The position numbers were made by a program, and so were the translations under genes. From an uncultured Thiotrichaceae bacterium (GTDB taxonomy: Bacteria > Pseudomonadota > Gammaproteobacteria > Thiotrichales > Thiotrichaceae), in the NCBI GenBank assembly GCA_902727985.1, contig CACVAY010000027.1:1-42171 (forward strand): a DNA stretch of 42,171 nucleotides, read 5' to 3'. A model generated the notes under the pieces. That model was given only the letters and a program-made list of their open reading frames with translations. It ran no database searches and was not told the origin of the DNA. Positions 1-42,171 of the stretch are shown one piece after another (the first letter of the stretch is position 1; every line of letters begins with the position of its first letter).

Positions 1-2
1 CG

Positions 3-3000
3 CTATTCTTTATCAGTATTGAGGCGTTTCACTCCCGTTAGCCATTTAAACTTTTGAGTGGATGTGTCAGACACTTCAGATAATTCCTGCCCCATTATAC
101 GCACGCCCTGAGCAATCTCGGCTAACTGCTGAGTGACGTCAGTCTGGTCTTTTGCATTTTCCACACTGCCATGTAATTTTTGCAATTGCTCTCCGATCAA
201 GGTGAGCTGTGGCAATACAAGCTCTGTTGCACGAGGTTGATCTAAAACAGTATCCAAGCGCTTACCTAGCCTCTCTAATCCATTGACAATTTCACCCATA
301 TTCATTTCCATTGTCTCACGGTTGGCACTCGCATTAATGGATTGATGAATATGGTTCAGTTGCTTAACCACATGTTTCATCATGAGTTGTGATTGGGTTT
401 GGCTCGTTTCTAACACTTGGTCTGAATGCTTAAAGGCAAGACTGATGTCCCCGAGTTTTTCAGCGATCTCCAAACCTATCTCTACATCGGCTTTTCGGGC
501 CAGGCGATTACGACGATATTCTTCCTTAATGGCATCCCAGCGCGCTTGTTCTTCTGCGGTCATATTGCCCCGCAGTTCCGCTAATTTCAGCAAGTTTTCT
601 TCTGCCCCACCCGTGAGCAACTGCGCTTCGCCCTGATAATGATCGGCAATCATCTGCATCAATTCATCGACGTTCATTGCCGATGAAACCTTTTCCGCCA
701 TTTTGTTCATATTACGGTAGCTACCTTGTAGCTTGAACGAGGGTTCGGTGCGGTATTCGTCATTTTGTGCAGCCGAAGTGATGTATTGCTGATTTACCTT
801 CAATACCACTTCTTGCACTACCAGCAACTTTTTGAATATCTCAGTAATTTCATTAAGCTCTGCACCACTATAACTATGGCTTAAATCATTCGTGCTCACT
901 TCTTTACCTTTAGCGAGATCGACTAGCGTGTAAATATCCTTCATTTCTCGGGTTGCCAGCGGGGCTAGGACTTTGTTGGAAGTCAGACTGTTTTCCAGAT
1001 AACTGAGCGCAAAAACCTCCTCCTTATTACCTAATACCTCTCCCAGGTTATAGATATCAGCACGATTCGCCAACATATCCGGAATTTTAAATAGCTCACC
1101 CGATTCCGTATAGGGATTACCCGCCATAATGATACAGAAACGTTTTCCACGCATATCATAGGTTTTGGACGTACCTTTCCAAATGCCATCAACACGGCGA
1201 GTACCATCAGCCAGAGAAATGAATTTTTGTAAAAACTCAGGATTGGTATGCTGGATGTCATCCAGGTACAACATCACGTTATTTCCCATCTCCAAACCGA
1301 GATTTATTTTTACCAGCTCCTGAGCAGCAGACGCATCGGGGGCTTGTTCAGGATCAAGCGATACCACATTATGTCCCAGTGATGGACAATTGATTTTCAT
1401 GAAAATCAGGCCAAGGCGACTGGCTACATATTCCATCAGGGTCGTCTTACCGTAGCCAGGTGGCGAGATTAGCATCAACATGCCCATCAAATCCGTGCGC
1501 TTATCATCACCAACCGTGCCCATTTGTTTCGCAAGATTGTCACCAATTAACGGTAGATAGGACTCATTCAGCAATTTATTACGTACAAAAGAAGCCAATG
1601 GGCGCGGTTTAAACTCCTCCAGGCGCAGCTGTTGACGTTGCTGGTCAATCATCTCACTGCGAATATGCAAATAACGTTGATACATCGGCGCAACATGCTC
1701 GCGATGCTGCTGGTAACGTGTCATAAATTTATCCAGTGATAACTTAAGGTAACGCTTCCCCTTTTCACTTTGAATCCGCGGATGATCACCCATCAGATCA
1801 TTAATATGCATTTCCAGATCTACCTCCAGACTTTTGCGCGGAAAATCTGCCAGACTTATCAAAGCTATAGTTTCAGGGATGTAGTGCCCCAACCGAGAGT
1901 CCGCCTTGCTTTTAAGCATCGCGTCCAACCATGCACCAATGGTTTGCCAGCGTTTTGCAGGCTTGGACTCTAGTTTTTCCAAAGCACGATTAAAGCTATC
2001 CAAGGCATGCGCGACATGCAGATTACGGCGTAATTCATCAGCGAGTTGTTGAGCATAGATACTGGTCGTAAATTGGATAGTCTCGTGCCCAAGTTCTTCA
2101 ACAAGGTAACTCGTCGCACGCTGCATCACTTTTTCATCCGTCGTGATGCTTTCAATCTGGAGAAATGTCTGTAGTGCATCATGCATTTCTTGTTGCAGCT
2201 GAGTCATCGCCTCCCCATTCGCAAATACGCGACGCATTTCGGCAGCCGCCCGCGCTCGATCAGGCCAGTTTATTTGTGGCTCTTGTGCTTGTGTATGTCC
2301 CCAGAATACCGTTGCCAGTCCACGTGCAAGTGGATCAAAACGTAATAGCCCTGCACGCGCTGAAGCAGGCATTAACTGCTCAAGTATTTGCGCAGCATCA
2401 TGGTCATGAATGCCTTTTTCATAGCCTTCTTTATAGCGTGGCGCGGCAAACTTTCTTACCAACTCTAACCAATCATTATCGCCCTTATCCAGCTCTCCGT
2501 GCTCTAAAGCTTCCAGAATTTGCCCCGCCAAGTATTCTGCTCGATAGAAGTCTGGCGTCTCAGATTCCAGATTCTGATCCCAATAATCGCGCAATGCTTC
2601 TAACTCAGGCGCATCAATTTTTTCGAAGAAGTCCGTTCCATTTAAATGAATATATTGGTGGTCACCGCGTGGCAGCAGCGTTAAATCCAGTTCTTGAGTC
2701 GTGACACTGAAGCGATGCACCGGCCCAAGCTTAATAATATTGCCGCCGTCTTCAAAAATATCCTGTTTGTCTCGCAAGCCACGGATCGCTTGTTCTTTGT
2801 AACTTTTCAGACTACTTTCCAAATCACCCGCTTTTACGCTGTCATCCAATTCGCGTAACTGCGTTGCGATATCCCGCACCTTCATCACCAGCGCATCGGA
2901 GGCGAAGAAGGTATTGAGTTCATCCATTTCTGTGAACTTGGCGGTTCGGCGCTGAATTGAGGTGATAATACGCTGTGCGGCATCCATCAGATTCTGTGCA

Positions 3001-5309
3001 CGACGTTGACGTTCATTAATCAGGGATTGCTTGTGCGCCTCAAAAGATTCGTGAACCTCTTCACGTTTGCCAATAATATCTGCCAGGAACTCGTCATGAT
3101 CGCTAAACTGGCTTTCCAGCTCCTCCATTTGCACAAGCAAACGACTAAGTTGCTCATCACATTTATCAGGGCTGGTTGCCAAGCTCAGAGCATTGGTGAC
3201 ACTTTGACTAAAAAGCTTGAACTGCACACCAAATTGCGCCACTGCCTCGGCTTTGCCGGTATCCTTTTTCTGGTGAGTAGTGCGTGCCCGCAATTGATTC
3301 AGCTTGGCATAAATCTCTGAGATATCGTCGATAACCTGGGTGCGGACATTAGCATCATCAACCTTCAACGTAGCCATCAACTCGGAGAGCAAATCAAGAT
3401 CAGCCGCTATTTTCTCCTGCCCTTGAAGAATGGTTTCTAATTTAAGCAGGGTATCAGCTTTGGCTAATTCATTTTCCAGTACACCGAGCTTTTCCTGATA
3501 GGGCTGCAAGGCTTTTTCACTGGCAAGAAAATGGACGGTATCTGAGCCAAGTTCATCTTGTGCTTGCACCAGCTGCTCATCCAGTTCCACTATGCGCGCT
3601 GTATTGATGTAACGATACTCACGTATAGTCATCAAATGACCGCGTTGATGGCGTATACGGCTCAGAGCATCGACAAATTGCTCAGCTTCACTCCAGGCAT
3701 CAGGCATTAGCGCGGAAAGAATGGCCTTTTGTTCAACTTCAGATTCCTGCATGGCGGTATCCGCCTGAATACGGATACTTTCTACTTTCTCGAATTCATC
3801 CAATACCTTTTCAGAGGTATTAACGATGTCATGCACCACTGTTTTGATGCTATCCAGTTCTGCTTTATCCAGCCAATAATAAGCCTCAAACAAGCGACGA
3901 CTGTCCTGAATCAATTGGTTATAGTGGGCCACCGAAACACTGGAATCATGAATGCTACGCGTGATGCTATATAAGTCAGAAATTCCACGTACCAATTCTG
4001 CATTACCGATGCGCGCATAGAAACTGTCACTCGTTGCTTGCTGGCTTGCGTACTCATCTGACATAAACGGTGTTTGCCAAATTTGCATGGGATGGATACG
4101 CGTAGCTTCATCACTTTCCGAACTAAACAACACCATTTGACCATCGGCGGCGATAGCATAGCCATGTCCGAACATTGGATTTTTTAAATCTTTTTCAATG
4201 AGATTGTAAGCAAACAGCGCAGAATGCCCCTCTTCAACCTCATAGAAAATATAGAGAACATCTTCCCCATTTGGAGAGCGAATGGCGCGTTTGAATTGCA
4301 TGTTCCGCATATCATGTTCGAAATGACGCATTTCACCATTTTGCAAATAGATGCCACCTGGGAAAATAATGCCGTGATCTTCAGGGAGCTGATAACAAGA
4401 CTGACCAATAGCATCAATACGCTGAACTTGTTGAGTGATATGGTTAAAAACCAGATAGCGCCAAACCTCTTCTCGGTAAGGCAACACCTTAAGGAGAATC
4501 AGCTTGCCTACCACAGCATAAGCAAACTTGGCATCGTCTAATGACTGCGTTTTATCATCAACCGTTTCGCTATAAATACCCTGGCCACTTTCGGTATTGT
4601 TCTCAACCTTAATGGTTAAATCACCGGCAATGGTTTCTACAAATAACGTATCCAAAATATTGAGATGAGGATGCCGACCATGCTCTGTATTATCCCACCC
4701 CAGATCAACCCATTCGAAGTCAGTCGTTTTGGGCAAGGCAATATCGCGTTCGCCACGATTGTCAATATAGGTCAACTCTCCCTGAGGACTAATCTCCCAA
4801 CGAAAAACACGTAGATCAGTGATGCGATCTCCGATCTGGAAAGCGGCTAATAACTTTCCATCTTTGACCATAAGCTGGATCAAACGCGCATGTTTGTAAT
4901 ACGCGTACAGCTCACGGAAGTCGCCTGCAAAACTCGTATGACTGAGGAAACTGGATTCATAAGAAACTGCTTTCAGCTCATATTGCCCATTCTCTTCCAC
5001 CAGCTTATAGAGCGTAAAAACATCCTCAATACGCGTTTCTTTTTTTAGACCGATGAAGACGTTGTATCCGAACAGCAAAAACTCTCCGACTTGCACAATA
5101 TCGCGAGCCACACAGTTATTTTCAGTACGAACCCGCAGTCGGCCAGTAACTTCCATTGCAGCACTCTGAAACTCCTGCAAACGAGCTTCATTGAGTTCTT
5201 TGGTAAAGCTTTCAAGCTGGCTGCCCTGCTTTTCTAAACGCGTACGTATGATCTCGTAAGCACTACTTTCGGCTACGGAATTTTCACTATTATTAGTCGT
5301 TTCGCTCAT
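3..5309 (-). CDS. Giant coiled-coil AAA+ ATPase (family often labelled 'DNA repair ATPase')
   Basis: A 1768-residue protein. Roughly residues 60-480 are rich in short beta-type segments, 500-960 are Glu/Gln/Lys-rich coiled coil, and an AAA+ module lies near 1260-1450. In that module I see Walker A (PPGYGKTT, about 1283-1290, Lys1288), Walker B (LYLDDIQ, about 1347-1353) and a sensor-like IIMAGNP near 1395. More coiled coil follows to the C-terminus. The ATG start is at 5307-5309 and the stop lies at the window edge. It is the last gene of a minus-strand operon after the flotillin (80-nt gap). Similar proteins are usually named DNA repair ATPase, but nothing here shows DNA repair. The neighbours suggest a membrane-associated remodelling ATPase acting with the flotillin; that role is inference. 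MoxR-like AAA+ is the closest fold I recognise. Confidence 0.85.
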   Translation of the reverse strand: MSETTNNSENSVAESSAYEIIRTRLEKQGSQLESFTKELNEARLQEFQSAAMEVTGRLRVRTENNCVARDIVQVGEFLLFGYNVFIGLKKETRIEDVFTLYKLVEENGQYELKAVSYESSFLSHTSFAGDFRELYAYYKHARLIQLMVKDGKLLAAFQIGDRITDLRVFRWEISPQGELTYIDNRGERDIALPKTTDFEWVDLGWDNTEHGRHPHLNILDTLFVETIAGDLTIKVENNTESGQGIYSETVDDKTQSLDDAKFAYAVVGKLILLKVLPYREEVWRYLVFNHITQQVQRIDAIGQSCYQLPEDHGIIFPGGIYLQNGEMRHFEHDMRNMQFKRAIRSPNGEDVLYIFYEVEEGHSALFAYNLIEKDLKNPMFGHGYAIAADGQMVLFSSESDEATRIHPMQIWQTPFMSDEYASQQATSDSFYARIGNAELVRGISDLYSITRSIHDSSVSVAHYNQLIQDSRRLFEAYYWLDKAELDSIKTVVHDIVNTSEKVLDEFEKVESIRIQADTAMQESEVEQKAILSALMPDAWSEAEQFVDALSRIRHQRGHLMTIREYRYINTARIVELDEQLVQAQDELGSDTVHFLASEKALQPYQEKLGVLENELAKADTLLKLETILQGQEKIAADLDLLSELMATLKVDDANVRTQVIDDISEIYAKLNQLRARTTHQKKDTGKAEAVAQFGVQFKLFSQSVTNALSLATSPDKCDEQLSRLLVQMEELESQFSDHDEFLADIIGKREEVHESFEAHKQSLINERQRRAQNLMDAAQRIITSIQRRTAKFTEMDELNTFFASDALVMKVRDIATQLRELDDSVKAGDLESSLKSYKEQAIRGLRDKQDIFEDGGNIIKLGPVHRFSVTTQELDLTLLPRGDHQYIHLNGTDFFEKIDAPELEALRDYWDQNLESETPDFYRAEYLAGQILEALEHGELDKGDNDWLELVRKFAAPRYKEGYEKGIHDHDAAQILEQLMPASARAGLLRFDPLARGLATVFWGHTQAQEPQINWPDRARAAAEMRRVFANGEAMTQLQQEMHDALQTFLQIESITTDEKVMQRATSYLVEELGHETIQFTTSIYAQQLADELRRNLHVAHALDSFNRALEKLESKPAKRWQTIGAWLDAMLKSKADSRLGHYIPETIALISLADFPRKSLEVDLEMHINDLMGDHPRIQSEKGKRYLKLSLDKFMTRYQQHREHVAPMYQRYLHIRSEMIDQQRQQLRLEEFKPRPLASFVRNKLLNESYLPLIGDNLAKQMGTVGDDKRTDLMGMLMLISPPGYGKTTLMEYVASRLGLIFMKINCPSLGHNVVSLDPEQAPDASAAQELVKINLGLEMGNNVMLYLDDIQHTNPEFLQKFISLADGTRRVDGIWKGTSKTYDMRGKRFCIIMAGNPYTESGELFKIPDMLANRADIYNLGEVLGNKEEVFALSYLENSLTSNKVLAPLATREMKDIYTLVDLAKGKEVSTNDLSHSYSGAELNEITEIFKKLLVVQEVVLKVNQQYITSAAQNDEYRTEPSFKLQGSYRNMNKMAEKVSSAMNVDELMQMIADHYQGEAQLLTGGAEENLLKLAELRGNMTAEEQARWDAIKEEYRRNRLARKADVEIGLEIAEKLGDISLAFKHSDQVLETSQTQSQLMMKHVVKQLNHIHQSINASANRETMEMNMGEIVNGLERLGKRLDTVLDQPRATELVLPQLTLIGEQLQKLHGSVENAKDQTDVTQQLAEIAQGVRIMGQELSEVSDTSTQKFKWLTGVKRLNTDKE

Positions 5310-5389
5310 TTTTTTGCGTTTTAGCTCTCGTTTTCTTCTCGCTGTTGACTTAACATCAAGGCCAAATTTTTACACTCTGCCAGACTTTT

Positions 5390-7252
5390 CTATGTCCCCG
5401 TCTTGTCAGTAGCACCCTTAACAAATTTTTGAATGAGCTGCTCAACCGTCGGGCTTTTCTCAACAACGCCCTCGATACTTTTACCTAATGCTAGCGAGCG
5501 TGAGAAAGATTTAAAGAAGTCCCCATCTCCACCAACAATATCGACCTTGGCATTTTGTAAAGCTTTCGCCATCGCCTGTGCCTGCTCAACCGAAACGACT
5601 TGGTTTGCCGCAATATCAGCCATAGCACGATCAAATTCTTTTTCCAGCTTAAGCCTGAACTCTTCATGATCACGTGCCGTATCTGACATCTGATCCATGG
5701 CCTTGAATTTCTCGATAAGTCCTTCTGCCTCGGCCTGAAAGCGGGTTCGAATAACTTCGGCTTCTGCCAAACCACGCTCTTTCTCACCCCGTGCTTCTGC
5801 GGTCAAAAGCTCTTCTCGTACCTTCGCTTCAGCAAGCCCCTCTTTCTCTAAAGCCTCGGCCTGTGCCTCTTTAACCAGTGCATCGGCTAAACCAACCGCG
5901 GCATGCTCGGCTTTGATTCCCTCTGCCAGTTTGACCTTGGCATCTGCCTGTTTCGCTGAGGCTTCTAACTCAGCAACCGCTAATATATTTATTTCTTCAG
6001 CCTTATGTTTGGCTTTGACTTCATCCGCCTCGGCTTGTTTAACTTGCTTAACCAAATCTTCCTCTGCTTCAGCCTGTGCATTCAAAATCGCCACCTGTTT
6101 TTGACGCTCAGCCTCTGAAACTTCACGCACCTCGTTAATTTTTTCTTCTTGTTCAGCAACGGTTTTATCTACCATCACGCGTTCACGAACGGTATTGGCA
6201 ATTTCCTTTTTCTGCACTTCTAGGGCTTTTTCCTTGTCAATACGTTGTAATTCAACTTCTCGCTGACGCGACACCGCTTCCAGCTCCTGCGCACGAATCA
6301 CTTTTTCTTCTTCAATGACCACTGCGCGTTGGCGATTATTATGTGCCACCTCAACTTCACGATTTTTGTTCTCTTCACGAATCATGAGATGTTCTTCCGT
6401 CTCAATACGGGCCTGCTCCGAACGTAAACGTTCTTCTTCACAGATCTTGGCTGTTTCGGCCTCTTCACGTGCTTGAATAGTTTCAATTTCGCGTTTCTGT
6501 TTCGCCTCAGCATCGGCCTCCTGACGCTCTAAAGCCAACATGGACTCACGTGTCTCCACATCTTTCTTTTTCACCGCCAATTGCTCATTCCGCTCAAGCT
6601 CATTGGTTACCACGTTATGCGTAGCTGTTAATTCGGTAATCTTACGAATACCTTCTGCATCCAGAATATTGTTGGGATCAAGCGCTGACTTTGGGGTTTG
6701 TTCAAGATAGTCGATGGCAACATCTTCGAGCGCATAACCGTTGAGGTCATTACCAATGACCTCGACAATTTTGTCGCGAAAACCAATACGATCTTCAAAC
6801 AAATCAATAAAGTTCATTTGCTTGCCCACGGTTTTTAGTGCTTCCGCAAACTTCGCATTGAACAACTCATTGACTGCATCTTTATCAGAAGCACGATCAA
6901 CGCCAATCGACTTGGCAACCTTCAATACATCTTCTTGTGTCTCGTTCACGCGCAGATAGAAGGCCACACTAATATCTGCCCGAATATTATCTTTACAGAT
7001 CAACCCTTCCTTCTTTGCTCGATCTATTTGCAAGGTAATAAGAGAAACCTTCATCAATTCTTTTTTATTGATAATCGGCCAAACGATCCCCCCTGTGAAT
7101 TTGACCTTCGGCATGCTTGTCGTATCGTTGACAATCAGTGCCCACCCTTGCGGCACTTTCACATAGAACTTCGTAAAAGCAATCAATATGCCAATTACAA
7201 TCAAAGCAATTATGCCGACAACGACTAAGGTCATCATTGATAAAGCGCCCAT
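5390..7252 (-). CDS. yqiK: Flotillin-like SPFH/band 7 membrane protein, YqiK type
   Basis: 620 residues. A single N-terminal membrane helix (about residues 6-27) is followed by an SPFH/band 7 domain (about 28-200). Then comes a very long Glu/Ala/Lys-rich coiled coil (about 215-560) with repeated AEA-type segments, typical of flotillins, and a Gly/Lys-rich tail. E. coli YqiK has the same layout but is somewhat shorter (about 550 residues). The start is firm: AGGAGA precedes ATG 7250-7252 by about ten bases. It lies 30 nt after the YqiJ-like gene and 80 nt before the giant ATPase, so a three-gene operon is likely. Flotillins oligomerise on the inner membrane and organise membrane domains. The partnership with the ATPase is inferred from gene order. 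Confidence 0.9.
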   Translation of the reverse strand: MGALSMMTLVVVGIIALIVIGILIAFTKFYVKVPQGWALIVNDTTSMPKVKFTGGIVWPIINKKELMKVSLITLQIDRAKKEGLICKDNIRADISVAFYLRVNETQEDVLKVAKSIGVDRASDKDAVNELFNAKFAEALKTVGKQMNFIDLFEDRIGFRDKIVEVIGNDLNGYALEDVAIDYLEQTPKSALDPNNILDAEGIRKITELTATHNVVTNELERNEQLAVKKKDVETRESMLALERQEADAEAKQKREIETIQAREEAETAKICEEERLRSEQARIETEEHLMIREENKNREVEVAHNNRQRAVVIEEEKVIRAQELEAVSRQREVELQRIDKEKALEVQKKEIANTVRERVMVDKTVAEQEEKINEVREVSEAERQKQVAILNAQAEAEEDLVKQVKQAEADEVKAKHKAEEINILAVAELEASAKQADAKVKLAEGIKAEHAAVGLADALVKEAQAEALEKEGLAEAKVREELLTAEARGEKERGLAEAEVIRTRFQAEAEGLIEKFKAMDQMSDTARDHEEFRLKLEKEFDRAMADIAANQVVSVEQAQAMAKALQNAKVDIVGGDGDFFKSFSRSLALGKSIEGVVEKSPTVEQLIQKFVKGATDKTGT

Positions 7253-7282
7253 TTTTATTATCTCCTGGTAGGTATTTAATTC

Positions 7283-7888
7283 TTAATTGAGTCGGTAGGT
7301 ATTGGTTGTTTCATCGTAAGCGCGCAATATTGAGGTATCACCACGTTTGAAGGTATTCGGTTCAGAGGCTCGTACTTTGAGAATCAGACCAGCCCCACCA
7401 TCCGCTAACTCAGCCTCACCAAAGGTTTCATTCACATATCCCGTACGAATAGCCACACGCATGCCAATTCTGTCTTCAAAGGTCACTTCTTTGGTTTTTT
7501 TGAATAAAGGTTTTAATGGCTGAAGAAAGGGGGAAACGATTGCCGCAGCCACGATGGGTATCAGTAAGAGAAGCCAGAAGTCTACGGCTATTTGCACCCA
7601 CCCTGCGGGTAAAACAGGATAGATAAAATGCACAGCAAGAAAGCTGAAAACCCAGGAAACAAGAATAATGAATGATAGAGAAATCGTTAAGGGAATACCA
7701 TCGAGTTTGAACTTGATTAACCATCCCCCGATTCCAGCAGGTTCAGCATCCGTCTCCCAATCACTGTCCAGCGAATCAACACCCAATACACCAAGCACTG
7801 TCGTCAGCCAATACAAAACGACAAACGTAAGCAGCGCGGAAAAGAAGACGGTTGGAAAAACAAAAACTTGCTGGATGAACTCACCCAT
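7283..7888 (-). CDS. yqiJ: YqiJ-like inner-membrane protein with C-terminal OB fold (NfeD/YuaF relative)
   Basis: About 201 residues from ATG 7886-7888. The reading frame continues upstream to 7966, but AGGGG sits about seven bases before the 7888 start, and the resulting protein (MGEFIQQVFVF...) matches the length of YqiJ proteins (about 209). Three hydrophobic segments lie near residues 8-35, 65-92 and 100-125. A beta-rich C-terminal domain (about 140-201) fits the OB fold of NfeD/YuaF-type proteins. Proteins of this kind are encoded beside flotillins and are thought to be their membrane partners. First gene of the operon leading to the flotillin and giant ATPase. Confidence 0.82.
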   Translation of the reverse strand: MGEFIQQVFVFPTVFFSALLTFVVLYWLTTVLGVLGVDSLDSDWETDAEPAGIGGWLIKFKLDGIPLTISLSFIILVSWVFSFLAVHFIYPVLPAGWVQIAVDFWLLLLIPIVAAAIVSPFLQPLKPLFKKTKEVTFEDRIGMRVAIRTGYVNETFGEAELADGGAGLILKVRASEPNTFKRGDTSILRAYDETTNTYRLN

Positions 7889-8047
7889 TAGCGACCCCTG
7901 TAAAATGATTCTTTTTTTAGTGACACTGACTACTATTTTATCGATTGTACCCAAAGAAAGAAGCAAAACAAGTTTCTAAAATAAAAGGTAGAAAACTGCC
8001 CCCCCTAAGGGTCAGCTCATTCAACTATTATTTTATTCCTCTAATTA

Positions 8048-9292
8048 CTATGCCTTTTTACTTTTCTTCTTTTTCGACACTTTATTTCTTTTTGTCTTTT
8101 TCTTTTTATCTTTTTTTGCAGAATTTGGCGCCGAAGGTGCTTTTGCAGCAGCTTCAAAACCTTCAACACGTTCACGTTCCAAGCGCATACCTATACGTTT
8201 TTCGATGACATCAAAATGAGCGTATTCGTGGTGTGCAATGAGTGAAATCGCCATCCCCGCATTGCCAGCTCTTCCCGTCCTTCCAATACGATGGGTGTAG
8301 TCATTCGGCTCACGGGGTAATTCATAGTTAATCACGCAAGGCAGAGCCTCGACATCTAAGCCTCGTGCTGCGACATCCGTACAAATCAGCACTCTGGCTT
8401 TGCCTTCTTTGAACTTCTCGATGGCTTCGCTACGCACTTTTTGCGGCAAGTTGCTATGCAAGACTGCAACATCGTCATGCTCTTCTGATAATTCACGATA
8501 CAGTTTGCTACAAGACTTCTTTGAAGTTGCGAAGACTAACACTTGTTTCCAATCTTCAGTCTCAAGCAGATGTTGCAATAGCGCGAGCTTCTTACCACGA
8601 TTAACGGTTACTACGCGCTCTTCTATACGCTCTTCAGTTGTGTCGTCAATATTGATAATGACAGGTGCATCAAGCAACTCACGAACGAGCCAACGAATGC
8701 TATCGGGAAGGGTTGCCGTAAAAAGTAAACTTTGGCGCTCTGGCGGAAGTTCTTCCAGCACACGCTCCAGCTCTTCTTTGAAGCTTTTCGATACCATGCG
8801 GTCAGCTTCATCAACAATCACCGTTCTCAACTTATCGAATTTGATCGCCTTATTTTCCAGCATGCGCATAACACGAGCTGGCGTTGCCACCAGTACTTCT
8901 GAGCCTGTGGCCAGATTACGAATTTGTGATTCAAGATCGACACCGCCATACACTGCTTTACAAGTCATCTTTGGATAGATGCGTTGCGCGAAGAACAATG
9001 TCTCATCACGCACTTGCTGTGCAAGTTCTCGCGTTGGGACCAGTATAAGGGCTCGAACATGATTGCCTTTCCCCCAATTCACACCTGACTTTGCGCGTTG
9101 CAAGATCAGTTTTTGTAGTAAAGGCAATAAATAGGCAATGGTTTTTCCAGAGCCTGTTTCGGCTCCCACCAGCACATCTTTCCCTTCTAAAATCTCGGGA
9201 ATAGTTTTCGCCTGTACATCGGTAGGCTTAGTGAATCCCTTCTCTTCAATCGCTTTGGTTAAAGCAGTTGCAAGTTGAAACTTGGTAAACAA
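8048..9292 (-). CDS. DEAD-box ATP-dependent RNA helicase with Lys-rich tail
   Basis: 414 residues with a full superfamily 2 motif set: Q motif (FTKPTDVQ), motif I (AETGSGKT), Ia (PTRELAQQ), II (DEAD), III as TAT instead of the usual SAT, and VI (HRIGRTGRAG). The tail from about residue 390 is almost entirely Lys/Ser and probably binds RNA. The start is a TTG at 9290-9292: the frame is closed by a stop six codons upstream and contains no ATG there, and AGGA lies ten bases before the TTG. Such helicases unwind RNA in ribosome assembly or mRNA decay. I cannot assign it to SrmB, RhlE, RhlB or DeaD with confidence. Confidence 0.9.
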   Translation of the reverse strand: MFTKFQLATALTKAIEEKGFTKPTDVQAKTIPEILEGKDVLVGAETGSGKTIAYLLPLLQKLILQRAKSGVNWGKGNHVRALILVPTRELAQQVRDETLFFAQRIYPKMTCKAVYGGVDLESQIRNLATGSEVLVATPARVMRMLENKAIKFDKLRTVIVDEADRMVSKSFKEELERVLEELPPERQSLLFTATLPDSIRWLVRELLDAPVIINIDDTTEERIEERVVTVNRGKKLALLQHLLETEDWKQVLVFATSKKSCSKLYRELSEEHDDVAVLHSNLPQKVRSEAIEKFKEGKARVLICTDVAARGLDVEALPCVINYELPREPNDYTHRIGRTGRAGNAGMAISLIAHHEYAHFDVIEKRIGMRLERERVEGFEAAAKAPSAPNSAKKDKKKKTKRNKVSKKKKSKKA

Positions 9293-9697
9293 ATGACTTT
9301 CATCCTGTAATTAACACCTGAGTACAAGGTAGCTTCAGGCTAAAGTGTGTTTGATGGTTATATAACATGACTAGCAACAACCATTTCTTCTGAAAAACTA
9401 TCGAATAAGCCTCAAGCTCTATGGTTTTCGCTCGAAATCAAACTCTCTACAAACATTATTATGCGCTCAAAATCATTAGGTCAACCTATCATTTCTTGTC
9501 AAAGATTTTCAGGAGCGATATTGTCCGCTTTTTTTAGATAGGAATTGCTGTTAGCACCTGTGCCATTACACGATTACTGGTAACAACGATGGTATTTACA
9601 TTGAATGCAATCGTTGTTGCTTGATACACTTTTTGTCTTTTGACGCACTTTATGATTCCAGCGATGATAGCTTCTTTACAAATCTACAGGCTCGATA
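9293..9697. other. 405-bp intergenic region between divergent genes
   Basis: No open frame worth calling. This stretch holds the leader of the minus-strand DEAD helicase and the upstream region of the plus-strand channel gene. The only clear structure is a perfect 9-bp inverted repeat (9582-9590 and 9610-9618, AACAACGAT/ATCGTTGTT) with a 19-base loop and no T-run after it. It is more likely an operator or leader hairpin than a terminator. No strong sigma-70 boxes were evident. Confidence 0.4.
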
Positions 9698-10126
9698 ATG
9701 TTCGCTACGTTACTTATTAATATAGTGCTTGTTGCGGCCGTCGTGATGATTCACTTCGAAATGTTGAACCGCTTATCTCGACATTGCCCAGTATTGGCCC
9801 CTATAAAAGCGCGTCATCGAGTGGTTATATCCGTCTTTATTGCCTTGTTTGCCCATGTCATTGAGATCTGGCTATTTGGTCTGGCTTATTATTGGATGAT
9901 TGCTGAGGGAAGCCTTGGCTCTCTGGCTGGAAACTACCACCACAGCATCATGGACTCGGTTTACTATTCCTTTACCAGTTTCACAACCTTAGGTTTTGGC
10001 GACATTGAACCTACGGGAGCCATTCGCTTTGTCACAGGTATGGAGGCACTAACTGGGCTAGTACTGATCACATGGACTGCATCTTTCATTTTTATTGAAA
10101 TGCAACGCTACTGGAAAGATACCTAG
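9698..10126 (+). CDS. Small two-pore-helix type (Ion_trans_2-like) ion channel protein
   Basis: 142 residues. Hydrophobic segments lie at about 3-20, 42-65 and 115-135. Between the last two is a pore-loop region with the filter-like sequence TLGFGD (residues 97-102), preceded by SFTSFTT. This matches potassium-channel filters of the T-x-GFGD class. There is no C-terminal RCK domain, so any gating would be intrinsic or supplied by another protein. The ATG follows an AGG about eight bases upstream. Convergent with the rhodanese gene (17-nt gap). Ion selectivity is inferred from the filter only. Confidence 0.8.
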   Translation: MFATLLINIVLVAAVVMIHFEMLNRLSRHCPVLAPIKARHRVVISVFIALFAHVIEIWLFGLAYYWMIAEGSLGSLAGNYHHSIMDSVYYSFTSFTTLGFGDIEPTGAIRFVTGMEALTGLVLITWTASFIFIEMQRYWKDT

Positions 10127-10143
10127 ATATTTATTTCAGCGAC

Positions 10144-10596
10144 TCAACGTTTTGCAATCGCTCTGCCTTCTGAATACCAATGAGTAATACCTTTTTCGAC
10201 GTTATAAACCGTTGGATATCCTAACTGGGTTTTGATCATGAGTGAGCCAACTTGAGTACGATTACCCGTACGACAAATCAAAGCAACTGGTTTGTCAGTT
10301 GGCGCTACACGTTTGAGTTGAGGGATCAATTCAGGATTGATCGAACCATCTTTCATAAAAAAAGTGACTTTCTTACTGCCGGGAATAACACCTAATGACC
10401 ACTCTTCAGGACGACGAATATCCACCAAGGTTACATTCTTATCCATCAAGACCTGTAGCTCCTGATTATTGATATTCACAATGCCCTTTCCAGATGGAAC
10501 TGCGCTATCCGTGCCTTTGTCTACTGGGGTGGATGTACATGCTGAGATCACTAGAAAGGCCAAAGCCAGTAATCCAGTATTCATTATCTTTTTCAT
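10144..10596 (-). CDS. Rhodanese-domain lipoprotein
   Basis: 150 residues. The N-terminus is a lipoprotein signal with lipobox VISAC (Cys20), so the mature protein should be membrane-anchored on the periplasmic side. A single rhodanese domain spans about residues 40-148, with the conserved DIRRPEEW segment and an active-site loop CRTGNRT (Cys108). Rhodaneses carry sulfane sulfur as a cysteine persulfide; the physiological donor and acceptor are not visible. GAAAGGAT lies just upstream of the ATG. A REP-like repeat (10616-10686) sits immediately 5' of the gene. Confidence 0.9.
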   Translation of the reverse strand: MKKIMNTGLLALAFLVISACTSTPVDKGTDSAVPSGKGIVNINNQELQVLMDKNVTLVDIRRPEEWSLGVIPGSKKVTFFMKDGSINPELIPQLKRVAPTDKPVALICRTGNRTQVGSLMIKTQLGYPTVYNVEKGITHWYSEGRAIAKR

Positions 10597-10615
10597 TTTT
10601 CCATCCTTTCTCTAT

Positions 10616-10686
10616 GGAAGCTCTGATTAAGTCTACTTTCTCTGGAATCGGGACTTTAGTCCCGCTCTTCGTAGTTTATTTTCAAT
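10616..10686 (+). repeat. Dispersed palindromic REP-like repeat, copy 1
   Basis: The core is a perfect 7-2-7 palindrome at 10649-10664 (CGGGACT-TT-AGTCCCG) preceded by GGAAT. It lies inside a longer conserved stretch that begins GGAAGCTCTGATTAAGTCTA and ends GTAGTTTATTTTCAAT. The whole unit recurs inverted at 18038-18106 and in diverged form at 31491-31585. It lies between two minus-strand genes and encodes nothing. Confidence 0.85.
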
Positions 10687-10699
10687 ATGATTCACTCGC

Positions 10700-12568
10700 T
10701 CAGGATTCGAAAACATCTTGACCTTGCGCACATGCAATGACTTTGTCATCTTGTGTCCCTTCAGGAAACTCCTGTGAAACGACCCATACCTGAGAAATTA
10801 TCTCACTAATATTCGGCAATTGTTCTAGCGTTGTTACTGTCCGCTCGTGATCGAAAAATGCAAAAGGTTCATCAAGTATAATGAACTGGTGTTCATTATC
10901 ATTGTTTTTCGCAAGTTCCTCCGACATCGCGATACGTAGTGCCAGCATAATTTGTCGCTGGGTTCCTGAAGAAATTTCATCGAAGTCCATGAAATCATTT
11001 TTCTCCTCCGAGAATACCGCAACATTCAACTGCTCATCAATCTTTACATTCTTGTAATGTTGATTGGTGAAGTACGGCAAAATTCTGGCTGAGGTCTTCG
11101 ACACAGATTGATTAAACTGTTCGGTCAAGTCTTTTGCTGAACGTCTTAACAGCTCGACCCCCGTGGTCTGTACTTTAATATTCATTGAATGCTCTTGCAT
11201 GCTTTGATCGAAGCCATCAAGCGTCCTTTTCAATTGCGCTGCCTCTGCCGTGCGCGCTATTTCCAAATCAATCTCTTGATTAAGTTCGGTGTTTCGATAG
11301 TTGATGTCACGCCCTTGGTCTTTTAATCGAATATGTAAGGCTTTCGCAGATAAAACGACTCTTTCATTTTCGGCTGTGTAGGTTTTGATATCCTCTGATA
11401 ACGTTTCCAGTTTATCTTGGTTACCCTCATCATCACCCAAAAGCATTTTTATACCTTGCCCTCTAGCATCAAGATAAGAGGCACACCGTACAGGCACCAT
11501 GCTTTCTATATCCGCAGTTATTATTCTCTGCCCATCCATCAAATTATCGGCAAAGGCATTGGCTGTTTGCCGGAGTGGCTGGAGCTCTTGATCCTCAATG
11601 CGCCAACTCCACACCATCCCGATAAAAAACAAAATCGCTAATCCGGCACTGAATAACGACATCCATTCTTCACTCCATGTTTTGAAGACCTGATAATCAA
11701 ACCAGGCATCAGGAGAGGTAAGTGCTTCGGTTTCTTCTGGTAAAAAAACCATGACGCCCCATGCCATCAGTGATGCGATGAGCAACGCCAATAAAATATC
11801 ACTAATCACTCTTACAAACCCGTACCTCCCTTTAGCCTTTAAATAGTACGACCTGTTAGTGGCATAAGAATCCGATGCATTTTGTAGATTATTCGCTAAG
11901 CTTCCCCCCGTTTCTTGGGTTGTTTCCAAAGTTTCGCGTGCATCAACCAGCTCTGGCAACCACGTATCATCAATATTGAGCGTTTTCAACTCATGATAGA
12001 TTTCTTCATATTTGGGACGCAAGTCTAATAGCGCCTGATTATCTCTTTCATTATCGCGAAGAAAACCATTACTAACACGCGAATATTCGCTGATCCCCAC
12101 CATATCCTTGATACTTTCACTATCTGGATTCGGTGTTGATAGCTCACGCTGTACTAAATAGAAAGAATCAGAAAACGTGGGATAGCCATATCCAAGGATT
12201 TCTTTCAACTTCTCTTCAGCTTCTTTGGGCGTATCTGCAATCATATCCGCCTTATTCTCATTGAATAATTGCGCATCAACCGAACCATTTTCATTGATAA
12301 TCCGAATGAGCTGATAGGTGTCTTGATCTTTGGTAAAGGTCAACATCACAGAAGCACTTTTAGCTCCCCAATGAATCAATTTACCCGCATTATCCTCATC
12401 AGTCAGATAAGTTCTGCCGAACAACGCAAAACTTAAGGCATCGGCAATACTCGTTTTACCCGATTCATTCGAACCACTCACCGTGATTAACCCCCTTTCC
12501 GGGATATCACGCAATTCAAGTTTTTTATATTTACGGAAGTTCTCAGCAGTAAGCGCATTGATAATCAT
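10700..12568 (-). CDS. Membrane-anchored SMC/RecF/YhaN-like ATPase
   Basis: 622 residues with the two halves of an ABC-type SMC/Rad50 ATPase. The N-terminal half has Walker A GSNESGKT (residues 32-39). The C-terminal half has a signature-like SSGTQRQ (about 530) and Walker B FIILDEPFAFFD (about 566-578). The middle, which in Rad50 is a long coiled coil, is short and contains two strong membrane helices (about 247-272 and 296-320) flanked by coiled coil. Bacillus YhaN has a comparable idea. The ATG overlaps the stop of the upstream 65-aa gene (ATGA, 12565-12568), so translation is coupled. No Mre11/SbcD-type nuclease gene is adjacent. A DNA- or membrane-linked role is plausible, but the substrate is unknown. 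Confidence 0.85.
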   Translation of the reverse strand: MIINALTAENFRKYKKLELRDIPERGLITVSGSNESGKTSIADALSFALFGRTYLTDEDNAGKLIHWGAKSASVMLTFTKDQDTYQLIRIINENGSVDAQLFNENKADMIADTPKEAEEKLKEILGYGYPTFSDSFYLVQRELSTPNPDSESIKDMVGISEYSRVSNGFLRDNERDNQALLDLRPKYEEIYHELKTLNIDDTWLPELVDARETLETTQETGGSLANNLQNASDSYATNRSYYLKAKGRYGFVRVISDILLALLIASLMAWGVMVFLPEETEALTSPDAWFDYQVFKTWSEEWMSLFSAGLAILFFIGMVWSWRIEDQELQPLRQTANAFADNLMDGQRIITADIESMVPVRCASYLDARGQGIKMLLGDDEGNQDKLETLSEDIKTYTAENERVVLSAKALHIRLKDQGRDINYRNTELNQEIDLEIARTAEAAQLKRTLDGFDQSMQEHSMNIKVQTTGVELLRRSAKDLTEQFNQSVSKTSARILPYFTNQHYKNVKIDEQLNVAVFSEEKNDFMDFDEISSGTQRQIMLALRIAMSEELAKNNDNEHQFIILDEPFAFFDHERTVTTLEQLPNISEIISQVWVVSQEFPEGTQDDKVIACAQGQDVFES

Positions 12569-12762
12569 GCTTTACTCTCCTTCCCTTTCGATTCAAACTG
12601 CTCGATGATACGCCTAACTGCCGCCTCATAAACCTCTGGTTCAAGAACCCCCAGCTTCTCAAGATCCTGAATATCTTCTTTGCAAAATACTGCAAACCTT
12701 CTCGCTACATTGGTTGACAGTGTATCTTCATCGAGCCATTTCAAATTATTCGTAGATGCCAT
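12565..12762 (-). CDS. Small 65-aa protein coupled to the SMC-like ATPase
   Basis: 65 residues, charged, predicted mostly helical, with one Cys (residue 27) and a Lys/Glu-rich C-terminus. I recognise no family. Its stop codon overlaps the ATPase start by four bases, which argues that it is a real gene and that the two products work in fixed ratio. The ATG at 12760-12762 is preceded by only a weak AGG. The operon promoter should lie in the 116-bp gap shared with the divergent thioredoxin-like gene. Confidence 0.7.
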   Translation of the reverse strand: MASTNNLKWLDEDTLSTNVARRFAVFCKEDIQDLEKLGVLEPEVYEAAVRRIIEQFESKGKESKA

Positions 12763-12878
12763 CCGAGAGCCTATTGGTATTTGATTCTATTAAGTTGACG
12801 CAGTATAAATTAGAATGCAGCAACACCCAAAGAAACATCTGAAAAATCAACATTTCATTCGTAACAAGGCCTCTTACT

Positions 12879-13223
12879 ATGCCGATTATCCTGAAAATTG
12901 ACGAGTTCATCTTCCATCATAATTTGCAGGACACAACAGGGCCCGCGCTCGTCTTTTTTACAGGTATACATTGCGGAAGCTGCCACCATCTCCGCCGAGT
13001 ATTAGAAAAGATGCTGGAAGAGCATTTAGACATCACGGTATTTGAAGTTGATGCGGGCATTTCACCCAGTTTAGTTAATGAATATGCGATTTTTCATTTA
13101 CCAAGCATGTTGCTTTTCAACAATGGAAATTTTCACTGCTACCTACATAGTGAGCCACTGCCCCAGAAAATTTATGCGGCCATTCAAGCTGCTCTGCAAC
13201 ACCCTCCAGAAGAAGAGCCATAG
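12879..13223 (+). CDS. Thioredoxin-family protein (CGSC active site)
   Basis: 114 residues with a thioredoxin fold pattern: strand (ALVFFTG), active-site CGSC (about residues 32-35) at the head of a helix, then the cis-Pro segment HLPSMLLF. There is no signal peptide, so it should be cytoplasmic. It resembles the thioredoxin-like product at 39546-39869 in length and layout (CGVC there), so the two look like paralogs. It is divergent from the SMC-like ATPase operon. A small inverted repeat (13214-13219 and 13228-13233) spans the stop codon but lacks a T-run. Redox partner unknown. Confidence 0.85.
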   Translation: MPIILKIDEFIFHHNLQDTTGPALVFFTGIHCGSCHHLRRVLEKMLEEHLDITVFEVDAGISPSLVNEYAIFHLPSMLLFNNGNFHCYLHSEPLPQKIYAAIQAALQHPPEEEP

Positions 13224-13441
13224 ATGCGGCTCTACAATGTGTAAGTCCTATATTTATTTAAAATAGTTTAAAAACAATGGATTTGAGTTATACAAAAACA
13301 AATTTGAACTATACACTTCGACCTTAAGGAATCTCTAGGGCACATAAGCAGTCACTATATGCAACAACTTAACAGAATCCCCCCAATATAAGTGCTTTAT
13401 CAATCTGCTACATAACTTATAACAACCATCACGGAAAGATA

Positions 13442-14308
13442 ATGGAGCCATTAACAATTTTGCAGCAGCAACTGATTGATATAGCACGCGCAGGTGTTGC
13501 CATATTGCCACAGCTATTGATTGCAACAATTATAATCGCCACTACGTACCTGCTTAACTTAATGCTTCGCTCGACGATTAGACGGCTTCTCAAAAAATCT
13601 CGTATGCGCCCAAGCTTAAAAAACTTGCTGGAGCTCCTAACAACACTGGGTATTTGGACTTTAGGCATTATGATTGCCGCAATCATTGCTTTTCCTAACC
13701 TAACGCCCACTAAAATTCTTGCTGGACTTGGCATTGGCTCTGTTGCCATCGGTTTTGCATTTAAAGATATTTTCGAAAACTTTTTGGCAGGCATTATTAT
13801 CCTTCTTAGGAGAGAAATGCGGATGGGAGATTTCATCGAGTGTGAGGGCATGGAAGGCAATGTTGAAAATATTCTTGTCCGTGAAACCCATATTCGCCAA
13901 ACAGACGGCCAACTAGCCATCATTCCCAATAGCTTACTGTTTAAAAATCCGGTGACGATTCGCACTGATCTCGATGAACGCCGCACCACTATTATATGCG
14001 GAATTGCTTACCGCGAAGATATCGACCAAGCTAGAGAAGTCATTACCAAGGCCATTCAATCCTGTCCAACTGTCAGGAAAGATAGTCGACCCATCCAAGT
14101 CTTTGCACAGGAATTCGCAGATTCTTCGATTAACTTTGAAGTCACTTGGTGGACTGGCTCGAAACCTGTCGACATCAGAGGTTCACGTGACGAGGTCATT
14201 ACGGCGATAAAAAGCGCGCTAGATAATGCTGATATTGAAATACCATTCCCTTATCGCACACTTACATTCGCGGAACCCGTAAAAGTTGTTCGCAAAGACG
14301 CTAGCTAA
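13442..14308 (+). CDS. Small-conductance mechanosensitive channel, MscS family
   Basis: 288 residues. N-terminal membrane helices lie at about 20-45 and 65-90. The pore-lining helix (about 95-125) carries the Gly/Ala pattern GLGIGSVAIGFAFKDI and continues into the MscS beta domain (RMGDFIE...; IPNS near 160) and the alpha/beta C-terminal domain. Length matches the short MscS class (E. coli MscS is 286). Such channels open on membrane tension and release solutes on hypo-osmotic shock. GGAAAG lies a few bases before the ATG. It starts a plus-strand run with the CPA1 antiporter (33-nt gap) and the SLC13 transporter. Confidence 0.93.
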   Translation: MEPLTILQQQLIDIARAGVAILPQLLIATIIIATTYLLNLMLRSTIRRLLKKSRMRPSLKNLLELLTTLGIWTLGIMIAAIIAFPNLTPTKILAGLGIGSVAIGFAFKDIFENFLAGIIILLRREMRMGDFIECEGMEGNVENILVRETHIRQTDGQLAIIPNSLLFKNPVTIRTDLDERRTTIICGIAYREDIDQAREVITKAIQSCPTVRKDSRPIQVFAQEFADSSINFEVTWWTGSKPVDIRGSRDEVITAIKSALDNADIEIPFPYRTLTFAEPVKVVRKDAS

Positions 14309-14341
14309 GTCTCCTTTCATTCCGAAATAAGGACGTTTCAA

Positions 14342-16141
14342 ATGCACCATCATTACGCTGAAATATTGGCCTCCATTCTCGTTGCTGGCGTCATTTTACA
14401 ATGGGTTGGTTGGCGCTTACGCATTCCAGGCTTAATTCTGCTTATTCTTGCAGGGTTTATTATGGGGCCAGCCACTGGCTGGTTGGATCCCTCGAAAGAC
14501 TTTGGCGACATGCTACAACCCATGATCTCACTGAGCGTCGCCGTTATTCTGTTTGAAGGCGGACTAAATCTTCAATGGCATGAGTTTCGTAAAAATAGCC
14601 GAATCATTTACCGCCTAGTCAGCTTGAATGTCATTATCAGTTTTATGCTGGCTAGTTTAACCGCACATTATCTAGTCGGTATGGATTGGCCAGTAGCACT
14701 AGTGCTGGGTTCCATTATTATTGTCACAGGGCCAACAGTGATCATGCCACTTTTGAAACAGGCTAACCTCAAAAACCAACCCGCTGCGCTACTTCGCTGG
14801 GAAGGTATTGTCAATGACCCAATCGGTGCCCTGCTGGTCGTATTGATCTATGGTTATTATGTTTATGCGGAAAGCAATTCACTTATTACAGATGTATTGG
14901 GTGGTCTTGGCCTGAGCTTGTTGGTGTCTCTCTTATTGGGCGTGGGGAGTGGTGTACTTTTAGCAAAAGCATTCAAGCGCGGGATGGTGCCAGAGTACCT
15001 CAAGTCGCCGCTTATTCTGGCAACTGTATTGCTCGTATACACCCTCACAAATCGAGTACAGGGTGAGGCTGGCCTATTAGCAACCACTATTCTCGGTATC
15101 ACGCTCGCTAATCAAAAACTGGATACATTACATGAGTTAAAACGTTTCAAAGAATATGTCACCATTTTACTGGTTTCCTCTACCTTTATTGTGCTCACAG
15201 CAGATATTGACCCCGCTATTTTACTAAAACTTGGCTGGGAGGGTTGGACCCTCATCGCTTTGCTCATATTCGTAATTCGTCCCTTATCGATCTATTTTTC
15301 CACCATAGCGACTGGCATCAAATGGCAAGAACGATTGCTTCTGGCCTGGATAGCACCACGAGGCATTGTTGCCGCAGCGGTTGCCGGACTATTTGGCGCA
15401 CAGCTTGTAACAAAAGGCTATGCAGGGGCAGAACTTTTACTTCCCATCATTTTTGCACTGATTCTTTTGACCGTACTATTGCATGGTTTGAGTATTGGCT
15501 GGATTGCCCGCCGATTGGGGCTAGCATCTGATAAACCAGAAGGAATTATCCTCATTGGAGCATCCCCCTGGAGCATAGAATTAGCCACAACCTTACAAAA
15601 GTATGATATTCCGGTTCTCTTAAATGATACGTCGTGGAAGCGCTTACTTCCTGCGCGTATGCAAAATATTCCAACCCACTATGGCGAAATTCTCTCAGAA
15701 CGCACCGAGGAAGTGTTAGAGCTTGCACATATCACTAAATTAGTCGCACTAACGCCAAACGAAGCCTATAACACACTTGTATGTTCTCGTTTTGCTCCGG
15801 AACTTGGCCATAACAATGTGCGTGAGATTGGTTGGCAACGCGAAAAAGATTCCATTGAACCTACCGTTTCTAAAATCCCTAGCCAAGCTATACGGGGTTA
15901 TTCGGCTTTTGGTGACAAACTTTTCTATGATGACTTTACTCAGCTTTACTCTGAAGGATGGCGCTTTCAGAGTACACGTTTAAGCGAAAAGTTTTCCATG
16001 CCAGAATTACTTGAACAAAAACCTTCCGAGTTAAAAGTTATTGGCTTTATTGATCAAGCCAAGAAAGTCTGGTTTTATCCATATAGAGACGACAGGCAGC
16101 CAGAAGATGATTGTGTTGTTATTACGTTTGTGCGTGAATAA
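14342..16141 (+). CDS. CPA1-type Na+(K+)/H+ antiporter (NhaP-like) with C-terminal RCK-like domain
   Basis: 599 residues. About 12-13 membrane helices fill residues 5-395, including the CPA1 hallmark GIVNDPIGA with Asn158-Asp159 and the earlier FEGGLNL. From about 398 a soluble Rossmann-like RCK/TrkA-N-type domain begins (GIILIGASPWSIELA), followed by a C-terminal extension of about 100 residues. RCK-like domains usually sense nucleotides or ions. AAGGA precedes the ATG. The gene lies 33 nt after mscS and 77 nt before an SLC13 transporter, which suggests a shared response to salt or pH. Confidence 0.9.
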   Translation: MHHHYAEILASILVAGVILQWVGWRLRIPGLILLILAGFIMGPATGWLDPSKDFGDMLQPMISLSVAVILFEGGLNLQWHEFRKNSRIIYRLVSLNVIISFMLASLTAHYLVGMDWPVALVLGSIIIVTGPTVIMPLLKQANLKNQPAALLRWEGIVNDPIGALLVVLIYGYYVYAESNSLITDVLGGLGLSLLVSLLLGVGSGVLLAKAFKRGMVPEYLKSPLILATVLLVYTLTNRVQGEAGLLATTILGITLANQKLDTLHELKRFKEYVTILLVSSTFIVLTADIDPAILLKLGWEGWTLIALLIFVIRPLSIYFSTIATGIKWQERLLLAWIAPRGIVAAAVAGLFGAQLVTKGYAGAELLLPIIFALILLTVLLHGLSIGWIARRLGLASDKPEGIILIGASPWSIELATTLQKYDIPVLLNDTSWKRLLPARMQNIPTHYGEILSERTEEVLELAHITKLVALTPNEAYNTLVCSRFAPELGHNNVREIGWQREKDSIEPTVSKIPSQAIRGYSAFGDKLFYDDFTQLYSEGWRFQSTRLSEKFSMPELLEQKPSELKVIGFIDQAKKVWFYPYRDDRQPEDDCVVITFVRE

Positions 16142-16218
16142 GTGATTGCCTATGCTCACAAAATGAGGGGTGAGAGTGGCAATCGAGATTAAGATAAAAA
16201 ACATGAAGAGGGCTAAAC

Positions 16219-18018
16219 ATGCCAGAAATAATAATCGTATCAACCATTTTACTGGTAACCATTGTCTTGTTTGCCTGGGGGCGTTTTGCACCAGAAGGGG
16301 TCGCGCTATCTGCAGCACTGGCACTATTTTTAACTGACTTAATTGATCATCAGGAATTGCTTAAAGGCTTTGCTAACCCCGCCATTGTAACAATTGCAGG
16401 ATTACTCATACTGGGCAATGCATTAGAGCGAGCCGGCATTATCCGACATATCGCTGATTTTCTGCAAAAACTGGCAGGTAAAGGGGAAACTCGCCTGTTG
16501 CTAACGAGCACCATTGCCCCAGGATTGTTATCGGGCATTATCAATATTGTCGCAGCAGTGTCGGTATTTATTCCGGCTTTACTTCGTATCGCCCTGAAAA
16601 CCAATATACAACCCGCCCGACTATTATTGCCAATGGCCTATGTGGCCATGGCCGGCGCATCACTTACTCTCATTGGTGCATCCCATAATTTGGTCGTGAA
16701 TGACATCCTGCAAGAAAAAACAGGTGAATCACTGGGATTTTTTTCTTTCACCTTACTCGGCCTTGCTCTGGTTACAATAGCTGTGATCTATAGCCTATTA
16801 ACAGCGCGCTGGCTATTAGGCAAAAAAGAGGATTCAAGCATTCAGGAAAGTCAAACCCGCGCACTCATCAAGCTTTACGCATTGCATGAACGCATTTGGG
16901 AATTAACCGTAAAAGAAGGAATCAAGAAGCCTATCAATTTTACTCGAGAAAATGGTTTAGCGATGGTAGCCCTGATTCGAAAAGAGGGAAATCGACCACA
17001 CATATCGGGAGAAATGGAATTTAATGAGGGTGATACCCTTCTGGTTAGCGGTCGTTGTGAACGAGCCAAAAAATTAACCGACCGCTTTGCCGCCCTTGAG
17101 CTTGTTGGTTCACCTTCCTATCGAGATGATTTCTCCGCAGGAGACTCTGAACTTATAGAGGTCTTGGTTCCACCTCATTCAGCGGCCGCTGGCAAGACAG
17201 CTCAGGAATTAGAATTACTCGAAAAGCATCACCTACATCTCATCGGTTTGTGGCGTAATGAAAAACCAATCCGCACTGATATTGACACCCTAAAGCTCCA
17301 AGCTGGTGATGCACTGCTGTTATACGGGCAAAAACGTTATACCCGACAATTCAACGTTTCACCCGATTTTTTGTGGTTAAAGCAACCTAGTAAAACCAGC
17401 GTTACCAAGGCCGCCAAAAAACGAGCAATGTGGATTGCTCTCATCTTCGCTAGCGTCATTGGCGTCGCAGCACTTAATCTACTTCCGGTAAGTATTGCCG
17501 CACTTGGGGGAGCAATACTCGTAGTGGCGATTGGCGCATTAAGTGTCAAACAAGCCTATGCTGCCATCCAGTGGGACACATTAATATTGATTGGAGCTAT
17601 GTTAGCGTTCGGACCAGCATTGACAAACAGTGGCGCATCCAGCTGGTTCGCTGAACTGATCAGCGATCAAATGCAGGCTTATGGTCCGTATGCGATTCTT
17701 TCAGCTATCGCAATAACGACGTTTTTACTAACACAAGCCCTTCACAATGCCGCAGCAGCAATCATCATGACACCCGTTGCACTTCAGGTCGCCAGTCAAA
17801 TGGGCTATCAGCCACAAGCTTTCGCAGTCGTGGTGTTACTCTCTGCAAGTCTCAGTTTATTACTCCCGGTAGGACATCCAGCGCCACTACTGGTACAACG
17901 TCCGGGAAGCTATTCAACCAAAGATTATATGCGTTTTGGCATAGGTCTGGGTATATTGAGCCTTCCAGCAATTATCGGTCTAACACCACTGCTTTTTCCA
18001 TTGACAAGCACTGGATAA
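16219..18018 (+). CDS. SLC13/DASS-type anion transporter with two TrkA-C domains
   Basis: 599 residues. Two transmembrane halves (about 1-200 and 400-595) flank a soluble middle with two RCK_C/TrkA-C-like beta domains (about 215-290 and 300-385; GDTLLVSG and GDALLLYG mark equivalent strands). The hairpin motifs GASHNLVVND in half one and QALHNAAAAIIMTP in half two correspond to DASS substrate/sodium sites. The family moves sulfate or di/tricarboxylates; the substrate cannot be read from sequence. AGAGGG lies eight bases before the ATG. A REP-like repeat follows the stop directly. Confidence 0.88.
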   Translation: MPEIIIVSTILLVTIVLFAWGRFAPEGVALSAALALFLTDLIDHQELLKGFANPAIVTIAGLLILGNALERAGIIRHIADFLQKLAGKGETRLLLTSTIAPGLLSGIINIVAAVSVFIPALLRIALKTNIQPARLLLPMAYVAMAGASLTLIGASHNLVVNDILQEKTGESLGFFSFTLLGLALVTIAVIYSLLTARWLLGKKEDSSIQESQTRALIKLYALHERIWELTVKEGIKKPINFTRENGLAMVALIRKEGNRPHISGEMEFNEGDTLLVSGRCERAKKLTDRFAALELVGSPSYRDDFSAGDSELIEVLVPPHSAAAGKTAQELELLEKHHLHLIGLWRNEKPIRTDIDTLKLQAGDALLLYGQKRYTRQFNVSPDFLWLKQPSKTSVTKAAKKRAMWIALIFASVIGVAALNLLPVSIAALGGAILVVAIGALSVKQAYAAIQWDTLILIGAMLAFGPALTNSGASSWFAELISDQMQAYGPYAILSAIAITTFLLTQALHNAAAAIIMTPVALQVASQMGYQPQAFAVVVLLSASLSLLLPVGHPAPLLVQRPGSYSTKDYMRFGIGLGILSLPAIIGLTPLLFPLTSTG

Positions 18019-18037
18019 ATCATAAGAAACCTGCTTA

Positions 18038-18106
18038 ATTGAAAATAAACTACGAAGGGCGGGACTAAAGTCCCGATTCCAAAAAATAGACTTAATCAGA
18101 GCTTCC
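18038..18106 (-). repeat. Dispersed palindromic REP-like repeat, copy 2
   Basis: Inverted relative to copy 1 and nearly identical to it from end to end: the shared sequence runs from ATTGAAAATAAACTAC through the palindrome CGGGACTAAAGTCCCG to AGACTTAATCAGAGCTTCC. It differs mainly in the short A-rich spacer beside the palindrome. It begins 20 bases after the SLC13 gene and could also act as an mRNA-end structure. Confidence 0.85.
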
Positions 18107-18694
18107 TCAATATTACAGCCTTTGATTTTTTAACAAGCTGTTGAGTTGCGTTGGCTACATGGAAGCATATGATGATGATCATCTTCATCAATACTATAAA
18201 TTTGGCAACTCTTAGCTAAAAACCACTCAAAAAAACCTCAAGATTAACGTTTAGATATTTTTCACCGAAATAAAAGGTGAAAAGATTCAAAATAATTTAC
18301 TTAAAGTATTTTAAAAATAACAATAAACAATGTGACTTTTATAAATATCAGACTATTATATAAGAGAAATATTTAACAACAGATCAATTTTGTAAATAAA
18401 TAACCGCATGGATATTAAATGAAAAAATTAAAGCATTACGAAAAAATTATTCGCAAATGCCTTTCAATAAGAAATTTTACCTCAAAGGTAGCAAGCGTAA
18501 TTCCTAATTAATTATTATTGAAAATTTTCATCCTAAGCAACCACAACACTTATAATTATTTTTCATTAACAAGACAATAAATATCTGGAAAATAGAAAAA
18601 CAATTAACTCATAGATATCGCATAAAGATATTCACCCCTTATTAGATAATTCTAAACAATTAAACAATCATTTTTACTAACATATGGAGATTAC
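18107..18694. other. AT-rich intergenic region (about 590 bp)
   Basis: No convincing gene. Base composition is distinctly AT-rich with many short A and T runs. I see a perfect 8-bp inverted repeat at 18259-18266 and 18276-18283 (TTTTCACC/GGTGAAAA, 9-base loop) and a small near-palindrome of GATGATGATC type around 18170-18191. The 3' part must contain the promoter of the csbD-like gene. No sigma-70 consensus stood out, and CsbD-type genes are often under stress sigma factors. Confidence 0.4.
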
Positions 18695-18895
18695 ATGATG
18701 AATTGGGAACAAGTAAAAGGAAACTGGACACAGCTACAAGGAAAGGTTAAAGAGCAATATGGAAAACTCACAGATGATGATCTCATGGAAATAGGCGGTC
18801 AAAAGGATGTACTGGTAGGTAAACTCCAGGAACGCTACGGAATGACTCTTGAAGAAGCTGAAGAGAAAGCAGAGAAAATGAATATTGACCTCTAG
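18695..18895 (+). CDS. CsbD-family stress-response protein
   Basis: 66 residues, the usual length, with the family pattern from the start: MNWEQVKGNWTQLQGKVKE, then a short acidic second half containing the GKLQERYG motif. These small helical proteins are induced by general or osmotic stress; their molecular role is not established. Two ATGs are adjacent (18695 and 18698), with GGAG seven bases before the first. A factor-independent terminator follows at 18954-18979. Confidence 0.95.
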   Translation: MMNWEQVKGNWTQLQGKVKEQYGKLTDDDLMEIGGQKDVLVGKLQERYGMTLEEAEEKAEKMNIDL

Positions 18896-18953
18896 CTGCT
18901 AATGATAACAACAACACAGATATTCAATGCTTGACTCATTACTACCCCTCTTA

Positions 18954-18979
18954 CCCTGCTATTTTAGCAGGGTTTTTTT
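18954..18979 (+). terminator. Rho-independent terminator after the csbD-like gene
   Basis: Stem CCCTGCTA/TAGCAGGG (18954-18961 and 18965-18972) with a 3-base loop, followed directly by seven T. It lies between convergent genes; a matching T-run for the minus strand is not present. Confidence 0.92.
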
Positions 18980-19124
18980 ATCATCAAGCTTATATATTTT
19001 CAGCAATCAGTAAAACTCAAAGAGTAGTGTTTTCATTTTCCAAGCGACGAGACAGCGCACTCACTCTATTAAACAAATTGCCACAACAAACAACTGTCCA
19101 TACCGCTAATGTTGATGAAGATAC

Positions 19125-20528
19125 TCACATTTCCTTAGGTGATTCCGAGTTTAGTAAGTTTTCTTGGCCATCTAGTTGTTGTTCTTCGGCTACTTTATTT
19201 TCAACTGTACGATCAACGCTAATATCGCGAACTGCATCAGTGTTCGTCACAGATGCTTTATGGGTAGCTTCTGAAACTTTAGAAGTTTCTAGCGTTTGGC
19301 TTTCAAGCACTTGTGGGAAATTGAAGCTCTGAACATCCTGAACCTTCAGTTTGTAAATCGGTTCTGGCATAACAATATTAGCAGCATCAAACGCTTGTTT
19401 CGTTTCTCGAATTGCCTCACTACGCACTTTAACAAGACTATAGTTTTCCTGATCTACCCATCCATATAAACGAATAAGTACATTAGAATCTCCAAGCTGG
19501 TCAATCATTACCGATGGTTTTGGCTCCTTCATCACACCAGAAATTTTACACAGAGTGTCTAACGCCAACGCTTGAACATTAAGCAAATCCTGATCAGTAT
19601 CCACACCCACCTCGAAATCAAAACGCCGTTCAGGATTACGGGTAAAATTGACAATAACAGATTTAAAGACCATGGAGTTTGGTATACGAATGTGGTTACC
19701 GTCGGGCGATATGAGAATGGTAGCGCGTGAGGTCAAGCGGGCAACATGCCCCACATGTCCATCAATATCGACAAGATCTTTTACTTCAAACGGATTACGT
19801 AGGCTAAGTAAAATACTTGCAATATAATTTTCTACCGTATCGCGCACCGCAAAACCCACTGCCAAACCGACAATACCCGCCGCTCCAAGGATTGTCCCGA
19901 TCAATGCTGTCGCATCCAGCAGTACCAGCGCGAGAATAATACCGATGATAATAAAAATGAGATGCGTGATTTGACCCAGTAGAGTCGCGATAAAGTAGTT
20001 GGGCGTTATTCGACGATAGAAGGCTTGCCGATCACTCATCCAGCCACCTATCCACCAGAATAATGAAAGCACAAGCATCGCAAGTATAAAGATGGGCAAT
20101 CCGGATAGTAGCTGTTGACCGAGTAAAGTAATTTTTTCGCCGGTATTTTGTAAACGGGTTTGAATTTTTCGATTAATGATTAGCTCGTTCTCGACCTCAA
20201 CGACACCTTCAACCTGACGCGCAAATTGCAAGGTTTTACTCTCGACACTTGCTGAGTCAACCTCACCTTGCAAGGTAACGACACCATTACTAACAACGAT
20301 CTTAACTTTATTCAACTCTTCCAGTTCGGAAAAAATTTCTTGCAGGCGCTTGCGAATATTACGATCATCCTGCGCTGAATTATTCGTTGTAATAACCTTC
20401 TCTGTGACAGCGGCAGACTCATCGCTCTTGCCTGTTATCAAGTCAGTAAGCTGGTCTGCTTTTATCGACACAGAAAGCGACAGCAAACAAAGCAACATAA
20501 AAAGTTTTAGCAACGCTGTTTTTTTCAT
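19125..20528 (-). CDS. MscS-family mechanosensitive channel with N-terminal BON domain
   Basis: 467 residues. A signal peptide (about 1-24, ending SIKA) leads into a periplasmic segment with a BON domain (about 55-118; VKIVVSNGVVTLQGEV). Membrane helices follow at about 140-165, 182-205 and the MscS pore helix (GTILGAAGIVGLAVGFAVRD, about 215-234). Then come the MscS beta domain (IRIPNSMVF) and a C-terminal alpha/beta domain. A variable, Ser/Glu-rich tail ends the protein. BON domains bind phospholipid or envelope surfaces, so this channel is likely tethered or tuned by the periplasm. ATG 20526-20528 is preceded by GGAAA. Confidence 0.92.
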   Translation of the reverse strand: MKKTALLKLFMLLCLLSLSVSIKADQLTDLITGKSDESAAVTEKVITTNNSAQDDRNIRKRLQEIFSELEELNKVKIVVSNGVVTLQGEVDSASVESKTLQFARQVEGVVEVENELIINRKIQTRLQNTGEKITLLGQQLLSGLPIFILAMLVLSLFWWIGGWMSDRQAFYRRITPNYFIATLLGQITHLIFIIIGIILALVLLDATALIGTILGAAGIVGLAVGFAVRDTVENYIASILLSLRNPFEVKDLVDIDGHVGHVARLTSRATILISPDGNHIRIPNSMVFKSVIVNFTRNPERRFDFEVGVDTDQDLLNVQALALDTLCKISGVMKEPKPSVMIDQLGDSNVLIRLYGWVDQENYSLVKVRSEAIRETKQAFDAANIVMPEPIYKLKVQDVQSFNFPQVLESQTLETSKVSEATHKASVTNTDAVRDISVDRTVENKVAEEQQLDGQENLLNSESPKEM

Positions 20529-20651
20529 TATTCATTTCCGTTTTTGTTCAATGAGCTGGCGATACCTCACTGGAACATACAAACGTCGCTCCAGGGATTG
20601 ACTAACATCAGCCTTGATCTTTTGTTTATTCAGCGTTTTTTCTGGATATCC

Positions 20652-20831
20652 TCAACCTCTCGGGCCAGCAAAAAGCCAGATAATAAATCCTAATACAGGT
20701 AATACGAGAATCAGCACGGTCCACAACACCTTGGCACCTGTTCCTGAGCTACTTTGTACAACCTTGATAATTGCCCAAACATTCAACACTAATATGACCA
20801 GACCAAACAGGCCACCTACTTCTATTCCCAT
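20652..20831 (-). CDS. Small membrane protein with PLDc_N-like domain
   Basis: 59 residues from ATG 20829-20831. The frame opens earlier (20864), but AAGGAG lies seven bases before the inner ATG, so the shorter product (MGIEVGGLFGLVILVLN...) is preferred. Two hydrophobic helices are joined by a short polar turn (SSSGTGAKVLWT), and the end reads LPVLGFIIWLFAGPRG. This is the pattern of the phospholipase D/cardiolipin synthase N-terminal domain found as a stand-alone peptide. No catalytic HKD motif is present. Function unknown; envelope stress is suggested by the neighbours. Confidence 0.85.
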   Translation of the reverse strand: MGIEVGGLFGLVILVLNVWAIIKVVQSSSGTGAKVLWTVLILVLPVLGFIIWLFAGPRG

Positions 20832-20882
20832 TCCTTTCTCCTTGTGGATGTAACTTCTTATCAATACTCTATAAAACGCTAA

Positions 20883-21207
20883 TTACTTCGTATCGCTATC
20901 TGACAGTTTAGTGCGTTCAGCAAACTCGTGCTGAGCTTCCTGAAAACGCCTGGGTGCATCGACATTACCTTCACCTTGGATGGTAGTTTCGAGCTCGATA
21001 CTACCGTCTGCCTTCAGCGTTATGTCATCAATCACGGTAGTAGCTTCTTCCGCGATAGAATTTGCTGAATCTGCTACGGCAGCCGTCCGCAATCTCGGTC
21101 GCAGGAATCGCTTCAACGTTCATAGCACTGGTATCTTCCTTTTCATTGCTGCATGCTGTTTAGCCAGTAACAAAAAGTAATACTGGGATTGCAAACTTAT
21201 AATTCAT
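20883..21207 (-). pseudogene. Broken small lipoprotein gene (nonsense codon plus frameshift)
   Basis: An ATG at 21205-21207, with AAAGG seven bases upstream, opens a lipoprotein signal: MNYKFAIPVLLFVTG, then TAA (21160-21162), then TACSNEKEDTS in the same frame. Reading that TAA as a one-base change from TTA (Leu) restores a standard LTAC lipobox. The frame then continues to about IPATEIADG and closes. One frame over, an open frame carries ADSANSIAEEATTVIDD to the stop at 20883, and joining the two gives a plausible continuous periplasmic protein. So I see one nonsense codon and one indel near 21075-21110. A 77-aa product from a TTG at 21116 is possible but lacks a ribosome site. Family not recognised. 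Confidence 0.65.
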
Positions 21208-21565
21208 CGTGAAACCTTTATCTGTTTATTGATAATAATTTTCAACATTATTTGACAAAATAGAGAGTAGTTTCTAAGCTGTCAACAAGACCACAAATCT
21301 CATAGTGGTAATTTTTTAAAACACTTTAAATAAAATTCATATTGCAAATATTCCTATTGAACAGGATTACCACACATGAACATAATATTGCAGAGCAGAC
21401 ATTTTTTTAGATAAATTTTTTATATTGCTAAAACATGTTGCTGGAATTTTTTTAATGATAGTACTTATTTAAATTTTTATACGACTATAAATCACCCGCA
21501 ATTTACCCCCATCATAAGTTGCGCTACACTTGGCGCTAATTCATCAAGCAAATAAGGACTTTTGG
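21208..21565. other. AT-rich intergenic region upstream of the DUF2254 gene
   Basis: About 360 bp with no supported gene. It contains the divergent upstream regions of the broken lipoprotein gene and the DUF2254 gene. Composition is strongly AT-rich with T and A runs. No clear inverted repeat or strong promoter box was found. Confidence 0.4.
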
Positions 21566-22924
21566 TTGAAAACACGTATCCTGCATTGGCTAGAAATAAT
21601 GAGTGCAACCTTTTGGCTCATTCCACTAGTCCTGCTCATCGCAGCGATTCTCCTCGCTTATGTCAACATCCATCTTGATAAGCTCCTCTTTTCAGAATCT
21701 CCGTTTTCTTTTCTTTTTTATTTCAACGATAAAGACAATATACGCACACTCTTAAGCCTCACAGGTGGGGCTATTTTGGGCGTAGCGGGGGTGACGTTCT
21801 CAATCACCATTGCATCACTGACCCTGGCATCACAGCAATTTGGCCCCAGATTACTACGTAATTTCATGCAGAATTATTTCAATCAGATTGTTATTGGGAT
21901 CTTTATTTCAACATTTCTGTATTCCGTACTGATTTTGCAATTCACAGATGCCATGGATGAAAAAAACTTTGTGCCCGTTATTTCAATGAGTACCTTACTT
22001 GCATTGATCATTCTGAATTTGCTAATTCTGGTCTTTTTTATTCATCATACTGCGGCCTCTATTCAGGCTGATACCGTGATTGACGATGTTTATCAGGAGC
22101 TGGAATCACGTTTGTACAAGTTGTTCCCCGATACGGGTGAAACAACAAGCCAACAGCCGACTGCACAGTTACCCGACGACCTGCAAAAACGCTTCGCCAA
22201 TGAAGGCCAGCCCGTTTGCGCACAATGCTCGGGCTATTTACAAGCTTTAGATCACAGTGCTTTACAAAGTTTTACCACCGAGCAAGATCTCACTTTACGC
22301 ATGAACTTTCGTCCAGGTGACTTCATTATCAAAGGATGTGAACTAGCTACCTGTCTAAGTCCCGAGAAGCTAGATGATGAGATCGCTACTACGTTAGATA
22401 ATGCCTTAATTGTCGGCAATAAAGCGACTGCGGAACAAGACGCAGAATACGCCATTCGGCAATTGGTTGAGATAGCATTACGCGCACTTTCTCCTGGTAT
22501 TAACGACCCATTTACCGCCATCAGCTGTATTAACAGGCTTGGTCAGGCAATCGCTTTTGTCGCCAAACGTGAATTTCCGAATCCTAATTACTTTGATGAT
22601 AATACCAAACTGCGGCTGCTCCTCGCCCCTTTAGACTTTGAGGGTATGGTTGAAGCGGCTTTCAACCAGATCCGGCAGAACACCTCTCATCATGTGGATA
22701 TCATTATCAGTTTGTTAGATACCTTTCAACATCTGGCCGTGCAAGTGCAAAATGAAGTTCAAGCTAAAGTCCTGCTGACACAGGTCGAGGCGATTCAGCA
22801 AACCTGTGTTACACATATTGAGGCGGAAATGGATAAAGCCGCCATCAACGAACGCTATGAGCACATTCAGGCAACCTTGAAAAGCCGCTTTCCCATAGCC
22901 ATTATGCATAGCAACAACGCCTAA
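21566..22924 (+). CDS. DUF2254 family membrane protein
   Basis: About 452 residues. I place the start at TTG 21566 because AAGGA lies eight bases before it; the frame also allows TTG 21530, which has no ribosome site. Four hydrophobic segments are visible near residues 15-38, 60-85, 105-130 and 140-165, followed by a long soluble domain. The DUF2254 pattern is seen in GVTFSITIASLTLASQQFGPR and in RALSPGINDPFTA. Function of the family is unknown. The next gene, persulfide dioxygenase, begins 42 nt downstream, so co-transcription is possible. Confidence 0.85.
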   Translation: MKTRILHWLEIMSATFWLIPLVLLIAAILLAYVNIHLDKLLFSESPFSFLFYFNDKDNIRTLLSLTGGAILGVAGVTFSITIASLTLASQQFGPRLLRNFMQNYFNQIVIGIFISTFLYSVLILQFTDAMDEKNFVPVISMSTLLALIILNLLILVFFIHHTAASIQADTVIDDVYQELESRLYKLFPDTGETTSQQPTAQLPDDLQKRFANEGQPVCAQCSGYLQALDHSALQSFTTEQDLTLRMNFRPGDFIIKGCELATCLSPEKLDDEIATTLDNALIVGNKATAEQDAEYAIRQLVEIALRALSPGINDPFTAISCINRLGQAIAFVAKREFPNPNYFDDNTKLRLLLAPLDFEGMVEAAFNQIRQNTSHHVDIIISLLDTFQHLAVQVQNEVQAKVLLTQVEAIQQTCVTHIEAEMDKAAINERYEHIQATLKSRFPIAIMHSNNA

Positions 22925-22966
22925 TATTCAAGGCATACTTATCACTAACACCGCAAGGAAATAAGA

Positions 22967-23758
22967 ATGATTTTTCGACAACTTTTTGAGGAAGACTCAA
23001 GCACCTACACCTATCTGCTAGCTTGTGAGGAGACGGGGGAGTGTGTGCTGATTGATCCTGTCATTGATACTGCCGAACGTGATTTAGCAACCTTAAATGA
23101 CTTGGGATTAAATCTGACCTATACGCTTGAAACCCATATCCATGCGGATCACCTAACGGGTGCGCTCAAACTCAAGGCATTGACTAACAGTCAAATTGTG
23201 GTTCCGGCAATGGATGAATTGCCCTGTGCCGATCTTGGTGTACAAGAGGGAACGGCGTTTAAAGTTGGGAATATCGAACTACACCCCTTATTCACACCAG
23301 GTCACACGGGTACTCACCATGCTTACCTGCTCGATAACGGCATGCAACATGTTTTGTTTACGGGTGATGCCTTGTTGATAGAAGCCTGTGGTCGAACTGA
23401 TTTTCAATCCGGTGATGCCGTGAAGCTTTATAAAAGCATTACCGAAAAATTCTTTACCCTTCCCGATGAAACGCTGGTCTATCCAGCTCACGATTATGAA
23501 GGCCGTCAGATTACCACGATTGGACAGGAGAAAAACCGCAACCCTCGAGTCGGTGATAACCGTCCACAGGATGAATTTGTCGATATTATGCATGGGCTTG
23601 ATCTACCGTACCCGCGCAAAATCGACTTTGCTGTGCCCGGAAATGAGTTGTGTGGCCAGTGCCCTGACGATGTTCCTGAAGAATACCGTGGTCCATGCGA
23701 CACTATTAGCTTGCCAATGACAGAAAAACGTCTGAGAAAATCTGGCGACCAAGGTTAA
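22967..23758 (+). CDS. Persulfide dioxygenase-like metallo-beta-lactamase fold enzyme (ETHE1 type)
   Basis: 263 residues. The metal site is clear: THIHADH (His57, His59, Asp61, His62), GHTGTHH (His113), TGDAL (Asp134) and PAHDY (His175). ETHE1-type enzymes use a mononuclear iron held by two His and one Asp (here probably His57, His113 and Asp134) to oxidise glutathione persulfide to sulfite. The short form without a fused rhodanese is present; the C-terminus has an extra Cys-containing segment (CGQCPDDVPEEYRGPC). AAGGAAAT precedes the ATG. Together with the rhodanese lipoprotein it suggests sulfane-sulfur turnover. Substrate is inferred from family. Confidence 0.88.
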   Translation: MIFRQLFEEDSSTYTYLLACEETGECVLIDPVIDTAERDLATLNDLGLNLTYTLETHIHADHLTGALKLKALTNSQIVVPAMDELPCADLGVQEGTAFKVGNIELHPLFTPGHTGTHHAYLLDNGMQHVLFTGDALLIEACGRTDFQSGDAVKLYKSITEKFFTLPDETLVYPAHDYEGRQITTIGQEKNRNPRVGDNRPQDEFVDIMHGLDLPYPRKIDFAVPGNELCGQCPDDVPEEYRGPCDTISLPMTEKRLRKSGDQG

Positions 23759-23865
23759 ATTTAGGGGTTATTTAACAAATTTACAGGTCAAAGCGATTTA
23801 ATCTATTTTTTTGATACCCTACACCAGTACAAATCTTATATTCGATATTTGAAGGAGACGCCATT

Positions 23866-24333
23866 ATGTCCACAACAATCACTCTCAACGGCAAAGACAC
23901 TGCTATTGATGCCTCACCAGATACGCCTTTGTTATGGGTATTACGCGATCATCTTGCATTAACGGGTACAAAGTATGGCTGTGGCATGGCTCAATGTGGC
24001 TCATGCACCGTTCATCTCGATGGCGTTGCGATACGCTCCTGTGTCACTCCCTTATCAGCAGTGGCAAGTAAAAAAGTAACCACGATCGAAGGGGTAGCCA
24101 CCAAGGAAGCGAAAGCGGTACAAGCAGCCTGGGATAAACTCGATGTTGTTCAGTGTGGTTATTGTCAGTCAGGTCAAATTATGTCGGCAGCGGCATTGTT
24201 AAGTACCAACCTCAACCCCGAAGATAGTGATATTGATGCCGCTATGTCTGGCAATATTTGTCGTTGTGCGACCTATGTTCGCATTCGTGCAGCTATAAAA
24301 GAAGCCGCTGCTGAATTGGGAGCGCAATCATGA
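23866..24333 (+). CDS. (2Fe-2S) subunit of a molybdenum hydroxylase (isoquinoline 1-oxidoreductase alpha type)
   Basis: 155 residues. It has a plant-type ferredoxin cluster (Cys39, Cys44, Cys47, Cys59) and a second all-helical cluster (Cys97, Cys100, Cys132, Cys134; GNICRC). This two-cluster layout is typical of the small subunit of xanthine-oxidase-family enzymes, passing electrons out of the Mo site. No signal peptide is present, so it is probably exported together with the Tat-bearing large subunit. GAAGGAGA lies seven bases before the ATG. Its stop overlaps the start of the large subunit (ATGA). Confidence 0.95.
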
Positions 24334-26564
24334 AACATCTCTTTAGTCTTCTGGAAAATAACGATAGCTCTGATGCAAGTACCGTTGACTCTCAAGTCAA
24401 TCGACGAGATTTTCTAAAGTTTGTTGTGATTGGTGGTGCGGGTTTAACCTTGGGTTTATCACTGGATTCAGCGCATGCTGAAATGTCTGGTCCTGGTAAG
24501 ACTTCTGCTGATGAGAGCTTAACGAATGGGCAATTTGCACCGAATGCCTTTATTCGTATTGAGCCAGACAACACCGTGCATGTGATTATCAAGCACCTGG
24601 AAATGGGACAAGGTACCTTCACAGGGTTATCAACCTTAATCGCAGAGGAATTAGAAGCCGACTGGTCACAAATCAAACCCCATGCAGCTCCCGCCAACGC
24701 AGCACTGTACAATAATTTGTTATGGGGGCCTGCTCAGGGAACCGGTGGTAGCACGGCGATTGCCAATTCATTTGAGCAAATGCGCAAAGCGGGTGCGGCC
24801 GCAAAAATGATGTTAGTGGCAGCAGCTGCACAATTGTGGGATCTCCCAGCAGATGAGATTAGCGTAAGCCAAGGCGTGGTTAGCCACAAGGCTTCTGGAA
24901 AATCGGCCAGTTTTGGTGAATTAGCTGAGCTTGCTGCAAAACAGGATGTGCCTGAGCCAGAAGAGATCACCCTGAAAGACCCAAAAGATTTCGTGCTGAT
25001 TGGTAAGCGCATTCCGAGAAAAGATGGCGGCAAAACTGATGGAACAGCTATTTTTACCCAAGATATTAAATTAGATGGCATGCAGACAGCGGTAGTGACC
25101 CACTCTCCGCGCTTTGGCGGTAAAGTTAAAACCTTCAATGCGGACAAAGCCAGGAAAATGCCGGGGGTAACCGATGTTGTGCAAATCTCAACGGGCATCG
25201 TGGTATTGGCGACTGATTTCTGGAGCGCACAAAAAGCCCGCGAAACCTTAGACATTACTTGGGACAACAGTCAGGCAGCAACCGCGAGTAGTGAAGCATT
25301 ACTCACTGAATACAAAACACTAGCGAAAAAACCGGGCTTGCCCGCGAAAAAAACGGGGGATGCTGATCAGGCTTTCAAAAATGCCGCCAAGGTCATTGAA
25401 GCATCGTATGAATTCCCCTACCTCGCCCACGCTGCTATGGAGCCGTTAAACTGTGTTGCTCATTTTACTGGCGATAGCTGTGAAATGTGGTACGGCGCAC
25501 AAATTCACACCATGGATCAGGGGGCGGTTGCCGCCTTGCTCGACCTTAAGCCCGCCGCCGTTAAGATTAATACTTTGTACGCGGGTGGTAGTTTTGGTCG
25601 ACGAGGCAACCCGAAGTCAGATTATGTATTGGAAGCTGCAGAAATTGCCAAGGCTAAAAAAGGCACACCGATCAAATTGGTGTGGACGCGTGAAGATGAT
25701 ATGCGCGCTGGGTATTTTCGCCCCATGTACTATCACACGCTTAAAGCAGGCTTGGATAAGGACAATAAACTCGTGGCGTGGGAGCACCGCATCGTCGGTC
25801 AGTCCATTGCCAAGGGCTCAGCATTCGAGGGCATGATGGTGCAAAAAGGCGTTGATGTCACCTCGGTTGAAGGTGCGTCTAATTTACCCTATGACATTCC
25901 GAATATGCATGTTGAACTGCATACCACTGACCCTGGTGTGCCTATCCAATGGTGGCGGGCGGTTGGTTCTACGCACACGGCCTACTCCACAGAAACGTTT
26001 ATTGATGAGATCGCATCAGCAGCTAAAATCGACCCCATTGCGTTTCGACTAAAACTCTTGACAAATAAACCCCGTCATCATGGCGTGCTCAAACTGGCAG
26101 CAGAAAAAGCTGGCTGGGATAGCAAACTTCCCAAAGGTCGCAGCCGGGGTATTGCCGTACATGAATCTTTTAATAGTTATGTAGCGCAAGTTGCTGAAGT
26201 GTCTGTGCAAGATGATGGAAGCTATAAGGTTGAGCGTGTGGTATGCGCTGTCGATTGCGGTATTGCTGTCAATCCTGACATTGTAAAAGCACAGATGGAA
26301 GGTGGCATAGGATTTGGGCTAGCACCAACCTTGGTAAGCGAAATTACCATGGATAACGGCGCGGTCAAAGAGTCCAACTTCCATGACTACCAAGTGTTGC
26401 GAATGAACCAAATGCCCGATGTCGAGGTACACATTGTACCTTCCGCGCAAGCCCCCACTGGGGTAGGAGAACCTGCAACCCCGGTGATTGCGCCTGCTGT
26501 GGCCAACGCGTTATTCAATGCAACAGGTAAGCGTTATTACCGATTGCCTATTAAGAAGGCCTGA
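24330..26564 (+). CDS. Molybdopterin-binding subunit of a periplasmic aldehyde/isoquinoline oxidoreductase
   Basis: 744 residues. The N-terminus has a Tat-like signal (NRRDFLKF, Arg25-Arg26, then a hydrophobic stretch ending in AHA about residue 50). The rest is the large subunit of the IorB-like xanthine-oxidase family: AGGSFGRRG (Mo-cofactor segment), [20 protein letters not shown] and the C-terminal GVGEPATPV containing the catalytic Glu. No FAD subunit is encoded, as expected for IorAB enzymes that hand electrons to a cytochrome. No cytochrome subunit is adjacent either. The substrate could be an aldehyde or N-heterocycle. XdhC and a MocA-like gene follow, so the cofactor is probably the cytosine dinucleotide form. 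Confidence 0.93.
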
Positions 26565-26590
26565 TTCATTATTATAGGGGTGATCGATAA

Positions 26591-27679
26591 TTGGCTAATC
26601 AACTCGTACATTTATTAAACACATGGTTCTCACAACGCGACGAAACCGACTGGGTTCTGGGCACTATTTATAAAACCGAAGGTTCTTGCTACCGAAAAGC
26701 AGGCGCCATGATGTTGTTTGGTGGCGATGGTCAACAATACGGTCTATTGAGTGGCGGATGTCTGGAATCCGGTATTCGGCAACATGCGCAGCGCGTAATG
26801 CTCAATAAGCAATCCATGACAATCAGTTACGATGCCAGTGATGAAGAAGATTTAGCCTATCAACTTGGCATAGGTTGCGGAGGTATCGTACATATCTTGT
26901 TGCAACCTATTTCTGCTGCAAACCATTATCTCGAATTGCCAAAGGTCTATCAAGCTTTGCAGGATCGTGAGGCGATTGAATATCATCAGCTCATTGAGAA
27001 TACCGGTGAGGCGCAAGCCTACTGTGCCCTCGAAAACAAACGAACAGCCACTCATGCCCATGATGCCGATATTCCCTATGAAAATCAAAGCCCTGTCGGC
27101 CACAGCTGCTACCTGATTGATGATCAAAAAAATGCCTCGAACCAGCAATGGCTCATTAACAGCATACAAGCCGCACCGCATATCCTCGTCGTGGGAGGCG
27201 GTCTGGATGCTATTCCTGTCATCAATATCGCTAAAGAACTTGGCTGGGAAACGTCTTTGTGGGATCCAAGACCAGCGAATGCCCGTCCTGAGCATTTTAT
27301 GGCTGCCAGCCACGTATTAGATTGCACGTCTCATCACCTGATTGACTATGCGCTTGAGTATAAGGTCGATGGGGTTATTCTAATGAGCCATAATATTACA
27401 TTGGATGCTGATGCGCTTACCGTTTTATACAAAGCTAAGCCCGTTCACTATATGGCATTACTCGGGCCAGAATCTCGCCGAAAGAAAGTATTGAAAACAG
27501 CCAACTTATCCGAAACCGATTTAAAGATTCCTTTATCAGGTCCGGCAGGCTTGGATATTGGCGGGGAGCTCCCTGAGAGTATTGCACTGTCAATTATTGC
27601 CGAATGCCACGCCTGCTTGTTAAAAAAGCATGATGCAAACACACATAGCAAGACTGAAAAAACTGACGTAGCGGCATGA
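26591..27679 (+). CDS. XdhC/CoxI-family molybdenum cofactor insertion factor
   Basis: 362 residues. The N-terminal XdhC/CoxI segment (about 10-75; GSCYRKAGAMM and LSGGCLE) is followed by a Rossmann domain (about 198-340; ILVVGGGLDAIPV). XdhC proteins bind the Mo cofactor, promote its sulfuration and load it into the large subunit. The start is TTG 26591-26593 with AGGGG about ten bases upstream; no in-frame ATG is nearby. It lies 26 nt after the Mo subunit and overlaps the MocA-like gene by ATGA. Confidence 0.92.
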   Translation: MANQLVHLLNTWFSQRDETDWVLGTIYKTEGSCYRKAGAMMLFGGDGQQYGLLSGGCLESGIRQHAQRVMLNKQSMTISYDASDEEDLAYQLGIGCGGIVHILLQPISAANHYLELPKVYQALQDREAIEYHQLIENTGEAQAYCALENKRTATHAHDADIPYENQSPVGHSCYLIDDQKNASNQQWLINSIQAAPHILVVGGGLDAIPVINIAKELGWETSLWDPRPANARPEHFMAASHVLDCTSHHLIDYALEYKVDGVILMSHNITLDADALTVLYKAKPVHYMALLGPESRRKKVLKTANLSETDLKIPLSGPAGLDIGGELPESIALSIIAECHACLLKKHDANTHSKTEKTDVAA

Positions 27680-28308
27680 AACATCACATTGCTATACTCA
27701 TTATGGCAGCAGGCAAGGCTAGCCGTTTTGGGGCCTGTAAACAACTGCAACGCTTCGGTGATAGCAACATGCTGCAAAAGCTTGTTGATGAAGCAAATGC
27801 CATTTTTGATCCTGTAACTGCCCAGCATACCTTTGTGGTAACGGGTTGTTATCATCAGGCAATTTCAGAACGTATAGAACATGCTAATTTCATTTACAAC
27901 CCTCATTGGGAACGAGGCCTAGGAGCTTCAATCGCCTTTGGAGTCAGCGCGTTATCTGAAAATCAAGCAATCAAATACGATGGGCTTGTTATTGTGCTAG
28001 CCGATCAAATAGCGATTCATACCCAGCAGCTAACACCACTCCTGAGAAATTTCACGGGAGAGAATATCGTTTGCGCCTATTATGCAGGCACAAATGGCGT
28101 TCCCGCTTTGTTTCCACGTCGCTATTTCACACAGTTGCAAGCGCTAATGGGAGATAAAGGGGCCAAAAGACTGCTCAACCCAGAGAGTAAAAATACGCAG
28201 CTTGAGATAGTCAGTATAAGGATGCCGGAAGCGGGTGTTGATATTGATACTCCAGATGATTTTCGAGAACATATCGCTAAAGAAGACCCTATGCGTGATT
28301 TAGGCTGA
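27676..28308 (+). CDS. mocA: MobA-like nucleotidyltransferase, probable molybdopterin cytidylyltransferase
   Basis: 210 residues with the NTP-transferase fold: nucleotide-binding loop MAAGKASRFGACKQ (Gly13, Arg17, Gly19, Lys22), the metal segment VLADQ (Asp110), NGVPALFPRRY near 140 and a late DIDTPDDF. The LADQ and GVPALF segments fit MocA-like enzymes that make molybdopterin cytosine dinucleotide, the form used by xanthine-oxidase-family enzymes. Its start overlaps the XdhC stop. A MobA-type guanylyltransferase is less likely because of the operon partners. The gene symbol is by family and context. Confidence 0.82.
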   Translation: MKHHIAILIMAAGKASRFGACKQLQRFGDSNMLQKLVDEANAIFDPVTAQHTFVVTGCYHQAISERIEHANFIYNPHWERGLGASIAFGVSALSENQAIKYDGLVIVLADQIAIHTQQLTPLLRNFTGENIVCAYYAGTNGVPALFPRRYFTQLQALMGDKGAKRLLNPESKNTQLEIVSIRMPEAGVDIDTPDDFREHIAKEDPMRDLG

Positions 28309-28357
28309 GAAAAAAGTGTCGTTTTTTTCGAAGTAAGGCGTGATGGCTACTCTATCG

Positions 28358-29968
28358 CTATTCACCTTTTTCTAACACATGCTGAGCAAAACCATTGCCC
28401 ACTTCTGCATACATATTAAACGTTGAATCAACACCTGCTTTTTGCAAGTGATCTTCTTCATCCGTGAATTTTGATACAGCGGCAATTCTACCTCTATAGC
28501 CCCATTCCCTGATTGCCTTAGCGGTATTCACATTCGCTTGCAAATTGGGCATACACAGCATCACTAATTCAAGCTGATGCTCATGGTTTTTAATACGATG
28601 CCAGAAGTCTACGTCTGAAGAATCGCCAGGTAATACATTACGCCCTTCATCTTCATGCAGCCGAATCTTTGACTCATCAAAGTCTACCCCTGCTACCTTG
28701 CCTTCATACTCATCTCGAAGATGATCATACGTACCTCGGCCAACTCTCCCCATGCCAATGACTAATGCTTTTGCATCCCCTAAATAAACCCAGTCCTCAT
28801 GCGGTAAACGTTGCCTGCTTTCCAACTTCTGCAGGGCAGGACTGAATCGTTTAAAAATAGTTGTATTAAGTAAGTTGAGTGGAGAAGCGATAATGAAAGA
28901 CAGAACAACCGCAATGGTAATAATGGTTAGCCAATCTTGTGGCAACCACTGATTACCCACTGCAATTGCCGCAATAATCAAACCAAACTCACTGAAGTTC
29001 GCTAACGATAAAGTTGCAAAGGCAGCGGTTCTACTTCGCAGTCGAAATCGTGTAAACAGAACAAAGAAAAGCCCCATTTTTAGCGGTAAAAATAGCAGCA
29101 AGAGCACCGCTGCAAAAACGGTATGAGGTTCTAAAATTGCTGCCATTCCAATACTCAGAAAAAATCCCACCAAGAATAAGTCTTTGAGACTCAGTAAGGA
29201 CTTAGCCAACTCGCTGGCTTTAGGGTGTTGCGCAAGTAGCACGCCAAAAAACAGTGCGCCCAGATCACCCTTGAGGTCCAATTGTTCAAACAGTGTAGAA
29301 CCCCCTAATGCCAAGACCAGTCCGAATAAAATGAGTAACTCGCCATGCCCGGCCCGGCGCAGCAAATAGATTAAAACGGGTCGAAGCAACACTAATGCGA
29401 TGAGAATGAGCACGGCCCACGGTGACGGGATTTTTGCCGTTGATGCAGCGAGAAATATGACAGCCGCAATATCTTGAACAATCAAAACACCGATAGCCAC
29501 GCGACCATAATGTGACCCCATGCCGCCTTTGTCTTCAAAGACTTTAACGGCAAATACCGTACTGGAAAACGATAGCGCAAAACCGAGTAACAAGGTCTGT
29601 GATACAGACAAATCGGAGAGCATGGGAAGTTGTAAACCTGCCAGTAGCCACAGCAACGCGGCCATACCAACCGTTACTGCAAGCATATGAGCAGTGGCTA
29701 CTCCCCAAACTTCGGGGCGCAGTAATTGAGCGGGTTTGAGTTTTAGCCCTATCGTGAAAAGCAACAGCGTGACGCCAAGATCAGCCATTTCATTGAGGAA
29801 ATCACCACCAGATACTCCAAGCGTGGTCAGTACAAAACCGGCAATGAGAAAGCCCACCATCGGTGGCAAACCAATCTGTGCAACAACAAAACCGAATAAA
29901 TAGGCGACAATGATCCAGATCGGATCATGATAATCAATAGAAGTGAGTAACGAGCTTAATGCTTCCAT
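28358..29968 (-). CDS. CPA2-type cation:proton antiporter with TrkA-N domain (KefB/YbaL-like)
   Basis: 536 residues. About 12 membrane helices fill residues 15-380, with CPA2 hallmarks LLLFTIGLKL, SFSSTVFAVKV and VLIVQDIAAV. A TrkA-N/RCK Rossmann domain occupies about 400-525 (ALVIGMGRVGRGTYDHL). It probably moves K+ or Na+ against H+, gated by a nucleotide on the RCK domain. The ATG at 29966-29968 has GAGAG about eight bases upstream. Convergent with the molybdenum operon (49-nt gap). KefB/KefC identity is not certain; glutathione gating cannot be read here. Confidence 0.9.
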   Translation of the reverse strand: MEALSSLLTSIDYHDPIWIIVAYLFGFVVAQIGLPPMVGFLIAGFVLTTLGVSGGDFLNEMADLGVTLLLFTIGLKLKPAQLLRPEVWGVATAHMLAVTVGMAALLWLLAGLQLPMLSDLSVSQTLLLGFALSFSSTVFAVKVFEDKGGMGSHYGRVAIGVLIVQDIAAVIFLAASTAKIPSPWAVLILIALVLLRPVLIYLLRRAGHGELLILFGLVLALGGSTLFEQLDLKGDLGALFFGVLLAQHPKASELAKSLLSLKDLFLVGFFLSIGMAAILEPHTVFAAVLLLLFLPLKMGLFFVLFTRFRLRSRTAAFATLSLANFSEFGLIIAAIAVGNQWLPQDWLTIITIAVVLSFIIASPLNLLNTTIFKRFSPALQKLESRQRLPHEDWVYLGDAKALVIGMGRVGRGTYDHLRDEYEGKVAGVDFDESKIRLHEDEGRNVLPGDSSDVDFWHRIKNHEHQLELVMLCMPNLQANVNTAKAIREWGYRGRIAAVSKFTDEEDHLQKAGVDSTFNMYAEVGNGFAQHVLEKGE

Positions 29969-30334
29969 AGGTGTACTCTCGTTTTACTGTCAATAAATCT
30001 GTCCTGAGATATTGCATGACTTGCTCAACCGTATCCCCAAGCAATTTGCCCTAACCCCCAAACAAGCAACGGTTTCTATAACAATAATTTGAGCTTTCAA
30101 TTTATCAAACATATGCGCACTCACTTTAGAATGCTTTACAAGCTCTATATGACAGCGATGCTTACGTACTTTCTCATCGTGCTCACAGATTGTCTGTCAT
30201 GCTTGTTGTAGATAGATTAGCCCCATATACGTTTAAGAATACTTAACGCCTCCAGCTTTTCTTCATTATACTGCTGAAATTAAATCTTCGCAGATATTCT
30301 CGTAGCAACACCAGGCATTGTAAAAGGACGCAGC
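29969..30334. other. 366-bp divergent intergenic region
   Basis: Separates the minus-strand CPA2 antiporter and the plus-strand roxA-like gene, so it should hold both promoters. A TTGACA lies on the minus strand at 29989-29994, but a matching -10 at normal spacing would run into the start codon. No gene, clear hairpin or repeat was seen. Confidence 0.35.
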
Positions 30335-31477
30335 ATGAAACTTGATCTATTAGGTGGCATCACCGCCCAACAATTCCTTGATGAATACTGGCAACAAAAG
30401 CCACTTCTGGTACGCCAAGCGTTCCCCAATATTAAAACGCCCTTTTCACCTGAGGAACTGGCTGGATTGACCTGTGACACTGAAACCTCATCACGCATAA
30501 TCATTGAACATGGAAAAACACCTTGGCAAGTAAAACACGCCCCTTTTACAGAGAAAGACTTTACCAGCCTACCCGACACACATTGGACGCTCCTCATAAA
30601 TGATTTAGAACATTACTACCCAGAGCTTCAGAATATTTTACAGAAATTCCGTTTTCTGCCTGATTGGCGCATTGATGACTTGATGGTGAGTTATGCGGCT
30701 GACCAAGGCACCGTTGGGCCACACCTTGATGAATACGATGTTTTCTTGATTCAACTCGAAGGTAAGCGTCGCTGGCAACTGGATTCTGATGTGGATACTG
30801 AGAAACTCGTTCCTGATATTTCGCTAAAAATTCTTGAAGAGTTTACTGCGGAAAATGATTGGATCCTAGAAGCTGGAGACATGCTATATCTCCCCCCTAA
30901 CCTTGCACATTACGGTGTCGCGCAAGGGGGCTGCATGACGTATTCAGTCGGTTTCCGCGCCCCTGATCGTGAAGCGTTATTATCTGCATGGCTTGACGAG
31001 TTCAATGAACATCCTGAGCTAAACCAACGCTATGGTGATGCTAAGCGTCAAATCCAACCATCGGCAAGTGAAATTTCGCAGCGTGACATTCAACAACTCA
31101 AAGCTATGATGAGAAATATGCTAGATGACAACGGCGGCTTATTTGAATCATTTCTGGCGCGTCATCTCAGTGAATCAGCAGCCACAGCATTTAGCCTAGA
31201 AGATGAAAACCCAAGCTTTGAAGAATTCACTGACTACCTCAAAAACCCAACCAAACGTCTTACATGGATTGAGCATGAAAATGGCTTAGATGTCTTCATC
31301 GAAGGCAACGCCCTGCCTATGCCGCTCAGTCATAAAGAAGCCTTGATCACATTAACTGACTCAATGGAATATAACGCACAAACCATTGCTGAACTAATAC
31401 AGGCAGATCCTATCTATCTTGAACTGATGGGGACGTTAGTTGCTCAGGGGTTTTTCATCTCTGCTGATATCGAATAG
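30335..31477 (+). CDS. roxA: Ribosomal protein L16 arginine 3-hydroxylase-like JmjC oxygenase (RoxA/YcfD)
   Basis: 380 residues; E. coli YcfD is about 373. The cupin/JmjC core has the iron facial triad HLD (His130, Asp132) and a distal His192 in NLAHYGVAQ. The N-terminal FLDEYWQQKPLLVRQAFP and the VGPHLDEYDVFLIQ block are characteristic of YcfD. The family uses Fe(II), O2 and 2-oxoglutarate to hydroxylate an Arg of L16. An all-helical dimerisation and winged-helix region follows residue 200. AAAGGACG precedes the ATG. REP-like repeat copy 3 begins 13 bases after the stop. Confidence 0.93.
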   Translation: MKLDLLGGITAQQFLDEYWQQKPLLVRQAFPNIKTPFSPEELAGLTCDTETSSRIIIEHGKTPWQVKHAPFTEKDFTSLPDTHWTLLINDLEHYYPELQNILQKFRFLPDWRIDDLMVSYAADQGTVGPHLDEYDVFLIQLEGKRRWQLDSDVDTEKLVPDISLKILEEFTAENDWILEAGDMLYLPPNLAHYGVAQGGCMTYSVGFRAPDREALLSAWLDEFNEHPELNQRYGDAKRQIQPSASEISQRDIQQLKAMMRNMLDDNGGLFESFLARHLSESAATAFSLEDENPSFEEFTDYLKNPTKRLTWIEHENGLDVFIEGNALPMPLSHKEALITLTDSMEYNAQTIAELIQADPIYLELMGTLVAQGFFISADIE

Positions 31478-31490
31478 TATCTTTTAAGAA

Positions 31491-31585
31491 AGCTGATTAA
31501 GTCTGCATTTTCGGAATCGGGACATTAGTCCCGCCATTCGATGGTTAATTACCGTACGCTGGGCGAGGCTTCAGCCTCGATTCCG
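31491..31585 (+). repeat. REP-like repeat copy 3, a head-to-head pair
   Basis: The left unit (31491-31535) shares GCTGATTAAGTCT and GGAATCGGGAC...GTCCCGCC with copies 1 and 2. The right unit (31561-31585) is inverted: GGGCGAGGCT-TC-AGCCTCGATTCCG. The outer arms CGGAATCG (31512-31519) and CGATTCCG (31578-31585) are exact inverted repeats. The right unit keeps the 7-2-7 stem layout with paired base changes (CGAGGCT/AGCCTCG instead of CGGGACT/AGTCCCG). This is the layout of a two-REP BIME-type element. Confidence 0.8.
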
Positions 31586-31722
31586 AGTAACGCACAGTAT
31601 TTCATACTTCAAATCACCAGCTATCAGTGATAGTAGGATTAGCCTGACAGGCTGCTACTTGATTGCAAGCTGCTGAAGGTGCATCATTCCGCTCATCCCC
31701 ATTTTCACTTAAGAGCAAAATA
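31586..31722. other. Spacer with two further short perfect palindromes
   Basis: Between the REP pair and the Anbu gene are CTATCA-G-TGATAG (31621-31633) and AGCCTG-A-CAGGCT (31641-31653). Both are perfect 6-1-6 palindromes eight bases apart. They may be operators for the Anbu operon or a continuation of the repeat element. No gene was seen. Confidence 0.5.
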
Positions 31723-32463
31723 ATGACATTTTGTATTGGCATCAAAGTTAACGAAGGCATTGTCGCACTGGCAGATACCCGCATTGTGCGTGGTCATGAG
31801 CAGTCTACAAAACAAAAATTATTTGAGTTTAAGCATGCCGAGAGGTCACTTTTTACCACGACCAGTGGTTTGCGTTCGGTTCGCGATAAAACAATGACTT
31901 ACGTTGAAGAAACATTACACAACCATGCCACGACCTATGATTATTTTTATCAATTCGCCAACTTATTTGGAGAGCAACTCCGTCGTGTCAAACTAGAGGA
32001 TGGACCAGCACTCGCTGCCACCCACCATTCCTTTAATCTTAATGCAATTATTGGTGGGCAACTGAGTGCTGATCAAGAACCAAAATTGTTTTATGTTTTT
32101 CCAGAAGGTAATTGGGTAGAGTCCACCCCAGATACGCCGTATTTCATGGTCGGTCGCACCTATTACGCCAAACCTCTTCTCGATTTATTATTGCGCAAAG
32201 ATACCTCATTGCGCTCTGCTGTTACCCTCGCTTTACTCGCATTCGAAGCGACTCAAACCAGCGTAACCGATGTTGGCTACCCCGTTGATGTAATGGTTCT
32301 GCCTAACGGGGGTTCTGCATCCAGCTTTCAACGCTATAACGAAACAGATGTTAAGTACATGACAGACAACTGGAAAGCATCGCTTGATCAGACACTGCTG
32401 AATCTACCCATGGATTGGGCATCTCCACTCTTTTCCAACCCATTTACAGGACATTCTTCCTAA
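31723..32463 (+). CDS. Anbu: proteasome-like N-terminal nucleophile hydrolase
   Basis: About 246 residues. The frame opens earlier, but ATG 31723 gives MTFCIGIKVNEGIVALADTR. Removal of Met would expose Thr as nucleophile, and Asp17 (counting from that Thr) sits in the conserved ADTR; Lys residues at 29-31 follow. This is the signature of Anbu, the ancestral bacterial proteasome-like family that assembles into open helical rings. AAGAG lies eight bases before this ATG. The stop overlaps the transglutaminase start (TAATG). Known Anbu loci also carry an ATP-grasp and an alpha-E gene; neither is nearby. Confidence 0.9.
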   Translation: MTFCIGIKVNEGIVALADTRIVRGHEQSTKQKLFEFKHAERSLFTTTSGLRSVRDKTMTYVEETLHNHATTYDYFYQFANLFGEQLRRVKLEDGPALAATHHSFNLNAIIGGQLSADQEPKLFYVFPEGNWVESTPDTPYFMVGRTYYAKPLLDLLLRKDTSLRSAVTLALLAFEATQTSVTDVGYPVDVMVLPNGGSASSFQRYNETDVKYMTDNWKASLDQTLLNLPMDWASPLFSNPFTGHSS

Positions 32464-33293
32464 TGACCCAAATCATGATCGGCAGTACATTGAATTATGA
32501 CGTGAAGCAGCCCACCATATTTCTCTTTAAAATTGCAGCAGCCACTACTGCACATCAAATCATTAGCCATGAAGTATTAACCTTCGAGCCAGACCTTGAT
32601 GTGGAGCAGTGTCAGATTGGTGGAGATGGTAACCGTCTGCACCGTGTTGTGGTAGAGCCCTGTAACCTCAGTATCCGCTATGAAGCGATAGCAGACGTCA
32701 GCCCCGAGCTTGAGCACGTTCAAGAAGTAGGTGAAACGGCAATTGCCGAGATACCGTCTGAAGTCCTGACTTATATGAATCCAAGCCGTTACTGCGAAAG
32801 TGATTTGCTTGCGCGTTTTGCTTTTGAGGAGTTCAGTCACTTAGCATCAGGTTACATGCGGGTGCAGGCGATTAACGATTGGGTATACAAACACCTCGAT
32901 TACGTACCTGGCAGCACGAGTGCCACCACAACGGCGGCTAATGTTCTACTACAGCGGACTGGCGTGTGCCGTGATTTTGCGCATTTAGCGATTAGTTTGT
33001 GTCGTGGCATTGGCATCCCCGCGCGTTATGTATCAGGCTATGCCGTTGATCTCAAACCACCTGACTATCATGGTTTTATGGAAGCTTATCTGGACGGTCA
33101 ATGGTATCTATTCGATCCAACACGCTTGGCGTCAACTCTGGGCTTGGTACGGATTGGCGTGGGTAGAGACGCGGCTGACCTTGCCTTCTCAACGTTGACT
33201 GGATCAGCGATGATGACCGACAAACAAGTGTGGGCATATTTCGCAGATCCAATGCCTAATTCGCCGCGCACTCCAGCAGTGTCCACCGCATGA
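32463..33293 (+). CDS. Transglutaminase-like cysteine protease of an Anbu operon
   Basis: 276 residues from ATG 32463-32465, which overlaps the Anbu stop; the longer frame from 32415 would lie inside anbu. The catalytic triad is visible: Cys169 (TGVCRDFAH), His203 (DYHGF) and Asp218 (YLFDPTR). An N-terminal beta domain (about 1-100) precedes it, as in bacterial transglutaminase-like proteins that cleave or cross-link peptides. No signal peptide is present, so it is cytoplasmic. The overlap with Anbu supports a functional pair. Confidence 0.92.
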   Translation: MTQIMIGSTLNYDVKQPTIFLFKIAAATTAHQIISHEVLTFEPDLDVEQCQIGGDGNRLHRVVVEPCNLSIRYEAIADVSPELEHVQEVGETAIAEIPSEVLTYMNPSRYCESDLLARFAFEEFSHLASGYMRVQAINDWVYKHLDYVPGSTSATTTAANVLLQRTGVCRDFAHLAISLCRGIGIPARYVSGYAVDLKPPDYHGFMEAYLDGQWYLFDPTRLASTLGLVRIGVGRDAADLAFSTLTGSAMMTDKQVWAYFADPMPNSPRTPAVSTA

Positions 33294-33442
33294 TTGAAAC
33301 TCAAACAGCATACGACTAATTAAAATTGCACCTAATCTCCCTGTAAAGATATTACAAGAATTTACATTTATTTGCTTGAAGTAATAGCTAAATAGTTATG
33401 ATAATGGTTCCTCAATATCAAATAATAAGGTTCCCTCCCCCA

Positions 33443-33916
33443 ATGAAACTATCTAGAACATTATTAACTATCGCATTAACTTCAGTTTTTGCTTTGACAG
33501 CAACAGCTCATGCCGATAGAGAAGACAAATCACCAGAAGGTCAAGCGGCAAAATACCGTCACAGCACATTCACTATGATTCGTTACCATTTCGGCCCAAT
33601 GGGTGAAATGATTAAAGGAAAGTCAGATTACGATAAAGACACCTTTGCCAAAAATGCAGATGCCTTGGCTACACTGGCAGCTCTTACAGAGAATGGATTC
33701 GAGGTTGATGGCATTACTAAAGGATCCCGCGCCAAGAAAGATATCTGGGAGAACAAAGACAAGTTTGACGCAGGCATGAAGGTGTTTGTTGAAAATACGG
33801 CAGCACTTGCAACGGCAGCTAAGTCAGGTGATATGGCTTCAATCAAACCAGTTTTCGCTAAAGTGGCTGATAACTGTAAGCAGTGCCATAAAAGTTATCG
33901 TGCTAAAAAAGATTAA
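33443..33916 (+). CDS. Cytochrome c' (periplasmic, class II)
   Basis: 157 residues from ATG 33443. An upstream in-frame ATG at 33398 would add an unlikely stretch before the signal peptide. The signal (about 1-24, ending AHA) precedes a four-helix-bundle protein with the C-terminal haem site CKQCH (Cys145, Cys148, His149), the cytochrome c' position. Cytochromes c' bind NO and CO and are linked to NO tolerance. A strong terminator follows. The gene is convergent with a cytochrome b561-type gene, a pairing seen elsewhere for cytochrome c'. Confidence 0.92.
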   Translation: MKLSRTLLTIALTSVFALTATAHADREDKSPEGQAAKYRHSTFTMIRYHFGPMGEMIKGKSDYDKDTFAKNADALATLAALTENGFEVDGITKGSRAKKDIWENKDKFDAGMKVFVENTAALATAAKSGDMASIKPVFAKVADNCKQCHKSYRAKKD

Positions 33917-33936
33917 TTTTTAAATGCGTTTTACAT

Positions 33937-33968
33937 AGGCCTGATAATGTTAATATCGGGCCTTTTTT
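33937..33968 (+). terminator. Rho-independent terminator after cytochrome c'
   Basis: A 10-bp stem AGGCCTGATA/TATCGGGCCT (33937-33946 and 33954-33963; one T-G pair) with a 7-base loop, followed by a T-run to 33968. It lies between the convergent cytochrome c' and cytochrome b561 genes. Confidence 0.92.
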
Positions 33969-34003
33969 GTGCCTGTTGCTTTTTTCGATACCAATAAACG
34001 CTT

Positions 34004-34672
34004 CTAGAGGCCACTTAAATAAGTAATTCCGCCAAATATTGTTGCCACTGAGAATATCAGGATGGCCAAAGCAAATAACGGGCTTTTAAAGTCCAGCTTT
34101 GGCTCAGCTTTTCCTTCTGGCCAAACTGTCTTTCCCATAATCATAGGCTTGAGTAGGTTGGTTCGTTTCATCACGCGGTAAAACAGTATCGCCGCGACGT
34201 GAAAACCAGTTAAAAATAATAATATATTGAAGCCCAGATGATGAAAGTCTGTCATTTTTTCAGCGGTTTCATCACCAACTAGGTGGTACAAGGGGCCTTC
34301 GGTAAGGATAAGATCACTACTAAACAACCCTGCACCGGCTTGTAACGCGAGCATTATTAGCAATGTAATGACCATCAATCCCCCTAGTGGATTATGCCCG
34401 GCATGTATCTCTGGCTCTCGCTTAAATAAGGTAAGTGCATGTTTCAGCGCACCAACGGGGGAAATAAATGAACGAAAACGAGAACTAGTACTTCCGATTA
34501 ACCCCCATATTATTCGATACAGAATAAGCGATAAGACAAGCATACCCGCTTTGATGTGGAGTTCTAGATAATTACCTGTCTCGCCACTAAACCATAAAAA
34601 ACCAAATAGAAGTACTAACAACCAATGGAAGAGACGTGTTGGGGAGTCCCAGATTTTTACTAATTTTTTCAT
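34004..34672 (-). CDS. Cytochrome b561-type di-haem membrane protein
   Basis: 222 residues with five hydrophobic segments (about 15-30, 40-60, 95-118, 142-168 and 198-218). Candidate haem ligands are His16 (RLFHW), His39 and the later FHHLGFN and TGFHV histidines. The N-terminal WDSPTRLFHW is typical of the nickel-hydrogenase/formate-type b cytochrome family. It probably passes electrons from the quinone pool to a periplasmic acceptor. Its pairing with cytochrome c' makes that protein the likely acceptor (inference). Confidence 0.9.
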   Translation of the reverse strand: MKKLVKIWDSPTRLFHWLLVLLFGFLWFSGETGNYLELHIKAGMLVLSLILYRIIWGLIGSTSSRFRSFISPVGALKHALTLFKREPEIHAGHNPLGGLMVITLLIMLALQAGAGLFSSDLILTEGPLYHLVGDETAEKMTDFHHLGFNILLFLTGFHVAAILFYRVMKRTNLLKPMIMGKTVWPEGKAEPKLDFKSPLFALAILIFSVATIFGGITYLSGL

Positions 34673-34810
34673 ATTAACGTGTAGCTGTATTTAACCGCCA
34701 TAAGTAGATCCTACTACAAACAGCATTGACGAAGAAATACCATATTCAAGGCTTAGTACAAGACGTTCGAAAGGACAAGTCATCACTCACGGATGGGAAA
34801 TCCATACCCT

Positions 34811-34846
34811 AGAAACTTAAACTATCTCTTTAAAGAATTTACTCAC
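34811..34846 (+). repeat. Direct repeat A flanking the R-M cassette
   Basis: A 36-base stretch that begins AGAAACTTAAACTATCTC and ends TTTACTCAC. It matches 37488-37523 at 31 of 36 positions without gaps, in the same orientation. The two copies bracket both R-M genes. Confidence 0.75.
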
Positions 34847-34899
34847 AAAAAAGCAGCTTATGATCTAACACAAGTTTAAACATCAAAATTGATAACACA

Positions 34900-34928
34900 T
34901 TGAATCAAAATACTTTCTACATTATGCT
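34900..34928 (+). promoter_or_regulatory. Sigma-70-type promoter for the restriction endonuclease
   Basis: TTGAAT (34900-34905), a 17-base spacer, TATGCT (34923-34928). Transcription would start near 34935, leaving a leader of about 60 bases. The endonuclease ATG at 34995 has no purine-rich ribosome site in front of it, which would keep its translation low. Confidence 0.6.
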
Positions 34929-34994
34929 AACGACAGAGGCTAAATAGCAGTCACATCAGACAAACTCCCCACAACACTCAGCGCATAAAAAATA

Positions 34995-35741
34995 ATGAAG
35001 AAAGAAACTAGAGAACAAATTACTCACATACTTCAACATTGTGTTGATCGAGCTATCCACAGAGTTAAAAGCGACAGTACTCACCGCCCTTTTCACGAAG
35101 CCTTACTAACAAAAAAACTTCTCTCTTCAGCTGTGTTTGAAAGATCTTTTTCAACATCATTTGGCCAAGGCCCGATTGAAGAAATCTCTCAAATTCTTGC
35201 CATCGCAAATGGAGGGGAAAGCGTGAGACAAAAAGAAACCTTGGTTAACATTAACAAAGGGGCTATTGATGAAATTGAACGTATCATAAGTTCTCTTAGA
35301 AGTGGGGAGAATACACCAAACTGGACAAAAGAAGTTTCCAAAATACAGGCATTCAAAAAAGGAGATTATGTTGTTAGACGCATCATTTCAGACTTATGGG
35401 TACAAAAAGATGGTCATGAAACTTTTATATCAATAAAAACAGTCAAGCCAAACATCGATCAAACAGAAATTGTAAAAAAAGATATGTTGCTTTTAAAGGC
35501 AGAGAATGCAAAATTTAACACTTTTTTTGGTCTTTACTATAACCCTGGTGGAGATAGTCGAGCCGACTATAATTGGTCTATTCCGTCAAAAATATTTGAT
35601 ATGAAAAGAGATCCTTGTGTGCTGATTGGAGAAGAATATTGGGAACTGGTTGGAGGTTCGGGCGCATATCAAGACTTACTTGAGATATTTGAAAGCGTTG
35701 GAAAAAACACTAGAAAACAACTAGAAGAGATTGGTCACTAA
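34995..35741 (+). CDS. Type II restriction endonuclease, TdeIII-like
   Basis: 248 residues. The sequence resembles the TdeIII endonuclease family, whose prototype cuts GGNCC; that assignment rests on my recognition of the N-terminus (REQITHILQHCVDRAIHRV) and the central block. A likely catalytic core lies at about residues 133-150, where SDLWVQKDG is followed by ETFISIKTVKPN, resembling a PD-(D/E)xK site. It is convergent with a cytosine-5 methyltransferase (37-nt gap), the expected partner. Codon use is AT-rich relative to the neighbours, consistent with horizontal transfer. Specificity is inferred. Confidence 0.82.
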   Translation: MKKETREQITHILQHCVDRAIHRVKSDSTHRPFHEALLTKKLLSSAVFERSFSTSFGQGPIEEISQILAIANGGESVRQKETLVNINKGAIDEIERIISSLRSGENTPNWTKEVSKIQAFKKGDYVVRRIISDLWVQKDGHETFISIKTVKPNIDQTEIVKKDMLLLKAENAKFNTFFGLYYNPGGDSRADYNWSIPSKIFDMKRDPCVLIGEEYWELVGGSGAYQDLLEIFESVGKNTRKQLEEIGH

Positions 35742-35778
35742 CCCCCCTTTTTTCCTTAGAATACTTTTAAAGAGAAAC

Positions 35779-37206
35779 TCAAGTGAAGTTTAACTTACCT
35801 TGCTGAAATGCAACTCCAGCATTATCTATCTGTTTCATAAACTCCGACTCCCATTCGTTACAAGAGGTGTTTTTATAACGGGAGTACCTAAAACCTTCAT
35901 AGATTTCGATATCATCGTGCTTAAGCAAAGACATTACAAGTTTTCCAAGAGCATGCCCTAACCCAATAGGAACAGCATTTCCTATCTGCTTATATTGCTG
36001 TATTAGCGGCCCTGCTAATTTCCAGCTATCAGGAAATTGCTGAACTCTCTTATATTCTTCAACAGAAACTGGACGCTCCTCTTCTGGATGCGCCAGATCA
36101 GTTGCTGGCATTGCTGGATGCGTCACCAAAGTTGGCGATGGTTTATCCCAAGCTAAGCGCCTTAGGAATCCAGTTTTCCCACCACCAGAATAAAATGATT
36201 TACCCAATGCTTCTTTCTGTAAATCCACAGGCAAATTACGCCAGTTTTGCCCACTTTTCAGTAAGCGATAGAATTTCAATCTCTTTTCAGGAAAGTTTAT
36301 GTGATGACAAGTATCTATCCCTTGAACAGCTTGTCTAAAAGTTCTCCATTTTGGTAATCCCACTTCAGCATCATCTGAATGGGTTGGAACAAGGAAAGGT
36401 GGCTCCTCACCATCTCTGGAACAGACGATAATAACCCGCTCCCTTACTTGAGGAGTACCAAAGTTAGCCGCATTGTAGAGATTAAAAGAATAGGAATAAT
36501 TAGATGATCTGAGTCTGTTTAAAATATAATTCAATGCTCCTCCCCTGAGTTCATCAAACGATAGATCAGGAAAGTCTTCTCCACGTTGATCATGTGGCCG
36601 ATGTTGCATTGGGCAAGATAATAGCCCTCGAACATTTTCAATAACAATGTATTTAGGGTTTATCTCTAACGCCAAATCCAAATACTTCAAAAAAACATTT
36701 CCACGATCATCATTAAGACCGTTTCTTTTACCAGCAGTACTAAAAGCTTGACATGGAGGGCCACCAACAATCAAATCCACATCATTTTTCTTTACTCCCG
36801 CGTTCTCAAGAACATCATCTGCAGAATAATCGTTAATATCTCCCAATAACGCCAGATCAGGTCTGTTTAGCTCTATCGTCTGCCGACAATATTTGTCATT
36901 CTCACAGGCAGAACGGATATCAAACCCAGCCTTTTCCAGCCCGAGGTCAAGCCCCATTGCTCCTGAGAAAAAGCTTAAAGCAATGGGTTTTTTTGATTTG
37001 TTTTTTTTACTAATAGAAGCAGGATGGTTCTCTGCCACAACATGGGATGACTTAAGTCCATATTCCATTATCTTATCCTTTTCTACAATCCATGAACGCC
37101 CTATTTTAGAAGCCTGCAAGCCTCCACTCCGGCACAATGAACGAGTTTGCTGTTCTGATAAATTAAGAATCTTGGCGGCCTGTTTAATACTTATATGGGT
37201 ACTCAC
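35779..37206 (-). CDS. DNA cytosine-5 methyltransferase with N-terminal helix-turn-helix
   Basis: 475 residues. Residues 1-50 form an excisionase/MerR-like helix-turn-helix ([20 protein letters not shown], then the wing [10 protein letters not shown]), joined by a Lys-rich linker to a complete C5 methyltransferase. The methyltransferase shows motif [19 protein letters not shown] (about 76-93), motif [11 protein letters not shown] (catalytic Cys about 151), motif VI ENVRG, motif VIII QVRER and motif X QIGNAVP. The start is GTG 37204-37206 with AAGGA eight bases upstream. It should protect the host from the convergent TdeIII-like endonuclease. The HTH may repress its own promoter, as in other HTH-bearing C5 methyltransferases. 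Confidence 0.93.
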
Positions 37207-37225
37207 AAAGACATTCCTTATCGAA

Positions 37226-37270
37226 AGTATTTATAAGTACCAATCTTATTCAAAAAACGACGTATGTCAA
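37226..37270 (-). promoter_or_regulatory. Methyltransferase promoter with candidate operator
   Basis: On the minus strand, TTGACA (37265-37270), a 16-base spacer and TAAGAT (37243-37248). Just downstream is an imperfect palindrome GTACTTATAAATAC (within 37226-37240, one mismatch), between the start of transcription and the GTG. Its position suits autoregulation by the methyltransferase HTH; that is inference. Confidence 0.6.
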
Positions 37271-37606
37271 TTTGAAAAACATGGGTAGAGCAACTTACTT
37301 GCACCTTCCATCAACAATCTTTTTATTTTGCAGAAAAAATTTATTTACTGCTCTGAAATAGTTGACCACCACAAAGATAGTGCCATTTTGGCTAGTCTTG
37401 GGGACAAATCAAAAATACTCTGACACGCTCTAAAATTTTGCTCAACTTTTTACAAGAAGATTCAGCGCTACAAAACCCCGATGTGTTAGAAGCTTAAATT
37501 ATCTCTGTAAATAACTTACTCACGATAAGGTAAACCGCTACCCAAACAAATCCTATATACTCCCATCTCGAAATTAGCCGCAACACGCTGTATACAGGAA
37601 ACCCCC
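37271..37606. other. Right flank of the R-M cassette
   Basis: About 335 bp without a gene, AT-rich. It contains direct repeat B (37488-37523) and the upstream region of the RhlE-like helicase, with a TATACT box near 37555 but no good -35. Confidence 0.45.
37488..37523 (+). repeat. Direct repeat B flanking the R-M cassette
   Basis: The 36-base partner of repeat A: begins AGAAGCTTAAATTATCTC, ends CTTACTCAC. The five mismatches are scattered and there are no gaps. It lies 83 bases before the helicase start. Confidence 0.75.
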
Positions 37607-38833
37607 ATGATTTTTTCATCCCTAGACCTAGCTCCCGATCTTCAGAAGGCCATTAATAGTTGCGGCTATGAACAGATGACGCCGATTCAGGAGCAAGCGA
37701 TTATTCCAGCACGTCGTGGCAAGGACATTCTTGCTATCGCACAAACAGGTACGGGGAAAACGGCAGCGTTCTCCATCCCCATTCTGCAACAAATGGTGGA
37801 TAAACCTCGTGAGGACAATAAAGGCCCACGCGCATTGATCCTCACTCCCACACGAGAGCTTGCAGAACAGCTTGGTGAAATCATTGGTGGATACGCAAAG
37901 CATTTACCGTTCTCCGTGACTGCGGTATACGGTGGTGTAAAATTGGGAGGACAAGAAAAAAAACTACGTGCTGGTACTGATGTATTAATTGCGACTCCAG
38001 GTCGTCTTCTTGAACATATCGAGCAATGCAATATAAGCCTGTCATCTGTTGAGTTTGTGGTTTTAGATGAATCTGATCGTATGCTCGACATGGGCTTTAT
38101 TGCTGATGTTCAAGCACTTTTAGAACTCACAGCAAAGAAACGCCAGACATTATTATTCTCAGCAACCTTATCTCCTGCCGTGAACGAGCTTGCACACAAA
38201 CTGTTACATAAGCATCAAGAAATTCGCACCTCTAAACAAAACATCACAGCTGATACCGTTGAGCATGTACTCTACCCCGTTGAAGAAGAGCGCAAGATTG
38301 AGTTATTCATGGAGTTGCTCGAAGAGTACAACTGGTTTCAGGTGCTAGTTTTCACAAGTACCAAAGAGCAAGCTGACAAGCTCAAAGAAAAACTAAAGAA
38401 GCTCCCTGTCGCAACTTGTCACGGCGATATGAGCCAAGGCGCTAGGCGACGAGCGCTCGCTGACTTTAAATCTGCGAAATTACAAATTTTGATTGCGACC
38501 GAGGTGGCAGCTCGTGGCTTGGATATCCAAGGTTTGGATTACGTTATCAACTTCAACCTCCCGTATTTGGCAGAAGACTATGTGCATCGCATTGGTCGTA
38601 CAGGACGTGCTGGCAGTAAAGGCAACGCCATATCTTTTGTGAGTCGTGAAGAAGAACGCAGTCTGGATTCAATCCAGCGCCTAATCGGACAAAAAATCAA
38701 ACGCATCAATCGACCTGGTTTTGAAGTCAATCATCGAGAAGAGCTCATCAAGAAAGTCGCCAAACAAAATCGCCCAGGACGCAAAAACAAAACCACGCAA
38801 ACAAAGATCGACAAACGCCCACGTAAAAAATAG
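37607..38833 (+). CDS. RhlE-like DEAD-type RNA helicase (motif II is DESD)
   Basis: 408 residues with the helicase motif set: Q motif (YEQMTPIQEQAI), motif I (AQTGTGKT), Ia (PTRELAEQ), motif III (SAT), and motif VI (HRIGRTGRAG). Motif II reads DESD (residues 154-157) instead of DEAD; the Asp and Glu needed for Mg-ATP remain. The basic tail from about 375 (RPGRKNKTTQ) probably contacts RNA. AGGAAA precedes the ATG. It heads a run with a DUF4202 gene and a thioredoxin-like gene. It is a second helicase of this class in the window; the two are clearly different subfamilies. Confidence 0.93.
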   Translation: MIFSSLDLAPDLQKAINSCGYEQMTPIQEQAIIPARRGKDILAIAQTGTGKTAAFSIPILQQMVDKPREDNKGPRALILTPTRELAEQLGEIIGGYAKHLPFSVTAVYGGVKLGGQEKKLRAGTDVLIATPGRLLEHIEQCNISLSSVEFVVLDESDRMLDMGFIADVQALLELTAKKRQTLLFSATLSPAVNELAHKLLHKHQEIRTSKQNITADTVEHVLYPVEEERKIELFMELLEEYNWFQVLVFTSTKEQADKLKEKLKKLPVATCHGDMSQGARRRALADFKSAKLQILIATEVAARGLDIQGLDYVINFNLPYLAEDYVHRIGRTGRAGSKGNAISFVSREEERSLDSIQRLIGQKIKRINRPGFEVNHREELIKKVAKQNRPGRKNKTTQTKIDKRPRKK

Positions 38834-38906
38834 CGTAACAAGCAATTGCGTCGAGCATTGAATATACTCGGACATCTCCCTTTATGAAATGTTGGAAAGC
38901 TCTTCC

Positions 38907-39527
38907 ATGACTGATGCACAACAATTGCTTGATAAAGTGATCACACTCTTCGATGCCGCAAATAGTGAAGACCCAAATATCGAAACGGATGCTGAAAGTA
39001 ACGATGTACCAAAGGAACTTCTTTACTCACTTCGTATGCGAGATATGATCAATCGTTTCAAATCAGACGCGGAGGACTTAGAAATTCTAATGGTTGCCGC
39101 GCAACACATCCAGCGCTGGAAGTCTCCTCGTAGCGACTACCCAATGAACCGTAAAGGCTATCATTTGTGGCGCACCAACCTCTATAAGTTCCACGCTGAT
39201 ACGGCAGGTAAATTGATGGTGGAAGCTGGCTATGATGAAGACGCTATCGAACGGGTCAAACTAGCGATTGCTAAAAAGAAAGTAAAAACCAATCCCGATA
39301 CACAGCTAGTCGAAGACATTGCCGCATTAACCTTTATCGAACATTACATGATGGCGTTTTATCAGAAGTTTGATACGCAATATGATGAAGACAAGTGGAT
39401 TGATATTATTTTGCGCACATGGAAGAAAATGTCGCCCAAAGCACAAGCGTTCGCATTGGCAGGGAATATTGCTCTTCCTGAAGCATTAGTACCATTGATT
39501 CAAAAGGCTTTAGCAAAGGCCGCTTAA
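38907..39527 (+). CDS. DUF4202 family protein
   Basis: 206 residues from ATG 38907, chosen because GGAAAG sits seven bases before it; an ATG at 38889 would place that site inside the gene. The sequence has the family features LFDAANSEDPN, HIQRWKSPRSDYP and FIEHYMMAFYQKF. The His-containing segments suggest an HD-like helical fold, but no function is established. It lies 19 nt before the thioredoxin-like gene. Confidence 0.85.
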   Translation: MTDAQQLLDKVITLFDAANSEDPNIETDAESNDVPKELLYSLRMRDMINRFKSDAEDLEILMVAAQHIQRWKSPRSDYPMNRKGYHLWRTNLYKFHADTAGKLMVEAGYDEDAIERVKLAIAKKKVKTNPDTQLVEDIAALTFIEHYMMAFYQKFDTQYDEDKWIDIILRTWKKMSPKAQAFALAGNIALPEALVPLIQKALAKAA

Positions 39528-39545
39528 ATACGGGCTGCGCAGAAT

Positions 39546-39869
39546 ATGGATCTCAATACCCTACATGTTATGACAGAGAAATATGAGGCGATTGCTTACT
39601 ATTTCTCAGGGGCAGACTGTGGGGTTTGTACTGTCTTGCAACCTGCCATGGAACAACTTTTTCAAGAGACTTTTCCCGCGATTCAATGGCAGGAGGTCGC
39701 CCTTGACGAATCACCAGAAATTGCCGGACAACTCCAGCTATTCAGCATCCCCACATTGCTGGTTTATTTCGATGGCAAAGAAGTGTTGCGTAAATCTCGC
39801 AATTTCAGCGCTGGAGAAATAAAGAACGGAATTGAACGCCTTTACTCGCTACGCTTTGATGAAAAATAA
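39546..39869 (+). CDS. Thioredoxin-family protein (CGVC active site)
   Basis: 107 residues: strand AIAYYFSG, active site CGVC (about 25-28), and the cis-Pro segment SIPTLLVYFDGKEV. No signal peptide is present, so it is cytoplasmic. It resembles the product at 12879-13223. Probably co-transcribed with the helicase and DUF4202 gene. It is convergent with yehS, with only six bases between stops. Confidence 0.9.
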   Translation: MDLNTLHVMTEKYEAIAYYFSGADCGVCTVLQPAMEQLFQETFPAIQWQEVALDESPEIAGQLQLFSIPTLLVYFDGKEVLRKSRNFSAGEIKNGIERLYSLRFDEK

Positions 39870-39875
39870 CCTTCC

Positions 39876-40394
39876 TCAATTGTCTTCTGACTTCTCAATC
39901 TTCGCCCACTGAAATGTCGTTTTGATAGGTGTCGAATCAGGTCGATATTTTTGCTGTAAACCTTGCAATAAGTTCCGCAATACTTGGTCTTTGCATTGAC
40001 GATAATGTTTATGGCCTTCTTTACGGAAAAAAGCACTTAGCTCATGTTTACTCAAGGTGAAATCGGCAAGTGCTAAAACGTCCAAAATATCTTCAGCTTT
40101 GAGATTCAAGGCAATCTTTAACTTCATGAAAATCTGGTTATTGTTCAGGTTCTTTTCATGCGGAAACTCTACCCCTTCCCGCTTACCTCGCTTTTCATCA
40201 ATCAGATTATTGAGAAAGATAGCCAACCGATGATCGTTCATTGATTGATAACCCTCATCATCCTCTTTTCTCAACCAATTACTAATTTCAGCACGCGATA
40301 CCGACTGATCTTTTGTGCTCGATAAAGCCATCATCTGAGCATCATCAAAATCAAAGGTAAAACGCAGACGACGTAGAATATCGTTGTTATTCAT
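39876..40394 (-). CDS. yehS: DUF1456 family protein YehS
   Basis: 172 residues; E. coli YehS is about 156. Two repeats of the DUF1456 unit are visible: NNNDILRRLRFTF...NWLRKEDDEGY at 2-50, and NNNQIFMKLKIAL...AFFRKEGHKHYR at about 84-132. The FLNNLIDEKRGKREG and LRNLLQGLQ segments match YehS closely. Function is unknown. AGGGGGAAG lies five bases before the ATG. It follows a DUF4234-type gene after 12 nt. Confidence 0.93.
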   Translation of the reverse strand: MNNNDILRRLRFTFDFDDAQMMALSSTKDQSVSRAEISNWLRKEDDEGYQSMNDHRLAIFLNNLIDEKRGKREGVEFPHEKNLNNNQIFMKLKIALNLKAEDILDVLALADFTLSKHELSAFFRKEGHKHYRQCKDQVLRNLLQGLQQKYRPDSTPIKTTFQWAKIEKSEDN

Positions 40395-40406
40395 ATCTAC
40401 TTCCCC

Positions 40407-40898
40407 CTAAAAGAACTTAGCATCGGAAGAAGAATCATCATCATCGTTCTGCTCTTTGTATTTCTCATTCAACAAATCGACTTTGTAATTAAAGTAGAGA
40501 GGGGAAAAGAAAAAACTCAAAGGACCACTAAACCAGTCTTCGTCCGTAGTTTTTATTTCACAGTGCGCGTTGACGGCATCTCTCGCCAACAACCCCCAAA
40601 GCACAAGCATCAACGTTCGAATAATATCAACAAACTGACTACCCATGATGTTATTACTGGCAGCTTCACCGGAGAGGATATACAAAAGGAAAAACACGAA
40701 AGAGAGATGCGACATAACAAACAATGTATGTACAAAAAAGGGCGATATCTTCAGGCTATCATCAACTTCAGCATTGATTTTCTTCGTTTGAGATCGAGCA
40801 TAATACGCCCAATACAAACCATAGCTTATCACTCCGAGAAGCAATAACATCCCTGTACCCTGCCCTTTCAGAAGAGAAATTAGTCCTTTGTTTTTCAT
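40407..40898 (-). CDS. DUF4234-like small membrane protein
   Basis: 163 residues. Hydrophobic segments lie at about 12-32, 52-78 and 88-108. After the first is the polar YYARSQTKKINAEV, which with the ISYGLYWAYY helix matches the DUF4234 pattern. The C-terminus has a strongly acidic Asp/Ser tail. Function is unknown. The gap to yehS is 12 bases, so they form an operon. The ribosome site is weak. Confidence 0.7.
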   Translation of the reverse strand: MKNKGLISLLKGQGTGMLLLLGVISYGLYWAYYARSQTKKINAEVDDSLKISPFFVHTLFVMSHLSFVFFLLYILSGEAASNNIMGSQFVDIIRTLMLVLWGLLARDAVNAHCEIKTTDEDWFSGPLSFFFSPLYFNYKVDLLNEKYKEQNDDDDSSSDAKFF

Positions 40899-41198
40899 TA
40901 TCTTATTCGCCTAGTCTGCTCCATACAACAGCAATACTACTAACATCAAAATCTGTTTGCAGAATGTGTACTGTTATTTGATGGTTAACACTCTGGCTGT
41001 CGGCAGCCAGAAAAAACAACATAGTATCAGCTGTTCTTCTCTGTTTCACATCCTGTACAAAATGTAAGACATACCAACTGTCTTACGTGGATTATTTACG
41101 CCTTACGAGATGTTGCGCTGATGTATTTATCACTTCTGAACATGCACGCTCTCATTACTACGGTAGATACCATGAGTGATAATAAGGACGGCGAAAAC
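40899..41198. other. 300-bp intergenic region with a strong hairpin
   Basis: Holds the promoter region of the DUF4234-yehS pair. A perfect 8-bp stem with tetraloop TCGG lies at 40992-41011 (TCTGGCTG/CAGCCAGA), followed on the plus strand by A, not T. It therefore does not look like a terminator for either strand and may act in the mRNA leader. No gene was seen. Confidence 0.45.
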
Positions 41199-41927
41199 TT
41201 AATGGAAAGAAATGATTGATGTCTGACTTGCGAATTTCTGCATAACACCTTGCGCTTCCTCAGAAACGTGTTGGCCTTGCATCATTCGAAAACCATCCCT
41301 GAAGAAAATAGGCATATCACTCGGAAGTCTCGCAGAGAGTATTTCGAATGTACTCTCCATCAAATCAGGCTGCATAGAACGGGTAGCGGCAATCCCCGCA
41401 TTCAGATTCAAAACCCGCCATGGACGCCATGGATCACTCGTATCGTCGTTGCTTTCATGATACTCAACAGACGCCTCAGCAACCTCCAGCATCTGCTTAC
41501 AGATATAAGCCAGCTCATCAGTATCTTTCAAGCCATTCACCAATTGACCAAAGCCATCAGCAATACCATTCAGATTTGAGAATGTTGCGCCATTTTTTGC
41601 AAACCAATAACCCGTCGATGCAAAAATCAACGCCACATCATCCCCGTGCTCCATGACCTCAAGCGCCCTGACGAAATAGGCAAGACGATCAAGAAGATCC
41701 AAACCATACTCAGCAAAGTCACTAAATTTATCAACGGGTGGATAATTGCCCCCATTTTCTAACGAAGAGGTAACACCAAAAAAGTCTGATAAGACAGACG
41801 CAAGAACCAAAGGGCCTTTATCATCATTCTCAAATTTGCCGAGTTTATCATTTGCGTCCAGAACTGCCTTCACAACAGGAAGCGCTGTGTCAGACACCAA
41901 GCTTATACTATCAATTAATTTATTCAT
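41199..41927 (-). CDS. Unrecognised cytoplasmic protein
   Basis: 243 residues from ATG 41925-41927 (MNKLIDSISLVSD...); the frame could start at TTG 41972, but neither start has a good ribosome site. No signal peptide or membrane segment is evident. The protein is acidic and appears mostly helical, with clear segments YGLDLLDRLAYFVRALEV and EVAEASVEYHESNDD. I recognise no family or catalytic motif. Confidence 0.6.
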   Translation of the reverse strand: MNKLIDSISLVSDTALPVVKAVLDANDKLGKFENDDKGPLVLASVLSDFFGVTSSLENGGNYPPVDKFSDFAEYGLDLLDRLAYFVRALEVMEHGDDVALIFASTGYWFAKNGATFSNLNGIADGFGQLVNGLKDTDELAYICKQMLEVAEASVEYHESNDDTSDPWRPWRVLNLNAGIAATRSMQPDLMESTFEILSARLPSDMPIFFRDGFRMMQGQHVSEEAQGVMQKFASQTSIISFH

Positions 41928-42045
41928 TCTGTAAGTGTAACCCAATACATTGTGGAGCTGTAATTGACGCAATCATGTAATGGGAAGTTTTTTAATAGTA
42001 AAAGTGTCGCCATATCAGTGTTGTCAAAAAAATTACAATTTTGCA

Positions 42046-42073
42046 TTGACATATTAGAATATTCTAATATACT
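42046..42073 (+). promoter_or_regulatory. Sigma-70 promoter with a perfect 20-bp palindrome in its spacer
   Basis: TTGACA (42046-42051), a 16-base spacer and TATACT (42068-42073). The palindrome ATATTAGAATATTCTAATAT (42051-42070) fills the spacer and overlaps the edges of both boxes, so a dimer bound there would block RNA polymerase. AT-rich palindromes of this kind are typical of ArsR-family repressors; the actual regulator is not in the window. Confidence 0.85.
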
Positions 42074-42120
42074 TGTTTGCAACTTAACTCATTACAGCTT
42101 CCACGCTACGGAGAACTACC

Positions 42121-42171
42121 ATGAAATTACAAACTATCGCTTTCGCTGCTGCTATCGCTCTTTCTACTACT
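42121..42171 (+). CDS. Start of a secreted or lipoprotein gene, cut by the window
   Basis: The ATG at 42121 is preceded by GGAG (8-9 bases). The first 17 codons read MKLQTIAFAAAIALSTT: a basic start and hydrophobic core, that is, a signal peptide. The rest lies outside the window, so the family cannot be named. It is driven by the palindrome-bearing promoter at 42046-42073. Confidence 0.8.
   Translation, partial: MKLQTIAFAAAIALSTT

Follow-up and report, generated by a model that had tools for sequence, protein, structure and literature searches.

A membrane-anchored Rad50-like ATPase and a 65-residue protein resembling a nuclease docking tail: a putative nuclease-free offshoot of the SbcE-SbcF branch

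Among the described systems, the one that comes closest to the gene pair reported here is SbcE-SbcF (YhaN-YhaO) of Bacillus, whose founding paper is reportedly that of Krishnamurthy et al. 2010. A pair of transmembrane segments in the middle of the protein is, we assume, a mark of this family, an assumption drawn partly from general background and partly from the homologues gathered in this study. The helix-loop-helix by which Mre11 binds Rad50 is located towards the C-terminus of Mre11, and the SMC, MukB and RecN families are characterized by a hinge, a long coiled coil and a kleisin-like partner. As for published work, a passage of one paper links SbcEF to double-strand break repair and calls its role poorly characterised (PMC6452273), a passage of another counts yhaN and yhaO of B. 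pumilus among the lexA/SOS genes (PMC3896406), a table from the surface shaving of S. haemolyticus gives YhaN as a predicted membrane protein (PMC7137321) and, in a passage of a fourth source, the Mre11 docking motif bound to Rad50 appears as PDB 3QKU (PMC8824468). Among the top-ranked matches in the openly licensed literature, no paper was found that describes a Rad50 anchored in the membrane and paired with a bare docking partner.

In the window, by which we mean the whole 42,171-nucleotide stretch of DNA that was analysed from an uncultured Thiotrichaceae bacterium, we have identified two overlapping genes on the minus strand, with the following features:

12565-12762, minus strand: ORF with ATG start for the 65-aa partner, a predicted free-standing helix-loop-helix, by profiles putative kin to the C-terminal tail of SbcF/Mre11-type nucleases
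12652-12711, minus strand: helix 1 of the 65-aa protein, residues 18-37 (AlphaFold2)
12577-12639, minus strand: helix 2 of the 65-aa protein, residues 42-62 (AlphaFold2)
12565-12568, minus strand: ATGA overlap of the 65-aa gene and the ATPase gene, four bases in common by ORF coordinates
10700-12568, minus strand: ORF with ATG start for the 622-aa Rad50/SMC-like ATPase, SbcE/YhaN-like, with a mid-protein transmembrane hairpin
12452-12475, minus strand: Walker A, residues 32-39, GSNESGKT, read by eye and conserved in homologues
11741-11797, minus strand: transmembrane segment 1, residues 258-276, mean Kyte-Doolittle 2.64
11663-11740, minus strand: loop between the segments, residues 277-302, predicted periplasmic from the K+R pattern
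11606-11662, minus strand: transmembrane segment 2, residues 303-321, mean Kyte-Doolittle 1.91
10952-10975, minus strand: ABC signature region, residues 532-539, ISSGTQRQ, read by eye and conserved in homologues
10865-10885, minus strand: Walker B, residues 562-568, FIILDEP, read by eye and conserved

The ATGA overlap is as the original prediction had it, and translational coupling of the two genes is likely. The absence of a Mre11-type nuclease gene, predicted as well, was confirmed by Pfam for the six neighbouring ORFs scanned (window 8048-16141); SbcD-like and SbcC-like genes lie side by side on another contig of the same genome. Promoter and terminator scans returned fewer sites than in shuffled sequence. 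We propose, with a probability of roughly 0.6, that the pair, now without a nuclease, descends from the membrane-anchored SbcE-SbcF (YhaN-YhaO) branch of the Mre11-Rad50 family and acts as a non-cutting DNA clamp or tether. The anatomy of the pair and the origin of its small protein are, as proposed, highly probable, and the chance that clamping or tethering of DNA is its actual job is about even.

Both halves of the ATPase are indeed intact, with Walker A (G32, N34, E35, G37 and K38 invariant in the homologue alignment A5), the signature and Walker B (D566, E567 and P568 invariant in the same alignment) all present, and with Pfam matches to AAA_23 (1e-13) and SMC_N (1.5e-13). Remote homology and structure prediction led to Rad50 for this protein, and to a nuclease tail and a helical hairpin for its small partner. 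Rad50 chains are the best solved relatives of the ATPase by sequence (best E 5.1e-16), and its AlphaFold2 model, built from 44 sequences (mean pLDDT 90.1, pTM 0.66) and with long helices running through the middle, has as its top Foldseek match in the PDB 5dny_D, from a Mre11/Rad50-DNA complex (E 3e-17). With Mre11-Rad50 and SbcCD the pair has in common the Rad50-type head, together with a small partner that resembles the docking tail of Mre11-like nucleases, but it comes without a nuclease gene, without a CxxC hook and with a short, membrane-anchored arm. In fact, the zinc-hook CxxC is absent from the 622-aa protein and from the ATPases at 41 of the 47 best named loci (L117-L163), while it occurs once each in the other six and never between both membrane segments. 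The separate SbcC-like protein of the window's genome does have such a motif, CPVC. The likeness to SMC, MukB and RecN consists of the head, the coiled coil and the SMC_N match, whereas here membrane segments stand at the hinge position, the coil is far shorter and no kleisin-like partner was recognised.

The two mid-protein transmembrane segments that had been predicted are kept in homologues. When the best segment pair within residues 220-480 was sought in 94 paired homologues (83 of them distinct), both hydrophobic segments reached at least 1.5 in 85 and at least 1.2 in 93. The loop between them, with a median of 28 residues, is poorer in K+R than the average of its flanks in every one of the 94 (mean fraction 0.048, against 0.284 and 0.237 in the flanks). 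Such a low content in the loop and high content in the flanks point to a positive-inside hairpin with both head halves cytoplasmic. By sequence and prediction, the coiled-coil arm ends in this transmembrane hairpin, in place of a zinc hook or a hinge, so that the head halves face the cytoplasm and the arm stands on the inner membrane.

The membrane hairpin itself is not new. Among the 28 next-best loci (L169-L196), whose hosts are archaea, Clostridia, Chloroflexota, Rubrobacter and others, a Mre11/SbcD-like phosphoesterase gene lies upstream in 20 (17 recognised by motif; L172, L175 and L183 by eye), in most cases directly adjacent, with a few of the genes apparently shortened or up to ~1 kb off. 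No phosphoesterase was recognised at the other eight; for some of them the upstream sequence is short or the match very weak. For the pairs at L171 and L178, Pfam confirmed Metallophos and SMC-type ATPase domains. We take these nuclease-partnered relatives to be SbcE-SbcF (YhaN-YhaO) of Bacillus, a naming that goes by layout and not by comparison with the B. subtilis sequences; this layout is seen in homologues from Clostridia, Chloroflexota, Actinomycetota and archaea. Two mid-protein hydrophobic segments are present in 18 of 19 nuclease-partnered ATPases. Hence, the replacement of the hinge by membrane helices, which the original prediction had singled out, is real but not special to this pair, being common to nuclease-partnered SbcE/YhaN-like ATPases. 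With SbcE-SbcF our pair has in common the SMC/Rad50-type head, the mid-protein transmembrane segments and an upstream partner gene; it differs in its partner, a 65-aa protein here against a Mre11-like nuclease there, and in the spacing of the segments, ~28 residues in the small-partner ATPases against 0-12 in the SbcE-SbcF-like relatives.

This longer outer loop would suit an envelope ATPase, whose heads act on the membrane or the cell wall through the hairpin, without DNA, and are regulated by the small protein, and so would the tolB-pal-cpoB-like genes that are found upstream of the pair in six to seven loci (clusters C8-C10). We consider such a role unlikely: the nearest relatives in both sequence and fold are DNA-binding Rad50s, and the neighbours vary by genus, with guaA in three congeners and trxA-rho in 11 loci, so that tol-pal is not a constant partner. 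No constant genomic partner besides the small gene was found across the loci.

An ATPase match was found in 37 of 57 genomes, the window's own included (that of G039 being short and weak), and in 34 of the 36 genomes of the window's own family, some as contig-cut fragments. A class-wide sample gave 27 of 274 genomes, in 20 of 222 genera. Among the matches listed, the pair recurs across Gammaproteobacteria, Magnetococcales, Planctomycetota and Binatia, the ATPase being sporadic in the last three and in the other Gammaproteobacteria. The carriers among the best 80 of 154 matches in a scan of named-genome contigs, for which alignment A3 worked as the query and a single protein gave no match, are Thiotrichaceae, Thiothrix, Sedimenticola, Thiodiazotropha, Chromatiaceae, Magnetococcales, Planctomycetota and Binatia.

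The small gene accompanies the ATPase gene in all three sets of loci, which have some genomes in common. It adjoins the ATPase upstream at 32 of the 34 loci of the first set, the remaining two being cut by contig ends. Of the 23 class-wide loci, 21 have it upstream (L115 recognised by eye, the other 20 by profile, with a weak match at L113, E 0.014); L114 has an ATPase lacking the small gene and L116 an apparently unrelated small ORF upstream. It was also found at 44 of the 47 best named loci (43 by profile, L156 by eye), the other three having no upstream sequence. Thus, the 65-aa gene is present at nearly all loci and the hairpin is conserved, which bears out the predicted two-gene unit with a membrane ATPase. 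The usual spacing is an overlap of up to ~10 bases or a gap within ten bases, with exceptions at L148 (an open-frame overlap of 44 bases), L159 (67 bases apart) and L138 (97) among the 43, and at L097 (97 bases) and L112 (125 or more) in the class-wide set. By motif, a Mre11-like phosphoesterase gene was seen at none of the 52 loci L117-L168 in the stored flanks.

The 65-aa protein had been described as being of unknown family, which stands as far as Pfam, NCBIfam and PADLOC are concerned (no significant match, best Pfam E 0.13), but it does resemble the docking tail of nucleases. AlphaFold2 models it as a two-helix hairpin with a mean pLDDT of 75; a fold search with this model gave no match, and a PDB search with the small-protein profile no credible one. 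When the small-protein profile is set against alignments of the upstream nucleases, its best alignment falls on their last ~45-48 columns and spans almost the whole small protein. First tests gave P values of 0.0007-0.0094, and later figures were 0.0022 with 37 nucleases and the divergent planctomycete ORFs left out, 7.2e-4 on dense columns and 1.4e-4 with the divergent planctomycete ORFs. The profile score of 26.0-29.2 (26.0 without these ORFs, 29.1 in the null comparison) is to be set against null scores of at most 19.5 in 277 windows from unrelated families and the ATPase, at most 18.8 in 150 column shuffles and 18.6 on reversal. Once the divergent planctomycete ORFs are left out, hhalign gives a probability of 13-26%, and no single pairwise match of the window's 65-aa protein to a nuclease tail is significant alone.

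In the reverse direction, the last 58 residues from 37 nucleases were made into a profile and searched against 12,242 ORFs that included 97 small proteins; ranks 1-13 all went to small proteins (best E 0.017). When only the non-clostridial tails were used, the small ORF before the L166 ATPase came first (E 0.012), and small proteins or small ORFs preceding an ATPase made up nine of the ten top matches, the one ranked fifth being unrelated. A length-matched control placed the nuclease-tail profile first of 137 windows, with 18 small proteins in its top 20, against 12 of 20 in the best of 127 unrelated windows, 76 of which had none; the nuclease's own N-terminal window attracted 11 of 20. Since control windows attract small proteins too, the enrichment at the tail is partly generic to helical profiles.

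Two planctomycete surveys yielded divergent small proteins before the ATPase, with stretches such as ...SPLEEL... and ...RPPLEEFR.... Their profile gave P 3.5e-5 and a probability of 72% against the nuclease profile, and P 5.5e-5 and 5.2e-4 against two smaller nuclease sets. Moreover, at residues 338-383 of nuclease L226, which has 385, it reaches 20.6 bits (E 5.9e-7 in a set of 37 sequences, where no other nuclease exceeds 9.6 bits); the genome that carries L226 has a Bathyarchaeota MAG among its relatives. At the start of helix 1, P-[LIV]-x-E-[LF] is common to the planctomycete small proteins and many nuclease tails. With moderate confidence, we suggest that the 65-aa protein is related to the C-terminal, Rad50-docking tail of SbcF/Mre11-type nucleases, a relationship that follows from profiles, intermediates and gene position taken together and not from one significant match. 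The same likeness could have arisen by convergence, if an unrelated two-helix adaptor had taken the slot of the lost nuclease and short amphipathic helices binding a Rad50-like coil had come to look alike. The ease with which short helical profiles cross-match in the controls, the hhalign values and the empty fold search would all agree with this, yet the score lies far above 427 null comparisons and is placed at the extreme C-terminus of the nuclease, the helix 1 motif recurs on both sides and the small gene occupies the same gene position as the nuclease; convergence is in our view rather improbable.

Returning to descent from a nuclease-bearing pair, a tree of 56 ATPase heads (a quick method with SH-aLRT only, the SbcC outgroup standing on a very long branch) gathers all 41 small-partner rows in a single branch (SH-aLRT 99); next to it stand four planctomycete rows whose small ORFs are divergent, and eight nuclease-partnered rows lie outside. 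The tree leaves out 15 rows whose heads were not cut by the motif pattern (L138 and L146, of the small type, and 13 others), 11 loci that were truncated, broken, redundant or too distant, and further rows below 480 aa. Given this topology, one swap of the nuclease for a bare docking domain explains the sample. We would give even odds to the wider proposal that a membrane Mre11-Rad50-type complex lost its nuclease in one ancestral event and came to serve as a non-cutting DNA tether or sensor in several phyla. A transitional gene, i.e. a nuclease with its tail before a small-type ATPase, was not seen in the loci or the planctomycete surveys. Among 16 pair-carrying genomes (G099 having no ATPase match and not being counted), the best SbcF-type profile match is partial, 146 bits against 301-490 for full genes, and the planctomycete pair-carriers G312 and G313 have none at E 1e-10.

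Perhaps the pair still cuts DNA by borrowing SbcD or another nuclease in trans, and the SbcD- and SbcC-like genes elsewhere in the window's genome could serve this purpose. Such borrowing seems very unlikely to us, as four of the 16 pair-carrying genomes have no match to phosphoesterase profile A4 at E 1e-6 (a profile not optimised for SbcD, which it may overlook), and the docking tail that SbcD would use would already be supplied by the small protein.

For a non-cutting clamp of the SbcE-SbcF branch, the 65-aa protein would be what remains of SbcF/Mre11, a Rad50-docking helix-loop-helix without the phosphoesterase and capping domains, which may dock beside the head, stabilise head and arm and govern the ATPase. 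Docking at the C-terminal coil base would fit the better conservation there (entropy 2.43, against 2.82-3.01 elsewhere in the coil). Two ATPases would then clamp DNA in the ATP-bound state, DNA binding being assumed from kinship, and the complex would hold DNA at the inner membrane without cutting it, either as a tether or as a sensor of damage or of DNA entry. Points that speak against a docking remnant are the ATPase without a small gene at L114, the missing transitional form and the empty fold search with the small model. The column coupling between small protein and ATPase (94 paired homologues, 83 distinct) was not enriched at the coiled-coil base, which weighs neither for nor against docking there.

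The pair is a natural and conserved split, in which a Rad50-like ATPase stands with a putative docking domain of ~65 residues and no adjoining nuclease in several phyla. It lets one ask what Rad50 does without the Mre11 nuclease, a question that is hard to pose where both form one machine. If the proposed docking is right, the 65-aa protein would be a minimal partner with which to study the control of the Rad50 ATPase by the docking helices. The pair also makes the membrane anchor found in the SbcE branch worth a closer look.

Finally, a defence module had been among the original suggestions, and an anti-phage role of the kind of the Lamassu, Gabija or Dnd systems can be weighed against the surroundings. 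The ATPase does have the ABC/SMC head in common with LmuB (Lamassu), PbeC, DndD and MADS, and matches PADLOC models of MADS, PbeC, LmuB and AriA (best 1.8e-17), but most of these matches cover the common head only, and no effector nuclease gene and no defence island was recognised here. One LmuB model does extend over residues 1-569 (1.5e-12), the partner gene of that system not being recognised. The neighbours read or scanned across the loci belong for the most part to metabolic, regulatory or housekeeping families; the 20 put through Pfam around class-wide loci also include a patatin-like protein, one of MoxR type and two with no family assigned. PADLOC matches were obtained for five of the 20, and these look like generic paralogy, the Pfam families being Aminotran_5, MoaA-type radical SAM, PrmA, AAA_2 and OmpA. 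Moreover, the pair is nearly fixed in the window's family, and at E 1e-8 none of the 72,556 plasmid or 50,697 phage records searched matches the ATPase. With everyday neighbour families, generic PADLOC matches and no plasmid or phage matches, the survey gave no defence-island signal; we rejected such a setting, and we give a defence role hardly any weight. As a separate observation, a rhodanese gene lies 3′ of the ATPase gene both in the window and at four loci from the same genus.

Two forms of the ATPase can be distinguished among the homologous loci, a short form of about 590-660 aa and a long form of about 720-790 aa, the latter carrying about 100 additional residues ahead of the first membrane segment. 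One MAG holds both of them (L140, short, and L148, long). The loci encoding the long form are:

L106-L116, L142, L145, L148, L150, L154-L160, L162-L164 and L166

In two family members, from genomes G031 and G007 (L060:8278-10191, L061:8501-10348), the ABC signature or the surroundings of Walker B are degenerate and, judging from these motifs, both versions are possibly ATPase-dead. At two further loci (L151:409-3690 and L152:307-3582) the ATPase is part of an open frame that, with a long extension, reaches about 1,090 aa. The small proteins of these loci are identical as printed and the MAGs are labelled Lamprocystis and Rubrivivax; a binning mix-up or a fusion may be the explanation.

In the window, the pair is flanked by:

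10144-10596, minus strand, rhodanese-domain predicted lipoprotein (domain scan), next gene after the ATPase
12879-13223, plus strand, thioredoxin-like protein, transcribed divergently from the pair

The order of ATPase then rhodanese-lipoprotein-like gene (neighbour cluster C19) is also found at four congeneric loci (L031, L032, L033 and L059). Other genera have trxA and rho upstream of the pair, all on one strand.
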